Source of the DNA: Planctomycetota bacterium
GTDB taxonomy: Bacteria > Planctomycetota > Planctomycetia > Gemmatales > Gemmataceae
NCBI GenBank assembly: GCA_016873225.1
Contig: VGXS01000014.1
Coordinates: forward strand, 1 to 64,000
Direction: 5' to 3'
DNA length: 64,000 nt
A program made the translations under genes and the position numbers. Each line of letters begins with the position of its first letter. Positions within the stretch are counted from its first letter, which is position 1. Under the pieces are notes generated by a model that saw only the letters and a list, made by a program, of their open reading frames with translations, was not told where the DNA came from and made no database searches. Positions 1 through 64,000 of the stretch are shown piece after piece.

Positions 1-414
1 CTTTCCATCCATGTTGGTGTCGAGTTCCTCGAAGTGCGCGGCAATCCATGGCAACCGCGGACCGTCGCCATCTTTCTTGCCCGACGCGGAATCCTTCCCC
101 TTGGGCATGTCTTTTTTGCCGCCCTTGCCATCCTTCTTGCCGCCGCCTCCCTTCTTTTCTTCACCGCCGCGAGACTTGTAGGTTTCGCTGGTTTGCCTGC
201 CGGCGCCGTCGGTGAACACGAAGTCGAAGGCTCCCCCGTCCCTGGCGGTGTACTGGACCGAGTGGGCCTTGCCCGAAAGCTCATAGACAACCTTGATTGT
301 CCTTTTCTCATCATCCCGGGAGAATCCCGTGATCTTGGCGCCTCGCAACGGCCTGCCTTCCGGGCGCATGGGATTGGCCCTGGGTTGCGGGTCGACCTGG
401 TCGCCACGCACCAT
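1..414 (-). CDS. Lys/Gly-rich protein with EF-hand-like loop, 3' part beyond window
   Basis: The minus frame is open from ATG at 414 to the window edge (138 codons), so the C-terminus is missing. The visible part has a short beta-type region, then a Lys/Gly-rich linker (residues ~84-115, GGEEKKGGGGKKDGKGGKKD), then IAAHFEELDTNMDGK. That last stretch is the start of a canonical EF-hand: an entering helix followed by D-x-N-x-D-G. A G-rich ribosome binding site (AAGGGGG) lies about 6 nt before the start, and only 11 nt separate it from the upstream YHYH gene, so it is probably the last visible gene of the sigma-led operon. No signal peptide is visible at this start; a GTG one codon upstream is an alternative. 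Calcium binding is inferred from the loop only. Confidence 0.6.
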   Translation of the reverse strand, partial: MVRGDQVDPQPRANPMRPEGRPLRGAKITGFSRDDEKRTIKVVYELSGKAHSVQYTARDGGAFDFVFTDGAGRQTSETYKSRGGEEKKGGGGKKDGKGGKKDMPKGKDSASGKKDGDGPRLPWIAAHFEELDTNMDGK

Positions 415-425
415 CACGACCCCCT

Positions 426-1478
426 TTAATCCTCCATTCTTATACGGATAGGTTTTGGTTGAATAATACTTGTAGCCGTCACGCTCCATCCGCCCGTTGA
501 ACGCGTCGAGGTTCCCCGGTTCGTCCCCCCCTGGTCGAGATAGCCGTAAAGGGGGAATCCATCGAGGGCGTATCCGATCGGCTTGCCCTTCCCGACGATC
601 TTTTCCAGGTGAATCGGCGCGATGTGGTAGTGGTAGTCATCGCCCTTGCCGCAGTGGCCGCCGTACTGGTCGAGTTCCCCGGCGATGAAGGTGTCGGTCC
701 TGCCGTCGTTCTTGATCGGGTTGAAGATGGGCACGCCATTGACCGCAAGGGTGATGGCCCCCCTGAACAGCGCCGACTTGGCCGAGACGGGTGTGTCGGC
801 CATCCTTGGCTTGATGGGAATTTGCCAGGCGTTGCCGCCGGTGTAGTTCTGGGGGATGGGCACCTGCTGCTGCCAGGCGCTTATGCCCACCATCATCGGA
901 TGGTCGGGCATTCCGTTGGATTCGACATAGAACCAGTCGTCATCGGATCGGAACTTGAGATTGTCCTTGAATGGCTCGAAATGCCCCTGGATCGCGGGAG
1001 GTGTGTCCCGCACCCAAGCGGCCACGGCCCATGCCCCCGCCATCAACAAAACGGCGGCCGAACCCGCGAACGGGGCCACCGACCAACGCTTGCGTGTCGC
1101 GTTGCCCGCCAGGGCCAGCACGACAAGGCCTGTCATTCCCAGGACCACCATGCCGGTGATGGATTGTCCATCACTTGTCGGGACAATCGCGGCGGAGTCG
1201 CCATTCATGCGCGCGATCGCCGCCTTCCTGGCGCGGATCCATTCACGGTCGGCGGCGCTTAGGCACGCGATGGGAGTCCAAACCACCTCGCCATCATGCT
1301 TAACAAGCAGGGCCTTGCCGTCCTTTTCAAGGGAAAACGAAGCCTCGATCTCGAACAGGCCCTCGGCATCCTTAAAGAGGCGAAGATCCCCCGACTCGCC
1401 GTGGCCAGGATGGGCCAACGACACGGAAACTGCCAGAAACAGCGCCATCAGCGCGGTAACGGTTCGATGGCTCACCAC
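426..1478 (-). CDS. Secreted/membrane YHYH-domain protein with SHD1-like N-terminal domain
   Basis: Residues 1-22 form a signal peptide ending near SLAHPGHG. Residues ~31-80 (DAEGLFEIEASF ... LSAADREWI) match the SHD1 (SLA1-homology) pattern that planctomycetes often place on exported proteins. Two hydrophobic segments follow at ~108-127 and ~136-156. The C-terminal half has GGHCGKGDDYHYHIAPIH and then ALDGFPLYGY, the signature of the YHYH family (PF14240), whose biochemical role is unknown. The start is GTG at 1478 or at 1475; the latter overlaps the upstream stop as GTGA, so translation is probably coupled to the upstream secreted-protein gene. Confidence 0.8.
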   Translation of the reverse strand: MVSHRTVTALMALFLAVSVSLAHPGHGESGDLRLFKDAEGLFEIEASFSLEKDGKALLVKHDGEVVWTPIACLSAADREWIRARKAAIARMNGDSAAIVPTSDGQSITGMVVLGMTGLVVLALAGNATRKRWSVAPFAGSAAVLLMAGAWAVAAWVRDTPPAIQGHFEPFKDNLKFRSDDDWFYVESNGMPDHPMMVGISAWQQQVPIPQNYTGGNAWQIPIKPRMADTPVSAKSALFRGAITLAVNGVPIFNPIKNDGRTDTFIAGELDQYGGHCGKGDDYHYHIAPIHLEKIVGKGKPIGYALDGFPLYGYLDQGGTNRGTSTRSTGGWSVTATSIIQPKPIRIRMED

Positions 1479-2242
1479 GGCCGCCAGGGCAACGCGCCCC
1501 TGATGTCCAGGTTGGGCTTGGTGTTCCAGCGGGGCTTCCAGTCGGCCTTCTCGACCCGGTGCCTGAAGATCACGGTGTTGTCGAGGTCGATGTCGCCCGT
1601 CCAGATGAAGGAAGCGCCCTTGAAATCCGCCTTGTAATAAGGATCCTTGGGGTTCACCTGTTCCTCGGTGTACTCCTTGGCCGCGGCCCAGGCGCTGTCA
1701 TCGAAATCGGGTGCCCACCAGTTGTCCGGGATCGGGACATGCCTGACCTTGGGATCCTTGGCGTCGTGGTTGAGCGGGCCGGTGAAGAACGCCTTGGCCT
1801 TCCACCGGGCGTTGGTCACGGTGCCGTCGCCAAACTTGAGGATGAAGCCGCCGTCGCCGATGCGGTCTCCGTATTCAAGCCCGTTCTTGGGATCGGCATT
1901 GTCCTTGGCCATGATGGCGATGGACATCGGGTATTCAGGCAGGATGTCGACGGAAACGACATTGTGGGGAATGAAGTCGATGGAATCGACGGCCGCCAGC
2001 TTGCCGTTGATGTACATCATGAACCAGTTGTCGGCGTAGATGTTCGCCTTGATGGTGTCGGCCATGGATGGCTTGATCAAGCCGGGCGGTCCGCCTTTTC
2101 CCTTGCCTCCCTTGCCTGGCCCCTTGCCGCCGGTTTGGCCCGGTGGTTGTGTCGCCAGCATGGTCACGGGAAGCAGAAAGGCCGCGAAGGCGACAAGTAC
2201 CCTGATTCCCCAAGCCATCAAGCCATGGACGCTGAAACCCAT
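1472..2242 (-). CDS. Secreted protein of unknown function, Gly/Lys/Pro-rich N-terminus
   Basis: ATG at 2242 is chosen because AGGAGG lies 7 nt upstream. It gives a signal peptide (hydrophobic ~10-30, then TMLATQPP) and a mature part beginning with a GGKGPGKGGKGKGG stretch. The remaining ~190 residues are rich in Asp, Trp and aromatic residues (PDNWWAPDFDDSAWAAA), a look common to extracellular beta-sandwich domains of planctomycetes and marine bacteria; I cannot name the family. The start sits one base after the stop of the anti-sigma-like gene (TAGGATG), and its stop overlaps the YHYH gene, placing it in the middle of a tightly packed unit. A joint extracellular role with the YHYH protein is inferred from position only. 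Confidence 0.7.
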   Translation of the reverse strand: MGFSVHGLMAWGIRVLVAFAAFLLPVTMLATQPPGQTGGKGPGKGGKGKGGPPGLIKPSMADTIKANIYADNWFMMYINGKLAAVDSIDFIPHNVVSVDILPEYPMSIAIMAKDNADPKNGLEYGDRIGDGGFILKFGDGTVTNARWKAKAFFTGPLNHDAKDPKVRHVPIPDNWWAPDFDDSAWAAAKEYTEEQVNPKDPYYKADFKGASFIWTGDIDLDNTVIFRHRVEKADWKPRWNTKPNLDIRGALPWRPW

Positions 2243-2243
2243 C

Positions 2244-3167
2244 CTAGTCCTCCTCTTCAACGGGCCGGCCGGGCCCGTGGTGGGCCTCATGACTGAAAAA
2301 GGAATCTTGAAAGGCGCCCTGGCCGACCAGTTCGACGGCTACGCTGCGCGGCCCGCCCCTGGCCCTGGGCAGGCCATCGAAAACCATCCTCCGGATCACC
2401 CCTGATTCAGGATCAAACAGCAGGTCAACTCGCCGCGGCCCGCGGCCGGCCGAATCCTTCATGTCCGCGCGCAGGAGTGCCAAGCCATCGGCCCCGGTTC
2501 CCAGCAGTTCCAAGTGGTAATCCCGCTGCAAGTCCGCCAGGTCGGATGTGGGATTCACAAACGGAATGCCATGCACATGGCCTGGCAACGGCCAGCAAAA
2601 CCTCAAAGGGTCGGCGCTCACGCGAACCTTGCCCTCCGGCGGAACCGACCAATTCCGGTCTCCATCGCTGCCCGTGACATACTTCCGGCCATCGGGAAAC
2701 GACCGGATCAAAACAAAGCTGCCCGGCTGACGCACATGCAAAACAGCGCCATCGATGGGTGGTTGCCGCGGGTCTCCCGCCCTGATCGAGGTCTGAAATG
2801 ACATAGGTCCTGTCGCGCTGCCGCGACGAGGCTTCGATCAACCGTTCAAGCGTCGTGGAGGCCTTGAGATTTCCAGCGCCGGGCCACCAGATCGCCAGCG
2901 CCGCCACGGCGATGGATGCCGCCAGGAAGCCGGCAAGCCCCCACCGCCCCGACAGGAGCCTTTGGCCATTGAAGGGAGTGAGCGGTTGCCCGACGGCCAT
3001 CGGCTGGCGGATCAGTTGGGCCAATCCGTCATGGATCAGGCCGATTCGCGCGAAGGCCCGCGCGGCGGCGGGATCGGTTTCGAGGATGCGCGCCAACGCC
3101 GCCCCCCATCCTCCGCGAGGATGCCATCAAGATGGCGATGAACCAGTTCCTCGAATGCCTCGCTCAT
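2244..3167 (-). pseudogene. Anti-sigma-factor-like membrane protein, broken by two compensating frameshifts
   Basis: ATG at 3167 overlaps the sigma-factor stop as ATGA and begins MSEAFEELVHRHLDGILAED. That frame meets a TGA near 3047. The natural continuation (ALARILETDPAAARAFARIG, then a membrane helix GLAGFLAASIAVAALAIWW, then RDRTYVIS) lies in another frame, entered if one G is added to the six-G run (plus strand 3102-3107). Near 2774-2800 the reading returns to the first frame (RQPPIDGAVLHVRQ ... DPESGVIRRMVFDGLP), as if one base were extra in GGGCGGGAG. Corrected length is about 307 aa: cytoplasmic N-terminus, one membrane helix, periplasmic sensor-type C-terminus, as in planctomycete ECF anti-sigma proteins. 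Either the gene is dead or the assembly has two homopolymer errors. Confidence 0.65.
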
Positions 3168-3688
3168 GTCGGCACCCCGAAGGCGGAGGCTTTCCCGTCC
3201 ACGCAGTCACGCAGGCGCTCCCGAATCCGCTGGAGGGCCTTGGAAATCGTGTTCGGTTCCGTTTCGAGCAAACCGGCGATGCCGGCGGGCTTCATGTCAC
3301 GGCCATATCGGAGGCGGCACAGTTCCCGCGATTTTTCGTCGAGTTCCGAAAGGCATTCCCCAAGATGGACAAGCCTCTCGGCGCCCGAATCCTCATCGGC
3401 GAAGGCGACCGCGAGGGCATCAAGCGCCGCGGGACTGAAAACCAGCCTGTCCCGGCCCTTGCGCCTGAAATGGAGGCGGGCCTGATTGCGGGCCACACCC
3501 ATGGCCCACGCCTTGAACGAGTGCGAGGGATCAAACCGGCCGAACGACTCGAGGACAGCGACGGCGGTTTCCTGGAGGATGTCATCCCGGTCTTGGAAAT
3601 CACGGGTGATGGAGGCGACGAACGCGGAAACGGCGGGTTGGGCCAAGGCCCACATGCGCGCCGCCTGCCGCGTCAATTCGTTCATCAT
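3164..3688 (-). CDS. ECF-type RNA polymerase sigma factor (planctomycete/Verrucomicrobia type)
   Basis: The protein of about 174 aa has region 2 (residues ~20-80: ITRDFQDRDDILQETAVAVL, then FKAWAMGVARNQARLHFRRK) and region 4 (~110-165: LDEKSRELCRLRYGRDMKPAGI and a helix-turn-helix EPNTISKALQRIRERLRDC). It would direct RNA polymerase to a small set of promoters. ATG at 3688 is preferred because GGGAGGG lies just upstream; an in-frame TTG at 3703 is possible. The ATGA overlap with the anti-sigma-like gene is the usual arrangement for a sigma factor controlled by its partner. The three downstream secreted-protein genes are the obvious candidate targets, probably including autoregulation. Confidence 0.88.
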   Translation of the reverse strand: MMNELTRQAARMWALAQPAVSAFVASITRDFQDRDDILQETAVAVLESFGRFDPSHSFKAWAMGVARNQARLHFRRKGRDRLVFSPAALDALAVAFADEDSGAERLVHLGECLSELDEKSRELCRLRYGRDMKPAGIAGLLETEPNTISKALQRIRERLRDCVDGKASAFGVPT

Positions 3689-3740
3689 GCCACCCTCCCG
3701 CAATCCATTAGCCGCGGGAGGCCGATCATGACAAAAAAAA

Positions 3741-4343
3741 TCAGGACTTTGGCAAAAACGGCACGGGCTTGAGTTCGATCTTCTTCACCGATTGGAGGTA
3801 ATCCAGCACCTTCTCGGAATTCTTGCCGCCAACCTGGGCGTGAAAATGCAGGGAGAATCCATGGGGCCCCTTGGCATCGATCAAGGCGGGCTGAAGGGTC
3901 AGGAAGGCCTTGACCGCCTCGAGTTGGCCGAGCATGGCCGCGCAAAAGATGTCGATCCTGGCTCCCTTGCCAAGCAGGAACTCCACGATGTCGCGCCTGC
4001 CCATGTGGGAGGCGCCCCCCAGGGCCGATTCCCAATCGCCGCCACCCCAGTCCACCGTGGCGTTCAAAACGGCCGGTTCCTTGGCGAAGAGTTCCTCAAC
4101 CATCTTCAAGTCGGAATGGGCGTAAACAACGAAGTCCTGAACCAGGACGCGGTTGATCAGCGGCTTTTTCCACGACGGCTTGAACTTCGGGTGGGCATAG
4201 CCTCCCGGGTTGGGCGCTTCCGCCGGGACGGCAGGCGGGGCATCAGCCGCCGCCGCGACACCTCCAAGCGCCAGAACGCCGGCGGCCGCGACGGGAAAGT
4301 CGCGCCTGGCCATCTGCCCATCATCCCCCTGTTGGCCGCTCAT
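3741..4343 (-). CDS. Exported ankyrin-repeat-like protein with Tat-type signal
   Basis: ATG at 4343 is supported by GGAGG 8 nt upstream. The N-terminus carries ARRDF followed by a hydrophobic stretch and AAAADAP, a plausible twin-arginine signal peptide. After a Pro-rich spacer, residues ~75-180 contain helix pairs of ankyrin character (ESALGGASHMGRRDIVEFLL, then AAMLGQLEAVKAFLTLQP). The protein is about 200 aa. Ankyrin repeats mediate protein contacts, so no reaction is assigned. It lies 23 nt after the cupin gene and 52 nt before the sigma gene on the same strand, so it may be co-transcribed with either group. Confidence 0.7.
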   Translation of the reverse strand: MSGQQGDDGQMARRDFPVAAAGVLALGGVAAAADAPPAVPAEAPNPGGYAHPKFKPSWKKPLINRVLVQDFVVYAHSDLKMVEELFAKEPAVLNATVDWGGGDWESALGGASHMGRRDIVEFLLGKGARIDIFCAAMLGQLEAVKAFLTLQPALIDAKGPHGFSLHFHAQVGGKNSEKVLDYLQSVKKIELKPVPFLPKS

Positions 4344-4366
4344 GATCGGATCCTCCCTCATTGGAT

Positions 4367-4810
4367 TCACTTCGGGACAAACACCGTGCCCGTGGGTCCG
4401 ACGCCTGTCTCCAGGTATTCGGCATCGCCTTGGCGGGCCCATACAAAGTGCAGCGTCCTCGCCGGCACCACCAGCACCGCGCCAGCGGGTATTTCCACCA
4501 TCCGGCTTTCGTCAAACCGCTCGCCAAATCCCACCCAAATGGTACCCGAAAGAACGGTCGTCTGCCGCTCGTCCGGATGGCTGTGCGGTTCCAGCCGGGC
4601 CCCCTTGGAAGCCTTCGCCCTCAGGATATATGACCCCGGGGCCTTCTCCTGGCCCAAGACCCAGGCGGCCCTGAAGCCCTTCGCCACCGGCGAGTCGGCC
4701 CATTTGAACGATTCCGGCCGTAAAGGCATGGGCATCGGGCCATCGGACCGGGCCATCGAGGCCAGAAGGAACATGGCCGCCCCGAGTCCTGCCATCCTGA
4801 TAGGCATCAT
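4367..4810 (-). CDS. Exported cupin-domain protein
   Basis: The protein of 147 aa has a short signal peptide (residues 1-22, ending MARSDG) and one cupin barrel. The first cupin motif is visible as EPHSHPDERQTTVLSG, carrying the two His and the Glu expected to bind a metal, and the second as VPARTLHFVW with the third His. The family ranges from dioxygenases to sugar-binding proteins, so only metal binding is inferred; the substrate is unknown. It follows the DUF1501 gene by 37 nt on the same strand and is probably part of the same transcript. Confidence 0.8.
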   Translation of the reverse strand: MMPIRMAGLGAAMFLLASMARSDGPMPMPLRPESFKWADSPVAKGFRAAWVLGQEKAPGSYILRAKASKGARLEPHSHPDERQTTVLSGTIWVGFGERFDESRMVEIPAGAVLVVPARTLHFVWARQGDAEYLETGVGPTGTVFVPK

Positions 4811-4847
4811 GTCTCAGCACCCCCAAGCCGAAAGTCGCCAGTTCCGG

Positions 4848-6257
4848 TCAGGCCATCAGTTCCCCGACCACCCGCGCCTTGGTTACCGCCGCGTCAGTCA
4901 ATGTGTCTTCCCTGCCCTCATGCTGGAAACCGAGCCGTTCGTGATCCAGGCCCAAGGCATGAAGAAGGGTCGCGTGGAGGTCGGCCACCCGGACGATTTT
5001 CTCGGTCGACGCGTAGCCAAAGTCATCGGTCGCGCCGTGGGCGTGGCCGGCCTTGAAGCCGCCACCAGCCAGCCAAAGGGAGAAGGCGTGCCGGTTGTGG
5101 TCGCGGCCGTCGGCGCCTTGGGAAATGGGCAGCCGCCCGAACTCCCCCGTCCACATGACGATCGTGGATTCCAAAAGCCCCCGGCGCTTGAGGTCCTCGA
5201 CCAATCCGGCCGATGGCTGGTCCGTCCTCGCGCACAGGTTCCTCAGGCTGTCGGCATTCTTGTTGTGGGTATCCCAAGGCTGGCCGCTCAGGAACACCTG
5301 CACGAAACGCACGCCCCTTTCCACGAGTCGTCGGGCCAGGAGGCACCTTTTGCCGTATTCGGCCGACTTGGGATTGTCGATTCCGTACAGCCTTTTGGTC
5401 TCCTCGGGCTCACCCGAGACATCGAGCACCTCGGGAACGGACATCTGCATCCGCGCCGCCAATTCGTAGTGGGAAAGCCGGGCCTCCAGTTCGGCGTTTC
5501 CCGGATGGCGCGCCCAATGGCTGGCGTTGAGGCCGCCCAGGAGATCAAGTTGGTTTCTCCTGGCAACCGGGGAAACGCCGGCGGGAGTTTCCAGGTTTGC
5601 CACGGCGGCACCGGAGGCCCGGAAAGGAGTTCCCTGATAGACGGCCGGCAGGAAACCGGCCGACCAGTTGTTGGTGCCATCCACGGGAAGGCCTCCCGGA
5701 TCGGACAGCACCACATACGCGGGAAGCTCGCGCCGCGGCGAACCCAGCCCATACAGCACCCAGGCGCCCAAGGCGGGGCGGCCGGGAAATATCTTGCCCG
5801 AATGAATCACGCGCAGGGCGGCCTCATGGTCGACCGACTCGGTCTTCATGGAGCGGACCAGCGTGATGTCGTCGGCGACCCTGCCCAGTCCGGGCAGCAG
5901 TTCCGACAACTCCATTCCGGATTGGCCTTTTTTATGAAACCGGAAGGGGGACGAGAGGAGCTTGCCCTGCTGGGAATGAAAATGCACCTCCAGCTTGTCG
6001 GGGTGGGGCTGGCCATGGCGGCGGGTCAGTTCGGGCTTCGGGTCGAAAAGATCCATCTGGCTTGGCCCGCCATGCTGGAATAGACAGATGACGGCCTTGG
6101 CCTTGGGCTGGCGCGTGCCCGGGCGGGCGCCCAGCGGATCGCGGTTGGTTTCGGCGCGCGATTCAGACGCCAGATGCGCCAGGGCGAGCGGCCCGAGGGA
6201 TCCGGCATGCGCGGCCAGGAACGCCCGCCGGGTCGACGCGAAATCGCCATTCAACAT
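4848..6257 (-). CDS. DUF1501 family exported protein (sulfatase/alkaline-phosphatase-like fold)
   Basis: ATG at 6257, 8 nt after the upstream stop, gives about 469 aa. The start has the Tat-like pattern STRRAFLAAHAGSLGPLAL. Family hallmarks follow: QHGGPSQMDLFDPKPEL, VRSMKTESVDHE, RLVERGVRFVQVFL, WTGEFGRLP and GRDHNRHAFSLWLAGGG. DUF1501 proteins are related to the alkaline phosphatase/sulfatase superfamily, and the conserved Asp, His and Glu-Phe-Gly-Arg residues would form the metal site, but no substrate has been established to my knowledge. Its immediate upstream partner is a DUF1549/DUF1553 protein, the pairing seen across planctomycetes and consistent with a joint exported complex. Confidence 0.9.
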   Translation of the reverse strand: MLNGDFASTRRAFLAAHAGSLGPLALAHLASESRAETNRDPLGARPGTRQPKAKAVICLFQHGGPSQMDLFDPKPELTRRHGQPHPDKLEVHFHSQQGKLLSSPFRFHKKGQSGMELSELLPGLGRVADDITLVRSMKTESVDHEAALRVIHSGKIFPGRPALGAWVLYGLGSPRRELPAYVVLSDPGGLPVDGTNNWSAGFLPAVYQGTPFRASGAAVANLETPAGVSPVARRNQLDLLGGLNASHWARHPGNAELEARLSHYELAARMQMSVPEVLDVSGEPEETKRLYGIDNPKSAEYGKRCLLARRLVERGVRFVQVFLSGQPWDTHNKNADSLRNLCARTDQPSAGLVEDLKRRGLLESTIVMWTGEFGRLPISQGADGRDHNRHAFSLWLAGGGFKAGHAHGATDDFGYASTEKIVRVADLHATLLHALGLDHERLGFQHEGREDTLTDAAVTKARVVGELMA

Positions 6258-6264
6258 CGAGCGC

Positions 6265-8517
6265 TCACTCCACATGAAGAAAGGCGTTGCTGGCCAGGAG
6301 CATCTGGCACAGGTCCGCCCAGGTTCGTTCCTTCCCGTCCTTGGCACCCCGGTAAGCTTCGGCCTGCGCCGCGAGGAATTTCCCGCAGGCATGCTCCTCC
6401 TCCTTGGCGGGTTCCCGGCCGCAGGCAAGGCGGAACGCCAGGGACAACCGCTTGATGGCGTCATCGCCCGCCTCCCGTGCGAGGCGCCCGGCGAACGCGG
6501 CGGCCCTGGAACGGGCGAATTCGGAGTTCAGCATCACGAGCGACTGCAGCGGCACGGTCGAAGGCGACCTCTTTCCACAGGTGGATACCATCGCGGGAGC
6601 GTCGAACAACTGCAGGAATGTCACCACCTGGGTGCGTCTTTGCTGTAGATAAACCGATCGCCTTCGGGCCCCGGCAACCGCCTCGGACACCTGCACCGTT
6701 CCATCCGCCTCACGCCGGCTCGGGACATATGGCCCTCCCTGCGAGGTGTCCAATTCCCCCGAAACCAACAGCATCGAGTCCCGGATCGATTCGGCATCAA
6801 GCCTTCGCAGGGGAAACCGGGACAAAAGCCGATTGTCAGGGTCCGCGGCACCGCCTCCCCTTGCGGGCGCGGAGCGTTGCGTGGAGACGGCCGATGCCAA
6901 AATCAACCTGTGCAGGTTTTTGACACTCCATCCCTGCCTGATGAATTCAACCGCCAAGTGATCCAGCAACTCGGGATGCGACGGCTTGGCCCCCGAAACC
7001 CCAAGGTTGTCCACCGTCGAGACGATTCCCGTTCCGAAATGGTGTTGCCAGATCCGGTTCACCATCACGCGCGCCAACATCGGATGGCCAGGGGATGTCA
7101 CCCAACGGGCAAAGGCAAGCCTTCTTCCCGAGGAAACTCGTTCCTTGGGCTTGGGAGCGACCTCGAACCTGTTCGCGGAGCTTTCGAGCGCGGCGATCAC
7201 GCCGGGCTGAACCTCTTCCCCCGGCTTGGTGTGAACGCCCCGGCGAAGAAGGCGGTGGACCGGCGGTTGGGGGTCTGTCTCCACGAAGGCCGATATCTTT
7301 TCCAAAGGCGGGGGCCGGGTTCCCTCCAACCGCTTGACCTCCTTCTCGGTCTTCTCGCGCTCGGAGGCGAAAGCGGGGAACTTCTTGGCGATCTCCTCAT
7401 CCTTGAACTCGACCAACGAGGCGTGGGCCTTGAGCAGGTCGGCCTGCGCCTTGGATCGCTTCTCCCCGGGCGCGCTCCATGCCTCGAGGATCGGCCCGCG
7501 CAGCGACTCCTTCACCGAGCCAAGCCTTTCCTCGAGCCATCGGCGGCGCAGCGGTTGGGACTTCCGCGCCAGCTCCTCCCGCTCATTCCTGATTTGCCGG
7601 TCGATGGCATCGCTAGCCTTCTGCCACTCTTCCCTTTCGGCAACCGTCGCGGCCACCACAACCCGCTCGTTCGGCTTCGACCACCGGCCGGGGTTGTAAA
7701 CCGGAAACAACAGCGCCTGCATGCCGTAATACTCGGCCTGGCTGATCGGCTCGAACTTGTGGTCGTGGCAGCGGGCGCACTGGATCGTCAGGCCCAGGAG
7801 CGAATTGGCCAGGTTCTGTAGGTTTCCTTCCAGCACGGTGAACCTGTCGGTGAGCACCTCGTCCGGATTGCCATCGCTCTCGCCGGTTCCATCGGGCGCG
7901 TTTCTCAGGAAGTGGGTGGCGACAAGGCTTTCACGAACCTCGGCCCCCGCGTCGCCACCGGGCTTGAAATTCGCCAACTCATCGCCCGCGAGCTGCTCCA
8001 TCACGAACTTGTCGTAGGGTTTGTCGGCATTGAAGCTCGAAATCACATAGTCACGGTATTTCCAAGCCAGCGGACGATCACTGTCGGCGTTGAAGTAACC
8101 GTTGCTGTCGGCGTATCCAACGGCGTCGAGCCACATCTTGCCCATGCGGATTCCATAGTGAGGCGATGCCAGGTATTTCTCGACCATGCGGCCATGGGCA
8201 CCGGGGGATCGGTCGTTCTCAAAGGCGGCGGATTCCGCCGGGGTCGGCGGTAGGCCGGTGAGGATGAAACTCACCCGGCGGATCAGGGTCGCGCGGTCGG
8301 CCTCGGGAGAAAAACCCCAACCCTTGGGCTCGAGTTTCGCCAAAAGGAACCGGTCGATGTCGGTGCGGGAGCCGCCGTTCACCCGGGGCACCGCGGGCCG
8401 GGCCATCGGGCGATAGGCATGGGGCGGATTCTCCCCGGAAGGCGGGTCGGCGGCACTCAGGGACATGGTGTGCCAGGCCATGAAAACCCATGCCATCAGT
8501 AACGCGGGCGGGCGCAT
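6265..8517 (-). CDS. DUF1549/DUF1553 (PSD1) exported protein lacking the cytochrome domain
   Basis: ATG at 8517 has TAGGAG 6 nt upstream and gives about 750 aa with a signal peptide ending LSAADP. DUF1549 covers roughly residues 40-270 (DRFLLAKLEPKGWGFSPEAD, RVSFILTGLPPTPAE, MWLDAVGYADSNGY, and a CXXCH motif in CARCHDHKFEPI). A coiled, Lys/Glu-rich middle (~300-400) follows, then DUF1553 (~460-720: RLAFARWVTSPGHPMLARV, NRIWQHHFGTGIV, PLQSLVMLNSEF). Unlike its paralogue at 13111-15624, it starts directly at DUF1549 and has no N-terminal planctomycete cytochrome C domain. Biochemistry is unknown; it heads the minus-strand run that includes the DUF1501 gene. Confidence 0.9.
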   Translation of the reverse strand: MRPPALLMAWVFMAWHTMSLSAADPPSGENPPHAYRPMARPAVPRVNGGSRTDIDRFLLAKLEPKGWGFSPEADRATLIRRVSFILTGLPPTPAESAAFENDRSPGAHGRMVEKYLASPHYGIRMGKMWLDAVGYADSNGYFNADSDRPLAWKYRDYVISSFNADKPYDKFVMEQLAGDELANFKPGGDAGAEVRESLVATHFLRNAPDGTGESDGNPDEVLTDRFTVLEGNLQNLANSLLGLTIQCARCHDHKFEPISQAEYYGMQALLFPVYNPGRWSKPNERVVVAATVAEREEWQKASDAIDRQIRNEREELARKSQPLRRRWLEERLGSVKESLRGPILEAWSAPGEKRSKAQADLLKAHASLVEFKDEEIAKKFPAFASEREKTEKEVKRLEGTRPPPLEKISAFVETDPQPPVHRLLRRGVHTKPGEEVQPGVIAALESSANRFEVAPKPKERVSSGRRLAFARWVTSPGHPMLARVMVNRIWQHHFGTGIVSTVDNLGVSGAKPSHPELLDHLAVEFIRQGWSVKNLHRLILASAVSTQRSAPARGGGAADPDNRLLSRFPLRRLDAESIRDSMLLVSGELDTSQGGPYVPSRREADGTVQVSEAVAGARRRSVYLQQRRTQVVTFLQLFDAPAMVSTCGKRSPSTVPLQSLVMLNSEFARSRAAAFAGRLAREAGDDAIKRLSLAFRLACGREPAKEEEHACGKFLAAQAEAYRGAKDGKERTWADLCQMLLASNAFLHVE

Positions 8518-8550
8518 GATGACTCCTAGACGATTCGTGCCTGTTGTTCC

Positions 8551-10092
8551 ATGAGACATCCCGGGTGCCGGGCCGTCCACACCATTATCACGAATCGGGA
8601 CTTGGCCCGAACCGGATGGTTCGGCACCCCGCTAAGATGGCTCAGTCTTGGGGAAACAGGATTGGCGACTTCCGGCGGGAAACCATGGCTCACCGATGCG
8701 GCGCGGCCGGCTTGGCAACGCGTCGCCTGGCTGGCCTGGCCCGCCTTCCTGCAGCAGATGCTCATCCTGGTCATCCATGTCTCCGACCGCTGGCTGGCCG
8801 GACACGCCTCGCCCGATGGCGAAGGCACCGACCTTGCGGCCCAGGCGGCGCACACAACCTGCTTTTACCTCGGCTGGGTCATGTCCAGTTACGGCACGCT
8901 GGTTTCGGTGGGAGCCACGGCGCTGGTTTCGCGGGCCGTTGGTGCCGGAAACCCCGGGAAAGCGAATCGACTCACCCATCAATCGCTTATGCTGGCTGCG
9001 GGCCTCGGGTGCCTCGCGACGATCCTGGCCATCCCGCCGCTGGAACAACTGCTGGCGCTGCTGCAACTGGACGGACCGGCCCTCGGCCTGGCGAAATCGT
9101 ACCTGACTCCTCTCATTTTGGCGTTTCCCCTGCAACTGCTCTCGATTGGCGCTTCGGCCTGCCTTGCCGGCGCCGGGGATACCCGAACGGGCCTTTGGGT
9201 GCTGGGAGGCGTGGCCACGCTCAACATTCCTTTGACCTGGTGGTTCTTCCATGGCGGCGGGGGAGTGCCTGAACTTGGATTCGCGGGCATCGCCATCGGT
9301 ACCGCCGTCAGCCAGTCGGCGGGGGCCGTGGCGCTGTTGGTTGTCCTGTCCTTGGGAAGGGCGGGACTTGAACTTAAAGCCTCGCTCTTCGCACCCAATC
9401 CCGCCGACCTGAAAAGCCTTCTCGCCGTGAGCCTGCCGGCCGCGCTCGACAGCCTTTCCATCGCGATGGGACAGCTTGTTTTCATGGGAATGGTCAACAG
9501 CCTTGGCGACGCCTCCCGGGGCGCGCACGGCATCGCCTTGGGCTGGGAGGCCCTGGGTTTCCTCACCGGCGCGGCGTTCGGCACGGCAGGCATGACACTC
9601 GTGGGACAGAACCTCGGCGCCGGCAGTCCCGCCGAGGCGAGGCGATGCGGTTGGACGGCCTTCCTCATGGGAGCGGTCGCCATGTCGATGATGGGGGTCC
9701 TGTTCCACCAAGCCGCCCAGCCGATGTTCGGACTGTTCTGCCCTAGGCCGGAGCAGGCTCCCATCATGCGCCTGGGCGTCCCCGTGCTTCAGCTTGTGGC
9801 TTTTTCGATGCCGGCATTGTCGGCCGTAATCGTGCTCACCAGTGTTCTCAGGGGAGCTGGAGACTCGGCGCATCCGCTCGTGTACACATGGATCGGTTTC
9901 CTCGGAGTGAGGCTGCCGTTGGCGGCCCTTTTGGCGCTCGACAGTGTCATGGTGCCCGGCCTCATCAACCTCGCGGGAGCAGGCATGGGACTATACGGGT
10001 GCTGGCTGGCGATGCAGGCCGACATCCATGTGCGCGGGGCGCTGTTCCTCTGGCGGTTCCAAGGCGACGATTGGCTCAAAACAAGGGTCTGA
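8551..10092 (+). CDS. MATE-family multidrug/toxin efflux transporter
   Basis: This is an integral membrane protein with about 12 hydrophobic helices and the duplicated MATE architecture: an N-half from residue ~55 (AWLAWPAFLQQMLILVIHVS) with GAGNPGKAN after helix 3, and a C-half from ~290 (AVSLPAALDSLSIAMGQLVF) with VGQNLGAGSPAEARR. MATE proteins export cationic drugs or metabolites using Na+ or H+ gradients; the substrate cannot be read. The first ~40 residues are not hydrophobic and look non-native; a TTG at 8662 (residue 38) is an alternative start. The gene is divergent from the DUF1549/1553 gene with a very short shared promoter region. Confidence 0.88.
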   Translation: MRHPGCRAVHTIITNRDLARTGWFGTPLRWLSLGETGLATSGGKPWLTDAARPAWQRVAWLAWPAFLQQMLILVIHVSDRWLAGHASPDGEGTDLAAQAAHTTCFYLGWVMSSYGTLVSVGATALVSRAVGAGNPGKANRLTHQSLMLAAGLGCLATILAIPPLEQLLALLQLDGPALGLAKSYLTPLILAFPLQLLSIGASACLAGAGDTRTGLWVLGGVATLNIPLTWWFFHGGGGVPELGFAGIAIGTAVSQSAGAVALLVVLSLGRAGLELKASLFAPNPADLKSLLAVSLPAALDSLSIAMGQLVFMGMVNSLGDASRGAHGIALGWEALGFLTGAAFGTAGMTLVGQNLGAGSPAEARRCGWTAFLMGAVAMSMMGVLFHQAAQPMFGLFCPRPEQAPIMRLGVPVLQLVAFSMPALSAVIVLTSVLRGAGDSAHPLVYTWIGFLGVRLPLAALLALDSVMVPGLINLAGAGMGLYGCWLAMQADIHVRGALFLWRFQGDDWLKTRV

Positions 10093-10181
10093 TTCGATGA
10101 GAACGATTTGATTCTTCCAGCTTGCCGACTTATGTTTCAGGAACAATTATTTCTTACAGTCATTTTATGGTGGATTTAGCC

Positions 10182-11150
10182 ATGCAATCTCGCTCCTCTT
10201 TTCCTTTCCGGCGTAGGGATGCATTCACCCTCATTGAACTGCTTGTTGTCATCGCCATCATCGCGGTTCTCATCGGCCTGCTGGTGCCGGCGGTCCAGAA
10301 GGTGCGCGAAGCCGCCAACCGAATGCAATGCGCCAACAACCTCAAGCAGATCGGCCTGGCATGCCAATCCCACCACGACAGCAAGGGAACATTTCCTCCC
10401 GGTGGCATCACCGAGGGCTATTGCTGCGCCACACAAAGCAAGACGAACTGGGCCATTGAAATCCTGCCGTTCATCGAAATGGATTCGATCTACAAGCGAT
10501 ACGACCAAAACTCGTTCAATGAGGCCGCGGCAAACCAGTTTGTCCGCGAGCAACCCATCAAGACCTACACATGTCCCTCCGATGCCAGCGCGGGCGGAAA
10601 TATCCTGACTAGGCCGGCCAGCGGACCCGGCAGCGGCCTCAACTACATGCCAGGCTCCTACCGGGCCGTTTCCGGACGCGCCAACATCACCGCCCCGCTT
10701 GGGTGGTGGGACAATGGCGAGGGACTGGCCCTTCCTGCCACCTACAAGGGAGCCATGCACACCGTTTGGGCCGCCCAAGGCCTCATTCCCGAGCGCATGA
10801 GCAACATCATCGACGGCACTTCCAACACCCTCCTGGTGGGTGAATACCAAACCAAGAACACGACCAATCGCCGAACCTTCTGGGCCTACGCCTATACCTC
10901 CTACGCCTCTTCCTCTGTGCATCCGGCCAGCCACACCTACCTCAACGATTTCGCCCGCTGCGTAGCCATCAGCGCCCAGCAGGGACTCGACAACCGTCCC
11001 TGCCGCAGGGCTTTTGGCAGCTTTCATTCCGGGGGAAGCAACTGGGCCGTTTGCGACGGGTCGGTGCGTTTCATTCCCGATACCGTCGACATGAACATGC
11101 TCTCGAACATGGCCACCATGTCGGGTGGCGAAGTCGTGAACATCAACTGA
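10182..11150 (+). CDS. DUF1559 prepilin-like secreted protein
   Basis: ATG at 10182 (GGTGGA 7 nt upstream) gives about 322 aa. The start has the type IV prepilin / type II pseudopilin signature: a basic leader RRRDA cleaved before [20 protein letters not shown], then the planctomycete-typical [17 protein letters not shown] and NNLKQIGLACQSHHD. The C-terminus has the usual FHSGGSNWAVCDGSVRFI. The residue before the cleavage site is Ala rather than the usual Gly. Family members are very numerous in planctomycetes; assembly into a pseudopilus or surface fibre is presumed, not shown. The next gene, a lipoprotein, starts within its stop codon. Confidence 0.92.
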   Translation: MQSRSSFPFRRRDAFTLIELLVVIAIIAVLIGLLVPAVQKVREAANRMQCANNLKQIGLACQSHHDSKGTFPPGGITEGYCCATQSKTNWAIEILPFIEMDSIYKRYDQNSFNEAAANQFVREQPIKTYTCPSDASAGGNILTRPASGPGSGLNYMPGSYRAVSGRANITAPLGWWDNGEGLALPATYKGAMHTVWAAQGLIPERMSNIIDGTSNTLLVGEYQTKNTTNRRTFWAYAYTSYASSSVHPASHTYLNDFARCVAISAQQGLDNRPCRRAFGSFHSGGSNWAVCDGSVRFIPDTVDMNMLSNMATMSGGEVVNIN

Positions 11151-11659
11151 TGTCGCTCAACGGGACATTCGTCATGCAAAAACTCATGGCCAATATGCTG
11201 TCCGGCCTGCTTGCCGCGCCCTTCATGGCCTCCGGCTGCGTCGGGACGACCTACGCGCCCGTCTCGGGCAAGGTGACCTACAACGACGCGCCCCTGGCGG
11301 GAGCGCAGGTTCTCTTTCAGCCCGTGGGTGGCCAAGGTGGCGTCGCTGCCGGAGTCGGTTCGTTCGCGAAGACCGACTCCGAGGGTCGGTTCAAGCTTGA
11401 GGCATCAACGGCGACGCCGACGGCGGGCGCCGTCCCGGGCAGGCATCAGGTTCGCATCGCCCTACCACCGGCCAAGGGGGCCGTCGGCCAGCAGGATTCC
11501 GACGCGGCCAACGCGGGCGGCAAACCGGTGGCCCAGGCCACCAACCCTGTGCCCGCGGAATACAACGAGAAATCCACGCTCACATTCGATGTGCCGCCCG
11601 GGGGAACCCAATCGGCTGATTTCGCGCTCAAGGGCCCGCCGCTCCCCGGGGGCAGGTGA
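11150..11659 (+). CDS. Lipoprotein with carboxypeptidase-regulatory-like beta domain
   Basis: ATG at 11150 overlaps the DUF1559 stop (TGATG); a second ATG at 11174 is equally possible. The leader ends in the lipobox MASGC, so the mature protein starts at Cys and is lipid-anchored. The body YAPVSGKVTYNDAPLAGAQV ... DSEGRFKLEA has the 'V-x-G-x-V-x-x-x-G-x-P-L-x-G-A' pattern of small transthyretin-like/CarboxypepD_reg domains, with PGRHQVRIALPP and YNEKSTLTFDVPPGG later. Such genes commonly sit directly after DUF1559 genes in planctomycetes, which suggests a partner role on the cell surface; the function is not known. Confidence 0.8.
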   Translation: MSLNGTFVMQKLMANMLSGLLAAPFMASGCVGTTYAPVSGKVTYNDAPLAGAQVLFQPVGGQGGVAAGVGSFAKTDSEGRFKLEASTATPTAGAVPGRHQVRIALPPAKGAVGQQDSDAANAGGKPVAQATNPVPAEYNEKSTLTFDVPPGGTQSADFALKGPPLPGGR

Positions 11660-11669
11660 CAGGTCCGGT

Positions 11670-13118
11670 TCAGGCCAGGATGCCCCTCACCACCGAACCA
11701 TGGATGTCGGTGAGGCGGTACTGACGACCTTGGTATCGGAAGGTCAGCCTCTCATGGTTGATGCCGCAGAGGTGCAGCATGGTCGCCTGCATGTCATGGA
11801 CATGGACCTTGTCCCGCACGATGTTCCAGGCGAAGTCGTCGGTGGCCCCCCAGGTGGTGCCCGGCTTGATGCCGCCGCCGGCAAGCCACCAACTGTAAGC
11901 GCGACCGAAATGGTCCCGCCCCCTCGGATTGGCCGGGTCACCCTGGCCGAAGGGGGTCCGGCCGAACTCGCCTCCCCACACGACGAGGGTGTCGTCGAGC
12001 ATTCCCCTCTCCTTCAAGTCCATCACCAGGGCGGCCGAGGGCCCCTCGGTGTCGCGGCACTGGTTCTCGAGTTGGGTGTGAAGGTTGCCGTGCTGGTCCC
12101 ACCCCGAATGCATCAGTTGCACGAAGCGCACCCCCCTTTCAAGCAGTCGGCGGGCGATGAGGCAGTTGTTGGCGAAGGTTCCCTTCTTGAGGGCGTCGGG
12201 GCCGTAGCGTTCCACTCCGCGGCGGGTTTCCGTGGAGAAGTCGACGAGGTCGGGCACGCTCGACTGCATGCGGAAGGCCATCTCGTACTGGGCGATGCGG
12301 GTCTCGATCTCGGGGTCGGCGTTCTCGGCGAGGCGCGCCCCGTTGAGGTCGCGGATGTCGTCGAGGAGGGCGCGGCGCGCCTGGGGGGATACCCCCGCCG
12401 GATTCGCGAGGTAGGGAACAAGGTCGCCCGTGTTGCGGAAACGGACGCCCTGGAACCGGCTGGGCAGGAACCCGCTGCCCCAATAGTAGTCGAAGAAAAG
12501 CTGGCCGCAGGTCTTGCCGCTGTCGCTTGAGGTCATCACGACGAAGGTGGGAAGGTTGTCGGTCTCGCAACCCAGCCCGTATGAAAGCCACGCGCCCATG
12601 CTCGGACGGCCTGGGACCTGCGCGCCTGTCATGAAGAAGGTCACGCCGGGGGCATGATTGACCGCCTCGGTGTTCATGCTGCGCACCACGCAGATGTCAT
12701 CGGCGATCGAACCGACGCCGGGAAGCATCTCGCTCAGCGACAATCCCGACTTCCCGTATCTCTTGAACGGCTTGATGGACGGCAGGCAGGGCCACTTGGC
12801 GTAGCCGCTCGACATGGTGGAAAGCCGGGTCGCGCCACGCACCGATTCGGGGATGTCCTTGCCCGCAGTCTTGCGCATGACGGGCTTGTCGTCGAACAGG
12901 TCCACATGCGAGGGCCCGCCCCCCTGCCAAAGCACGACGACACGCTTGGCTCGCGCCGGATGGTGCGGCAGGCCGGGAAGCCCGGCGACGGTGCCGCTGG
13001 AGGCGGCGCCACTCCTGCCGGCCAGCGTGGCCAAGGCGGCTATGCCCAGGCCGCCGCCCATGGTGGCCAGCATTTCCTTGCGGGATGGAAGAACCATGGG
13101 ATTCCATTCGTCATTCAC
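11670..13118 (-). CDS. DUF1501 family exported protein
   Basis: The protein of 482 aa starts at GTG 13118, which overlaps the upstream stop (GTGA); ATG at 13097 is the alternative and would place the hydrophobic leader MGGGLGIAALATLAG nearer the N-terminus. DUF1501 motifs are visible: WQGGGPSHVDLFDDKP, VRSMNTEAVNHAPG, RLLERGVRFVQLMHSG, WGGEFGRTPFGQG and GRDHFGRAYSWWLAGGG. The metal-ligand-type residues of the phosphatase/sulfatase superfamily are retained; the substrate is unknown. It is translationally coupled to the cytochrome-type DUF1549/1553 gene upstream, the classical pair. Confidence 0.92.
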   Translation of the reverse strand: MNDEWNPMVLPSRKEMLATMGGGLGIAALATLAGRSGAASSGTVAGLPGLPHHPARAKRVVVLWQGGGPSHVDLFDDKPVMRKTAGKDIPESVRGATRLSTMSSGYAKWPCLPSIKPFKRYGKSGLSLSEMLPGVGSIADDICVVRSMNTEAVNHAPGVTFFMTGAQVPGRPSMGAWLSYGLGCETDNLPTFVVMTSSDSGKTCGQLFFDYYWGSGFLPSRFQGVRFRNTGDLVPYLANPAGVSPQARRALLDDIRDLNGARLAENADPEIETRIAQYEMAFRMQSSVPDLVDFSTETRRGVERYGPDALKKGTFANNCLIARRLLERGVRFVQLMHSGWDQHGNLHTQLENQCRDTEGPSAALVMDLKERGMLDDTLVVWGGEFGRTPFGQGDPANPRGRDHFGRAYSWWLAGGGIKPGTTWGATDDFAWNIVRDKVHVHDMQATMLHLCGINHERLTFRYQGRQYRLTDIHGSVVRGILA

Positions 13119-15624
13119 GGGTCATCGCCTCGTCAAGGTTCAGGATTCCAAGGCATACCGCGGCCAGGGCGGCGTGCCTTTCGGCGGGAATCGACTCGTC
13201 GCGCGGACTTTCTCCCGACTTGAGGAAAGCCTTGGCCGCGGCCGGGTCCGCCAGGAAGACGGCCTGTTGCCGCGCCAGCGACCTGGAAAGAAGTTCCATC
13301 TCAAGCCGGCTTGGTTCACGGCAAACCATCCGACGGAAAGCCTCGGCCAGCCATGACTCCGGCTTGTCCGATGACTTCATGACGCGCTGGGCGAGAGCCC
13401 GGGAGGCTTCCAGCCAAGTCGGGTCGTTGAGCATCGTCAGCGCGTGCAGGGGAGTGCTCGTCGCCGAGGCGCGCACCCGGCAGGTTTGCCGGGTGGAGGA
13501 GTCGAACATGTTGGCCGGGCCGACCGTGCGCCGCCAGAAGGTGTAGAGGCTTCGTCGGTACAGGTCATCCCCCTTGGATGCCGGGTAGGTGAAGTCGCGT
13601 TCCTTGGTGATGGCGAGCGCCTCCCACACGGCGTCGGGCTGGTAGGGATAGACGGGGGCGCCACCGATGGCGTGGTTGGCCAATCCCGAGGCGGCCAAGG
13701 CCCAGTCGCGGAGGACCGACGCGGGCATGCGAAACCTGCCGGATCGGGAATAAAGCTTGTTTTCCGGATCGCTGGCGCGGTGCTCCGCGGTGACCTTGGC
13801 CGACTGCCGGTAGGTGGCGCTGGTCACGATCAGCCTCTGGAGCTTCTTCAGGCTCCAGCCGTTCTCCCGGAACTCCACGGCGAGCCAGTCGAGGAGTTGG
13901 CCATGCTCGGGATACTCGCTCTGGACACCGAAGTCCTCCGCTGTTTTCACGATGCCCTGGCCGAAGAAATGCTGCCAAATCCGGTTCGCCTGCACCCTCG
14001 CGGTGAGCGGGTGCCCGGGCTGAAACAGCCACTGGGCGAACCCGAGCCTGTTGGCGGGCGCGTGCTTGGGCAAAGGAGGCAGGAATTCAGGTGTGCCGAA
14101 GGATACCTTTTCCGTTCCCTTGAGGTACTCGCCCCTGTCGAGGATCTTGGTTTCGCGCGGGTTGGCGTCGCTCATGATCATGACGCGTGGAATCCGGTCG
14201 GCCTTGTAGGCCGCCAACTGCTTGCGGAGTTCCTCCGCCTTGGCGGCTTCCGGCGACTTGCCCACGAGGCCGGCGCGCACCTTGGCGTCGAAGTGCCTTC
14301 GCAATTCGGAAGTCAATTTCGCGGCGTCTGCCGGCTTGCGCTGGCCCTCGGGAACGGCCAGCAACTTCCTGACCGCCTCGGGCAGTTCAGGGCGCTTCTT
14401 CTCGTCCGCGACCGCCTTGGCCGACCAATCCTCGAACGCCTTGTCCTCCCGCTGCTTCACCGCGGATTCCGCCGCCTTGATTTGCGATTCGAATTCGCCG
14501 ATCCGCTTGTTGTTCTCCTCGGTGGGCAACTCGACCAGCGGGGGAGCCACCCGGATTCGGGAGGAGAAAAATTGCGGCGTGCCGCGCTCGGGGACGCGGT
14601 TGAACGCGTCCATCAACCTGTAATAGTCGCGGCTTGTGATCGGGTCGTACTTGTGGTCGTGGCACTGGGCGCACGCCATTGTCAGCGCGAGCCAGTTCGT
14701 GGATGTCGTGTCCATCCTGTCGAACAGGTTGACGAACCTCTGCTCCTCGGCAATCGCGCCGCCCTCCCCGTTGAGCATGTGGTTGCGATTGAACCCGCTG
14801 GCAACCTTCTGGTCGTTGGTGGCGTTGGGCAAAAGGTCGCCGGCCAGTTGCCATGTGCTGAACTGGTCGAACGGCATGTCCTGGTTGTAGGCGCGCACGA
14901 CCCAGTCGCGCCAGATCCATTGCCAGGTGTCACCATCCTGCTGGAAGCCGTTGCTGTCGGCATAGCGGGCGGCATCAAGCCAGGAAAGAGCCATCCGTTC
15001 GCCGTAATGCGGGCTGGCCAAAAGCCTTTCGACCAGCTTCGCGTAGGCGTCGGGGGAGCGGTCATTGACGAACCCGCGCACCTCGTCCGGCGTGGGCGGC
15101 AACCCGGTCAGGTCGATGGACAAACGCTTGATCAGGGTGGACCGGTCGGCTTCAGGCGAGGGGTGCAAGCCAGCCGATTCAAGATGCGCCAGCACGAACG
15201 CGTCGATGGGGTTGCGCACCCAAGCGTTGTCGCGAACCTTGGGAGGGGCGGGCCGGACAGGGGTGACAAAGGCCCAGTGCTCCGAATAGCCAGCGCCCTC
15301 GGCAATCCACCGTTCGAGAAGTTCCACCTGGGATTCGGACAGCTTGCGGTTGGAACCGGCCGGCGGCATCAACTTCTTGTCGCCATGGGCGCGAATCCGC
15401 TTGGAAAGTTCGCTCTCATCCTTTTTGCCGGGAACGATGGCCCCTGATTGGACGGCTTCGGCCCGCCGGTCGAGCCTGAGATCGCCCTTTCGTTTGTTGG
15501 CGTCCTGACCATGACAGTAAAAGCAGTTCTCCGAGAGGATCGGCCTGATATCGCGGTTGAAGTCGATGGGCGCCGCGACGGGCAGCAGGGCCGCGGCCAA
15601 TGTCAGGAGAGTCATCGGGGCCAT
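13111..15624 (-). CDS. Planctomycete cytochrome C domain + DUF1549 + DUF1553 (PSC1/PSD1) exported protein
   Basis: The protein of 837 aa has a signal peptide (residues 1-18), then a PSC1 cytochrome-type domain with haem motif CFYCH (~34-38) and MPP as likely distal Met ligand (LMPPAGSNRKLS). DUF1549 spans ~130-340 (IDLTGLPPTPDEVRGF, SWLDAARYADSNGF, and a second CXXCH in CAQCHDHKYDPI). A Lys/Glu-rich linker follows (~370-460), then DUF1553 (~520-790: NRIWQHFFGQGIVKTAEDFG, PLHALTMLNDPTWLEASRAL). It is presumed to be an exported redox protein; no reaction is known. Its stop overlaps the start of the DUF1501 gene. Confidence 0.93.
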   Translation of the reverse strand: MAPMTLLTLAAALLPVAAPIDFNRDIRPILSENCFYCHGQDANKRKGDLRLDRRAEAVQSGAIVPGKKDESELSKRIRAHGDKKLMPPAGSNRKLSESQVELLERWIAEGAGYSEHWAFVTPVRPAPPKVRDNAWVRNPIDAFVLAHLESAGLHPSPEADRSTLIKRLSIDLTGLPPTPDEVRGFVNDRSPDAYAKLVERLLASPHYGERMALSWLDAARYADSNGFQQDGDTWQWIWRDWVVRAYNQDMPFDQFSTWQLAGDLLPNATNDQKVASGFNRNHMLNGEGGAIAEEQRFVNLFDRMDTTSTNWLALTMACAQCHDHKYDPITSRDYYRLMDAFNRVPERGTPQFFSSRIRVAPPLVELPTEENNKRIGEFESQIKAAESAVKQREDKAFEDWSAKAVADEKKRPELPEAVRKLLAVPEGQRKPADAAKLTSELRRHFDAKVRAGLVGKSPEAAKAEELRKQLAAYKADRIPRVMIMSDANPRETKILDRGEYLKGTEKVSFGTPEFLPPLPKHAPANRLGFAQWLFQPGHPLTARVQANRIWQHFFGQGIVKTAEDFGVQSEYPEHGQLLDWLAVEFRENGWSLKKLQRLIVTSATYRQSAKVTAEHRASDPENKLYSRSGRFRMPASVLRDWALAASGLANHAIGGAPVYPYQPDAVWEALAITKERDFTYPASKGDDLYRRSLYTFWRRTVGPANMFDSSTRQTCRVRASATSTPLHALTMLNDPTWLEASRALAQRVMKSSDKPESWLAEAFRRMVCREPSRLEMELLSRSLARQQAVFLADPAAAKAFLKSGESPRDESIPAERHAALAAVCLGILNLDEAMTRE

Positions 15625-15687
15625 CCGTGCAGGTGACGAAGAATCATTTTTCTCCAGTCTATTCCATCCCGCAAGGGATTGCGCAAG

Positions 15688-17028
15688 TCAGGCCATCGCG
15701 AGCGCCGTCCTGCCCGCGACGCCCTTCGCCTCGCCCGTCAGGACGCCGGCTTCAAGGGATGTCGCGCGAACGGCTACCACCCGCCTCCTAAGGCTTTCGA
15801 TTTCGCCCCGAAAGCGGACCTTGACGCCGCGGCAGGCCGTTCCGGTCACCCATCCCTCGCCATCGCCACATTCCGCGACCACTCCAAGGTCGCGGCCGAT
15901 CAGGCTTTCCCGGTATTCGCTGGACATTTCAACGGCCAACGCCTCTAGCCTGAGACGCCTTTCGCGCGCCACGCGCGGATCGACCGTTCCGGAGAAAGAC
16001 CACGCATCCGTTCCGCGACGGGCGCTGTAGCTGAATACATGAATGTCGGAAAACCTCGCCGCGCGGGCCACATCAAGGGTCGCCTCGAAGTCGGCGTCGG
16101 TTTCACCGGGAAATCCCACGATGATGTCGGTGCTGATGGCGGGGTTGTCGAGCGACTCACGCAGGTTCAGGCAGCGTTCGAGGTAGGTTTCCGCGGTGTA
16201 CCTCCGCCTCATCAGCCTCAACACGGCATTCGACCCGCTTTGCAGGCAGAGATGCAGGTGGGGGACGATCCGGGAATCCCCGGCCAGCCTCCTGATGAGT
16301 TCGGGGTGAGCCTCCGCGGCGTCGAGGCTCGACAACCGGAAACGGCATCCCCCGGGCAGTTCCAAAAGGGCATCCAGAAGATGCCACAGTCGGGTCCAGC
16401 ACTCCCTGGGCTTGCCCTTGCTGAGGTCGAGGCCGTAATGGCCGAGATGAATTCCCGTGAGGACGATTTCACTGTAGCCGGAATCTATCAGGCGGCCCGC
16501 CTCCCCGATGATCGCCTCCACGGGCTTGCTTCCAAACCTGGGCCTCACCTTGGGAATGACGCAATAGGCGCAATCGAGCAGGCAACCGTCCTGAACCTTG
16601 AGAAACGCCCTCTGATGATGGTCGAACCGGCTGATGCCGGAATCGGGCGATACAACCCCGAACCGCGCCAGTTGCGATGCCAGGTCGGCGCGTGAATCCA
16701 AAACGGCGGTCACCCCGGGCAGGGCGGCCATCGTTGCGGGATCGGACGCCGTGGCGCAGCCCATCACCCCGATTCGGGCTCCCGGGTTTTCACGGCCAAG
16801 GCGACGAACCGCCAGGCGGGCCTTGGCATCGGCATCGTGGGTGACCGTGCAGGTATTGACGAGGCAAAGGTCGGCCGGTTCTCCCTCGCCCGCCGTAATC
16901 CAACCGGCGCCCTCGAGCATCTCCAGGGCACGCTGCGACTCGTATTGGTTGGCGCGGCAACCGAGGGTCACGAGCCTCACTCGACCCGGAGGGACCGATT
17001 GTTCTGTCAATTCGGGGCTCATCGGCAT
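15688..17028 (-). CDS. mtaB: tRNA t6A37 methylthiotransferase MtaB (radical SAM)
   Basis: The protein is about 446 aa from ATG 17028 (a second ATG lies two codons later; no clear ribosome binding site). Domain order is MiaB-like: an N-terminal UPF0004 domain with three cluster Cys (VTLGCRANQYES, CLVNTCTVTH, GVMGCA), then a radical SAM domain with CLLDCAYC (~149-156), SLDAAEAHPEL and CLQSGSN, then a TRAM-like C-terminus. The GCRANQYES start and HHQRAFLKVQDGC distinguish MtaB from MiaB and RimO. It adds a methylthio group to N6-threonylcarbamoyladenosine at position 37 of ANN-decoding tRNAs. The gene stands alone, divergent from leuC. Confidence 0.88.
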   Translation of the reverse strand: MPMSPELTEQSVPPGRVRLVTLGCRANQYESQRALEMLEGAGWITAGEGEPADLCLVNTCTVTHDADAKARLAVRRLGRENPGARIGVMGCATASDPATMAALPGVTAVLDSRADLASQLARFGVVSPDSGISRFDHHQRAFLKVQDGCLLDCAYCVIPKVRPRFGSKPVEAIIGEAGRLIDSGYSEIVLTGIHLGHYGLDLSKGKPRECWTRLWHLLDALLELPGGCRFRLSSLDAAEAHPELIRRLAGDSRIVPHLHLCLQSGSNAVLRLMRRRYTAETYLERCLNLRESLDNPAISTDIIVGFPGETDADFEATLDVARAARFSDIHVFSYSARRGTDAWSFSGTVDPRVARERRLRLEALAVEMSSEYRESLIGRDLGVVAECGDGEGWVTGTACRGVKVRFRGEIESLRRRVVAVRATSLEAGVLTGEAKGVAGRTALAMA

Positions 17029-17129
17029 TAACCGAAAGATCCGGGGGGCCGGCGAGCCATGTCGCCGGCGAACTATTCCCATGATATCATGATCGTTCCC
17101 CTGAAATGACGGCTGGAGAAGAAGGCCCC

Positions 17130-18440
17130 ATGGCTGGAATGACCCTGACGGAGAAGATTCTGGCGAGGCACGCCGGCAAGCCCTCCGTGCAACCGGGCGA
17201 CAACATCTGGGTGGATGTGGACATCCTGATGACCCATGATGTGTGCGGCCCCGGCACCATCGGCGTCTTCCACCAGAACTTTGGCCGCGACGCGAAGGTG
17301 TGGGACCGCGACAAGGTGGTCATCATCCCCGACCACTACATCTTCACCGCCGACACCATGGCCAACCGGAATGTCGATGTGCTCAGGTCGTTCGTGGCCG
17401 AGCAGAAATTGCCGCACTTTTATGATGTGGGCACGGACAGGTACAAGGGCGTCTGCCACATCGCCTTGCCCGAGGAGGGGCATACAAGGCCCGGGGAAAT
17501 CCTCCTCGGAACCGACAGCCACACCTGCACCGCCGGCGCCTTCGGCGAGTTCGCCACCGGCATCGGCAACACCGACGCGGGCTTCGTGCTGGGCACCGGC
17601 AAGACCTGGCTGAAGGTTCCCCCGACTCTCAGGTTCGTGTTCAAGGGCGAACTGCCTCCCTACCTCATGGCCAAGGATCTCATCCTTGCCGTCATCGGCG
17701 ACATCGGCTGCGATGGCGCCACCTACCAGGCGATGGAGTTCGATGGCGACGGGGTTTTCTGCCTCGGCATCGAGGAGCGGATGACTCTCTGCAACATGGC
17801 CATCGAGGCCGGCGGCAAGAATGGCATCATCCGCGCCGACAAGAAAACCGTCGACTTCGTGAAGTCCCGCGACAAGTCGGGCAAACCCTTCGTCGTCGAG
17901 CAAAGCGACGCGGACGCCCGCTTCGCCCGCGAATGGGTTTACGACGTCACCAAGCTCAAGCCCGTGGTGGCCAAGCCCCACAGCCCGGACAACCGGGCCT
18001 ATGTGGATGAACTCAAGGGTTCGGCGATCGACCGCGCCTACATCGGCTCATGCACGGGCGGCAAGATGACCGACTTCCGCGCCGCCGCCCGCCTGCTGAA
18101 GGGTCACACCGTGAAGGTTGACACCTTCGTGGTGCCCGCCACCAGCGAGGTGGCCCGGCAACTTCGGACCGAGCGCGTCGACGGCGGGCCGACCCTCGAG
18201 GAGGTCTTCCTGAGCGCCGGGGCCAAGATGGGCGAACCGTCCTGCGCCGCGTGCCTGGGAGGCCCCTCCGACACCTTCGGAAGGCTCAACACCCCGCTCA
18301 AGTGCATCAGCACCACCAACCGCAATTTCCCCGGCCGCATGGGACACAAGCAGGCGGAGGTGTTCCTGGCCAGCCCGCTCACCGTCGCGGCAAGCGCCCT
18401 CACCGGCACCATCACCGACCCCCGGGAGTTCCTGGCATGA
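17130..18440 (+). CDS. leuC: 3-isopropylmalate dehydratase large subunit (aconitase family)
   Basis: The product is about 436 aa. ATG at 17130 is chosen for AGAAGAAGG just upstream; 17106 and 17139 are alternatives. Aconitase-family motifs are clear: MTHDVCGPGTIGVF, LGTDSHTCTAGAFGEFATG, IGSCTGGKMTDFRAAARLL and PSCAACLGGPSDTFG, with three Cys placed to hold the [4Fe-4S] cluster, then FPGRMGHKQAEVFLASP. With LeuD it isomerises 2- to 3-isopropylmalate in leucine synthesis. Homoaconitase or a methylmalate/citramalate-type enzyme cannot be excluded from sequence alone. It is translationally coupled to leuD by an ATGA overlap. Confidence 0.88.
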   Translation: MAGMTLTEKILARHAGKPSVQPGDNIWVDVDILMTHDVCGPGTIGVFHQNFGRDAKVWDRDKVVIIPDHYIFTADTMANRNVDVLRSFVAEQKLPHFYDVGTDRYKGVCHIALPEEGHTRPGEILLGTDSHTCTAGAFGEFATGIGNTDAGFVLGTGKTWLKVPPTLRFVFKGELPPYLMAKDLILAVIGDIGCDGATYQAMEFDGDGVFCLGIEERMTLCNMAIEAGGKNGIIRADKKTVDFVKSRDKSGKPFVVEQSDADARFAREWVYDVTKLKPVVAKPHSPDNRAYVDELKGSAIDRAYIGSCTGGKMTDFRAAARLLKGHTVKVDTFVVPATSEVARQLRTERVDGGPTLEEVFLSAGAKMGEPSCAACLGGPSDTFGRLNTPLKCISTTNRNFPGRMGHKQAEVFLASPLTVAASALTGTITDPREFLA

Positions 18441-19009
18441 CCCTCCAACCCGTGATCCAGGGCAAGGCCTATGTCCTGGGCGACAACATCGACACCGACC
18501 AGATCATTCCGGCGCAATACCTCACCTTCAACCCGGCCATTCCCGAGGAATACCGGCAATTCGGCAAGTACGCACTGGCCGGAGTGCCCGCGCCGCAGGG
18601 GGGCCTCCCCAAGGGTCATGTGCCGTTCCACGCGCCCGGCGACGAGTTCGTGTCGCCCTACAGGATCATCGTGGCCGGCAGGAATTTCGGCTGTGGTTCC
18701 TCCCGCGAGCACGCGCCCGTGGCGCTTGACGCCGCCGGCATCAAGGCCGTGGTGGCCGAGTTCTACGCCCGCATCTTCTTCCGCAACTCCGTCAATGGCG
18801 GATATCTCATCCCCTTTGAGTCGGCCAAAAGGCTCTGCGACACGGTCTGCACCGGCGATGAACTGCGCCTGGATATGGCGGCGGGCAAGCTGGAAAACCT
18901 GACGGCGAGGGAGTCGTACGAACTCCGCCCCCTGGGGGAGGTCGCGCCGATCCTCGAGGCCGGCGGCATCTTTCCTTACGCCCGCTCCAAGGGACTGCTG
19001 AAAGCCTGA
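18437..19009 (+). CDS. leuD: 3-isopropylmalate dehydratase small subunit
   Basis: ATG at 18437 lies inside the leuC stop (ATGA), giving 190 aa. The swivel-domain motifs are present: GDNIDTDQIIPAQYL near the start, then GRNFGCGSSREHAPVAL, KAVVAEFYARIFFRNSVNGG and an active-site-type Ser/Arg pair. It forms a heterodimer with LeuC. The length and the YLTFNPAIPEEY segment fit the LeuD group that pairs with the HacA/LeuC2-type large subunit seen upstream. Confidence 0.9.
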   Translation: MTLQPVIQGKAYVLGDNIDTDQIIPAQYLTFNPAIPEEYRQFGKYALAGVPAPQGGLPKGHVPFHAPGDEFVSPYRIIVAGRNFGCGSSREHAPVALDAAGIKAVVAEFYARIFFRNSVNGGYLIPFESAKRLCDTVCTGDELRLDMAAGKLENLTARESYELRPLGEVAPILEAGGIFPYARSKGLLKA

Positions 19010-19034
19010 CCGGAGGGGGGGAGGCGGGCGCACC

Positions 19035-20567
19035 ATGGCCGAATCGCTTGATGATTCCGTCAGGGTCTGCCATCCCGAGGCCACGCTCCTCGTCCGCATC
19101 TCCGACGCCCATCCCGATCCGTTTTCACCCAATGCGTTCGCCCAACTCTCGGGCGTTCCCTTGGGCCACATCATGAACCTGCTCGACAACCTCCATCAGG
19201 AGGGCATGATCGAGCGGAGAACCCCGGACGACGCCGAACCGGGAACCCTGCTGGTCGGCCTTACCCCCCTCGGAATCAAAACCGCCTTCATGACGGGGGA
19301 ACTTGAACGCTACATTCTCGAGCACAGGAGGTCGCTCGCGGTTCTCCGGGACCTGGCAAGGGTGGCCAGCGCCATGGGGAGGGCCTGGGCCACGCGGGTT
19401 CTCCTTGGCGCCATGGCGGTGAATTTCGGCATTGGCGCCACCATGGCTTGGCAGGCCGGCCTCGGTTCGGACTACCTGTTCAACTCGAACGCCCCCGGCC
19501 TGCTATCCATTTACAGGATGATCGGGCTTTTCGTGCCCGAACCCGACCTTCCCGCGCAATGGTGGAGGCTTCTTTCGGCGGGTTTCGTGCACCTGGGACT
19601 TGTCCATATCCTGGTGAACGGATTCAGCCTCAACAGCCTTGGCAGGCTTTCCGAAGGCCTTTGGGGCGTGCCCGGATTCCTGCTCGTTTTCCTCGTCTCG
19701 GTCTGGTCGGGATTCGCGCTGGCGGCGACCGTTTCGCCGGGCCTGACGGGAGGGGCCTCGGGTGGCATTTGCGGATTGCTCGGGGCGATGGGTTCGTGGG
19801 TGGCCATCAACCGCCGCCACATGCCGGCGGAGATCCGCGCAAGCTGGACGAGGGCCCTCGTCATCAACGGGGTCCTGATCGGTTGCATGAGCCTGATTCC
19901 CGGAGTGAGCGGCCCGGGACACCTGGGAGGGGCGCTTGGCGGAGCGGCCACCGGCCTCGGCCTGGCGCTCATGGCGCGCGGAGGCTCGAGGCGTCAGTTT
20001 GGCATCATGATTCTGCTCGCGTCGATCTCCGCGGCGGCGTTGCTGGGCCGCGTCGGGCTCGATGTCGCCTCCTCATCGGACAGCGCCGCGAAAATCCGTG
20101 ATTTCGAGGGCGCCCTCGCCGACCGCGCCGAAATACCGGAACTCAACAAGCGCCTGGTGCCCTCCGTGGCCAGGCATATCCAGAAATTCCGCGAGGACGA
20201 GGATCTCCATTGGCATCCGCTCCTGCAGCGCGAAAAGTTCCGCCGCAACGGGAAAGCCGCCGAGGCGGGCGCGCGGCTGGCGAGGGAGTCGGTTGAATCG
20301 GGCGGGGGCCTCGCCGCCGACTGGAAGTCGCTGGAGGTAAGGGGAACCGTCTCTACCAAGGCGCGCGACCACGCCATGGCGGTGCTGGCCGCCACGGGCG
20401 CCTACGCCGGCATCGTGGCGGATTGCCTTGCCTCCGGCCGCGAATGGCCGATGGAACGGGACAAGGAAATCAGCGAAAAGCGTGGCGTGGCGCGCAAGGC
20501 CGTGAAAGCATGGGAAGACCTGCTCGAGGCCAACCGGGGCGATGAGGCGGAACCCGCCGCGCCCTGA
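19035..20567 (+). CDS. Rhomboid-family intramembrane serine protease with N-terminal winged-helix-like region
   Basis: The protein of 510 aa has a strong ribosome binding site (GGAGGGGGGAGG). Residues ~15-90 look like a small winged-helix or marR-like fold (FAQLSGVPLGHIMNLLDNLH, EGMIERRTP). A rhomboid core spans ~118-340 with about six membrane helices: WWRLLSAGFVHLGLVHILVN (oxyanion-type His191/Asn195), catalytic Ser242 in GGASGGICGLLG, and catalytic His296 in GPGHLGGALGG. A ~160-residue charged, soluble tail follows. The winged-helix/rhomboid combination is unusual and its purpose unknown. A second rhomboid lies 4 kb downstream. Confidence 0.85.
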   Translation: MAESLDDSVRVCHPEATLLVRISDAHPDPFSPNAFAQLSGVPLGHIMNLLDNLHQEGMIERRTPDDAEPGTLLVGLTPLGIKTAFMTGELERYILEHRRSLAVLRDLARVASAMGRAWATRVLLGAMAVNFGIGATMAWQAGLGSDYLFNSNAPGLLSIYRMIGLFVPEPDLPAQWWRLLSAGFVHLGLVHILVNGFSLNSLGRLSEGLWGVPGFLLVFLVSVWSGFALAATVSPGLTGGASGGICGLLGAMGSWVAINRRHMPAEIRASWTRALVINGVLIGCMSLIPGVSGPGHLGGALGGAATGLGLALMARGGSRRQFGIMILLASISAAALLGRVGLDVASSSDSAAKIRDFEGALADRAEIPELNKRLVPSVARHIQKFREDEDLHWHPLLQREKFRRNGKAAEAGARLARESVESGGGLAADWKSLEVRGTVSTKARDHAMAVLAATGAYAGIVADCLASGREWPMERDKEISEKRGVARKAVKAWEDLLEANRGDEAEPAAP

Positions 20568-20590
20568 AAACGATTCGCGGAGAAACCGGA

Positions 20591-22693
20591 ATGCCACTGC
20601 TCATGATGGCCCTCGCGCTTGCCGCCGATCCCGGCGGATTTCGCGCGGGCGCCGCTTCCATCGATGTCACGCCCGCGACCTTCCCGGTGCTGGTCAACGG
20701 CGGCATGACGAGCGCGACAGCCACCCGGGTGAAGACGCCGCTTCACGCGAGGGCCCTGGTCGTTGATGACGGCAAGGTCAAATGCGCCATCGTCATTGTC
20801 GACAGTTGCATGATGGGCCGCCCGTTCCTTGATGAGGTGAAGGCGGAGTCCGCCCGGAAGACCCCGATTCCCCCCGAGCGGATTCTCATCGGCGCCACGC
20901 ACACCCATTCCGCGGCCGCTTCGATGGGTTGCCTCGGCACCGATGCCGACCCCGTCTACACGCCGCTGCTCAAGGCGCAGCTTGTGTCGGCCATCGCCGC
21001 GGCCCACGCCAACCTGGAACCCGCCCAGGTCGGTTGGGCCCGGGCCTTCGCTCCAAACCACACCGCGCTGAGGCGCTGGATCCTGCGGCCCGACAGGATG
21101 CTGGCCGACCCTTTCGGCAACAGGACCGTGCGCGCCAACATGCACGCCGGCCGCGTCATCGACGATGTCACGGGAGAATCGGGGCCGCCTGATCCTTCGC
21201 TTCCAATGCTTTCCCTCCGTTCGATGGACGGCCGGCCGATCGCCTTGTTGGCCAACTTTTCAATGCACTACTTCGGCGACTCGGCCATCAGCGCCGATTA
21301 CTTCGGCCTGTTCTGCGAGGCCATGAAAAGCCGACTTTCCCCGGCAAGCCCGGGCGGAAAGCCGCCTTTCGTGGGCATCATGTCGCATGGATGCAGCGGC
21401 GACATCTGGCGGCGCGATTACCGCAAGCCGGCCCCGAAGCCCGGTGAGGAACCGACCATCGAGGCCTACGCCAACCAACTGGCCGACATCGCCGCGGCCG
21501 CCTGCAAGGATATCCGGCACTCCAATGACGCCACCGTGGCGATGGCCGAGGCCCGGATTCCGATGAAGTACAGGGTTCCCGACCTCCAGCGCCTCGAATG
21601 GGCCCAGCGAATCGTCGCCTCCATGGGAGACAGGCTGCCCAAGACCCAGCCTGAAATCTACGCCCGCGAGCAGGTCATGCTTCATGAGCGGCAAGGAACC
21701 GATGTCGTGGTGCAGGCGTTGCGGATCGGCGACATCGCCTTGGCCACGACACCATGCGAAACCTATGCGCTCACCGGGCTGAAGCTGAAGGCGGGTTCCC
21801 CCCTGGAGCAAACCATGGTCATCGAACTGGCCAACGGGGGCGATGGTTACATCCCGCCCCCGGAGCAACATGTCCTGGGCGGTTACAACACATGGAACGC
21901 CCGCTCCGCGGGACTGGAGCCTTCCGCCGAGCCGAGGATCGTCGAGGCGGCGCTGGGACTGCTGGAAAAGGTGTCGGGCAAGCCGAGGAGGGAGCCGGAA
22001 CCCGTGTCATCGGGGCATTCCGCCGCCGTCATGGCCCTGCGTCCACTGGCCTACTGGAGCCTCGACGACATGTCGGGCCCCAGGGCCTTCGACCGTTCCG
22101 GCCGGGGCAACGACGGATTCCATGAACCCGGGGTGGTGTTCCACCTCGAGGGAGCGCCACTCACCGAGAAGAACAAGCCGCCAAGCCGGGCGGCGCACTT
22201 TGCCGGCGGCCGCATGGAAGCACGGGTGACCGGCCTCGCCGGGTCCGACTATTCCGTGTCGATGTGGGTCTACAATGGGTTGCCGGTCGGGGCGCGTCCC
22301 GTGGCCGGATGGTGTTTTTCCCGGGGACATGACAGGGGAACCCGTGGCGACCACCTCGGTTTGGGCGGCACCGGCAACCCCGGAAGGCTGATCTTCCGCG
22401 CCGATGACGGGTCGGTGGTCGCCGGACGATCGGAAATCGGCCGCTGGCAATGGCGTCATGTGGTCCTTGTCAGGCAGGGGGAGGATGTCCGGGTGCACCT
22501 CGACGGGCAAGCCCAACCGGAAATCGCCTGCAAGGCCCCCCCGCCCCCCGCGGGCCCGTCGTCGCGGCTTTATATCGGCGGCAACACCGACAACGCCTCG
22601 AACTGGGAAGGCCGTTTGGACGAGGTCGCCGTGTTCAGCCAGGCCCTGAAGCCCGCCGAGGTGGCGGCTCTCGCGGGGCCCCGAGGCCACTGA
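20591..22693 (+). CDS. Neutral/alkaline ceramidase-like hydrolase fused to a LamG-type lectin domain
   Basis: The protein of 700 aa has a short hydrophobic start (MPLLMMALALAADPGG). The N-terminal ~450 residues follow the neutral/alkaline non-lysosomal ceramidase pattern: FRAGAASIDVTPATFPVLVN, GATHTHSAAASMG with two zinc-type His (104, 106), NFSMHYFG, and SHGCSGDIWRRDY. From ~475 to the end there is a LamG/concanavalin-type beta-sandwich (YWSLDDMSGPRAFDRSGRGN, YSVSMWVYNG, LYIGGNTDNAS, FSQALKPAEVAAL). A substrate carrying an acyl-amide linkage is inferred from the family only; planctomycete homologues are mostly uncharacterised. The gene is followed 15 nt later by a DUF1501 gene. Confidence 0.85.
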   Translation: MPLLMMALALAADPGGFRAGAASIDVTPATFPVLVNGGMTSATATRVKTPLHARALVVDDGKVKCAIVIVDSCMMGRPFLDEVKAESARKTPIPPERILIGATHTHSAAASMGCLGTDADPVYTPLLKAQLVSAIAAAHANLEPAQVGWARAFAPNHTALRRWILRPDRMLADPFGNRTVRANMHAGRVIDDVTGESGPPDPSLPMLSLRSMDGRPIALLANFSMHYFGDSAISADYFGLFCEAMKSRLSPASPGGKPPFVGIMSHGCSGDIWRRDYRKPAPKPGEEPTIEAYANQLADIAAAACKDIRHSNDATVAMAEARIPMKYRVPDLQRLEWAQRIVASMGDRLPKTQPEIYAREQVMLHERQGTDVVVQALRIGDIALATTPCETYALTGLKLKAGSPLEQTMVIELANGGDGYIPPPEQHVLGGYNTWNARSAGLEPSAEPRIVEAALGLLEKVSGKPRREPEPVSSGHSAAVMALRPLAYWSLDDMSGPRAFDRSGRGNDGFHEPGVVFHLEGAPLTEKNKPPSRAAHFAGGRMEARVTGLAGSDYSVSMWVYNGLPVGARPVAGWCFSRGHDRGTRGDHLGLGGTGNPGRLIFRADDGSVVAGRSEIGRWQWRHVVLVRQGEDVRVHLDGQAQPEIACKAPPPPAGPSSRLYIGGNTDNASNWEGRLDEVAVFSQALKPAEVAALAGPRGH

Positions 22694-22708
22694 TTGCAGG
22701 AGCGAGCC

Positions 22709-24097
22709 ATGATCCGCAGGGAATTCCTCGCCAGCGCCCCGGGCCTGCCCATGTCGATGGCGCTTTCCCACCTCATGGCCAAGGAGGAGGCGGGTGCCAA
22801 CCCCCTTGCCGCGAAGCCACCACACTTCGCGCCCCGGGCCAAGGCGGTCATCTTCATGTTCATGGTCGGCGGTCCCAGCCAAATGGACCTGTTCGACCCC
22901 AAGCCCGAACTCACCCGCCTGGGTGGCAAGGCGCTGCCCGAGTCGTTTGGCAAGCCGGTGAGCCAATTCACCAAGGGGGACACCAAGTGCCTGGCCAGCA
23001 CCCGGTCCTTCAGGCGCCACGGGCGGTCGGGGTTGTGGATGAGCGACCTGCTGCCCAACCTGGCCGGCCGGGTCGACGACATCTGCTACCTCAACGCCTG
23101 CCACGCCAACAGCAGCGTTCACGCACCCGCCATGTACGAAATGCACTCCGGCCGGATGTTCCCGGGCCACCCCACCCTCGGCTCATGGGTGGCTTACGGG
23201 CTGGGAAGCCCCGCCGAAAACCTTCCGGCCTTCTGTGTCCTCCTCCAGCCCGAGGGCACGCCCGAGGGAGGCGCGCCATGCTGGGGATCGGCCTACTTGC
23301 CGGCCACCTACCAGGGAACCCTGCTCCGCCGGGGCCCCAATCCCCTGCTCTACCTCAATCCTCCCGGCGGAGTGACCCGCGAGCGCCAGGCGCGAAGCCT
23401 CGAGCTGATCAAGGGACTCAACAAACTCGTCGAGGATCCCGCCGACAGCCGGCTCTCCGCCCGCACGGCGACCTACGAACTGGCGTTCCGGATGCAGATG
23501 AGCGCGCCCGAGGCCGTCGACCTCGCCCGGGAAAGCGCAATCACCCGGAACCTGTATGGCATCGACAACCCCGCCAGCGCCGACTTCGGCTCGCGGCTGC
23601 TCCTGGCCCGCAGGCTGGTCGAGCGCGGCGTGAGGTTCATCCAGGTGTATTCCGGCGGAGGCCCGCTCTCGATGCAGTGGGATGCCCACGACGACATCAA
23701 CGGCAACCACCAGAAGATGTGCGGCCATGTCGACCGGCCCATCGCCGGGCTTCTGGCCGACCTCCGATCCCGCGGCATGCTCGATGAGACCCTCGTGGTC
23801 TGGGCGACGGAGTTCGGCCGCTTGCCCACTTCGCAGGGAACCCTGGGACGCGACCACAACCACTACGGCTTCACCATGTGGATGGCCGGCGGCGGCGTGA
23901 AGGGCGGCCATGTCCACGGATCCACTGATGAAGTCGGCTTGTATGCCGCCGAGGGCCGCGTTTCGGTGAACGATTTCCACGCCACCATCCTGCACCTGCT
24001 CGGCATGGACCACGAAAGGCTCACCTACCCCCACGCGGGTCGCGACGAACGGCTCACCGATGTCGCTGGAAAGGTCATCCAACCCATACTGGCCTGA
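22709..24097 (+). CDS. DUF1501 family exported protein
   Basis: ATG at 22709 has AGGAG 7 nt upstream, giving about 462 aa; an in-frame TTG lies 15 nt earlier. The leader IRREFLASAPGLPMSMAL is Tat-like. Family motifs: FMVGGPSQMDLFDPKPEL, LNACHANSSVHAPAMYEM, RRLVERGVRFIQVYSGGG, WATEFGRLPTSQG and GRDHNHYGFTMWMAGGG. It is closest in style to the DUF1501 protein at 4848-6257. Here the partner is a ceramidase-like protein rather than a DUF1549/1553 protein, which is less usual. Confidence 0.92.
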   Translation: MIRREFLASAPGLPMSMALSHLMAKEEAGANPLAAKPPHFAPRAKAVIFMFMVGGPSQMDLFDPKPELTRLGGKALPESFGKPVSQFTKGDTKCLASTRSFRRHGRSGLWMSDLLPNLAGRVDDICYLNACHANSSVHAPAMYEMHSGRMFPGHPTLGSWVAYGLGSPAENLPAFCVLLQPEGTPEGGAPCWGSAYLPATYQGTLLRRGPNPLLYLNPPGGVTRERQARSLELIKGLNKLVEDPADSRLSARTATYELAFRMQMSAPEAVDLARESAITRNLYGIDNPASADFGSRLLLARRLVERGVRFIQVYSGGGPLSMQWDAHDDINGNHQKMCGHVDRPIAGLLADLRSRGMLDETLVVWATEFGRLPTSQGTLGRDHNHYGFTMWMAGGGVKGGHVHGSTDEVGLYAAEGRVSVNDFHATILHLLGMDHERLTYPHAGRDERLTDVAGKVIQPILA

Positions 24098-24120
24098 GGT
24101 TCCCATCCGGAGCGCCCGTC

Positions 24121-24888
24121 ATGATGCCTTTGGGTGACGACAACTCCCAAAACCGCGGATTTGCCGTGGTCAATTACTCGCTCATCGCGGTGTGTGTCCT
24201 TGTCTTCCTCGTTCCCCAGCGCGCCGGCATGCCCGAGGGCGCTCCGTTCACGGTTTCATGGTCGCTGGTTCCCGAGGAGATCGTCACGGGAAAGGATCTG
24301 GTCAGGCCCGCGGAAACGCGCCTGATGAAGCACAACAATCGCGTCATGGATGTGCGGGACCCGGGACTGGGCGCGACCCCGTCGGTCTACCTCACCCCGT
24401 TCACCAGCATGTTCATGCATGGCTCCATCATGCACCTCCTGGGAAACATGCTGTTCCTGTGGATTTTCGGTGACAACATCGAAAGCCGGTTCGGATCGGC
24501 GCGGTACCTTGGCTTCTACCTGCTCGGCGGGTTGGCCGCCGGCGGCGCCCATGTGGCGGCGGTTTACGCTTTCCGGGGTGATCCCCGGGTGCCATGCCTC
24601 GGCGCTTCGGGCGCCATATCCGCGGTCATGGGCGCCTACATGCTGCTGTTTCCCGCGAACCGGGTGAAGGTGCTCATGTTCCGGTTCATCACCGAGGTTC
24701 CGGCCATCGTGGCGGTAGGCCTTTGGTTTGTGATGCAAGTGGTCAGCGCCTCGTACGACAAGGATGGATCGGGAGGGGTGGCCTATGGCGCCCACATCGG
24801 GGGCTTCATCGCGGGGCTGCCGCTGGCCCTGATTTTTTGTCCGCAAACCCCGCCCGGTGCGGGGTTTGGCAACTCACCTGACGAATAG
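24121..24888 (+). CDS. Rhomboid-family intramembrane serine protease
   Basis: The protein of 255 aa is preceded by GGAG. It has six or seven membrane helices with the rhomboid catalytic elements: FTSMFMHGSIMHLLGNMLFL (His104/Asn109 side), catalytic Ser163 in LGASGAISAVMGAYM, and catalytic His225 in AYGAHIGGFIAG. It is a compact single-domain rhomboid, unlike the larger one at 19035. Rhomboids cut membrane-anchored substrates within the bilayer. It lies 23 nt after the DUF1501 gene and is probably co-transcribed with it. Confidence 0.92.
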   Translation: MMPLGDDNSQNRGFAVVNYSLIAVCVLVFLVPQRAGMPEGAPFTVSWSLVPEEIVTGKDLVRPAETRLMKHNNRVMDVRDPGLGATPSVYLTPFTSMFMHGSIMHLLGNMLFLWIFGDNIESRFGSARYLGFYLLGGLAAGGAHVAAVYAFRGDPRVPCLGASGAISAVMGAYMLLFPANRVKVLMFRFITEVPAIVAVGLWFVMQVVSASYDKDGSGGVAYGAHIGGFIAGLPLALIFCPQTPPGAGFGNSPDE

Positions 24889-24984
24889 GCCTTTTCCCGG
24901 GTATTGCCGGTGGGTATTGTTCCGCGCCGCGGTCGACGCCATGCCAGGGAAGGCGGGCGTTGCACCCGCCTTCGGAATCGGTTT

Positions 24985-25947
24985 ATGGGCCACGGCAGGC
25001 ATACCCGGATTTTCGCGACGGCCATCCTGTTGATCGCCTCAAGCGCGCCTTGGGCCGATGCGGTGGAACCGCCCAAGCCTTTCCCCGTGGTTCCGCTTCC
25101 TTTCTGGCCTTTTGGCAAACAGGACAAGTCCGTTGCCCTCAACCAGGCCGACACCCAATCGCCTAGGAATGCGAAATCCGCCATCATCAAGGCTTCCGCC
25201 AGCCAGGCCGAACAAACCACTCCCGGAACACCAGACCCCGCCACCGACCCCGGTCTCCTGGCCACCAAGGCGGTCGCCGCCTACGAGTCTCTCAATGGCT
25301 GCATCCTTCGGTTCACCCGCCGGGAAAATCTCGGCAAGGGAATCAAGCCCGAGGAAACGGTGCTTCTCAAGATGCGCCGCGAACCTTTCGCCGTGCACAT
25401 GAAGTGGCTCGACACCGATGCCCAGGGCCGGCAAATCATTTACAACCGGGCGACAGACGAGAACGCCATGCAGGTCATCACCGCGTCGGGAGACATTCCC
25501 CTGATCGGAGGGAATCGCCGCATGAAGGTGGACATCAACAGCAACATGGCCAAGGGAAGCACCCGTTACAGCATCATGGACAGCGGCTACGGGGGCGCTG
25601 TGCTCCGTTATCGCAAGGTGGTCGAGGATTGGCAAAGGGGCGCCTTGCCCCAGGGAAACATCAAGAGCCTGGGACTGGTGGTCAGGCCCGAATTTCCCGC
25701 GAAGCAAGCCGCCGTGGAAATGACTTTCCCGCCCGGATACGACCCGCACTTCCCCAGGGGCGCCAAGCGGTTGATCTGTTTTTCCACCGAGAGCGGCCTG
25801 CCGACCATCCTGACCACCTGGGATGAAAACGGCTTGGAACTCGAGTTCTACAAGTTCGACCGGGCTTTCCCCGTGCCCCTCGATGATGCCGATTTCGATC
25901 CGGACCGCCTTTGGCTGCCTGCCGTTGGAAAGTCCACTCCCAAATAA
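24985..25947 (+). CDS. DUF1571 family exported protein
   Basis: ATG at 24985 starts a signal peptide (RHTRIFATAILLIASSAPWA, cleaved near ADA), giving about 320 aa; an earlier start at 24904 would add an unlikely Arg-rich leader. After a Pro/Lys-rich spacer, residues ~85-310 show the DUF1571 pattern: NGCILRFTRRENLGKGIKPE, VLLKMRREPFAVHMKW, GRQIIYNRATDEN and PTILTTWDENGLELEFYKF. The pattern resembles outer-membrane lipoprotein-sorting folds (LolA/LolB-like beta half-barrels), which suggests lipid or lipoprotein handling in the periplasm, but that is inference. Confidence 0.8.
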   Translation: MGHGRHTRIFATAILLIASSAPWADAVEPPKPFPVVPLPFWPFGKQDKSVALNQADTQSPRNAKSAIIKASASQAEQTTPGTPDPATDPGLLATKAVAAYESLNGCILRFTRRENLGKGIKPEETVLLKMRREPFAVHMKWLDTDAQGRQIIYNRATDENAMQVITASGDIPLIGGNRRMKVDINSNMAKGSTRYSIMDSGYGGAVLRYRKVVEDWQRGALPQGNIKSLGLVVRPEFPAKQAAVEMTFPPGYDPHFPRGAKRLICFSTESGLPTILTTWDENGLELEFYKFDRAFPVPLDDADFDPDRLWLPAVGKSTPK

Positions 25948-26174
25948 ACGGCGACGGATGCCACTTTGGCAGGCGCCAAGCCCCCTGCGGTCCTCGCCCG
26001 AGCGGTTTGATCTGGTGCCAAGCCGGTTTTTACAAGTAATTTTCTGGAATGAAAACTGGGCAGCACATCGGCACTCGATTTGCTGAAAATTCTGTTGAAC
26101 CGGGCGCTGGATCCGGTCGGTTGTGTTTGAGGGGGGTCCCAACCCAACTGGGGCAAGGGCTCAAGGAGCCGGAC

Positions 26175-26588
26175 ATGACATCCGTCACGGCGGGCCGCTG
26201 GGAATATGCGGTCCTGATTGCTGACGATGATCCCGCCATGCGCGAAACCCTTCGCGAAGTGGTGGCAGGTGCCGGTTTTGCGACGCTCATGGCCTCATGT
26301 GGCGAGGAGGCCCTGGATGTGGTCGGACAGAACGCGGTTCATCTCGCGTTGTTTGACATGCACATGCCCGGACTCACCGGCCTGGAGACCCTGCAACTGG
26401 TTCGGCAGACGCATGCGGTCATGCCGGCGATCCTTGTGACCGCCGACCCGTCCCGCAACTTGATGATCGAGGCCCAGAAGGCATCGGTCTACTGCATCCT
26501 GCCGAAACCGGTCCGCAAGGACATGGTCCTGTTCTCGGTGACGCGAGCCATCCAGCGGCACTATGGGGCGGACCTAACCGGCGACTGA
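26175..26588 (+). CDS. Single-domain response regulator (CheY-like receiver)
   Basis: ATG at 26175 has AGGAG 7 nt upstream and gives 137 aa. It is a full receiver domain: acidic pocket VLIADDDPAMRE, phospho-acceptor Asp in LALFDMHMPGLTG, the Thr switch in AILVTAD, and conserved Lys in ILPKPVRKDM. No output domain follows, so it acts by protein contact or within a phosphorelay. No sensor kinase is adjacent. The 227 nt upstream hold no gene; the 3' neighbour, groES, begins 38 nt later. Confidence 0.9.
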   Translation: MTSVTAGRWEYAVLIADDDPAMRETLREVVAGAGFATLMASCGEEALDVVGQNAVHLALFDMHMPGLTGLETLQLVRQTHAVMPAILVTADPSRNLMIEAQKASVYCILPKPVRKDMVLFSVTRAIQRHYGADLTGD

Positions 26589-26626
26589 AACGCCACACGG
26601 GCTTTATCAACAGGAGTCTCGATCCA

Positions 26627-26914
26627 ATGAAACTGCAACCCCTCAACGACAAGATCGTGGTCAAGCGCGAGGAAGCCGAGGAAAAGACCGCCAAGGGTCT
26701 CTACCTTCCCTCCGCCGCCCAGGAAAAGCCCCGCAAGGGCAAGGTTATTGCCTTGGGGCAGGGCAAGTACCTCGAGAACGGCAAGCGTTCGACCTTCCAA
26801 GTGAAGGAAGGCGACAAAGTGCTTTTCTCCTCCTACGCCGGCAGCGAGGTCAAGTTGGGCGACGATGAATACCTGATCATGTCCGAGGACGATATTCTTG
26901 CCATCGTGAACTGA
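26627..26914 (+). CDS. groES: Co-chaperonin GroES
   Basis: The protein is 95 aa, the usual length. It shows LQPLNDKIVVKREEAEEKTA at the start, the mobile loop (KGLYLPSAAQEKPRKGKVIA), GDKVLFSSYAGSEVK and the closing DDILAIVN. It would form the heptameric lid over GroEL. No groEL lies downstream; a terminator follows within 30 nt, so this is a solitary groES. AGGAG lies 9 nt before the start. Confidence 0.95.
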   Translation: MKLQPLNDKIVVKREEAEEKTAKGLYLPSAAQEKPRKGKVIALGQGKYLENGKRSTFQVKEGDKVLFSSYAGSEVKLGDDEYLIMSEDDILAIVN

Positions 26915-26943
26915 TCGCGCTTGAGGAATCCGATCCACTCACC

Positions 26944-26967
26944 CCCCGGTTGACCGCCGGGGTTTTT
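26944..26967 (+). terminator. Rho-independent terminator after groES
   Basis: A six-base stem CCCCGG (26944-26949) and CCGGGG (26957-26962) closes a 7-nt loop and is followed directly by five T. It ends the response regulator-groES transcript. Confidence 0.85.
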
Positions 26968-27121
26968 ATTTCCCATGGCGCGACAATCGCCAGCCATGGT
27001 GCTTCCCGCGCCACTCAGGGTTGCCTCGGGAGCATAAACAGGCTTTCGAACACAGGCGATGCCGTGGCCTGACATTTGCTTGTAATATGAAGTGATTCCC
27101 ATCTTTCCTGGAGCATGAGCC

Positions 27122-28303
27122 ATGATCCGTCACCTTGTCGCGTCCTCCGCCCTTTTCGGCCTCGCGTTCCTGTCGCCCTGGGCATTTGGACAAACATCCC
27201 AGATTCAAGCCACGGTTGAGCAAAAATTGACCGCGCTTCGGAAAACCGCCCAGACACCGGATATCGATGCCGTTGCCGCCAAGGCTGTGGCGTACCTCCG
27301 CAAGACACAGGAGGAGAATGGTGGCTGGTCCACCAAGTTGAGCCCCGGCGTGACAGGCATTGTGGTGACAGGGTTGATCAAGGGGGGCAAGGTGTCACCG
27401 GATGATCCGATGGTGGCCAAGGGACTCAAGTACATCGAGGGCCTCATCAACACCGAAGCCGGCCACATCGCAGGAAACAACCCCCGGGTTCAGCTTCAGA
27501 ACTATGTCACTTCCGTGAATGTCATGGCGCTCGCGGCGGCCAAGCGCGACAGCTACAAGGCCGTGGTTGCCGATGCCGCGAAGTTTCTCAAGAAACTCCA
27601 GTGGGATGAATCGGAGGGCAAGGGCCGCGACAGCGATTTCTTTGGAGGCGCCGGGTACGACAGCAAGTCGCGCCCCGACCTGTCCAACACCGCGTTCTTC
27701 CTCGAGGCCCTCAAGGAGGCCGGTATTCCCAAGGATGATCCCGCCTACAAGAAGGCGATGGTCTTCGTGAGCCGGTGCCAGAACCTCAAGGGCGAGCACA
27801 ATGACCAGCCTTGGGCCGGCAAGGTGAACGATGGCAGTTTCCTTTACTCCTCCGCGGGAGGAGGTACCACCAAGTCGTTCGACCAACCCGACTCCAATGG
27901 AGGCATGCCCGGTTATGCCTCCATCACCTATGCCGGCATCAAGAGCCTGATTTACTGCGGACTGACCAAGGATGATCCCCGGGTGAAGGCCGGGCTCGAT
28001 TGGCTGCGCAAGAACTACGACCTCGACCGCAACCCCGGAATGCCCGCCGGTCGCGAGGAGTGGGGCCTTTTCTATGCCCTCAGCAGCGGGTCCAAGATGT
28101 TCGCGGCCTTGGGTGAGGCGGAGTTCACCGACGCCAAGGGTGTCAAGCACGATTGGCGCAAGGACATGCTTGCGGTTCTGGCCAAGCGCCAGAAAGCGGA
28201 CGGCTCATGGAGCAACGAGAAGGACCGATGGATGGAAGGCGACACCGGCCTTGTGACCGGATTCGCGCTCATGGCCTTGGGGAACATCCGCGGCGAAAAA
28301 TGA
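27122..28303 (+). CDS. Exported squalene-cyclase/prenyltransferase alpha-toroid protein
   Basis: The protein of 393 aa has a signal peptide cleaved near AFGQTS. The rest is alpha/alpha-barrel repeat: AVAYLRKTQEENGGWSTK, SDFFGGAGYDSKSRPDLSNT, ALKEAGIPKDDPAYKKAM, SNGGMPGYASITYAGIKSL, LAVLAKRQKADGSWSNEKD. These carry the Gln-x-x-x-Gly-x-Trp (QW-like) motifs of terpene cyclases, but the catalytic DxDD is not visible and the protein is exported, so cyclase activity is unlikely. In planctomycetes such proteins are common and uncharacterised. Ribosome binding site GGAG precedes ATG. Confidence 0.85.
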   Translation: MIRHLVASSALFGLAFLSPWAFGQTSQIQATVEQKLTALRKTAQTPDIDAVAAKAVAYLRKTQEENGGWSTKLSPGVTGIVVTGLIKGGKVSPDDPMVAKGLKYIEGLINTEAGHIAGNNPRVQLQNYVTSVNVMALAAAKRDSYKAVVADAAKFLKKLQWDESEGKGRDSDFFGGAGYDSKSRPDLSNTAFFLEALKEAGIPKDDPAYKKAMVFVSRCQNLKGEHNDQPWAGKVNDGSFLYSSAGGGTTKSFDQPDSNGGMPGYASITYAGIKSLIYCGLTKDDPRVKAGLDWLRKNYDLDRNPGMPAGREEWGLFYALSSGSKMFAALGEAEFTDAKGVKHDWRKDMLAVLAKRQKADGSWSNEKDRWMEGDTGLVTGFALMALGNIRGEK

Positions 28304-28361
28304 TGCAGGCTTGACCGCATCAGTGGCAGGCGAGTGAAGACCCGCCCTGAAATTTCCTTGG

Positions 28362-28399
28362 CCCCCGCCCCGCGGTGGCCCATACTTTGGGCGCGGGGG
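28362..28399. terminator. GC-rich hairpin between convergent genes
   Basis: CCCCCGC (28362-28368) pairs with GCGGGGG (28393-28399), with an inner GCCC/GGGC stem. It has no T-run on either side, so it is not a classical terminator, but its position between the convergent genes ending at 28303 and 28478 suggests a transcription barrier. Confidence 0.4.
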
Positions 28400-28477
28400 A
28401 AAACATGAAAATTTCGCACAGAATATGTGTTAAATAAGCTTGGCCGAGATAATCTCGTAATCCGTCCACCGCTCAAT

Positions 28478-28882
28478 TCATGATGCGGAAAAAATTGCTG
28501 TTCCCCTGTCAATGATTTTTCCGGCGGGGTCGGTCAGGGTGAGGGGGCCTGTCAACTTGGCTTGAGGAGTTGGCGTAAGATTCACCCTTCCCGCAACGTG
28601 GCGAGTCGAATCATTGCCGTGGTACCAAGTCAAGTTGATCCCGCTTTGCGTGGAGGTCGTCACTCCCCAATACGATTTGGTTCCAATTTTCACCCATCCG
28701 CCCGAACCGACCGGAAAGTTAATCCTCGTGGCGGAGTAGGAAATCGGGGTCTGCTTGGTGCCGATTTTGTAGCTACCTGAAAAGGCGGGGAGTTTGAACT
28801 GCGCCTTGGTATCAAGAAGCGGGGTTCCAGCCAAACCGGAGGATAGTGCCAGCGCGATGCCAAAAGCCATCAACGGACGCAT
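28478..28882 (-). CDS. Small exported protein of unknown function
   Basis: The protein of 134 aa has a clear signal peptide (MRPLMAFGIALALSSGLAG) and a strong ribosome binding site (GAGGAG, 9 nt upstream). The mature part is beta-rich, with two similar short units (SYKIGTKQTPISYSATRINF and WVKIGTKSYWGVTTSTQSG), possibly an internal duplication. No family is recognised. The upstream region is AT-rich and holds an RTX fragment on the other strand. Confidence 0.7.
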   Translation of the reverse strand: MRPLMAFGIALALSSGLAGTPLLDTKAQFKLPAFSGSYKIGTKQTPISYSATRINFPVGSGGWVKIGTKSYWGVTTSTQSGINLTWYHGNDSTRHVAGRVNLTPTPQAKLTGPLTLTDPAGKIIDRGTAIFSAS

Positions 28883-28958
28883 TGCAATATCTCCTCTTAT
28901 TTAAGCAAACAACTTCTATCCAACCCCCTTCACTTGGGTCAATGACAGCAACTACTGA

Positions 28959-29078
28959 CCGAACAGCGACAACGGAAACGATTCCCTCGACGGTGAAAAT
29001 GGTGACGAAGCCGTTGATGGCGGTGCCGGGCAGGATACTCTCCTTGGGACGAAAACCACGATCAATTCAATAACTTGA
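28959..29078 (+). pseudogene. RTX (calcium-binding nonapeptide) gene fragment
   Basis: A short frame closed by stops on both sides (TGA at 28956 and at 29076) reads SDNGNDSLDGENGDEAVDGG then AGQDTLLGTKTTINSIT. This is the GGxGxDxLx pattern of RTX repeats, with no start codon and no ribosome binding site. A second scrap, EGGDSGD then stop, occurs in another frame at 29101-29124. It looks like the decayed 3' end of a second RTX gene, lying in an AT-rich 420-nt gap (28883-29301) that holds no other gene except the promoter of the intact RTX gene. Confidence 0.55.
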
Positions 29079-29247
29079 ATGAAAATGTGAAAACAACCAT
29101 GAGGGCGGTGACAGCGGCGATTGAGTCGGCTGGAATCGCTGGTGATTGGGGCCTGAAATCGTTCCGGATCCAATCTTTTTTGAAAAATTACATTTTTTTG
29201 TCCGCTTCATGGTTCGCCTTCCGCTAAAGAATGGGTTTTCTATTCTC

Positions 29248-29276
29248 GGAACACACTTCTTATAGTTTGCTATACT
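29248..29276 (+). promoter_or_regulatory. Candidate sigma-70 promoter of the RTX gene
   Basis: TATACT (29271-29276) is a near-consensus -10 box, with GGAACA (29248-29253, half-matching TTGACA) 17 nt upstream. Transcription would start near 29283, leaving a 20-nt leader with AGGGGC before ATG at 29302. The surrounding DNA is AT-rich compared with the window. Confidence 0.45.
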
Positions 29277-29301
29277 CATAATGATTCTCTAGGGGCGCCA
29301 C

Positions 29302-30960
29302 ATGTTCAATCCCAAGAAGAACCGCAACTCATTCTTGCCCGCCATCGAGGCCCTTGAAACCCGCGCCACACCGGCGGCGGGGATCACCGCCTCGCTGTTT
29401 CGGGGACAACTGATCATCAACGGCACCGAAAGGGCCGACATCATCACCCTGGTCCGCAGGGGTGCCACAATTGGTGTCCAAGGGGTGCCGGGCTCGACTT
29501 TCCAAGCCCGGTTGGTTGTCTCGGTGCAGATCAATGCCGGTGGCGGGAACGATGTCGTTCGCGCCAACACCGAAGCGCTTATCGGTGGCGTGCCCATCAC
29601 TCTGCCCGTCACCATCAATGGTGGCGCCGGGAACGACACCATCACCGGTGGGGCAGGTAACGACTCCATCACCGGCGGTGACGGCAACGACTCCATCAAT
29701 GGCGGCGCCGGGAATGATGTCATCAATGGGAATAACGGCAACGACACCCTCACCGGCGGCAACGGCAACGACTCCATCAATGGCAATGATGGAAACGATG
29801 CCGTTTCAGGCGGGCAGGGCAATGACGCCGTCACGGGCGGCAATGGCATCGACACCCTCAACGGCAACGATGGAAACGACTCGATCAATGGTGGCGCCGG
29901 CGATGACCTGCTCTATGGCGAGGCAGGCGCGGACACCCTCATCGGATTCATTGGCAACGACAACCTTAATGGTGGCGATGGCAATGACTCCCTCGACTGC
30001 GGCGATGGAAACGACATCGCGGACGCCGGAACCGGAAATGACACTGTCTCCGGTGGGCAGGGTGACGATCAACTTGATGGCAACGATGGCAACGACAGAA
30101 TTGATGGCAACTCGGGTATAGACACGATTGATGGCGGTTGGGGCGATGATGCCGCCAACGGAGGTGATGGAAATGACGAAATCATCGGTGGCCAGGGCGA
30201 TGACTCCCTGAGCGGTGATGCAGGCGATGATTCCATCGAGGGTGACCAGGGCCTTGACCAAATCGATGGCGGCCAAGGTGATGATTCCCTCGACGGCAAT
30301 GATGGCGCCGATCACATCACCGGGGGCGATGGAGAAGATGAAATTGACGCCGGTGGTGGCGACGACACGGTCGATGGAGGAAATGAAAACGACAACATCT
30401 CCGGGGGAGATGGCAACGACACCCTGAATGGTGACGATGGAAACGACACCATTGATGGAGATCAGGGACTAGACCAAATTGAAGGTGGCCAGGGAGACGA
30501 CTCTCTTGATGGTGGGGACGGCAACGACGAAATTTGGGGCGGCATCGGAAACGACCAAGTTTGGGGCGGCATCGGCCTCGACTACCTCTATGGCGATGAC
30601 GGCAACGACAACCTTGACGGCGGTTCGGGAGATGACTTCCTCTTTGGCGGCATCGGCCTCGATTGGCTGTTCGGACAACTTGGCAATGATTCCCTCGATG
30701 GCGGCACGGGCGACGACGAACTCTGGGGCGGCGACGGCGTTGACTGGCTCATTGGTGATGTCGGCGATGACACCATCTACGGTGGAGAAGGTGACGACTC
30801 CATCTTTGGTGGCGACGGAAACGACACCATCGATGGTGGATCTGGCGACAACAACCAATCTGGTGGAGACGGTTCCGACACATTCGCGCCCGGAACTGGA
30901 AACAACACCATTCCAGATCTTTCCTTTGAAGACATCATGTCAATCATTAACGAGGATTGA
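29302..30960 (+). CDS. Large RTX repeat calcium-binding surface protein
   Basis: The protein is 552 aa. Residues 10-25 (SFLPAIEALETRATPA) match the E-x-L-E-x-R-x-x-P motif at the N-terminus of many giant planctomycete surface proteins, taken to be an export or sorting signal. Residues ~35-105 form a short beta region (LIINGTERADIITLV). From ~107 to ~530 nonapeptides of the GGxGxDxLx type run almost without break (for example GGAGNDTITGGAGNDSITGG), enough for a long calcium-filled parallel beta-roll. No enzymatic domain is present. The C-terminus NNTIPDLSFEDIMSIINED may be a type I secretion signal. The composition is very acidic. Confidence 0.88.
   Translation: MFNPKKNRNSFLPAIEALETRATPAAGITASLFRGQLIINGTERADIITLVRRGATIGVQGVPGSTFQARLVVSVQINAGGGNDVVRANTEALIGGVPITLPVTINGGAGNDTITGGAGNDSITGGDGNDSINGGAGNDVINGNNGNDTLTGGNGNDSINGNDGNDAVSGGQGNDAVTGGNGIDTLNGNDGNDSINGGAGDDLLYGEAGADTLIGFIGNDNLNGGDGNDSLDCGDGNDIADAGTGNDTVSGGQGDDQLDGNDGNDRIDGNSGIDTIDGGWGDDAANGGDGNDEIIGGQGDDSLSGDAGDDSIEGDQGLDQIDGGQGDDSLDGNDGADHITGGDGEDEIDAGGGDDTVDGGNENDNISGGDGNDTLNGDDGNDTIDGDQGLDQIEGGQGDDSLDGGDGNDEIWGGIGNDQVWGGIGLDYLYGDDGNDNLDGGSGDDFLFGGIGLDWLFGQLGNDSLDGGTGDDELWGGDGVDWLIGDVGDDTIYGGEGDDSIFGGDGNDTIDGGSGDNNQSGGDGSDTFAPGTGNNTIPDLSFEDIMSIINED
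29620..30890 (+). repeat. 27-bp coding repeats encoding RTX nonapeptides
   Basis: The DNA repeats with a 27-bp period (GGCAACGAC, ATCAATGG and GGTGGCGATGG cores recur many times), each unit encoding one or half of a paired nonapeptide. The variation between units is mostly synonymous or conservative, as expected from repeat expansion followed by drift. Such tracts are prone to copy-number change and to assembly collapse. Confidence 0.85.
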
Positions 30961-31042
30961 GGCTGGCGGATAAGGTTGCCTTGGGTATCGCCCCACCGAA
31001 ACGAAAAAACGCTGTTCCCGAGACAGGCGGGCCTTCTCCGGA

Positions 31043-31744
31043 GTGACATTGAATCCGCATGAAATGAACCTGATCACGGAACCCGGTCCGACGCCGGGTT
31101 CTGTCGTTTCTCCAAGCGGCGTGGTGCTTTGTGTTCCTGATGGCTGGACGCTTCTGGAACCGGGCGACGCCACGCTCACCCGGCGGGTGAAGGCGGCCGG
31201 GCCCTCTTGGACTGTTCAGGAAAAGCAAGGCCGACGCACATTCTCGCGCGGCGTGTGGGCCGCGGCCGAAACCATTTCACGCATCAGGGCCGAACTGGAG
31301 GAAGAAAGGTCGACCGAGGCTTACGCGAAAAAGCGGCAATCCGACCTCGTGAGAAGGGAGCGTGTCCAAGAAGCCTATGTGGAGGATTTCCACGCGGCCA
31401 TCATCTCATTCCTGAACTTCCATCCCGAGCATGGCCCACTGGCGGAAAAACTGGCGCGCCTGGTAACCATCCATGCCACCCCCGTGGGAAGCGGAACCGT
31501 CGCTCGCACAAGGACGATTCCGATCGGGCGTCGCGCCGAGGCCGCCGTGATCGCCTGGATGCGTCACCAGACCACCGGCTACGACGCCATGCCCATCGCG
31601 CGTGTGAAAGGCCGGCGGAGGGAGGTTCGGCGAATGCTGGCTGGCAGATCCCGCGAACTCCTTCAAGTTTACAGGTCGGGCCCCTCGACCCCGGAAGACT
31701 GTCCCCTCGCCGCCGCCGCGCGTCGCATCCGCGAAAATCCTTGA
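31043..31744 (+). CDS. DUF2293 domain protein
   Basis: The protein is up to 233 aa from GTG 31043; TTG 31049 (GGAG 5 nt upstream) and ATG 31064 are alternatives. The C-terminal half carries the DUF2293 hallmark, AVIAWMRHQTTGYDAMPIAR then VKGRRREVRRMLAGRSRELL. The middle (~75-115) is a charged helix (IRAELEEERSTEAYAKKRQ). The family occurs in planctomycetes, actinobacteria and fungi with no known role. The basic C-terminus suggests nucleic-acid contact, which is only an inference. No signal peptide. Confidence 0.8.
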   Translation: MTLNPHEMNLITEPGPTPGSVVSPSGVVLCVPDGWTLLEPGDATLTRRVKAAGPSWTVQEKQGRRTFSRGVWAAAETISRIRAELEEERSTEAYAKKRQSDLVRRERVQEAYVEDFHAAIISFLNFHPEHGPLAEKLARLVTIHATPVGSGTVARTRTIPIGRRAEAAVIAWMRHQTTGYDAMPIARVKGRRREVRRMLAGRSRELLQVYRSGPSTPEDCPLAAAARRIRENP

Positions 31745-31825
31745 AAAAAGCCACTGAAAAGCACTTCAAATAGATGATTTGGATGATGCCATCGATAAAA
31801 CAACGATGTCAAATGTATTGAATTG

Positions 31826-31922
31826 AAAAGAGCCCCGAATGGAGGTGCGAAGCGCCGGAGTGAGCGGGTGATTTCCAATGCATCCCTCTCAGTTCGCCTT
31901 CGGCCCCGCTCGGGGCTCTTTT
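31826..31922. terminator. Perfect 13-bp inverted repeat; bidirectional terminator or structured element
   Basis: AAAAGAGCCCCGA (31826-31838) and TCGGGGCTCTTTT (31910-31922) are exact inverted repeats around a 71-nt insert, which contains a smaller hairpin (GGTGC-GAA-GCGCC). Read on either strand, the far arm ends in a T-run, so it can terminate both convergent genes (ending 31744 and 32098). The long loop is unusual for a terminator. The rest of the 31745-32097 gap holds no gene; a second inverted pair (CTCACTTCG 31968-31976 and CGAAGTGAG 32051-32059) lies further right. Confidence 0.6.
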
Positions 31923-32097
31923 TGTTTCTGTCATGGCTCCTTTAGTTGTTCCTTGATCGACTCGCCACTCACTTCGCTGGGGTTCCCAAGCATTGTCAGT
32001 TTTTGTCTAGCCTCCACATTGAGATCCGTTCATCGATTAGGAGTCCTGAACGAAGTGAGGGGCCAAAGTGAAGGTGCCGGAAACCTGCGGAAGTCGG

Positions 32098-33153
32098 CTA
32101 CAGCTTGGCAGCCAACGCTTCACGACACGACCTCAGCCCTTCCTCGGCCTCATCCTCGGTTGCGCCGGCGGCCCGCATGGTCAGGATCGGCCAGCCAGCC
32201 GGAACAATCTCGCCCGGCACGGGAATATCAGCCAGCCCGGGCAGGCCCGCCAAGCCATCGGGAACGGTGGTGTCCTGCCTCGCATAGACGATTTCCTTGG
32301 CCACGACGCGGGCCGGAGGCCGTGGCAAGGGTGCCGGGCTGGCCCCGAACGCCGCGGCTTGCCATGCGACCGTGGGGATACCGGTGGCCATTTCAATCAC
32401 CTCGGCCGAGGCCGTGTAGCGTGGATTGACTTCCACCGGAACAAATCGCCCTTCCGCGAGGATGCCATCGATCCCGAACAAGCCGAGCGCGCCCGACTGG
32501 GCCGCGAGTACCGCGCCAAGCCGGCGAAGGCCATCCGCAGCCGTTCCAAAATCGATCGGACCAACGCTCCCCCGATACGAAAACGGGCCGGCGGGGCCGC
32601 CGATGATCTGCCGGGTCGTGCCGAGGAGTTCCACGCGATTGGCAAACGCGCAAAACAGCGAGGCGACCGGTTCGCCTACGATCCGCCGTTGCCGGAAAGC
32701 CCGCCATGGGGGCGGCAAACGCCCTCCCGCCCAAGGGATGATGCCCTTGCCACCGGCGCCGGACAGGGGTTTCAACAGGCTCGGTTCACCGGCGGCATTG
32801 GCCCAGGCGGGCACCGGCAAACCCTCAGCCTGGAGACTCTCGCACCATCGCCATGGGCGGCGAAGGCACCTGAGGGCCCTTCCGGAAATGCCCCAAAGCG
32901 GCCTTCGCGCCGCGAGTCGGTCGACCAGCCTCGGTTGGTTCTCCAATCCGCCGGTGTACATCCAGGGTTCACCACCCGCGGGAAACATTCGGTCAAGGTC
33001 CCGGTATCCCGCCTCGAGGCGCGTGGCGGGCCCCAAGGCCAGCAGATCCTGGTCGCAAAACAGGTCGAATGAAACGGGTTCATATCCCGCCCGGACCGCC
33101 GATTCGGCGCAGGCCCGGGCACTGGCCCCGACGATGAGGAGACAGCCCGCCAT
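32098..33153 (-). CDS. ATP-grasp enzyme of the COG2232 type, linked to H4MPT genes
   Basis: The protein of 351 aa has an N-terminal Rossmann-like start (LLIVGASARACAESAVRAGY), then an ATP-grasp domain: LLKPLSGAGGKGIIPW as nucleotide loop, and LFGIDGILAEGRFVPVEVNP with the metal-binding Glu/Asn. Proteins of this type sit in H4MPT (tetrahydromethanopterin) gene sets of methylotrophs, planctomycetes and methanogens. It would ligate an acid to an amine using ATP, but the substrate is not established. It stands 10 kb from the mch operon and is divergent from the haem/HEAT protein gene. Confidence 0.75.
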   Translation of the reverse strand: MAGCLLIVGASARACAESAVRAGYEPVSFDLFCDQDLLALGPATRLEAGYRDLDRMFPAGGEPWMYTGGLENQPRLVDRLAARRPLWGISGRALRCLRRPWRWCESLQAEGLPVPAWANAAGEPSLLKPLSGAGGKGIIPWAGGRLPPPWRAFRQRRIVGEPVASLFCAFANRVELLGTTRQIIGGPAGPFSYRGSVGPIDFGTAADGLRRLGAVLAAQSGALGLFGIDGILAEGRFVPVEVNPRYTASAEVIEMATGIPTVAWQAAAFGASPAPLPRPPARVVAKEIVYARQDTTVPDGLAGLPGLADIPVPGEIVPAGWPILTMRAAGATEDEAEEGLRSCREALAAKL

Positions 33154-33226
33154 CGATGTTCCCGGTTGCTGGAAAGCTCAACAGCGTTTAGCTTACGGGA
33201 ATATGCCAACCGCGCGGAGTTTCCCG

Positions 33227-36184
33227 ATGCGCCTGCTTCCCTTGTGCGGCCTCCTGATTTTCTCATCAATGATGCGGGCCCAGGAAATGCTGGCGCCGCC
33301 GGTCGGTCCGCTGGCCCCCGCGCAAGCCGCGTCAGCCCTTCAACTCAGGCACGGGCTGGTCGCCGAGTTGATCGCCCATGAACCGGATGTCATCGATCCT
33401 GTTTGCGCGGCCTTCGACGAACGCGGGCGGATGTATGTGGCCGAGATGCGAGGATACCCCAACAAGGGAGTGGGGACGGGAGAAGTCAGTTCGGGCACCA
33501 TCCGCTTGCTGGAGGATGCCGACGGCGACGGCAAGTATGAGAAGTCAACGATTTTCGCCAAGGGCCTGAGGTTTCCCATGGGCATCCTGCCCTGGCGGGG
33601 CGGCATCATCGTAGCCATGGCGCCGGACATCATCTACCTCAAGGACACTTCCGGTGACGGAATCGCCGATGAGAAAAAGGTTCTTCTCACCGGGTTCGTC
33701 CTTCCGAACATCCAGCAACTGGTGAACACGCTCAACCTCGATCTCGATGGCCGGGCCCGCATCATGGTGGGTGGCGCCGGAGGCACGATCATTTGCCCGG
33801 AAAAACCCGAGGTGAAGCTTGAACTAAGGGGCCGGGCCTGCGCGTTCGATCCCGACAAGCCATGGCTCGTTGAGGCGGTGACCGGGGGAGGCCAATATGG
33901 CCTGGCGCGCGACGCGGGGGGCCGCTGGTTCACCAACACCAACAGCCAGGTCCTTCGCTTCCTGGCCCTGGAGGACAAGGTGGTGCGGCGCAACCCCTCG
34001 CTGGTGCCGCCCCCGCTCACGGTGGACATCCATCAGGAAGGCTCGGCCATCAAGCTGTTCCGCGTCAGCGCGTTCGAACCGTGGCGCGTGGAACGCACAA
34101 GCCGCCGCGCGGCCAGCGCCGACTCGAAAAGGTTCGCCCGCACCGAACTGGTACCGGGGGGATACACCACCTCGGGTTGCAGCCCGGCATTCCTCGAGGG
34201 GCCCGCCTTTTCCAAGGAACTTCAGGGATCGGTCGTGACATGCGATCCCGCCAACAACCTCGTCCACCGCGACATCATCGAGCCTTCAGGCGCGGGATTC
34301 ACGGCCCGCCGCGCCGATGCCGATGCTGAAATCCTGGCCTCCAAGGACAATTTTTTCCGGCCCGTGCACCTGGCCATCGGGCCCGACGGCGGGCTTGTCT
34401 TGTGCGATTTCTACCGAGAGGCGATCGAGACGCCCCTGTCGCTTCCCGAGGACATTCTCAAGCGCCTGCGCCTGGAAACCCAGGGTCGTGGCCGCGTCTG
34501 GAGGATACGGGACGCGAACCACAAACCCCGGGTTGAGCCGGCGCCATCATCGGTGTCGGGCCTGGTTGCCTGGCTTTCCGATTCGAACCCGTGGAGGCGA
34601 AACACGGCGCAAAGGTTATTGATCGAGCGCAATGATCCGAGCGCCCCGGGCGCCATCAAGGCCGGCCTGAAAGCCGACCTGTACTGGCCCGGGTGGATTC
34701 ATGGCCTTTGGACGCTTGAACGCCTCGGCGCCCTCGACAACGCGCTCATCCGCGCGGGCCTGGATCACGCCAGGGACGAGGTGAGGGAGCAGGCCGCGGT
34801 GCTGGCCGGACATTCAGAGGAACGCGCCCGGGCCATGGCCGCCGAACTGGCGCTCGTGGCGACCGACCCGTCGCCTCGCGTGAGGCTTCAGGCGCTCGCT
34901 TCCATGGGAAGCAGCGGCCGCGCGGCCGCCGACATCATCGCCGCCGCGCTGGAACGCGACGCCTCCGACCCTTGGATCAGCCTCGCGGCGCTTAGCCTGG
35001 CCACAAGCGACCATGGCGCCATCCTTGAATCGTGGGTGAAGCTTGTCGGTGGCAAGGCGCCGGACAACGCCACGAGGGATGCGATCAATCGGCTTTCGGT
35101 GCTGGCGGGCGACGGCACGGTGACGGACAGGACCTCGTTTCTGGTTTCGTGGTCGCGTTTGCCTGAATCGTGGCAGGCCCCGGCGCTGGCGGGACTGGCC
35201 AAGGGAATGCGCCGCGCGGGCAATTCCTTGGTCGACCTTGAAAAGTCCAAGAACCCCATGGCGAAAACCGCCCTGGCCATGGTGAAAGCTCGCCTGGATG
35301 CCGCGGGCAGGAAATCACTCGACGACAAGGTGCCGCTGGCGGACCGTGTGGAAAGCCTGGGTTTATCGATGCTTTCATCCGAGGAACCGACGACGGAGGC
35401 CGTTGAAACATGGCTGTCCGGTCGCTCCCCCGTCGAACTGCAGGTCGCCGCGGTGCAAGGCTTGGCGTCCCGGGGAACCAACCCGGGCACGCTGGCGAAG
35501 GTTGTGGAATCGCTCAAGGGTCTCTCGGCGGCGGGGCGAAGGGAAGCCGAGCTGTTTCTAGCCGGCTCAGCCGCCGGCAGGGACGCCCTGCTGGTGGCTT
35601 TGGATTCGGGCGCCGTTAGCCCCGGCCTGCTCGAGGGCGCCACAAGGCAGCGGATGGCTCGTCACGCCACCGAAAGAAAAAAACCGGACCTGGCCGGCCG
35701 GCTCACCAGCGGTTCAGCCTCGCGTGCCAAGGTGCTGGAGTCGTACAAGGCGGCCTCGGCGCCTGAAACTCCATCCGACCCCGACAAGGGAAGGGCCGTG
35801 TTCCGCAAGAACTGCGCCACATGCCACAGGCTGGAGAACACCGGCCATGTGGTCGGCCCCGACCTCCTCGCCGCCCTCAAGGGCAAGGACAAGGCCACCT
35901 TGCTCGTGGCCATCCTCGACCCCAACCGTGAGATCGACGCCCGGTATGTCAATCAGGTCGTGACCTTGAGATCGGGACGGACCACGACCGGGTTGACGGC
36001 CGTGGAAACCGCCGGCAGCCTCACGCTCAAGCGGGCCGAGGGGGTGGAGGAGGTCCTGCTGAGGGGCCAGATCGACTCGGTCGAGGCGACGGGACAATCC
36101 CTGATGCCCGAGGGGCTTGAGAAGGAAATCCCCCCGGCCTCGATGGCTGACCTTCTCGCCTACCTCATACAACAAGGTGGATAG
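33227..36184 (+). CDS. Exported beta-propeller / HEAT-repeat / haem-binding protein (TIGR02604-TIGR02603 type)
   Basis: ATG at 33227 (GGAG 7 nt upstream) gives about 985 aa; ATG 33203 is an alternative. A signal peptide (LLPLCGLLIFSSMMRAQ) leads into a ~420-residue dehydrogenase-like propeller (FDERGRMYVAEMRGYPNKG, EDADGDGKYEKSTIFAKGL, PVHLAIGPDGGLVLCDFYRE). HEAT-type helices follow (~450-820: AQRLLIERNDPSAPGAIKAG). The C-terminal cytochrome-type domain carries CATCH (~862-866, FRKNCATCHRL) and a Met-containing tail. It is probably a periplasmic redox protein; substrate unknown. It is divergent from the ATP-grasp gene. Confidence 0.9.
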   Translation: MRLLPLCGLLIFSSMMRAQEMLAPPVGPLAPAQAASALQLRHGLVAELIAHEPDVIDPVCAAFDERGRMYVAEMRGYPNKGVGTGEVSSGTIRLLEDADGDGKYEKSTIFAKGLRFPMGILPWRGGIIVAMAPDIIYLKDTSGDGIADEKKVLLTGFVLPNIQQLVNTLNLDLDGRARIMVGGAGGTIICPEKPEVKLELRGRACAFDPDKPWLVEAVTGGGQYGLARDAGGRWFTNTNSQVLRFLALEDKVVRRNPSLVPPPLTVDIHQEGSAIKLFRVSAFEPWRVERTSRRAASADSKRFARTELVPGGYTTSGCSPAFLEGPAFSKELQGSVVTCDPANNLVHRDIIEPSGAGFTARRADADAEILASKDNFFRPVHLAIGPDGGLVLCDFYREAIETPLSLPEDILKRLRLETQGRGRVWRIRDANHKPRVEPAPSSVSGLVAWLSDSNPWRRNTAQRLLIERNDPSAPGAIKAGLKADLYWPGWIHGLWTLERLGALDNALIRAGLDHARDEVREQAAVLAGHSEERARAMAAELALVATDPSPRVRLQALASMGSSGRAAADIIAAALERDASDPWISLAALSLATSDHGAILESWVKLVGGKAPDNATRDAINRLSVLAGDGTVTDRTSFLVSWSRLPESWQAPALAGLAKGMRRAGNSLVDLEKSKNPMAKTALAMVKARLDAAGRKSLDDKVPLADRVESLGLSMLSSEEPTTEAVETWLSGRSPVELQVAAVQGLASRGTNPGTLAKVVESLKGLSAAGRREAELFLAGSAAGRDALLVALDSGAVSPGLLEGATRQRMARHATERKKPDLAGRLTSGSASRAKVLESYKAASAPETPSDPDKGRAVFRKNCATCHRLENTGHVVGPDLLAALKGKDKATLLVAILDPNREIDARYVNQVVTLRSGRTTTGLTAVETAGSLTLKRAEGVEEVLLRGQIDSVEATGQSLMPEGLEKEIPPASMADLLAYLIQQGG

Positions 36185-36226
36185 CGGCGCGCGGCGCACC
36201 GATTCCGCTGGCTGGAAGGGGCCGCG

Positions 36227-37399
36227 ATGTTCGAAACGGCATTTGTCGCCATCGCCGTGTTCATGGCCCTGTTTTCCCTCATCGGGATCCTCCTGGCCCG
36301 CCGCGTGATTCAAATGCCCAACCGCGTCAGTCCCGCGTCGGGGCTGATGCCGAGGGTTACGCTGGTGATTCCCTGCAAGGGCAGCGAGCCGGGCCTGTGG
36401 CAGTCGCTGTCGGCGCACTTCAACCACGAATATCCTAATTACGAGATTGTTTTTGCCGTTGATTCCGGCGATGACGAGGCCGCTCCCGTCATCCGCGACC
36501 TGATGGACAGGCATCCCGGCCGATCCGCCAGGCTCGTCGTCGCTCCCCAGCTACCCGGTTGTGTCTCCAAGATCTCCAACCAGATCGCCGCGATCGCCGC
36601 GGCGGATCCCGCCAGCGAGGTTTTCGCGTTCGCCGACTCCGACGGTCTTGTCCGCGACGCGCGGTGGCTCACGGCCCTGGTGCGCGGGCTTGAATCCCAC
36701 GATGTCACCTCGGGATTCCGCTGGTATTTCCCTGAAAATTGCGGGCCGGCTGGAAGGCTCCACGCGGCATGGGACTCAGCCCTGTGCATGCTTCACGCCA
36801 ACAGCGGCACGGTTTGGGGCGGCGCCATGGCGTTCCGCAGGTCGTTCATGGAAAAAATGGGCCTGCTGTCGGCGTGGGCGACGGCGGCCACCGACGACCT
36901 GATGGTGAAGAAGCGATGCGACCTGGTCGGAGGACGGGTCGCGTTCGCTCCCGGGGCCATGGTCATCAGCGAACCCATCGACAGGGTCTTGCCGCTTTGG
37001 TCATGGTCGGTGCGACAATCGCTTCTGGTCAGGGCCACCACCTTCCATGTCTTCGCCCGGGCCGGGGCGTTTTCGTGCATGTTCGCGCTCTACTATGCCG
37101 CCACATTGGCGGCATTTTTGGTGCCCGGGGCCGTTTCCTCACCGCTTCTTCCCGGCATCGCGCTGGCCATCCATGGCTTGCTGATCGTCTGGCGGGTGGT
37201 GATGCGCCGGCGCGCGATGTTCCACCTGTTTCCCGACCACCACGCCAAGCTGAGAAGCATCCGCTGGCATTTCGCCTTGCTGATGCCGATAGCTGACATC
37301 GTCTCGTTTTTCGTGCTGGCCCGGGCCGGCAGCGCCCGCGGTTTTGTGTGGCGGGGCATCAGGTACCGGATCGCGCGCGATGGCATCGTGAGGGTTTGA
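36227..37399 (+). CDS. Membrane glycosyltransferase family 2/21 (ceramide-glucosyltransferase-like)
   Basis: The protein of 390 aa has one N-terminal membrane helix (~5-25), a GT-A catalytic domain and two to three C-terminal helices (~285-365). GT motifs: VTLVIPCKGSEP, FAVDSGDDEAAP, the D-x-D-type AFADSDGLVRDARW, WGGAMAFRRSFM and ATDDLMVKKRC. Overall design matches the family of ceramide glucosyltransferases and the hopanoid-linked HpnI, which use UDP-sugars and a lipid acceptor at the cytoplasmic face. The acceptor here is not known. AAGGGG precedes ATG; the gene is 42 nt after the haem/HEAT gene and convergent with the sulfotransferase gene. Confidence 0.8.
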   Translation: MFETAFVAIAVFMALFSLIGILLARRVIQMPNRVSPASGLMPRVTLVIPCKGSEPGLWQSLSAHFNHEYPNYEIVFAVDSGDDEAAPVIRDLMDRHPGRSARLVVAPQLPGCVSKISNQIAAIAAADPASEVFAFADSDGLVRDARWLTALVRGLESHDVTSGFRWYFPENCGPAGRLHAAWDSALCMLHANSGTVWGGAMAFRRSFMEKMGLLSAWATAATDDLMVKKRCDLVGGRVAFAPGAMVISEPIDRVLPLWSWSVRQSLLVRATTFHVFARAGAFSCMFALYYAATLAAFLVPGAVSSPLLPGIALAIHGLLIVWRVVMRRRAMFHLFPDHHAKLRSIRWHFALLMPIADIVSFFVLARAGSARGFVWRGIRYRIARDGIVRV

Positions 37400-37411
37400 C
37401 GGACGGGCGTG

Positions 37412-38983
37412 TCACCACCGCCGTGTGGCGAGTTTCCAACCCGACATTCCGCCGGCATACAACCAGAAAGCCACATTCGGCGCGAAAAACCACTCGGGAA
37501 GGCCCACGGGGTTGCCAAGCCATTCATGCCAATGGCTGCCGCCGTGCAGGAAGGCGGCCATCCATGCCGCGGCGGGAAACGAGGCGCACGCCGCCATGGC
37601 GGCGACCAGGCCTAGAATCGGCACCCCTCGTCCCGCGGGCCAGCGCGCCAGGAGGCCGGCGACCACGCCGATGGGCCAGCACCAGATGGGATGGCAGGGC
37701 CGCCCCAAAAGCCACATGATCGATCCCCACGCCAGGGCCCCGGACAACCCGGCGACGATGGCCAGCATGGTTCCCCAAGCCAGGCGGATATTCCTGGCGC
37801 GGGGCGCGCCGTCGGCGGGCGCCTTCGCCGGCACGCGCGCCTTGGGTGGAGCCCCGCATTCATAGCGGCGGACCAGTTCGGCCAAGGGCGGTTCGAGCCG
37901 CGCCTTCTCCTCTTCCGTCCAGCCGGCATGGCTGTTGCCCCGATAATCCCTCTCGCCATCGAGGTAGAGGCGCATCCTTTCGACGGCCTGCTCCGACATC
38001 GGCAAATCAAGCTCCCGGTACAGGCGCCCGACTTCCCCGATGGGGTCGGCCTGGAGGTCGGCCAGGCGCACCTCCGCCAACCTGCCGGGAGGAATCAGCC
38101 CACGGTCGGCGACATACCGCGCCTCGGTGCGGAGGTAGTCGGCCAGCACGCGCCTTTCCAGTTCCTCGCGGGAAACCGGATCCTCAAGGTGATAAATGGG
38201 ATCCAGGGAATCAAAAAGCGCGATGTTCGACCTGAAGACCGCGTGCGGGTGCCTTGAAATGTAGATGAACCGGGTGTCCGGCCCGAAAAGCGCCAGCAGG
38301 TGCCTCACGCGGGCCGTGTGGCACGGACTCTTGAGCAGGACTCGCCTTCCGGGGCGCAGGAGAAGCAACTTTTCCACCAGGGCCCGCTGGTGCCATGACC
38401 AGCGGGAATGCTCGGCGGCGCTGAGGTTGTCGAGGTCGTCGAACCGGCTGTAGTGCGGCGCCATGGATGGCACGACATGCCTCGATGGCAGGCTGGAGGC
38501 CATGGCCCAGTTGCAAAGGGCGAAATCGTCCTCGGCGGGAAAATCGGATCCGAAGGAGACATTGTCCTGGGGGCGGTTGCCTCCCAGGAACGGAAGGAGG
38601 AGGAACCGCAGGAAAGTCCATGAAAGGACATATCCTTGCGGGGCCAGGGCCTCGTTCCATTTCGGGGAAACCAGTCCCGGGTCACGGTCGAGAAGGAATT
38701 GGAGGAAGGTCGTGCCGGACCGGTAATACCCGAGGATCACCACCGGGGCCGGACCCCGTGGCCTCCTCAGCCTGAGGTACATGCCCACAACAAGCCTCTC
38801 CGGCAGCGTGATGAGCGTGGAAACAGCCGACAGGGCGAGGCCCACCAGCACGCGCGGCCAGTACCGCATGCCGATTTTGGGGCGCGGATTGGTAAGGAAA
38901 CGCAACCAGGCATCCAGCGGAGCGAGGCAGAAAATGGGTGGGAATGGCGCCGGAAAGTTTTGGCGGAATCGAGGTTGTGTCAC
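37412..38983 (-). CDS. Sulfotransferase with C-terminal membrane anchor
   Basis: The protein of 523 aa starts at GTG 38983. Residues ~45-65 contain a hydrophobic segment. The sulfotransferase domain (~75-370) shows the PAPS 5'-phosphosulfate loop (VVILGYYRSGTTFLQFLLDR) and the 3'-phosphate motif (RFIYISRHPHAVFRSN). The C-terminal ~120 residues have three or four membrane helices (MLAIVAGLSGALAWGSIMWL and onwards). It would transfer sulfate from PAPS to a membrane-near acceptor, such as a glycolipid or polysaccharide. The adjacent lipid-type glycosyltransferase makes a sulfated glycolipid a reasonable guess, no more. Confidence 0.82.
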   Translation of the reverse strand: MTQPRFRQNFPAPFPPIFCLAPLDAWLRFLTNPRPKIGMRYWPRVLVGLALSAVSTLITLPERLVVGMYLRLRRPRGPAPVVILGYYRSGTTFLQFLLDRDPGLVSPKWNEALAPQGYVLSWTFLRFLLLPFLGGNRPQDNVSFGSDFPAEDDFALCNWAMASSLPSRHVVPSMAPHYSRFDDLDNLSAAEHSRWSWHQRALVEKLLLLRPGRRVLLKSPCHTARVRHLLALFGPDTRFIYISRHPHAVFRSNIALFDSLDPIYHLEDPVSREELERRVLADYLRTEARYVADRGLIPPGRLAEVRLADLQADPIGEVGRLYRELDLPMSEQAVERMRLYLDGERDYRGNSHAGWTEEEKARLEPPLAELVRRYECGAPPKARVPAKAPADGAPRARNIRLAWGTMLAIVAGLSGALAWGSIMWLLGRPCHPIWCWPIGVVAGLLARWPAGRGVPILGLVAAMAACASFPAAAWMAAFLHGGSHWHEWLGNPVGLPEWFFAPNVAFWLYAGGMSGWKLATRRW

Positions 38984-39038
38984 CGGATTGTCGAACCTCG
39001 CGACCGATCCGATGCCGGGAAACGCGCCCGAACCAAAG

Positions 39039-39112
39039 GGTGACTGACGGGATTTGAACCCGCGACTCTCGGAGCCACAATCCGATGCTCTACCAACTGA
39101 GCTACAGCCACC
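39039..39112 (-). tRNA. tRNA-His (GTG)
   Basis: The cloverleaf reads on the minus strand: acceptor GTGGCTG/CAGTCAC, D-arm AGCTCAGTTGGTAGAGC, anticodon stem TCGGA/TCCGA with anticodon GTG (plus positions 39076-39078), and T-arm CGGGTTCAAATCCCG. An extra G at -1 faces C73, the identity element of histidine tRNA. CCA is not encoded. Confidence 0.95.
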
Positions 39113-39164
39113 AACAACTATGATTCTAACTCATGATCGCCATGTCGCAAGGGATCACGGCCGC

Positions 39165-40478
39165 CTAGCCGGCAAAGAGAATCATGGTCGCCAGCAGGAA
39201 AACCGGACCCAGCGTCATCAGCGCGATGGCTGTGTAGGTGATGAATCCCGGCATGTCGTATCCGCGGGCCTCGGCAATCGACCTGACCATGAAATTCGGC
39301 CCGTTTCCAATGTAGGTGTTGGCGCCCATGAACACCGAACCGCAGCAAATCGCGGCCAGCAGGGCGCCACCCGACGGATCGTCGGACAGCGGACCTAGGC
39401 CAATCGAGCCGGGAACCACCTGGCTTCGCGCCAGAACCGCCATGACGGCGAAGGTGGGGGCGTTGTCGAGCATGCTGGAAAGGCTTCCCGTGATCCAGAA
39501 ATAGTGCCAGGGCTTGGATATCGGCAGAACCTCGGCATGGTGTTCCAGGAGGTGCATGGCAGGAATCATGGTGATGAACAATCCAAGAAACAGCGCGCCA
39601 ACCTCCATCACCGGTTCCCAGGTGAATCCCGTTTCAAAACGGAGGACCGCGGGGGAGGTCGCCAAGGCGAGGAACCCCATCAAGGCCATCAATCCGCTGG
39701 AAATGGCCAGCGCCGCCAAACCGTCTCCAAGCCAACCCTTCACCAGCACGGCACCCACGATTCCCGCGAGAAACACCAGGTTTCTTCCCCCCTGGATCGT
39801 GACGGCGCGGGACCCGAATGATGCCGGCCTGGCTTCCCTCCGAAATTGCAGGAGATCCACGACGAAAAATATGGCCAATATTGAACCATTCACCAAAAGC
39901 CAGGCCGGCCATAGCCGCATGGTCCAGAAGAACGGCACTCCCTCGAGAAACCCGATGAACAGCGGCGGATCGCCCAAGGGGGTGAGCAGGCCTCCCGTGT
40001 TGCTCACCATGAAGATGAAGAAGACCGGAACATGCCAGCGGTGTCGCCTCCACTCGTTGGTCGTGAGGATCAGGCGAATCAGAAGCATGCTCGCGCCCGT
40101 CGTGCCCAAGAAATTGGCCAGGATGGCTCCCGCCAAAAGGATCATGGCATTGAGCGATGGCCTTCCTGCCCAGTGGCCCTCGATGTGCACATGGCCGGCG
40201 ACAACGAACAGGGAACCCACCATGGACATGAAGGCCACATAATCGGTCATGGCATGTCCGAAGCCCGCAAACCCAACGACCGGAAGCGCCCAAACGGCCC
40301 AAAAAACCGAAACGGCCAGCTTGAACCGATTGTTGTGCCACAACCGGGGTGCCAGGCCGGGCAGTGCCACAATGCAGGCCAGCAACGCCGCGAATGGAAC
40401 GATCGGCCACCATGACACCGCGTCGCCGAGTGCCGCGTCGGCACCCGCGGCAAGGATCGTGATCGGATGGGTGGGCAT
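39165..40478 (-). CDS. Na+/H+ antiporter of the NhaD / citrate-transporter (ion transporter) type
   Basis: ATG at 40478 is chosen because earlier in-frame starts would run through the divergent gene; length about 437 aa. It has about 11-12 membrane helices with typical ion-transporter motifs: ILANFLGTTGASMLLIRLIL, FMVSNTGGLLTPLGDPPLFI (the broken-helix Asn-Thr-Gly/Asp-Pro element), LSSMLDNAPTFAVMAVLARS and GANTYIGNGPNFMVRSIAEA. These fit NhaD-like sodium/proton antiporters and relatives of the citrate/arsenite superfamily. The ion is inferred. The upstream 90 nt are shared with the RHH/zinc protein gene. Confidence 0.87.
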   Translation of the reverse strand: MPTHPITILAAGADAALGDAVSWWPIVPFAALLACIVALPGLAPRLWHNNRFKLAVSVFWAVWALPVVGFAGFGHAMTDYVAFMSMVGSLFVVAGHVHIEGHWAGRPSLNAMILLAGAILANFLGTTGASMLLIRLILTTNEWRRHRWHVPVFFIFMVSNTGGLLTPLGDPPLFIGFLEGVPFFWTMRLWPAWLLVNGSILAIFFVVDLLQFRREARPASFGSRAVTIQGGRNLVFLAGIVGAVLVKGWLGDGLAALAISSGLMALMGFLALATSPAVLRFETGFTWEPVMEVGALFLGLFITMIPAMHLLEHHAEVLPISKPWHYFWITGSLSSMLDNAPTFAVMAVLARSQVVPGSIGLGPLSDDPSGGALLAAICCGSVFMGANTYIGNGPNFMVRSIAEARGYDMPGFITYTAIALMTLGPVFLLATMILFAG

Positions 40479-40568
40479 TTCAGCCAATGGAAGGGAACTC
40501 CCTCGCGTGACTTGCGCGTGCGGCGTGATAGAATGGTTATAGTACATTTCGCGGGCGAGGTACGAGGC

Positions 40569-41006
40569 ATGGCGGCACGATCCCCCAAGACGGTCATCGT
40601 GGCCTTCAAGGTCGAGAAGGAACTGGCCGACCTCCTGGACAAGTTGCCCAACAAAAGTGATTTCATTCGCAAGTCGATCGCTGCCCAACTCGGGGTGAGT
40701 TGCCCCCTCTGCCTGGGCAAGGGTGTCATCCCCCGCGGCCTCAACGACCACTACTCCCCCGTTCTCGCCTCCGCGCGCAGCGCCAATTGCAGCGCCTGCA
40801 AGCACGCCACGCCCCTGCCTTCGGACCCGGCCACCATGGCCAGCGATGACCAGGAAAGGCTTGAACAGTTCTTCCTGGGCGGTCCCCTGCTCTGCCCGGC
40901 CTGCTACGAGACAACCCTCACATGCGACGACTGTGGTTGGCACCTCACTCCCGAGCAGGTGGCCGACCACAACATGCACGCCCATCCCGCCGGCCGCATC
41001 GGCTAA
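40569..41006 (+). CDS. Ribbon-helix-helix protein with zinc-ribbon-type cysteine clusters
   Basis: ATG at 40569 (GAGG twice in the preceding 15 nt) gives 145 aa. Residues ~6-40 form a ribbon-helix-helix: TVIVAFKVEKELADLLDKLP with a beta strand, then KSDFIRKSIAAQL. After that come cysteine pairs CPLC (~45-48), CSAC (~76-79), CPAC (~110-113) and CDDC (~119-122), plus His in HNMHAH at the end; these suffice for one or two zinc sites. It is most simply a DNA-binding, metal-responsive regulator. It is divergent from the antiporter with 90 nt between starts, so control of that gene and itself is plausible but unproven. Confidence 0.7.
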   Translation: MAARSPKTVIVAFKVEKELADLLDKLPNKSDFIRKSIAAQLGVSCPLCLGKGVIPRGLNDHYSPVLASARSANCSACKHATPLPSDPATMASDDQERLEQFFLGGPLLCPACYETTLTCDDCGWHLTPEQVADHNMHAHPAGRIG

Positions 41007-41102
41007 CCAGATGAAATCCGGCTCATTTTTGACAAGGCGTTGCCTCACGGCGCCTTGTCACGCACATTGACTTGGCATCTCTTTTCGCCGAGGCATTTCA
41101 AT

Positions 41103-42344
41103 ATGACAGCATGTCTCCCAAGGTGGCCATTGGTGATGTCGCTATTGGCCTGCGCCGGTTGCGCCGATTCACCCAAGCCTCCCGAGGCCCAGCAGGCACA
41201 ATCACCTTCACCGCCACCGCCTTCGGCGACACAGCCATCGCCCGGCCAGCAAGCGGCGCAACCCCAGGGCGGATTCATCGGTGGCCTGGTGAACGCGGTG
41301 GCCGGCAAGCAACCCGGCCAAGCGACGACCAACCCCGGCATGGCAACGCCAGCGGGGGCAAATTCCGCCGCGGGAGAAGCCACCATAGACGGCTATGGGG
41401 AAACCGGCGGAGAAGCGACTGTTCCAGCCAGCACCGTGGACGCGCCGCTTCGCGCGCGCAAAGGCGACAAGTTTTTCACATTAAGCAATCCTCGCACCGG
41501 CAACTCGCGCTTCGGCCGGCCGACGATCAGCGTCGATTACAAGACCCTCAGGAAAACAGGGGATTTCGGCGGCGGCACACTCCTGATTCGCGGTGGAGAT
41601 GGCAACACCTCGCGCGTGATGCTTCTCGGCCTTTTCAATGATGCCGACACCATCGAGGTGGAAAACCGCTTTGGCGGCCCGTTTGGCAAGCCTTTGCCCC
41701 AGAACGCCGAATTGTACACGGTTCGCGGCGAGTCGCGTTATGGCCTTAATCCCATGCCGAACTTCAAGGTCTCCAATTCCGTTGTCATGGGCACCATGCC
41801 CAACCCCGCGGTGACCTTGGCGCGCAACTGGACAGCCGCCGAGGCGACGACGTTCAACCAACCATTCAAGTCCCACCTCAATCCCAACGCAAACATGCAC
41901 CTGGGCAAGGACACCGACATGGCCGGAGACGCCAAGGGTGGCGCGCCTCAGCGGTTCGTTGACAAGGACAAGCCGCTGTTGGGCATCGACTACGCCGCGG
42001 GGGAATGGGAAAAGGAAAAATGCCTCAGGCAGTTGGTGGCCGTCTTTGACCTGGATCAGGCTCCCGCGCCGGGTTCGTCGCGGGCCACCGCCAGGGCCGG
42101 TTTCGCCGTCGGCGGGGTCAATGTCAAAACTGGCAAGTATGTCAGCGCCATTCAGCTTGTTTACATGAAGCTCAAGGCGGATGGTTCACTCGATTCCAAG
42201 AATTCTTACAACAGCGATTGGCTGGGCGCCGAGGCCAAGGATGCCAAGGAAACCAAGCTGGGCCAAACCGGCATGCGCGTCATGGGAATCAAGAACCAAC
42301 AGGGTGCCGTCCTCAACGGCTTGGCGCTGGTGATGGAACCCTGA
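41103..42344 (+). CDS. Lipoprotein of unknown function, Pro/Gln-rich N-terminus
   Basis: ATG at 41103 gives about 413 aa with a lipoprotein leader ending LLACAGC. A low-complexity segment (~25-80: Pro, Gln, Ser and Ala-rich) acts as a surface spacer. The rest is a single domain with LLIRGGDGNTSRVMLLGLF, TIEVENRFGGPFGKPLPQNA and YSAIQLV-type beta strands near the end (KTGKYVSAIQLVYMKLKADG). I recognise no family. It is convergent with the PTPS homologue and has no obvious partner. Confidence 0.65.
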   Translation: MTACLPRWPLVMSLLACAGCADSPKPPEAQQAQSPSPPPPSATQPSPGQQAAQPQGGFIGGLVNAVAGKQPGQATTNPGMATPAGANSAAGEATIDGYGETGGEATVPASTVDAPLRARKGDKFFTLSNPRTGNSRFGRPTISVDYKTLRKTGDFGGGTLLIRGGDGNTSRVMLLGLFNDADTIEVENRFGGPFGKPLPQNAELYTVRGESRYGLNPMPNFKVSNSVVMGTMPNPAVTLARNWTAAEATTFNQPFKSHLNPNANMHLGKDTDMAGDAKGGAPQRFVDKDKPLLGIDYAAGEWEKEKCLRQLVAVFDLDQAPAPGSSRATARAGFAVGGVNVKTGKYVSAIQLVYMKLKADGSLDSKNSYNSDWLGAEAKDAKETKLGQTGMRVMGIKNQQGAVLNGLALVMEP

Positions 42345-42372
42345 CCGGCGAAAACGGGCAAGGCAACCGCAC

Positions 42373-42864
42373 TTACCTCGCCCAAGTGTAGGTCGCGGCT
42401 TGGCCGAATGATTCCTCCACCTCCACCGCCAGGGTTTCCGGCCTGAAGTGGTGCTTCTCCTCGAGTTCGCGCAGCGTTCTCTGGGCCAGGTACCGAGCCA
42501 GCAGTTCCGCCGTGGTGTTGGCGATCGGCAGCACCAGGCAGTCTTCGACCGGGAACTGCCACTCCCTGTCCTTGTAATTCACCGTCATTTTTCGGCCTTC
42601 CGTGACAACACTGATGAGAGGGTTGCCCGAGGGAAGCAGCATCTTGTGGTCAAGTTCGTCGGTCAGCGCCCGGGCGATTTTCTTGAGCGCGATGAAGTCA
42701 AACACATAGTAATTATGGTCCAGGGGGGCTCGCAGTTCCACCGAGGCCCGGTAGTTGTGACCATGGAGGCATTCGCACTTGTCCGCGTCGTAAGTGATGA
42801 AATGTCCCGAACAGAAAACCAGGTAATCCTTGGAAACGCGCACATGAAACTGCTCGCTGGGCAT
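42373..42864 (-). CDS. 6-pyruvoyltetrahydropterin synthase / QueD-family protein
   Basis: The protein is 163 aa. The zinc-binding His are visible: His21 in FCSGHFITYD and His34/His36 in ECLHGHNYRASVEL, with the C-x-x-x-H-G-H catalytic Cys at 30. The pattern DFIALKKIARALTDELDHKM carries the catalytic Asp-His. The family includes PTPS, 6-carboxytetrahydropterin synthase (queuosine) and homologues found with H4MPT genes. The nearby mch operon makes a pterin/H4MPT role attractive, but no queC/queE-type neighbour or other evidence decides it. The gene stands alone on its strand. Confidence 0.82.
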   Translation of the reverse strand: MPSEQFHVRVSKDYLVFCSGHFITYDADKCECLHGHNYRASVELRAPLDHNYYVFDFIALKKIARALTDELDHKMLLPSGNPLISVVTEGRKMTVNYKDREWQFPVEDCLVLPIANTTAELLARYLAQRTLRELEEKHHFRPETLAVEVEESFGQAATYTWAR

Positions 42865-43027
42865 GACTGGCTCTGGCGTGTGGAAGAGAAATTACGATCT
42901 CTACTTTAACGACTCGGGGTCCGCCCACCAAGTTGCGGGTGATCACCGAAGGGGAGATAAATGTCACTCATCAATTAAGCCAGTTTTTCCTTGCGTTGAG
43001 AGCTTTGATAATGGTGATAAACAAGCA

Positions 43028-43062
43028 CCTCTCTCGCCCATCACATCTCATGGGAGAGGCAT
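43028..43062 (+). promoter_or_regulatory. Leader hairpin covering the ribosome binding site of the DUF1559 gene
   Basis: CCTCT (43028-43032) and CCCAT (43037-43041) pair with ATGGG (43050-43054) and AGAGG (43055-43059), giving a 10-bp stem with a 4-nt bulge and an 8-nt loop. The 3' arm contains the only ribosome binding site (GGGAGAGG) for the TTG start at 43063. Folding would block translation, suggesting control by temperature, a protein or ribosome traffic. Confidence 0.5.
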
Positions 43063-44070
43063 TTGTTTATTCATCTCCTTGTCGCGAAGCATCGCAAGGC
43101 GTTCACACTCATTGAACTGCTCGTTGTCATCGCCATCATCGCCGTCCTCATCGGCCTTCTTGTCCCGGCCGTGCAAAAAGTGCGCGAGGCCGCCAACAGG
43201 ATGAGTTGCACCAACAACCTCAAGCAATTGGGCCTGGCCCTTCACAACTTTGAATCATCCATGGGCAAGTTTCCGTGCGGATCGGAGAACCCCTCGATCT
43301 GGGGGCCATCCCCCATCACCTTCCTGCTACCCGTCATCGAGCAGGGGAATTTTTCCAGCATGATGACATCCACCTTGGCCCATGGCTCCTCCTCCTCGGG
43401 GGTGACCAACCAGGAAAACGCCTCGGCCGTTCGCCCGAAGGTGTTCCAGTGCCCCACCGACCCCAACAACTGGCAAGGATTCTTCTACGGATACACCAAC
43501 TACCATTCCAACTACGGCACCTGGGTGGGGCTCAGGTCGTCATGGGACGGATTGTTCGGGACGAACTTCACGCCCTATGGGTCGGTGCCGCCCATGCCCG
43601 CCGCCACGATGGCCAGCGTGACCGACGGCACCAGCAACACCCTGGCCTTCGCCGAGGTCGCCAACGGCAACGGCCAGCAATTGTCAACGCGTGATCCCCG
43701 CCGCGACTGTTTCGATTCCGGATCGCTCGCCACGGGCGGCGGTAACGCCGCCACCTCGCGAACCACGCTCAACGCCATCAATTTCCAGACCGCGGCCACC
43801 TTGGGCGGATGGAACTGGCGCGGATATCCGTGGCGCGAAGGGTCGGTCTGGAGAACGGGCTTCAACACCCTGCTTCCACCCAACAAGCCCTGCTACAGGC
43901 CCAATGGCGAATGGTGGCAGCTTGTAACTCCCGCCAGCAGTTTCCACTCCGGAGGGGTGAATGGCTGCATGTCGGATGGCAGCGTGCGGTTTTTCACCGA
44001 CAGCGTGAATCCGGACGCCTGGACTGCCGCGGGGTCTCGCTCCGGCGGCGAGGCCACATCACTCGACTGA
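43063..44070 (+). CDS. DUF1559 prepilin-like secreted protein, TTG start
   Basis: The protein is 335 aa. The start is TTG at 43063: an in-frame stop lies upstream at 43018 and there is no ATG before residue 47. The prepilin signature is intact: [20 protein letters not shown], then [17 protein letters not shown] and [14 protein letters not shown]. As in the paralogue at 10182, Ala rather than Gly precedes the cleavage site. The C-terminus has [21 protein letters not shown] small lipoprotein gene follows 17 nt later. Confidence 0.92.
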
Positions 44071-44087
44071 TCCGAAAGGGGAACGCC

Positions 44088-44258
44088 ATGAGAAACCGGT
44101 TGTTTGCCGCCGTGGGCATGACTTCCCTCGCCATGATCGGGTGCGGGGGAGGCGGTTCCGAACCGACAAAGCTCACCGACGAGGAAAAGGCCAAGCAGAT
44201 CGAAGCGCTCAAGCAGCAGCGCTCCGACGAGTGGAAAAGCACCATCAAGAAAAAATGA
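44088..44258 (+). CDS. Very small lipoprotein downstream of the DUF1559 gene
   Basis: The protein is 56 aa from ATG 44088, with AAAGGGG 6 nt upstream. Residues 1-18 form a lipoprotein leader ending MIGC, followed by GGGGSEPTKLT and a charged helix (DEEKAKQIEALKQQRSDEWK). It is well below typical gene-calling size. Its position matches that of the larger lipoprotein after the first DUF1559 gene. Function unknown. Confidence 0.75.
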   Translation: MRNRLFAAVGMTSLAMIGCGGGGSEPTKLTDEEKAKQIEALKQQRSDEWKSTIKKK

Positions 44259-44264
44259 GGCCCG

Positions 44265-45146
44265 TCAAGGCCACGGGCTTTCATGGTTCCACCAGGGGAA
44301 CCGGCAGGGCAGGTCGAGGATTCCCTCCGCAAGGGCGACATACAGCGTCGCGCCCACAAGGTCGGCGGTCGTTCCCGGATTTCGCTTGGTCCCCGGTTCA
44401 CGCAGCCAGGCATCGAACCGCGACAGCGCCTTCCATCCCTCGGATCGCCTGGGCCATCCGGCCCGGGCGACCTCCGCCGCGCGCTCGCCGGCCTCCAAGG
44501 CCATGGCCATTCCCGACCTTCGTGCGATATGCGTGTCGGGAATGAGGCTCATCAGGTGCAGATGCAACAGGACAATGGCGCCCTCGAGGGTGCCCGTTTC
44601 CTGAAGCCCGCCGCCAAGGGTGGGCAAGGCCGTCTCGAAGATGTCGGCAAACCCGTTGGCGTATTGCCTCGCGATGGAATCACGGTCGGATGCCAGGCGC
44701 ATCGCCTCCAGCAGGGTCGATGTGGGGGTTGAGAGCACATCCTGCTCGGGAGCGGTGCCCAATCCTCCCGGATTGGCGATCGCGATTCCCTGGAAGGCCC
44801 ATTTGGCATCGTCACGGTCGAGGTTGGCCAGAACACGCCCCACTCCATCCCTGAGAGGCTTGCCATCCGGAACGGCGGCGAGCGGCGCCAAGGCCAGGAC
44901 AAGGCCGAGGTTGGTGTTGGTTCCCACGCGGGCGCGCGTGTCGGCGCAGGCGGAATGAATGGCGGCACCCACGCCGCGAGAACCCGCCGCCGCGAGGATT
45001 GGCCCAATCACTGATGCCGACACGAGAAAATCAGCCAAGCTCGCGTCGGGAAAATCCCGCGAACGGTTCACATTTCCGGGCTTGCGGGCGACGCACTCCC
45101 ACTGGCAAGCGGTCGTGATCCTCAACGATTTCAGGTTCCCGGTCAT
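44265..45146 (-). CDS. Triphosphoribosyl-dephospho-CoA synthase (CitG)-like protein of the H4MPT cluster
   Basis: The protein is 293 aa, starting at ATG 45146 overlapping the upstream stop (ATGA). The CitG pattern is seen: CQWECVARKPGNVNRSRDF, SACADTRARVGTNTNLGLVL, and KRNPGTTADLVGATLYVALA near the end. True CitG transfers an ATP-derived triphosphoribosyl group to dephospho-CoA for citrate lyase. Homologues in H4MPT clusters of methylotrophs are thought to act in cofactor synthesis instead. No citrate lyase genes are nearby, which supports the second reading. Confidence 0.82.
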   Translation of the reverse strand: MTGNLKSLRITTACQWECVARKPGNVNRSRDFPDASLADFLVSASVIGPILAAAGSRGVGAAIHSACADTRARVGTNTNLGLVLALAPLAAVPDGKPLRDGVGRVLANLDRDDAKWAFQGIAIANPGGLGTAPEQDVLSTPTSTLLEAMRLASDRDSIARQYANGFADIFETALPTLGGGLQETGTLEGAIVLLHLHLMSLIPDTHIARRSGMAMALEAGERAAEVARAGWPRRSEGWKALSRFDAWLREPGTKRNPGTTADLVGATLYVALAEGILDLPCRFPWWNHESPWP

Positions 45147-46000
45147 GGCATGGTGTTCCAGACATGCTCGATGATGGCCCCGGCGACATCCTTTCCGGTC
45201 GCCGCCTCAAGGGCACGCCATCCCGGGCAGGCGTTCACCTCGATGAGTTGCCAGTGACCGCTGTCATCCATCAGGAGGTCGACCCCCGCGACCTCGGCTT
45301 CCAGCACTGCGGCGGCGCGCAGCGCCAGCTTGGCGACGGGTTTCGGCACCTCGGCGGCCTCGGCGGTGCCGCCCTGGGCGACATTCGTGCGCCATGAACC
45401 GTTCCCATGCCGCCGCATTCCGGCCAACACCCGCTGGCCCAGGGTGAAAACCCGCAAGTCCCAGCCGGGATGGTGGATGAACTTCTGGAGATAAATGACG
45501 GCCTGCTGCCTCTCGAGGGCCGAGAACACCCGCCAGGCGAGGTCGGGATGATCCACCCTGAGCATGCCGCGCCCCTCCGAGCCGAAGAGCGGCTTCACCA
45601 CGACATCGCCGCCGAGCCCGGCAAAGGCTTCCATCGCCCGCTCGGTTCCCTGGCAAACACGGGTGGGAGGCACGGGCAGGCCGGCCGCCGCCATGCGGGA
45701 ACTCGCGAGGTATTTGTCGACGCACGCCTCAAGGGCGCGGGGGGGATTCACGACCCGCGCCCCGCGCTCGAGGGCCCTGTGAAGAATGTCCATCCGGAAT
45801 ATCACCTGTTCGAGGGATCCCCCCGGCAGGGTTCGGGGAAGCACCACGCTGGCGGTGTCCAGCGCGCCGCCCAGCGGCCCTTCGCAGGCCCAGGCGGTGG
45901 CGAAGTCGCACCATGTCAGGTCGATGCCTCGGCGCGTCGCGGCGGCCGCGAGCGACCTGACATGCCAGCCCTCGCCGCCGGAAATCACCACCCAGTTCAC
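45143..46000 (-). CDS. RimK-family ATP-grasp ligase (H4MPT glutamate-ligase type)
   Basis: The protein is 285 aa. ATP-grasp motifs are clear: VDKYLASSRMAAAGLPVPPT, VVVKPLFGSEGRGMLRV (nucleotide loop), YLQKFIHHPGWDLRVF and GHWQLIEVNACPGWRALE (metal-binding Glu/Asn). RimK relatives add glutamate to an acid; the archaeal MptN adds the terminal alpha-linked glutamate of tetrahydrosarcinapterin. In the middle of this operon an H4MPT-tailing role is likely. Six nt follow the mch stop, and the stop overlaps the citG-like start. Confidence 0.82.
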   Translation of the reverse strand: MNWVVISGGEGWHVRSLAAAATRRGIDLTWCDFATAWACEGPLGGALDTASVVLPRTLPGGSLEQVIFRMDILHRALERGARVVNPPRALEACVDKYLASSRMAAAGLPVPPTRVCQGTERAMEAFAGLGGDVVVKPLFGSEGRGMLRVDHPDLAWRVFSALERQQAVIYLQKFIHHPGWDLRVFTLGQRVLAGMRRHGNGSWRTNVAQGGTAEAAEVPKPVAKLALRAAAVLEAEVAGVDLLMDDSGHWQLIEVNACPGWRALEAATGKDVAGAIIEHVWNTMP

Positions 46001-46006
46001 CGCGGC

Positions 46007-46954
46007 TCAACCTCCGAACGATCGGCGAACCAGGTCGGGATCAAGGCGGCCGAAACGATGGGTCCGCCCGCTGGAAAGGTTTCGGATGACAATCTCGCCG
46101 GGGGCAAACAGGCGCGGATCGATCTTGTAGAAATCGCCCCCCGCCTCCTTGAATATCTCGGCAAATGGCTTGCCATGGGCTGGGGAGGCCGTCGAGGGAA
46201 GCCTTGGCCCCAATTCGGCCAACAACGCGTCCTCGGCCCGCGTGAAAACCTCGACACGGCCGCCGTAGAGGATGGCGTCATTGGTTCGTCCAATCGCCGC
46301 GACCATGTCGGGACAAGGCGGTGCCAAGGGCGCCACGCCCATGCCCGAGACAATCGCGGCCAACGGAAAACCGACCTCGTGCATCTGGTGCAGGGCGGTC
46401 TCGAGCGAGCGCGCCACCACTTGGAGCGAACCGGCAAGGCTGCCCGTGGGCGCGGCGGCAAGCGTGATGGATGCCGCCGGCAGCTTGAGCCTTTCGGAAA
46501 AGTACGAAATCACCTCGGGCCCGGGCAACTTGCCCGTCTCCAGCACTCCCGACGCGTGGGCCGCCTCCTCTCCCAGGCCCAACTCGGCGAACAGCGGTTC
46601 CCGGCCTGCCAAGGCCCGCATCGGCCCCGAGGCCATCGCGAAATACTTGCCAACCGAGACCTGCCAGCCGGCGTATTGGCTGCCGAGGCATGCGGCGACG
46701 GGGTGGTCCGTGGAAACCTGAACCATGAGGCACGAATAATCGCCCACCTGTCCGGGCAGCAGGGTGACGGAGGCCAAGTCGGCCAGGCAGGCCCTGGCGA
46801 GGCATAACCCCGCGGCCAGGCCACCCTCGGCCTTCACGCCCGCGTCGATCACCCGGGCGCCTTCCACGGCATGGACGGCGACCCTGAGGATTTCAGCGTC
46901 CCTCGCCATCCCATCCATGACGGCCAGCGAACGCGCATTGAGCCCGAGTCCCAT
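46007..46954 (-). CDS. mch: Methenyltetrahydromethanopterin cyclohydrolase
   Basis: The protein is 315 aa, the usual length. Family motifs: SQYAGWQVSVGKYFAMASGP, GPEVISYFSERLKLP, AIVSGMGVAPLAPPCPD, RTNDAILYGGRVEVF and DFYKIDPRLFAPGEI. The enzyme hydrolyses N5,N10-methenyl-H4MPT to N5-formyl-H4MPT, a middle step of H4MPT-linked formaldehyde oxidation. It heads the three-gene unit mch - rimK-like - citG-like. Other pathway genes (fae, mtd, fhc) are not in the window. Possibly driven from the 74-nt gap shared with the divergent FGE gene. Confidence 0.93.
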   Translation of the reverse strand: MGLGLNARSLAVMDGMARDAEILRVAVHAVEGARVIDAGVKAEGGLAAGLCLARACLADLASVTLLPGQVGDYSCLMVQVSTDHPVAACLGSQYAGWQVSVGKYFAMASGPMRALAGREPLFAELGLGEEAAHASGVLETGKLPGPEVISYFSERLKLPAASITLAAAPTGSLAGSLQVVARSLETALHQMHEVGFPLAAIVSGMGVAPLAPPCPDMVAAIGRTNDAILYGGRVEVFTRAEDALLAELGPRLPSTASPAHGKPFAEIFKEAGGDFYKIDPRLFAPGEIVIRNLSSGRTHRFGRLDPDLVRRSFGG

Positions 46955-47028
46955 GTTTTTTCCCCGCCGGACATGACGGAACCGTGTTGCGATAACATAT
47001 CAGGAGGATCAGCCACCGGGAGGCTTTC

Positions 47029-48030
47029 ATGGACCGTTTGCTGGCGCGCGCCGCGCCATGGGTCTTCGGTGCCGTTGCCGTGGCGCTGGGACTGGCCCTT
47101 GGCATCGCCCTTTGGCCCGAACCGGCGGCCGGCACCCTGCGCGGCGGCATGGCGTGGATTCCCTCGGGCACCTTCGACATGGGCAGCCCGTTTGAGGAAT
47201 TCGCCGACGCCCGCCCCGTTCGCAAGGTCGCCCTTGATGGTTTCTGGATCGACAAGACCGAGGTGACAAACGCCGAATTCAGCCGCTTCGTCGAGGCGAC
47301 GGGTTATGTCACCGATGCTGAAAAGCCCCAGGCTTCACCGGAACCCGGCCGACCGGGGCTTCCCCCAGGCTCCTTCGTCTTCACCCCGCCATCGGGCGGT
47401 GGCGCCAGCCTCGACAACCATTGGCAGTGGTGGCGCTTCGTCGATGGCGCGCAATGGCGGCATCCGTTCGGCCCCGAAAGCGACATCAAGGGCAAGGACG
47501 ACTGCCCCGTGGTGCAGGTGAGCTGGAACGACGCGACCGCCTACTGCCGCTGGGCGGGCAAGCGCCTACCCACCGAGGCGGAATGGGAATATGCCATGCG
47601 CGCCGGCGAACCCATCCACCGCTACGCCTGGGGCGAGGAACTCAACCCCGGCGGCCGGTGGATGGCCAACATCTGGCAAGGGCGCTTCCCCCATGAAAAC
47701 ACCAGGGATGACGGTTTCGACCGGATCGCCCCCGTCGCGCAATTCCCGGCCAACGCGTGGGGCCTGCACGACATGTCGGGAAATGTGTGGGAATGGTGCG
47801 CCGACTGGTACTCGGAAAGCGCGTACAGGAACATGGAGTCGCGCAATCCCAAGGGGCCGTCCGAGTTGGCCAGCAACGATCCCAGCGAACCGGGAGTCGC
47901 CAAGCGGGTGCAACGGGGCGGTTCGTACCTGTGCAGCGACCTTTATTGCGTGAGATACCGGCCCGGAAGCCGCGGCAAGGGCGAGCCGATCGCCGCCCAT
48001 TGCCATGTCGGCTTCCGCGCCGCCAAATAA
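47029..48030 (+). CDS. Formylglycine-generating enzyme (sulfatase-modifying factor), membrane-anchored
   Basis: The protein is 333 aa with GGGAGG 6 nt before ATG. Residues ~9-30 form an N-terminal membrane helix or uncleaved signal. The FGE-sulfatase domain covers ~40-332: WIPSGTFDMGS, FWIDKTEVTNAEFSRFV, VQVSWNDATAYCRWAGKRLP, GLHDMSGNVWEWCADW and RGGSYLCSDLYCVRYRPGSR. Cys302 and Cys307 match the copper-binding active-site pair of aerobic FGE, so this is likely a true converter of sulfatase Cys to formylglycine rather than a C-type-lectin-like relative. No sulfatase gene of the classical family is adjacent. Confidence 0.88.
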   Translation: MDRLLARAAPWVFGAVAVALGLALGIALWPEPAAGTLRGGMAWIPSGTFDMGSPFEEFADARPVRKVALDGFWIDKTEVTNAEFSRFVEATGYVTDAEKPQASPEPGRPGLPPGSFVFTPPSGGGASLDNHWQWWRFVDGAQWRHPFGPESDIKGKDDCPVVQVSWNDATAYCRWAGKRLPTEAEWEYAMRAGEPIHRYAWGEELNPGGRWMANIWQGRFPHENTRDDGFDRIAPVAQFPANAWGLHDMSGNVWEWCADWYSESAYRNMESRNPKGPSELASNDPSEPGVAKRVQRGGSYLCSDLYCVRYRPGSRGKGEPIAAHCHVGFRAAK

Positions 48031-48066
48031 ACCTTGAAGCCGCTCACCGCGTACCCCGTCGGGCGA

Positions 48067-49050
48067 TCATGAGACCTTGTGGGTTTTCGCGGTCGGGTTC
48101 ACAACCCTGCCGTCATCGGGCCATCTGCCGTCGAGGATTTCCACGACCGACTTCGCCGCCGAGGCGGCCATGTCGGCCAGCGACTGGCTGTCGACTCCCG
48201 CCACATGCGGGGTGAACACGACATTCGGCCTGTCGAAGAACGACAGCTTGCCCGGAGGTTCCTGCTCGAACACATCGAGGCCGGCGCCCCCCAGGTGGCC
48301 GGATTCCAAGGCGGACGCCAACGCCTTCTCGTCGACGACGGCGCCCCGCGCCGTGTTGATGAGCATCGCTCCGCGCTTCATGCGGGCGAGGCTGTCGGGA
48401 TTGATGATGTGCCTGGATTGCGGCGTGGCCGGAAGGTGAAGGCTCAGCCAATCGGACATTTCAAGCAGCTTGTCGAAGTCAACAAGCTCAATGCCATGCC
48501 TGGCGCAGAAATCCCTGTCCGGGAAAGGCTCATAGGCGATCACCCTCATCTCGAATGCCTGGGCCCTCAGGGCCACCGCCTTGCCCGTTCGGCCGAGCCC
48601 GGCCAGGCCGAGGACCGATCCGCGGAGCGGTCGGTTGATGCCCCGGGGCCACTCCCCCCGCGCCACCGCGTTGTGCTGGATCACGACGCGCTTGGCCAAG
48701 GCCAGCATGAGCGAGAAGGTATGCTCGGCGACCGAGCCATGGTTGGTGCCCGGCGCGATGGTCACGGTGCGGCCGAACTCGGTCGCGGCCTGCACATCCA
48801 CGGCGTCATAGCCCACCCCCACGCGGGCGATCACCTTGAGGCCGGGGCGCGACTCGATCACCTTGCGCGTGTAGGGCTCGGAACCCGCAAGCGTGGCGTC
48901 GATCCCCTTGAGCCAATCCAGCAATTCCGTTTCGACCAGTTGCCGCCCAAGGTTTTGCTGGACAGGCTCATGGCCAGCCGCCTTGAGGATCTCGCGATAC
49001 TCGCCTTCAACGCCCTGCAGGGGTGCCGGCGCGATCAATACCCTGGCCAT
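48067..49050 (-). CDS. D-2-hydroxyacid dehydrogenase (phosphoglycerate-dehydrogenase-like)
   Basis: The protein is 327 aa, without the C-terminal ACT domain of long SerA. The NAD-binding loop is GLAGLGRTGKAVALRA (~148-163), and the catalytic residues are present: Arg in LINTARGAVVDE, Glu in FEQEPPGKL and His in FTPHVAGVDS. It would reduce or oxidise a 2-keto/2-hydroxy acid with NAD(P). Phosphoglycerate, glyoxylate or other substrates fit the fold equally. It follows the pxpC gene by 23 nt on the same strand and may be part of that unit. Confidence 0.85.
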   Translation of the reverse strand: MARVLIAPAPLQGVEGEYREILKAAGHEPVQQNLGRQLVETELLDWLKGIDATLAGSEPYTRKVIESRPGLKVIARVGVGYDAVDVQAATEFGRTVTIAPGTNHGSVAEHTFSLMLALAKRVVIQHNAVARGEWPRGINRPLRGSVLGLAGLGRTGKAVALRAQAFEMRVIAYEPFPDRDFCARHGIELVDFDKLLEMSDWLSLHLPATPQSRHIINPDSLARMKRGAMLINTARGAVVDEKALASALESGHLGGAGLDVFEQEPPGKLSFFDRPNVVFTPHVAGVDSQSLADMAASAAKSVVEILDGRWPDDGRVVNPTAKTHKVS

Positions 49051-49073
49051 GGTTCAGCCTCATCCTCACGCAC

Positions 49074-49979
49074 TCACCATCCGCCCGAAGCCGCGATCCC
49101 CAACACGAGGGCGCCGTGGGCGCGCAAGCGCTCTTGGGCCAGATTACATGCTTCCCCGAGGCTTGCCAGTCGCATCCTGAACCGGTCGCCCGGGCGAAGC
49201 TGTCCCAGCATGTCGAGGTCGGCATCGATCACATGGGCCGCGCGGGGATACCCGCCGATCGTCTGGCCGTCGACTCCCAGAATGATCGGCAACCCCCCGC
49301 CGGGAACCTGCACCGTGCCCGGTTCGACGGGTTCCGAAAGCCGGTCGGCGGCATGGCGGGGCGGAACCGGCGCGCCTTCCAGCCGGATTCCCATCCGGTC
49401 GCTGGCGGAGGAAACCGTCCATGGCCCGCCAAGCAAGCCCGCCAGTTCCGCCGTGAAATCGCTGCCCGCGACGACACGCAAGACATCCCGCGGCTTCGAC
49501 CATCCGAAATCCATGGCCATGTGCCTCGTCCTGCACCGCCCCTCGCGGGCCCCGAACCGGTCTCCCGGTTCAACGCGAATCGCGGCGCCCAGGGCCGTCG
49601 CGGATGGTTCAATGCCACCGGAAACGGCAAGGTATCCCCTGGCTCCCGTGGAGAGGGCGCCACCGCGCAGCAGCCATCCTTCGGGCCATGTGAAGCTGCC
49701 CGGCACCCGTATCGGCCTGGACGCGCCACCCGACTCGAGAACCAGTTCCAGGGGCGGCCCGGAGTAGGCGCAGGCCAGGCTGGTTCGCGCCCTGAGCGCC
49801 GGGGCCACCAGCGCGAATTCCATCGTCCAGGGGTTGCCCCGGTTGCCGGCAAGGGCGTTGGCCACCGAGCAGGCGAGGCGGTCCGCAGGCCCGCCTCGCG
49901 GAACTCCGAGGTGCCTGAGCCCGGCAACGGGATCGCGCACCAACCGGCAGGGCCCGGGCATCCGAGCCACTTCGATCAT
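49074..49979 (-). CDS. pxpC: 5-oxoprolinase subunit C / biotin-dependent carboxyltransferase family
   Basis: ATG at 49979 lies in the pxpA stop (ATGA), giving 301 aa. It has the PxpC/urea-amidolyase-type pattern: LVRDPVAGLRHLGVPRGGPA, ACSVANALAGNRGNPWTMEF, GYLAVSGGIE, SSASDRMGIRLEG and TVQVPGGGLPIILGVDGQTI. PxpC works with PxpA and PxpB to open 5-oxoproline to glutamate using ATP. PxpB, normally adjacent or fused, is not in the window. Confidence 0.82.
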   Translation of the reverse strand: MIEVARMPGPCRLVRDPVAGLRHLGVPRGGPADRLACSVANALAGNRGNPWTMEFALVAPALRARTSLACAYSGPPLELVLESGGASRPIRVPGSFTWPEGWLLRGGALSTGARGYLAVSGGIEPSATALGAAIRVEPGDRFGAREGRCRTRHMAMDFGWSKPRDVLRVVAGSDFTAELAGLLGGPWTVSSASDRMGIRLEGAPVPPRHAADRLSEPVEPGTVQVPGGGLPIILGVDGQTIGGYPRAAHVIDADLDMLGQLRPGDRFRMRLASLGEACNLAQERLRAHGALVLGIAASGGW

Positions 49980-50695
49980 TCCCCGCCTCCCCGCGACACG
50001 CCCGGGGCGGGAAGGATCCTGAAACCCCGCTCCTCGATTCCGGCCCTCACCCGCCTTGCCAGGCCGACGGCACCCGGCGTGTCTCCATGAACACACAAGG
50101 TCGCGACTCCTTCCTCGATCAGTCGCAAGGCCTGCTCGACGGCTTCGCCGGCATCAACGATCAGGGCGTTGGGATGGGAACGGGGAATGAGGCGGCCGTC
50201 TTCACCGTACCTCCGGTCGATGAAACCCTCCGCAACGAAGCCAACCCTGCCAAGGCAAGCCTCATGGAGCCTTGAACCGGCCTTGCCGACCACCGGAAGC
50301 CTCCAGCGGGCCGCGGACAGGGCCAACACCCGGGCGACTTCAGGCTCGTCGGCCGCCTGATGGTAAAGCGCCCCATGCGGCTTGAGGTGAACGACACGCG
50401 TGCCGGCGAGCTCGGCAACCGCCATGAGGGCGCCGACCTGGTATTCCACCAAGGCGGCCAGTTCATCCGACGGAAGCGCAATGGGTTCCCTTCCCATCCG
50501 GGCCTTGTCGGCATGTCCGGGGTGCGCGCCGACGGCCACCCCCGCCGCTGCGGCGGCGCGCAAGGCCCGGAAACTTGTCGCCGGGTCGCCGGCATGCAAG
50601 CCGCAGCCGATGTTGGCGGAACTGACAATCTCCAGCAGTTCGCCATCGAAACCCGAACCCTCGCCCAGGTCGGCGTTGATGTCGACGCGGCGCAC
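49976..50695 (-). CDS. pxpA: 5-oxoprolinase subunit A (LamB/YcsF family)
   Basis: GTG at 50695, two nt after the mogA stop, is the likely start (239 aa) and gives the family N-terminus VDINADLGEGSGFD directly. Motifs: SSANIGCGLHAGDP, GVAVGAHPGHADKARMGREP, VVHLKPHGALYHQAADEPEV, FVAEGFIDRRYGEDGRLIPR and LCVHGDTPGAV. The conserved Asp/His residues suit a metal-dependent hydrolase-like barrel. With PxpC it acts on 5-oxoproline, a damaged-glutamate product. It is coupled to pxpC by ATGA. Confidence 0.9.
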   Translation of the reverse strand: MRRVDINADLGEGSGFDGELLEIVSSANIGCGLHAGDPATSFRALRAAAAAGVAVGAHPGHADKARMGREPIALPSDELAALVEYQVGALMAVAELAGTRVVHLKPHGALYHQAADEPEVARVLALSAARWRLPVVGKAGSRLHEACLGRVGFVAEGFIDRRYGEDGRLIPRSHPNALIVDAGEAVEQALRLIEEGVATLCVHGDTPGAVGLARRVRAGIEERGFRILPAPGVSRGGGE

Positions 50696-50697
50696 GG

Positions 50698-51228
50698 TCA
50701 GGCCCCCTTCGGCCGGAATGCCGAAACCACCCCGGGGCGGGTTTCCAGCCTCGCGCCACCGACAAGGTCGATGCAGTAGGGCACCGCCGGAAACACGGCC
50801 ATGAGGCAGTCCCTGATGGCCGAGGGCTTGCCGGGCAGGTTGATGATGAGGCACTTTCCCCTCACTCCGGCGGTCTGTCTCGAAAGGATGGCGGTGGGCA
50901 CCACCCGCAGCGAGACGGCGCGCATCTGCTCGCCGAACCCCGGGAGCATCTTGTCGCATGCCGCCTCGGTGGCCTCGGGAGTGACATCCCGGGGGGCCGG
51001 GCCCGTGCCGCCGGTGGTCACCACCAATGAGCATCCCTCCCGGTCGGCGAGTTCGCGCAAGGTGCCCTCGATGACGGGCGCCTCGTCGGGAATCATCCTG
51101 AAAACGACCTCGAATGAGCTCGAAAGGATCTCGGAAAGGCATTCCCTGATGGCCGGGCCTCCCTTGTCCTCGTAGATGCCGGCGCTGGCCCGGTCCGACA
51201 CCACGACGACGCCGATGCGAGCGGTCAT
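50698..51228 (-). CDS. mogA: Molybdopterin adenylyltransferase (MogA/MoaB family)
   Basis: The protein is 176 aa with GGAGGAG upstream. Family motifs: ARIGVVVVSDRASAGIYEDK at the start, the signature VVTTGGTGPAPRDVTPEATE, and GKCLIINLPGKPSAIRDCL. The enzyme adenylates molybdopterin before molybdenum insertion. No other moa/moe gene is in the window. It opens the mogA - pxpA - pxpC transcript, an association without an obvious functional link. Confidence 0.88.
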   Translation of the reverse strand: MTARIGVVVVSDRASAGIYEDKGGPAIRECLSEILSSSFEVVFRMIPDEAPVIEGTLRELADREGCSLVVTTGGTGPAPRDVTPEATEAACDKMLPGFGEQMRAVSLRVVPTAILSRQTAGVRGKCLIINLPGKPSAIRDCLMAVFPAVPYCIDLVGGARLETRPGVVSAFRPKGA

Positions 51229-51306
51229 GAACTCTCCTCCCCGCCGGTTTCCAAGGCCGTATGATACCCATCAGGCAACATCGCCACCGCGCGGAGCCAA
51301 GGATCC

Positions 51307-52494
51307 ATGGGCGCCACCTGGACTTTTCACAGCGCCGGACAGATCGTGTTCGGCCCCGGAGCGGTCGAACAACTCGGCGGTATCGCCACCCGCATGGGCC
51401 TCCGCTCGGTCCAACTGGTCAGCGATCCGGTCCTCGACTCCGCCGGAATCGTGGAAAAGGTGAAAAAACCGCTGCGAGAGGCGGGGATCGAGGTGCTCCT
51501 CGACCTCGGGGGCGAACCTGAACCCACCTGGCAAGCCGCCATGGCCTGTCTCGCCAAGGCGCGCGAATGGCGCCCCGACGGCATCATCGGCCTGGGCGGC
51601 GGCAGCAACATGGACCTGGCCAAGCTCACGGCCAAGTGCCTCACCCACGGCGGGGAACCCGGCGACTACACCGGTGATGACCGCCTTCCCGGCCCCATCA
51701 TGCCACTCGTCTGCATACCAACAACCGCCGGCACGGGTTCGGAAGTTTCCTGCGCGGATGTGTACACCGATCCCCGCCAGGGCATCAAGCTGGGCAGCCT
51801 GAGCAACCACCTGCGACCAAGGCTCGCCCTGGTTGATCCGCTGCTCACCCACTCCTGCCCGCCCAAGGTGACGGCCGACAGCGGCATCGATGCCCTTGTC
51901 CACGCCATCGAGGCGTTCACGGCGGTTGACAACGAGGGGTTTCCGCTGCCGGCGGGACAAAGGTCGTGCTATCAGGGCCGCCACCCCATGGGTATGGCCA
52001 TGGCCCGCGAGGCCATCTCTCTTGCCGGAAAGCACCTCAGGCGCGCCGTCGCCAAAGGTACCGACGCCGAAGCAAGATCCGGAATGGCCTTGGCGGCCAT
52101 GTATGGAGGGTTGGCTTTCTCGAATGTCGGGGTGGCCCTGGTCCATGCCCTCGAATACGCCGTGGCCAGCTTTGTTCCCGTGAGCCATGGCGCTGGCAAC
52201 GGCCTGCTCCTGCCGCATGTGATGCGTTTCAACTTGCCAGGCCGGGAGCGGGACATGGTGGAAATCGCCCGCCTGCTTGGCCATGGGGAACTGGAGCCCG
52301 CCCGTGCGATCGATTCTGTCGCCTCGCTGGCGGCGGAAATCGGCATTCCCCAAAGGTTGCGTGATCTTGGCGCGCGTCAGGACATGCTGGCGCCGATGGC
52401 GGAAAAGACGCTGGCCATGACCCGAATCCTGCGGGTGAACCCCAGGCAACCCACCGTCGGCGACCTGATGGGCATCCTTCAATCCGCCTACTGA
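51307..52494 (+). CDS. Iron-containing alcohol dehydrogenase
   Basis: The protein is 395 aa. The NAD-binding region has IIGLGGGSNMDLAKLTAKCL and PTTAGTGSEVSCADVY. Iron ligands are in place: Asp and His in DSGIDALVHAIEAF, His in ALVHALEYAV, and His in VPVSHGAGNGLLLPHVMRF. The group includes 1,3-propanediol, lactaldehyde and methanol dehydrogenases; the substrate is not readable. The H4MPT genes make a formaldehyde- or methanol-type role possible but unsupported by anything else. It is divergent from mogA. Confidence 0.88.
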   Translation: MGATWTFHSAGQIVFGPGAVEQLGGIATRMGLRSVQLVSDPVLDSAGIVEKVKKPLREAGIEVLLDLGGEPEPTWQAAMACLAKAREWRPDGIIGLGGGSNMDLAKLTAKCLTHGGEPGDYTGDDRLPGPIMPLVCIPTTAGTGSEVSCADVYTDPRQGIKLGSLSNHLRPRLALVDPLLTHSCPPKVTADSGIDALVHAIEAFTAVDNEGFPLPAGQRSCYQGRHPMGMAMAREAISLAGKHLRRAVAKGTDAEARSGMALAAMYGGLAFSNVGVALVHALEYAVASFVPVSHGAGNGLLLPHVMRFNLPGRERDMVEIARLLGHGELEPARAIDSVASLAAEIGIPQRLRDLGARQDMLAPMAEKTLAMTRILRVNPRQPTVGDLMGILQSAY

Positions 52495-52567
52495 GCTTCT
52501 TGCGGCGGCGCCAGTGGCAGATAGCCTGAAGTGATCAAGCCAGAGTCCTTCCCGAGGTTCCCATCCC

Positions 52568-55500
52568 ATGCCCACGCCCCGCCAAAACCCCGATGCCACC
52601 CTGGGTGGAGACGGCCATGCGGATGACCGCACGCTGGCTCCCGGCGATGCCGAAACGGGCAGCATTCGCGGCGAGGCCACGATCGGTCCCGATGACAATC
52701 CTGATGGTCGAGCCGCCGATCGTTCGGACTTGACGATGCCCGAGGGAACCGTCGTCAAGGCGGGCGCGGACGGCATGACCCTGGGGCCCGATGATGCCCC
52801 TGCGGCCCATGCCGACGACCGCACCTTGGCCCCGGGGGATGACCCGGGAATGACCGTGGCGCCCGGCGGTGATGACGATTCCACCATCGGTCCGGAAGGG
52901 GTTGCCGACTCCGATGCCACCCTGGCGCCCGGCGCGGTCGCCGACTCCGATTCCACGATGGCCCCGGGGGAGATGAGTTCCAGGGGCACGGCGCACATGT
53001 CGAAACCACCGATGCCGCGGCCTTCTGCCACCGCCATCAGCAAGCCCGGTCAGCCGACCAACCATGGCCAAACCGCGAGGATGAGCACCTCCGCCGCCTC
53101 ATCCAAGGCCGACAGGAACAAAATTCCCGAAGTCGAAGGCTACGAGATGCTGGGCGAACTGGGCCGGGGCGGCATGGGTGTCGTCTACCGGGCACGCCAA
53201 AAGGGGCTCAACCGGATGGTTGCCCTCAAGATGGTGCTCAACAACGCGGCAAGCGAGTCGGAACTCGACCGGTTCAGGCTTGAGGCGCGCGCCGTCGCCT
53301 TGGTCCAGCATCCGGGCATCGTGCAGGTGTTCGATGTCGGCGAGCACAATGGCCTTCCCTACTTTTCCCTCGAATTCGTCGAGGGCGGCCCCCTCGACAA
53401 CAGGCTCAAGGGCGAACCGCAGGATGCCAAGTTCACCGCCTCGGTGATGGAGAAGGTCTGCAGGGCCATGGGCTACGCCCACTCGAAGAAAATCATCCAC
53501 CGCGACTTGAAGCCCGCGAACATCCTGCTCACCAAGACGGATGAACCGAAGGTCACCGACTTCGGCCTGGCCAAGGAGATGGACAGCGACGAGGGACACA
53601 CCCGCACCGGGTCGATCATGGGCACGCCCAGCTACATGCCCCCGGAACAGGCGGAAGGCAAGGCGAAGCACCTCAACCACCTTGCCGACATCTATTCGCT
53701 AGGCGCGATGCTGTACGAATTCCTCACCGGCCGTCCGCCTTTCAAGGGTCGAACCTTGCTGGAAACGCTCGAGCATGTGAAGAAAAAGGATCCTGTTCCG
53801 CCGGTCCAACTCCAGCCCGACGCCCCGATCGACTTGCAGACCATCTGCCTCAAGGCGCTGGAGAAGGATCCGGCGAAACGCTACCAGTCGGCGGACGAGA
53901 TGGCCGACGACCTGGCGGCGTTCAGCCGGGGCGACCCGATCAAGGCGCGGCCGATCAGCGCGATCCAGAAGGTGATCCGTTGGGCGTCGCGCAACAAGGC
54001 CCAGGCCGCCCTGGTGGCCGTGGCTTCGCTGTTCCTGCTGGCCTCGCTGGCGGGAAGCGTCGCCATCAACGGCCTCTATGCCGTCGCCGAGAGGCAGCGC
54101 AAGGCCCGGGAAGAGCGCCGGGAACGCGACCGCTCCACGGCTCAAAAGCTGCTCGACGACGCCCAGCGCGACGCCGCGCAGGCGAGGTGGCCGCAAGCCC
54201 GCCAGAATTACGACAACGCGCTCGCCGCCATCCGCAACGACGCCGACCTGGGTGATCTCCGCAAGCAGTTGGAGGAGGGCAAGTCCGTCGCCGAGGAACA
54301 CATCGACACCGATGCCCGCCTGCGCGCCTTCCGCGAGGAACAGGCGATGGCGATCTATGAGCTGACAAACCAATCGGGCCGGTCCGCGCGCGAGGGAAAC
54401 GCCGAGGCGCGCGCCCGGGCGACCAAGGCGCTGGAACAATTCGAGGTGAATCCCGACGCCGGAAAGTTCAAACCGGTGTTCGGCCAGCATTTCTCCGAGA
54501 AGGACAAGCCGGAGGTTCGCAAGGGCTGCGCGGAGCTGCTCGTGGTGCTGGCCGACACATGGCTCGACACCGACGGCGAGAAGTCGAAGGCCCTGGTCAC
54601 GAAGGCGCGTGACGAGGCGCGCCGGCAGGGCTTCGGCCTCGAGAAGGCCTACCTGCTCAAGATGATTCGGTACACCAAGGTCGCCGCCGCCGGCAAGGAC
54701 GAGGAGTACATCACCAAGGCCAGCAAGGAGATCGAGGCCTTCAAGGCCCTTGCGGACAAGGCGGTTCCGCAGACGGCCTACGAATGGTTCCTGGTGGGTG
54801 ACGAGCAATACAAGGAAAAGAATTACGCCGAGGCCGCGCGTTCATTCCAGCAGGCCATCATGGCGGATCCCGACGACTTCTTCTCGCACTTTTTCCTCGG
54901 GCTTTCCCACCTGGCGCGCGACCAGTTCGCCGCCGCGCAGGCCTCGTTCCTGGCGGCGCGCGCCATCCGTTCGGATTTCCAGTACACGAACCTTTTCCTG
55001 GGAGTTTGCGCGGGGAAGCTTGGAGACAAGGCCGATGCGGAAAAGCTTTTGGATGATTCCGGCTTTTCCGAGGACTCGCGGACGGCGCTTCTGGTGAACC
55101 GGGCCGCGGTCCGCTACGACTCGGGAGACCACGAGAAGGCCATCGCCGACCTCGAGGCCGCCCTGAAGCGGCAAAGGTCCCCCGCCATCCTCGTGAACCT
55201 GGCCACGGTGCTGGCGATGGGGGCGAAGGATCCCGCCCGGGCCGAGCCGTTTCTTCGCGAGGCGATCCGGCTGGACCCGAACGAGGGCAAGGGCAGGCGG
55301 ATTCTGGCGAAGATCCTCGCCGACCGTGCCGATGCCGACGCGGCCGAGGGCGTGAAGCTCAGGGCCGAGGCGATCCAACTCCTGAGGAAGGCGGCGCCCC
55401 ATTTGGTTGGCACGCCGCTGGCCCCGGTCCTCGACCATGACGAAGGCCTCCTGCTGCTCAAGTCGGGCGACCTGCCCGCCGCGAGGGAGGCGATGGCGCG

Positions 55501-56254
55501 TGCCACCGCCGGCAACGCCAAGGAAGCCAGGCCTTGGCTTGACCGGGGCCTGGTGCTTTTCGGGATGGCCCTGGAATCGTCGAGGAAACAAGGAAAACCC
55601 GATCTCGCCCTCTACAAGGAGGCGGTCGAATGCTTCGATGCCTACCTCATGCGGACCTCATCGGTCACCACCGCCGAGGTGAAGCCGCTTCGGGGACTCG
55701 CCCTCGAGCGCAAGGCGACGGCGCTGATGGTTCTCAAGGACGAAAATGGCGCGCTCGCGGCGCAATCCGAGGCCGTCCTCGTCGATCCGGGGCAGTCGAG
55801 CCTGCGGCGCATGCGCGGCTGGAACCTCATGAACGGCTGGCGCAGGTTGGCCCTGGCCGATTTCGAGGCCGGCCTGCGAACCGACCAGGGCGCCAACAGG
55901 GCCGACCTGCTCATGGGTCGGTCGTATGTGCTGGCCCTTGAAGGAAAGGTCGAGGAAGCCCTGGGAGCGCTGCCGGAGTACGAAAAGGCCTCGGGCGGCA
56001 CCCCCCCGATGATGCTCAATTTCGCCACGGTGTACTCCCAAGCCTACGAATCGCTTCGCAAGGCGGGAAACATGGCCAAGGCCGGGGAAGTCCTCAAGGC
56101 GATGACGGCCCTGATTGAAGCTCAAGTCGGCCGTGTTCCCGCGCCAATGCGGGCCAGGCTTTGGGCAGCCTTCCGGGCCGATGAAGGGTTTGACCCCGTC
56201 CGGAGCCTGCCGCCATTCCAGGAATTGGACAAGAAGCTGTCTTCGGCCCCATGA
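52568..56254 (+). CDS. Ser/Thr protein kinase with N-terminal threonine-motif ladder and TPR extension
   Basis: The protein is 1228 aa. Residues 1-185 are acidic and disordered with ten T-(L/I/M/V)-x-P-type motifs (Thr 11, 22, 38, 56, 71, 86, 96, 106, 118, 130). The kinase domain is ~191-460: glycine loop LGRGGMGVVY, Lys221 in MVALKMV, HRD at 311-313 (catalytic Asp313), DFG at 331-333, and GTPSYMPPEQ. One membrane helix (~479-499) follows, then a coiled stretch (ERQRKAREERRERD) and TPR-like repeats to the end (AARSFQQAIMADPDDFFSHF). It is a Pkn-type kinase with cytoplasmic kinase and external or periplasmic TPRs. The stop overlaps the DUF3293 gene. Confidence 0.92.
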   Translation: MPTPRQNPDATLGGDGHADDRTLAPGDAETGSIRGEATIGPDDNPDGRAADRSDLTMPEGTVVKAGADGMTLGPDDAPAAHADDRTLAPGDDPGMTVAPGGDDDSTIGPEGVADSDATLAPGAVADSDSTMAPGEMSSRGTAHMSKPPMPRPSATAISKPGQPTNHGQTARMSTSAASSKADRNKIPEVEGYEMLGELGRGGMGVVYRARQKGLNRMVALKMVLNNAASESELDRFRLEARAVALVQHPGIVQVFDVGEHNGLPYFSLEFVEGGPLDNRLKGEPQDAKFTASVMEKVCRAMGYAHSKKIIHRDLKPANILLTKTDEPKVTDFGLAKEMDSDEGHTRTGSIMGTPSYMPPEQAEGKAKHLNHLADIYSLGAMLYEFLTGRPPFKGRTLLETLEHVKKKDPVPPVQLQPDAPIDLQTICLKALEKDPAKRYQSADEMADDLAAFSRGDPIKARPISAIQKVIRWASRNKAQAALVAVASLFLLASLAGSVAINGLYAVAERQRKAREERRERDRSTAQKLLDDAQRDAAQARWPQARQNYDNALAAIRNDADLGDLRKQLEEGKSVAEEHIDTDARLRAFREEQAMAIYELTNQSGRSAREGNAEARARATKALEQFEVNPDAGKFKPVFGQHFSEKDKPEVRKGCAELLVVLADTWLDTDGEKSKALVTKARDEARRQGFGLEKAYLLKMIRYTKVAAAGKDEEYITKASKEIEAFKALADKAVPQTAYEWFLVGDEQYKEKNYAEAARSFQQAIMADPDDFFSHFFLGLSHLARDQFAAAQASFLAARAIRSDFQYTNLFLGVCAGKLGDKADAEKLLDDSGFSEDSRTALLVNRAAVRYDSGDHEKAIADLEAALKRQRSPAILVNLATVLAMGAKDPARAEPFLREAIRLDPNEGKGRRILAKILADRADADAAEGVKLRAEAIQLLRKAAPHLVGTPLAPVLDHDEGLLLLKSGDLPAAREAMARATAGNAKEARPWLDRGLVLFGMALESSRKQGKPDLALYKEAVECFDAYLMRTSSVTTAEVKPLRGLALERKATALMVLKDENGALAAQSEAVLVDPGQSSLRRMRGWNLMNGWRRLALADFEAGLRTDQGANRADLLMGRSYVLALEGKVEEALGALPEYEKASGGTPPMMLNFATVYSQAYESLRKAGNMAKAGEVLKAMTALIEAQVGRVPAPMRARLWAAFRADEGFDPVRSLPPFQELDKKLSSAP

Positions 56255-56652
56255 GCCGGCACCCCTACCTGGCGACCAGCTACTGGGTGTTGGGTGCCCG
56301 CCCTTTGTCGCTGCGGGTGGAACTTCCGGCACCCGAACTGGCCGCCGTCGCGGGCCCCGAAATGGCCGGCCGCGTCGCCTTCGTCACCCCGTGCAATCCT
56401 GGCGGCCGGGCGCTTCCGACCGACCAAAACGCCATTTTGATGCGTTCCGGCCTCGCCATGCTGGCGGCACGGGGTTTGAAGTCGTTGCCGGGGGTCGGGC
56501 TGGCCGACGACGGATGCTGGTGCGAACCGAGCGCCCTTGCCTGGCCCCTCGCGGAGGACAAGGCCCGTGAGTTGGCCGCGGGCTGGGGGCAGTTGGCCTG
56601 GCTCCAGGTGGGAAACGACTGGGTTCCCCGACTCTTTTTCACCGGCCTTTGA
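56251..56652 (+). CDS. DUF3293 family protein
   Basis: The protein is 133 aa from ATG 56251, overlapping the kinase stop (ATGA). The DUF3293 pattern is visible: RVAFVTPCNPGGRALPTDQN, GVGLADDGCWCEPSALAWPL and WVPRLFFTG. The family is small, cytoplasmic and uncharacterised. Tight coupling to the kinase may reflect co-regulation, but nothing in the sequence gives a direct functional link. Confidence 0.78.
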   Translation: MSRHPYLATSYWVLGARPLSLRVELPAPELAAVAGPEMAGRVAFVTPCNPGGRALPTDQNAILMRSGLAMLAARGLKSLPGVGLADDGCWCEPSALAWPLAEDKARELAAGWGQLAWLQVGNDWVPRLFFTGL

Positions 56653-56769
56653 AAGCGGAACCACCCCCTCCCAAGGGCGGAAGCTGTTCACTACAATTGT
56701 GTTCACTGCGGCATCCTCGGCCCGGCGACCCGGCGGGAAACACTCGAACACCATTGCGATCGGGGTTAC

Positions 56770-57897
56770 ATGATGAGCGAACCGGAGTATCGTCCTGGCC
56801 TTGCCGATGTTCCCGTGGCCGAATCGGCGATCAGCTTCATTGACGGCAAGCGCGCGAGGCTCGAATACCGCGGCATCGCCGTTGAAACCCTTGCCCGGGA
56901 AAGCACCTTCGAGGAGACCTCTTGGCTCCTCCTTAAGGGCAGCCTGCCAACGCAACGGGAACTCGCCCTGTTCGACCGCGACCTGAAACAGAACCGCGGC
57001 CTGAAATACAGGCAGATCGACATCCTGAAATGCCTGCCCCCCGCGGGGCACCCGATGGAGGCCCTGCAGGCCTCCATCGCCGCTTTGGGAATGTTCCATC
57101 CCGCCCGTGAGGAATCATGGGAATCGGTGATTCATCTCGTCGCCAAGACGACAACCCTGGTCGCCGCCTTCCACCGGATCAGGCACGGCGAGGAACCGGT
57201 CGTTCCCCGCGAAGACCTCGGCCACGCGGCCAACTTCTACTTCATGCTCACGGGGAAGGATCCGTCGGCCGCCGTCGCGCGCGTCCTGGATGCCTGCCTC
57301 ATCCTCCACGCCGAGCACCAGATGAACGCCAGCACCTTCGCGGCGCGCGTGGTGGGTTCGACGATGGCCAACCCCTACTCGGTGATCTCGGCGGCGGTCG
57401 GAGCCCTCTCGGGTCCGCTGCATGGCGGCGCCAACGAGGAAGTCCTCCAGATGCTCGACGAGATCGGCGAGGCCTCCAAGGCCAAGGCCTGGCTCGACGA
57501 CGCCGTCGCCACCAAGAAGAAAATCATGGGTTTCGGGCACCGCGTCTACAAGGTGAAGGACCCGCGCGCCACGGTCCTGCAGGAACTCGCCGAGCACGCA
57601 TTCACCGAGACCGGCAGGCCGGCCAGCTACGAGACCGCCCTTGAACTCGAAAAGGCGGCCGACGCCAAGCTTGGCCCCAAGGGCATTTATCCGAATGTCG
57701 ATTTCTTCTCGGGCATTGTCTATTCGAGCCTCGGTATCCCGCGCGATCTCTTCACCCCCATGTTCGCCATGGCGCGCGTCGCCGGATGGCTCTCACACTG
57801 GCTCGAGCAGATGCGGAACAACCGCATCTTCCGCCCCGAGCAGGTGTTCACGGGCGTCCGCGACCAGGCCTTCATTCCCTTGGAAAAGCGCCCCTGA
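56770..57897 (+). CDS. Citrate synthase
   Basis: The protein is 375 aa, of the shorter bacterial/archaeal type. Catalytic residues are present: His in LSGPLHGGANEEVLQML, His in GFGHRVYKVKDPRA and Asp in YPNVDFFSGIVY, with the CoA-loop Arg in LSHWLEQMRNNRIFRP. It condenses acetyl-CoA and oxaloacetate; 2-methylcitrate synthase is a close relative that the sequence does not exclude. ATG 56770 and 56773 are both possible. The 117-nt upstream gap contains the short direct repeat GTTCACT. Confidence 0.9.
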   Translation: MMSEPEYRPGLADVPVAESAISFIDGKRARLEYRGIAVETLARESTFEETSWLLLKGSLPTQRELALFDRDLKQNRGLKYRQIDILKCLPPAGHPMEALQASIAALGMFHPAREESWESVIHLVAKTTTLVAAFHRIRHGEEPVVPREDLGHAANFYFMLTGKDPSAAVARVLDACLILHAEHQMNASTFAARVVGSTMANPYSVISAAVGALSGPLHGGANEEVLQMLDEIGEASKAKAWLDDAVATKKKIMGFGHRVYKVKDPRATVLQELAEHAFTETGRPASYETALELEKAADAKLGPKGIYPNVDFFSGIVYSSLGIPRDLFTPMFAMARVAGWLSHWLEQMRNNRIFRPEQVFTGVRDQAFIPLEKRP

Positions 57898-57935
57898 CCG
57901 CAGTGGCCCATCGTTTTCAGGAACGGGTTTCCCCC

Positions 57936-59231
57936 ATGCTCGACGCCGCATTTGTCCGCGAGAACCTTGAGGCGGTCGCCTCCAATTGCGCCAACCGCCA
58001 GGTGAAGGCCAGGCCCGACCGCGTGGTCGAGCTCGACGACCGCCGGCGCGCGGTGATCCACGAGGCCCAGCTTGTCCAGCAGCGGCAGAACGAGGTCTCG
58101 AAGCTGATCCCGGCGGAAAAGGATGCCGCGAAAAAACAGGCCCTGCTGGCGGAAGGCAAGTCGTTGCGCGAGCAGGCCGGTTCGCTCGAGCAAAGGCAGA
58201 AGGAAGCGGAGGCGGCCCTCAAGGCGGCCCTCTGCGAACTGCCGAACATGACCCACCCCGACGCCCCCGTCGGCGCCGACCCGTCGTGCAATCGCGTGGT
58301 GCGCACCTGGGGTGAAAAGCCGTCGTTCAGCTTCAAGCCTAAGGACCATGTCGCCATCGTCGAGTCGCTGGAACTGGCCGACTTCGAGGCCGGAGCCTCG
58401 GTGGCCGGCCAGAAGTTCTACTTCCTCAAGAACGAGGGCGCGCTGCTCGAGTTGGCGCTGGTCCAGTTCGCGATGTCGAAGCTTGTGCGCGAGGGCTTCA
58501 CTCCCGTCGTCACCCCCGATGTCGCCCGGGTGGAGGTCCTGGAGGGGATCGGCTTCCAGCCAAGGGATCCCAATCCGGATGTGAGGCAGGTGTATTCGAT
58601 CGCCGACACCGACTTGTGCCTCGTGGCCACCGCCGAGATCACCCTGGGCGGCATGCACCGGGACCAGATCCTCGACGCGGCGAACCTGCCCCTGCTTTAC
58701 GCCGGGCTCTCCCATTGCTTCCGCACGGAAGCCGGCGCCCCCGGCCGCGACACGCGCGGACTGTACCGGGTCCACCAGTTCACCAAGGTGGAAATGTTCG
58801 CCTTCTGCACCCCCGAGCAAAGCGAGGAAATCCACCTGCGCATCCTCAGGATCGAGGAGGAGATCTTCCAAGCCCTTGGCTTGCCCTATCATGTGATAGA
58901 CACCTGCACTGGCGACTTGGGCGGCCCGGCGTACCGCAAGTACGATCTCGAGGCCTGGATGCCCGGCCGCGGCCAGGGTGGCGAGTTCGGGGAAGTCACC
59001 AGCACGAGCAACTGCACCGACTTCCAGTCGAGGCGGCTTAATGTGCGCTACAAGTCGGCGGGCCAGAAAGGCACGCGCTTCGCGTACACGCTCAACGGCA
59101 CCGCCGTGGCCTGCACCAGGGCGCTCGTGGCCATCCTCGAGAACTACCAGCAGGAAGACGGATCGGTCGTGGTGCCCGAGGTGCTGCGTCCGGTGGTGGG
59201 CAAGGACAGGATCGTGGCGCGACGCCGATAA
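57936..59231 (+). CDS. serS: Serine-tRNA ligase
   Basis: ATG at 57936 gives 431 aa, the usual length. The N-terminal long coiled-coil arm (~30-110: QRQNEVSKLIPAEKDAAKKQ) binds the tRNA variable arm. Class II catalytic motifs follow: motif 2 SHCFRTEAGAPGRDTRGLYR and motif 3 NGTAVACTRALVAILENYQ, with QFTKVEMF and EVTSTSNCTDFQSRR between. It charges tRNA-Ser (and tRNA-Sec where present). It lies 38 nt after the citrate synthase gene. Confidence 0.96.
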   Translation: MLDAAFVRENLEAVASNCANRQVKARPDRVVELDDRRRAVIHEAQLVQQRQNEVSKLIPAEKDAAKKQALLAEGKSLREQAGSLEQRQKEAEAALKAALCELPNMTHPDAPVGADPSCNRVVRTWGEKPSFSFKPKDHVAIVESLELADFEAGASVAGQKFYFLKNEGALLELALVQFAMSKLVREGFTPVVTPDVARVEVLEGIGFQPRDPNPDVRQVYSIADTDLCLVATAEITLGGMHRDQILDAANLPLLYAGLSHCFRTEAGAPGRDTRGLYRVHQFTKVEMFAFCTPEQSEEIHLRILRIEEEIFQALGLPYHVIDTCTGDLGGPAYRKYDLEAWMPGRGQGGEFGEVTSTSNCTDFQSRRLNVRYKSAGQKGTRFAYTLNGTAVACTRALVAILENYQQEDGSVVVPEVLRPVVGKDRIVARRR

Positions 59232-59264
59232 TCCCGGCCGCGCCCCGCGGGGTGCCCGGAAACC

Positions 59265-64000: not shown

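Follow-up and report, generated by a model that had tools for sequence, protein, structure and literature searches.

Proteins of the YHYH family (PF14240) are widespread and of unknown function. At the start of a 64,000-nucleotide stretch of planctomycete DNA (hereafter the window: positions 1-64000 of contig C14 in draft genome G000, 4.25 Mb in 172 contigs, position 1 being the contig start), a gene for such a protein lies behind genes for an ECF sigma factor and an anti-sigma-like protein. This arrangement raises the question of whether the pair is dedicated to the YHYH gene and its neighbours, and what such a system would do. The reading we prefer, to which we give roughly two chances in three, is that of an autoregulated, self-contained ECF regulon for the exported processing of putative sulfated or phosphorylated glycans in response to an extracytoplasmic signal.

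Gene content and organization of the operon

Within the window the operon genes lie on the minus strand in the order ECF sigma factor, anti-sigma-like protein, secreted protein and SHD1/YHYH protein; on contig C73 of the same genome they are followed by genes for a sulfatase and for a phosphatase of the calcineurin-like type. The features within the window are:

3708..3732, minus strand: promoter-like element GTCATGATCGGCCTCCCGCGGCTAA (motif match, consensus GTCAYGA-N12-GGHTAA)
3164..3688, minus strand: ECF sigma factor of the TIGR02989 subfamily, 174 aa, intact (TIGR02989 E 2e-44; Pfam Sigma70_r2 and r4_2)
2244..3167, minus strand: anti-sigma factor gene, frame broken twice (reading frames; intact counterpart of 310 aa in G002)
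1472..2242, minus strand: secreted protein, predicted CBM67-like carbohydrate-binding, 256 aa, intact (AlphaFold model, structure match)
1..1478, minus strand: protein with SHD1, two transmembrane segments, YHYH, a Lys-rich region and EF-hands (Pfam SHD1 and YHYH; continuous in G002)
1..489, minus strand: YHYH protein, C-terminal half beyond a frameshift, not a separate gene (reading frames; comparison with G002)
1..127, no strand: exact 127-bp overlap with contig C73

The first four genes have the order and close packing described in an earlier note on this DNA: the sigma and anti-sigma genes share an ATGA overlap (3167-3164), the secreted protein starts at 2242 after a 1-nt gap, and the YHYH gene starts at 1478 within a GTGA overlap. 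That note had counted a fifth gene, coding for a separate EF-hand-like Lys-rich protein beyond an 11-nt junction. The operon itself holds, but the count of five does not. Minus-strand frame 0 from about position 526 downwards reads DEPGNLDAFNGRMERDGYKYYSTKTYPYKNGG, which continues the YHYH domain with its second half; the corresponding frame is unbroken in G002, and the 11 nt are the distance from a premature stop to an internal Met. Extension of the contig past position 1, suggested in the same note, proved productive: through the 127-bp overlap, C73 completes the YHYH protein with its EF-hand loops and adds the sulfatase and phosphatase genes, then nadA.

All six genes are open in the sister species (G002, contigs C376 and C248; 93% nucleotide identity to G000), and the six-gene operon also occurs, with variations, in G010 and G011. 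The YHYH gene of the sister species spans the ends of two contigs.

Conservation of the operon among Planctomycetota

Eighty YHYH loci were taken from genome contigs by YHYH similarity alone; they are the best-scoring loci, ranked by similarity to the query and not drawn at random, and frequencies among them are not phylum-wide rates. Profiles built in this analysis placed a sigma and anti-sigma pair upstream, on the same strand and within 6.5 kb, in 17 of the 53 loci with at least 6 kb of upstream sequence, and downstream in none of 56. The ECF-YHYH synteny that the earlier note had thought worth seeking in relatives is therefore real, and it is accompanied by the sigma clade described below. 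The most frequent arrangement reads sigma, anti-sigma, lectin-like protein, sulfatase, YHYH, sulfatase; this arrangement or a close variant was found in Gemmataceae, Pirellulaceae and Planctomycetaceae, including the cultured Neorhodopirellula pilleata Pla100 (L133), in which an experimental test is feasible.

The exported partners are in several cases joined within one open reading frame. YHYH is fused to the lectin-like protein at six loci (L137, L146, L154, L162, L167 and L173), to the phosphatase at two (L149 and L158) and to a sulfatase at one (L163). The remaining 36 of the 53 loci have no sigma gene nearby, and the sigma factor is therefore not required for all YHYH function. Conversely, an orthologous pair heads two phosphatase genes without YHYH in G003 and DUF1549/DUF1501-type genes in G035; the regulated cargo therefore varies.

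A distinct sigma factor clade and its putative promoter

The sigma factor of the window scores 151.2 bits against TIGR02989 (curated cut-off 124.55), over profile positions 2-158 of 158. It falls in a clade that unites 21 of the operon sigmas (support 100/99), the comparison set of other TIGR02989 sigmas being small (n=7). With a custom profile most operon sigmas score 180-345 bits and other TIGR02989 members 52-83. The sigmas of the Schlesneria and Verrucomicrobia operons are more distant.

The adjoining gene codes for a protein with the layout of an anti-sigma factor: a cytoplasmic N-terminus, one transmembrane segment and an extracytoplasmic C-terminus, the single hydrophobic segment of the family being judged by eye in the alignment. 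Within this family, DUF4880 was detected in 6 of 22 members (best E 1.7e-6) and the anti-sigma model NF052375 in 4 of 22; neither matched the window's own subfamily member, and a sequence search found no solved relatives.

The regions upstream of the sigma genes have in common the consensus (T/G)GTCA(T/C)GA-N12-GG(T/C/A)TAAG. In the window the motif occupies 3732-3708 on the minus strand, just past the stop codon of the preceding gene, with 44 nt left to the start of the sigma gene. A search for a shared motif ahead of the sigma gene and of other YHYH genes had been suggested in the earlier note, and such a motif was indeed recovered: 14 of 23 operons have GTCAY-N16-HTAA ahead of the sigma gene (spacings of N15 to N18 were allowed and all matches had N16), whereas 300 resampled, shuffled sets gave 0.26 on average and 2 at most. 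This count was made in the same upstream set in which the motif was discovered; scanning whole genomes tests the motif more independently. The motif also stands before two YHYH clusters without an adjacent sigma gene, namely L104 (YHYH) and L124 (sulfatase-YHYH). In the 1.8 Mb that the loci comprise, almost all matches lie at an operon head, and the sole match to GTCAYGA-N12-GGHTAA in each of G002, G010, G011 and G189 is the operon head. A scan of 294 genomes with a longer pattern gave five matches, two of them directly upstream of orthologous sigma genes. We infer that the motif is the promoter read by this sigma factor. One of the two matches before orthologous sigma genes is that of G035, where no YHYH gene follows. 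Other exact matches (on C32 of G000 and in G357) lie inside unrelated genes and were taken as chance.

Planctomycetes are rich in ECF genes, with 15-55 TIGR02989-like matches per genome, and ordinary gene crowding might bring one of them close to YHYH by coincidence. The asymmetry between upstream and downstream flanks contradicts this, and the orthologous sigma clade, the shared promoter motif and the fusion of the exported partners to one another also speak against it, leaving coincidence a vanishingly small probability.

Predicted functions of the exported proteins

The secreted protein, which the earlier note had left as unknown, is here predicted to form a carbohydrate-binding domain of the CBM67-like type. 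A Pfam search assigned it to no family, and by sequence it matches 2okx, a GH78 rhamnosidase, only weakly (E 0.25). Its AlphaFold model (pLDDT 82) was matched in a VIA structure comparison to residues 166-299 of 3w5n (Z 10.2, rmsd 3.2, 120 aa, 25% identity), clearly above unrelated entries, with the beta-sandwich fold of the CBM67 module; a second fold match is the Pleurotus ostreatus lectin 6kc2 (Z 9.6, 120 residues). Asp71-Asn72, which by a linear offset only we presume to fall at the ligand residues of SaRha78A, is invariant in all 42 lectin-like proteins compared. Proteins of this type were found in 10 of 392 genomes. CBM67-like folds are not in every case rhamnose lectins.

The YHYH domain scores 48-54 bits (gathering cut-off 25) and its structure model reaches a pLDDT of 91; neither Foldseek nor VIA found fold relatives among solved proteins. 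His53, His135, Asp140/141, His143, His145 and Asp166 are invariant in 59 of 59 sequences, and these His and Asp residues fit the published prediction that phage-tail YHYH proteins are Zn-dependent hydrolases (PMC7824862). A PEBP domain is present at the C-terminus of 77 of 91 other YHYH proteins. The last two gene products were assessed from the G002 copies. The type I sulfatase (PF00884, E 6e-43) retains the C-x-P-x-R formylglycine motif in the form CSPTR, and the calcineurin-like phosphatase (Metallophos PF00149, E 3.5e-9) retains the GD, GNHD and GHDH metal motifs.

The earlier note had seen in these genes an inducible, calcium-related surface system. Its dedicated sigma/anti-sigma pair is well founded on the conserved synteny and the motif; the calcium theme is weak, EF-hands being a minority feature. 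An operon that answers calcium, sensing or using Ca2+ through EF-hands and a calcium-dependent lectin, would agree with the EF-hands found at the C-terminus of YHYH proteins from this genus (Pfam-detected in the G002 copy) and of 5 of the 91 others, with the invariant Asp71-Asn72 and with the CBM67 of SaRha78A (3W5N), which binds L-rhamnose in a calcium-dependent manner (PMC4690510). Most YHYH proteins, however, carry PEBP and no EF-hand, and a Ca2+-dependent lectin need not mean that calcium is the signal; we consider this explanation highly unlikely. The actual theme of the operon is exported carbohydrate-binding and ester-hydrolysing proteins.

Proposed role of the regulon

In the regulon that we propose, an extracytoplasmic signal would act on the anti-sigma factor and free the sigma factor, which would read GTCAYGA-N12-GGHTAAG upstream of its own gene and thereby amplify its own operon but hardly any other gene. 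The cargo would comprise the CBM67-like lectin, the membrane-anchored SHD1/YHYH protein, the type I sulfatase and the calcineurin-like phosphatase, and the exported products would most likely bind an anionic (sulfated or phosphorylated) extracellular glycan and strip its esters, YHYH serving as an additional, possibly catalytic, metal-dependent enzyme or as a binding partner. A bolder version, which strikes us as doubtful, makes YHYH a new metal-dependent enzyme fold that would act together with the lectin, sulfatase and phosphatase. All four would share one glycan, sulfated or phosphorylated and perhaps rich in rhamnose, and the sigma/anti-sigma pair would be its dedicated sensor, with a single promoter per genome.

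The main rival to glycan processing is a role in envelope maintenance. The pair would then be an RseA- or FecR-like envelope-stress switch, and the lectin, YHYH protein, sulfatase and phosphatase would mend or remodel the cell's own envelope. SHD1 and the transmembrane segments suggest that YHYH is membrane-associated, the PEBP domain so common on its relatives could act on lipids or proteins, and the profiles used recognised no glycoside hydrolase or transporter in the operons. On the other hand, a sulfatase together with a CBM67-like lectin is typical of external glycans, the secreted partners have no membrane anchors, and the sparse occurrence of the system (that of the lectin-like protein above) and its repeated loss favour an accessory function. 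We find an envelope switch rather unlikely and retain the processing of exogenous glycans as the preferred reading.

Comparison with known systems

Two-block promoter autoregulation is typical of ECF systems. Like the TIGR02989 sigmas (Sig-70_gvs1, Rhodopirellula/Verrucomicrobium) with membrane anti-sigma factors, the sigma of the window scores above the family cut-off and neighbours a single-pass anti-sigma-like gene; the operon sigmas differ in their own clade, their private motif and their recurrent exported cargo. The fixed two-block motif constitutes a testable promoter prediction for a planctomycete ECF sigma factor.

Polysaccharide utilisation loci of Bacteroidota are likewise placed under ECF/anti-sigma control, and those of the ulvan type carry CBM67 and sulfatases. 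The operon resembles them in setting a sigma/anti-sigma pair over exported glycan-binding and sulfatase proteins, and differs in its phosphatase and YHYH protein and in occurring in a different phylum; among the identified operon genes, whose flanks are partly annotated, no SusC/SusD and no glycan-degrading GH or PL was recognised. The fold that the secreted protein has in common with the SaRha78A CBM67 (3w5n) and the Pleurotus lectin (6kc2) here stands alone or is fused to YHYH, whereas in SaRha78A it is attached to a GH78 enzyme.

The operon YHYH proteins are of the same Pfam family as those of phage tails (PF14240; PMC7824862) and are alike in their invariant His and Asp, but they are chromosomal, membrane-associated, SHD1-fused and sigma-controlled. 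No report of an ECF-YHYH pairing was found in the literature searched. The operon provides a first regulatory and functional setting for the family, and the private sigma factor with its recurring, even fused, partners leads to a concrete functional hypothesis for YHYH.

Frameshifts and loss of the operon in one genus

Relative to the sister species, the operon of G000 carries five frameshifting deletions: two in the anti-sigma gene (-1 near 3103 and -8 near 2778, the G002 frame being open at both), one nucleotide in the YHYH gene near 526, inside a run of Gs, and one each (-1) in the sulfatase and phosphatase genes. Programmed frameshifting at the G run was rejected, as relatives need no such shift to stay in frame and indels also occur in further genes of the operon. 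Genome-wide indel noise was not seen in the 19.9 kb of aligned flank. The dN/dS of the operon genes is ordinary (0.08-0.20), giving no signal of relaxed selection, and there are no secondary stops; any inactivation must therefore be recent.

These same ordinary values and the absence of secondary stops would also be expected if the five frameshifts had arisen as errors of assembly or of low coverage, the operon being intact and functional in the organism; the contig break inside the operon and the position of the YHYH deletion within a G run point the same way. Errors of this kind, to which we assign an appreciable but lesser probability, should nevertheless be weighed against two observations. 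No coding frameshift was seen in the approximately 19.9 kb aligned beside the operon, where all eight indels were read as outside genes, or in nadA. Moreover, a congener (G001) demonstrably lacks the operon: its motif is joined directly to what is left of the phosphatase gene, the final third, and nadA comes next. The copy in G000 is thus probably decaying rather than misassembled, with frameshifts of presumably biological origin, and the system is apparently undergoing loss in this genus. The promoter scar in one species and the frameshifts in another illustrate how a one-operon regulon may be lost. One of the flank indels, at 17040, lies inside a long ORF but 5' of its likely start.

Sigma factors and their cargo

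The cargo genes behind this class of sigma factor differ between operons, as illustrated by two loci from other genomes:

L202 (G035:C4:379000-389500): orthologous sigma gene with the same promoter motif, at the head of an operon
L179 (G003:C1:1546000-1560000, 3030-7614, minus strand): orthologous sigma/anti-sigma pair, then two metallophosphatases

YHYH is absent from the L202 operon; its sigma gene is accompanied by one for an anti-sigma-like protein and by two whose products, assigned by eye, are cytochrome/DUF1549-like and DUF1501-like. No YHYH gene follows the sigma/anti-sigma pair of L179 either. Two loci of Schlesneria (L109 and L111) and two of Verrucomicrobiota (L146 and L162) carry cargo and an anti-sigma of the same types as the operon, but their sigma factor belongs to another branch of the family.

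Signs of regulator loss

Two operon heads with a damaged sigma gene are further signs that the regulator is being lost:

L102, 6538-7383
L107, 8632-8826

In both, the motif and cargo genes are kept, while the sigma gene has either been cut short or fused to what is left of the anti-sigma. In the congener G001, the scar left by operon loss adjoins the following gene, called by eye, which possibly has a bearing on the operon sulfatases:

L191 (G001:C18), 96-1139, plus strand: formylglycine-generating-enzyme-like gene

Genomic surroundings

Four genes (window 3741-8580) lie directly upstream of the sigma operon on the same strand, with the motif between them and the sigma gene:

6265-8580, minus: DUF1549-type
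4848-6464, minus: DUF1501
4367-4810, minus: cupin
3741-4442, minus: ankyrin-like

Three more YHYH genes are present in this genome (contigs C29, C3 and C61); the C29 copy is 51% identical, and no operon sigma was found in its vicinity.

A stretch of about 150 bases (window ~10221-10380) is, judging by its more than 30 occurrences at 77-87% identity in the sister genome G002, a dispersed repeat. The following stretch at a contig end differs in length from its G002 counterpart:

L036 (G000:C73), 5264-5617: repeat-rich sequence
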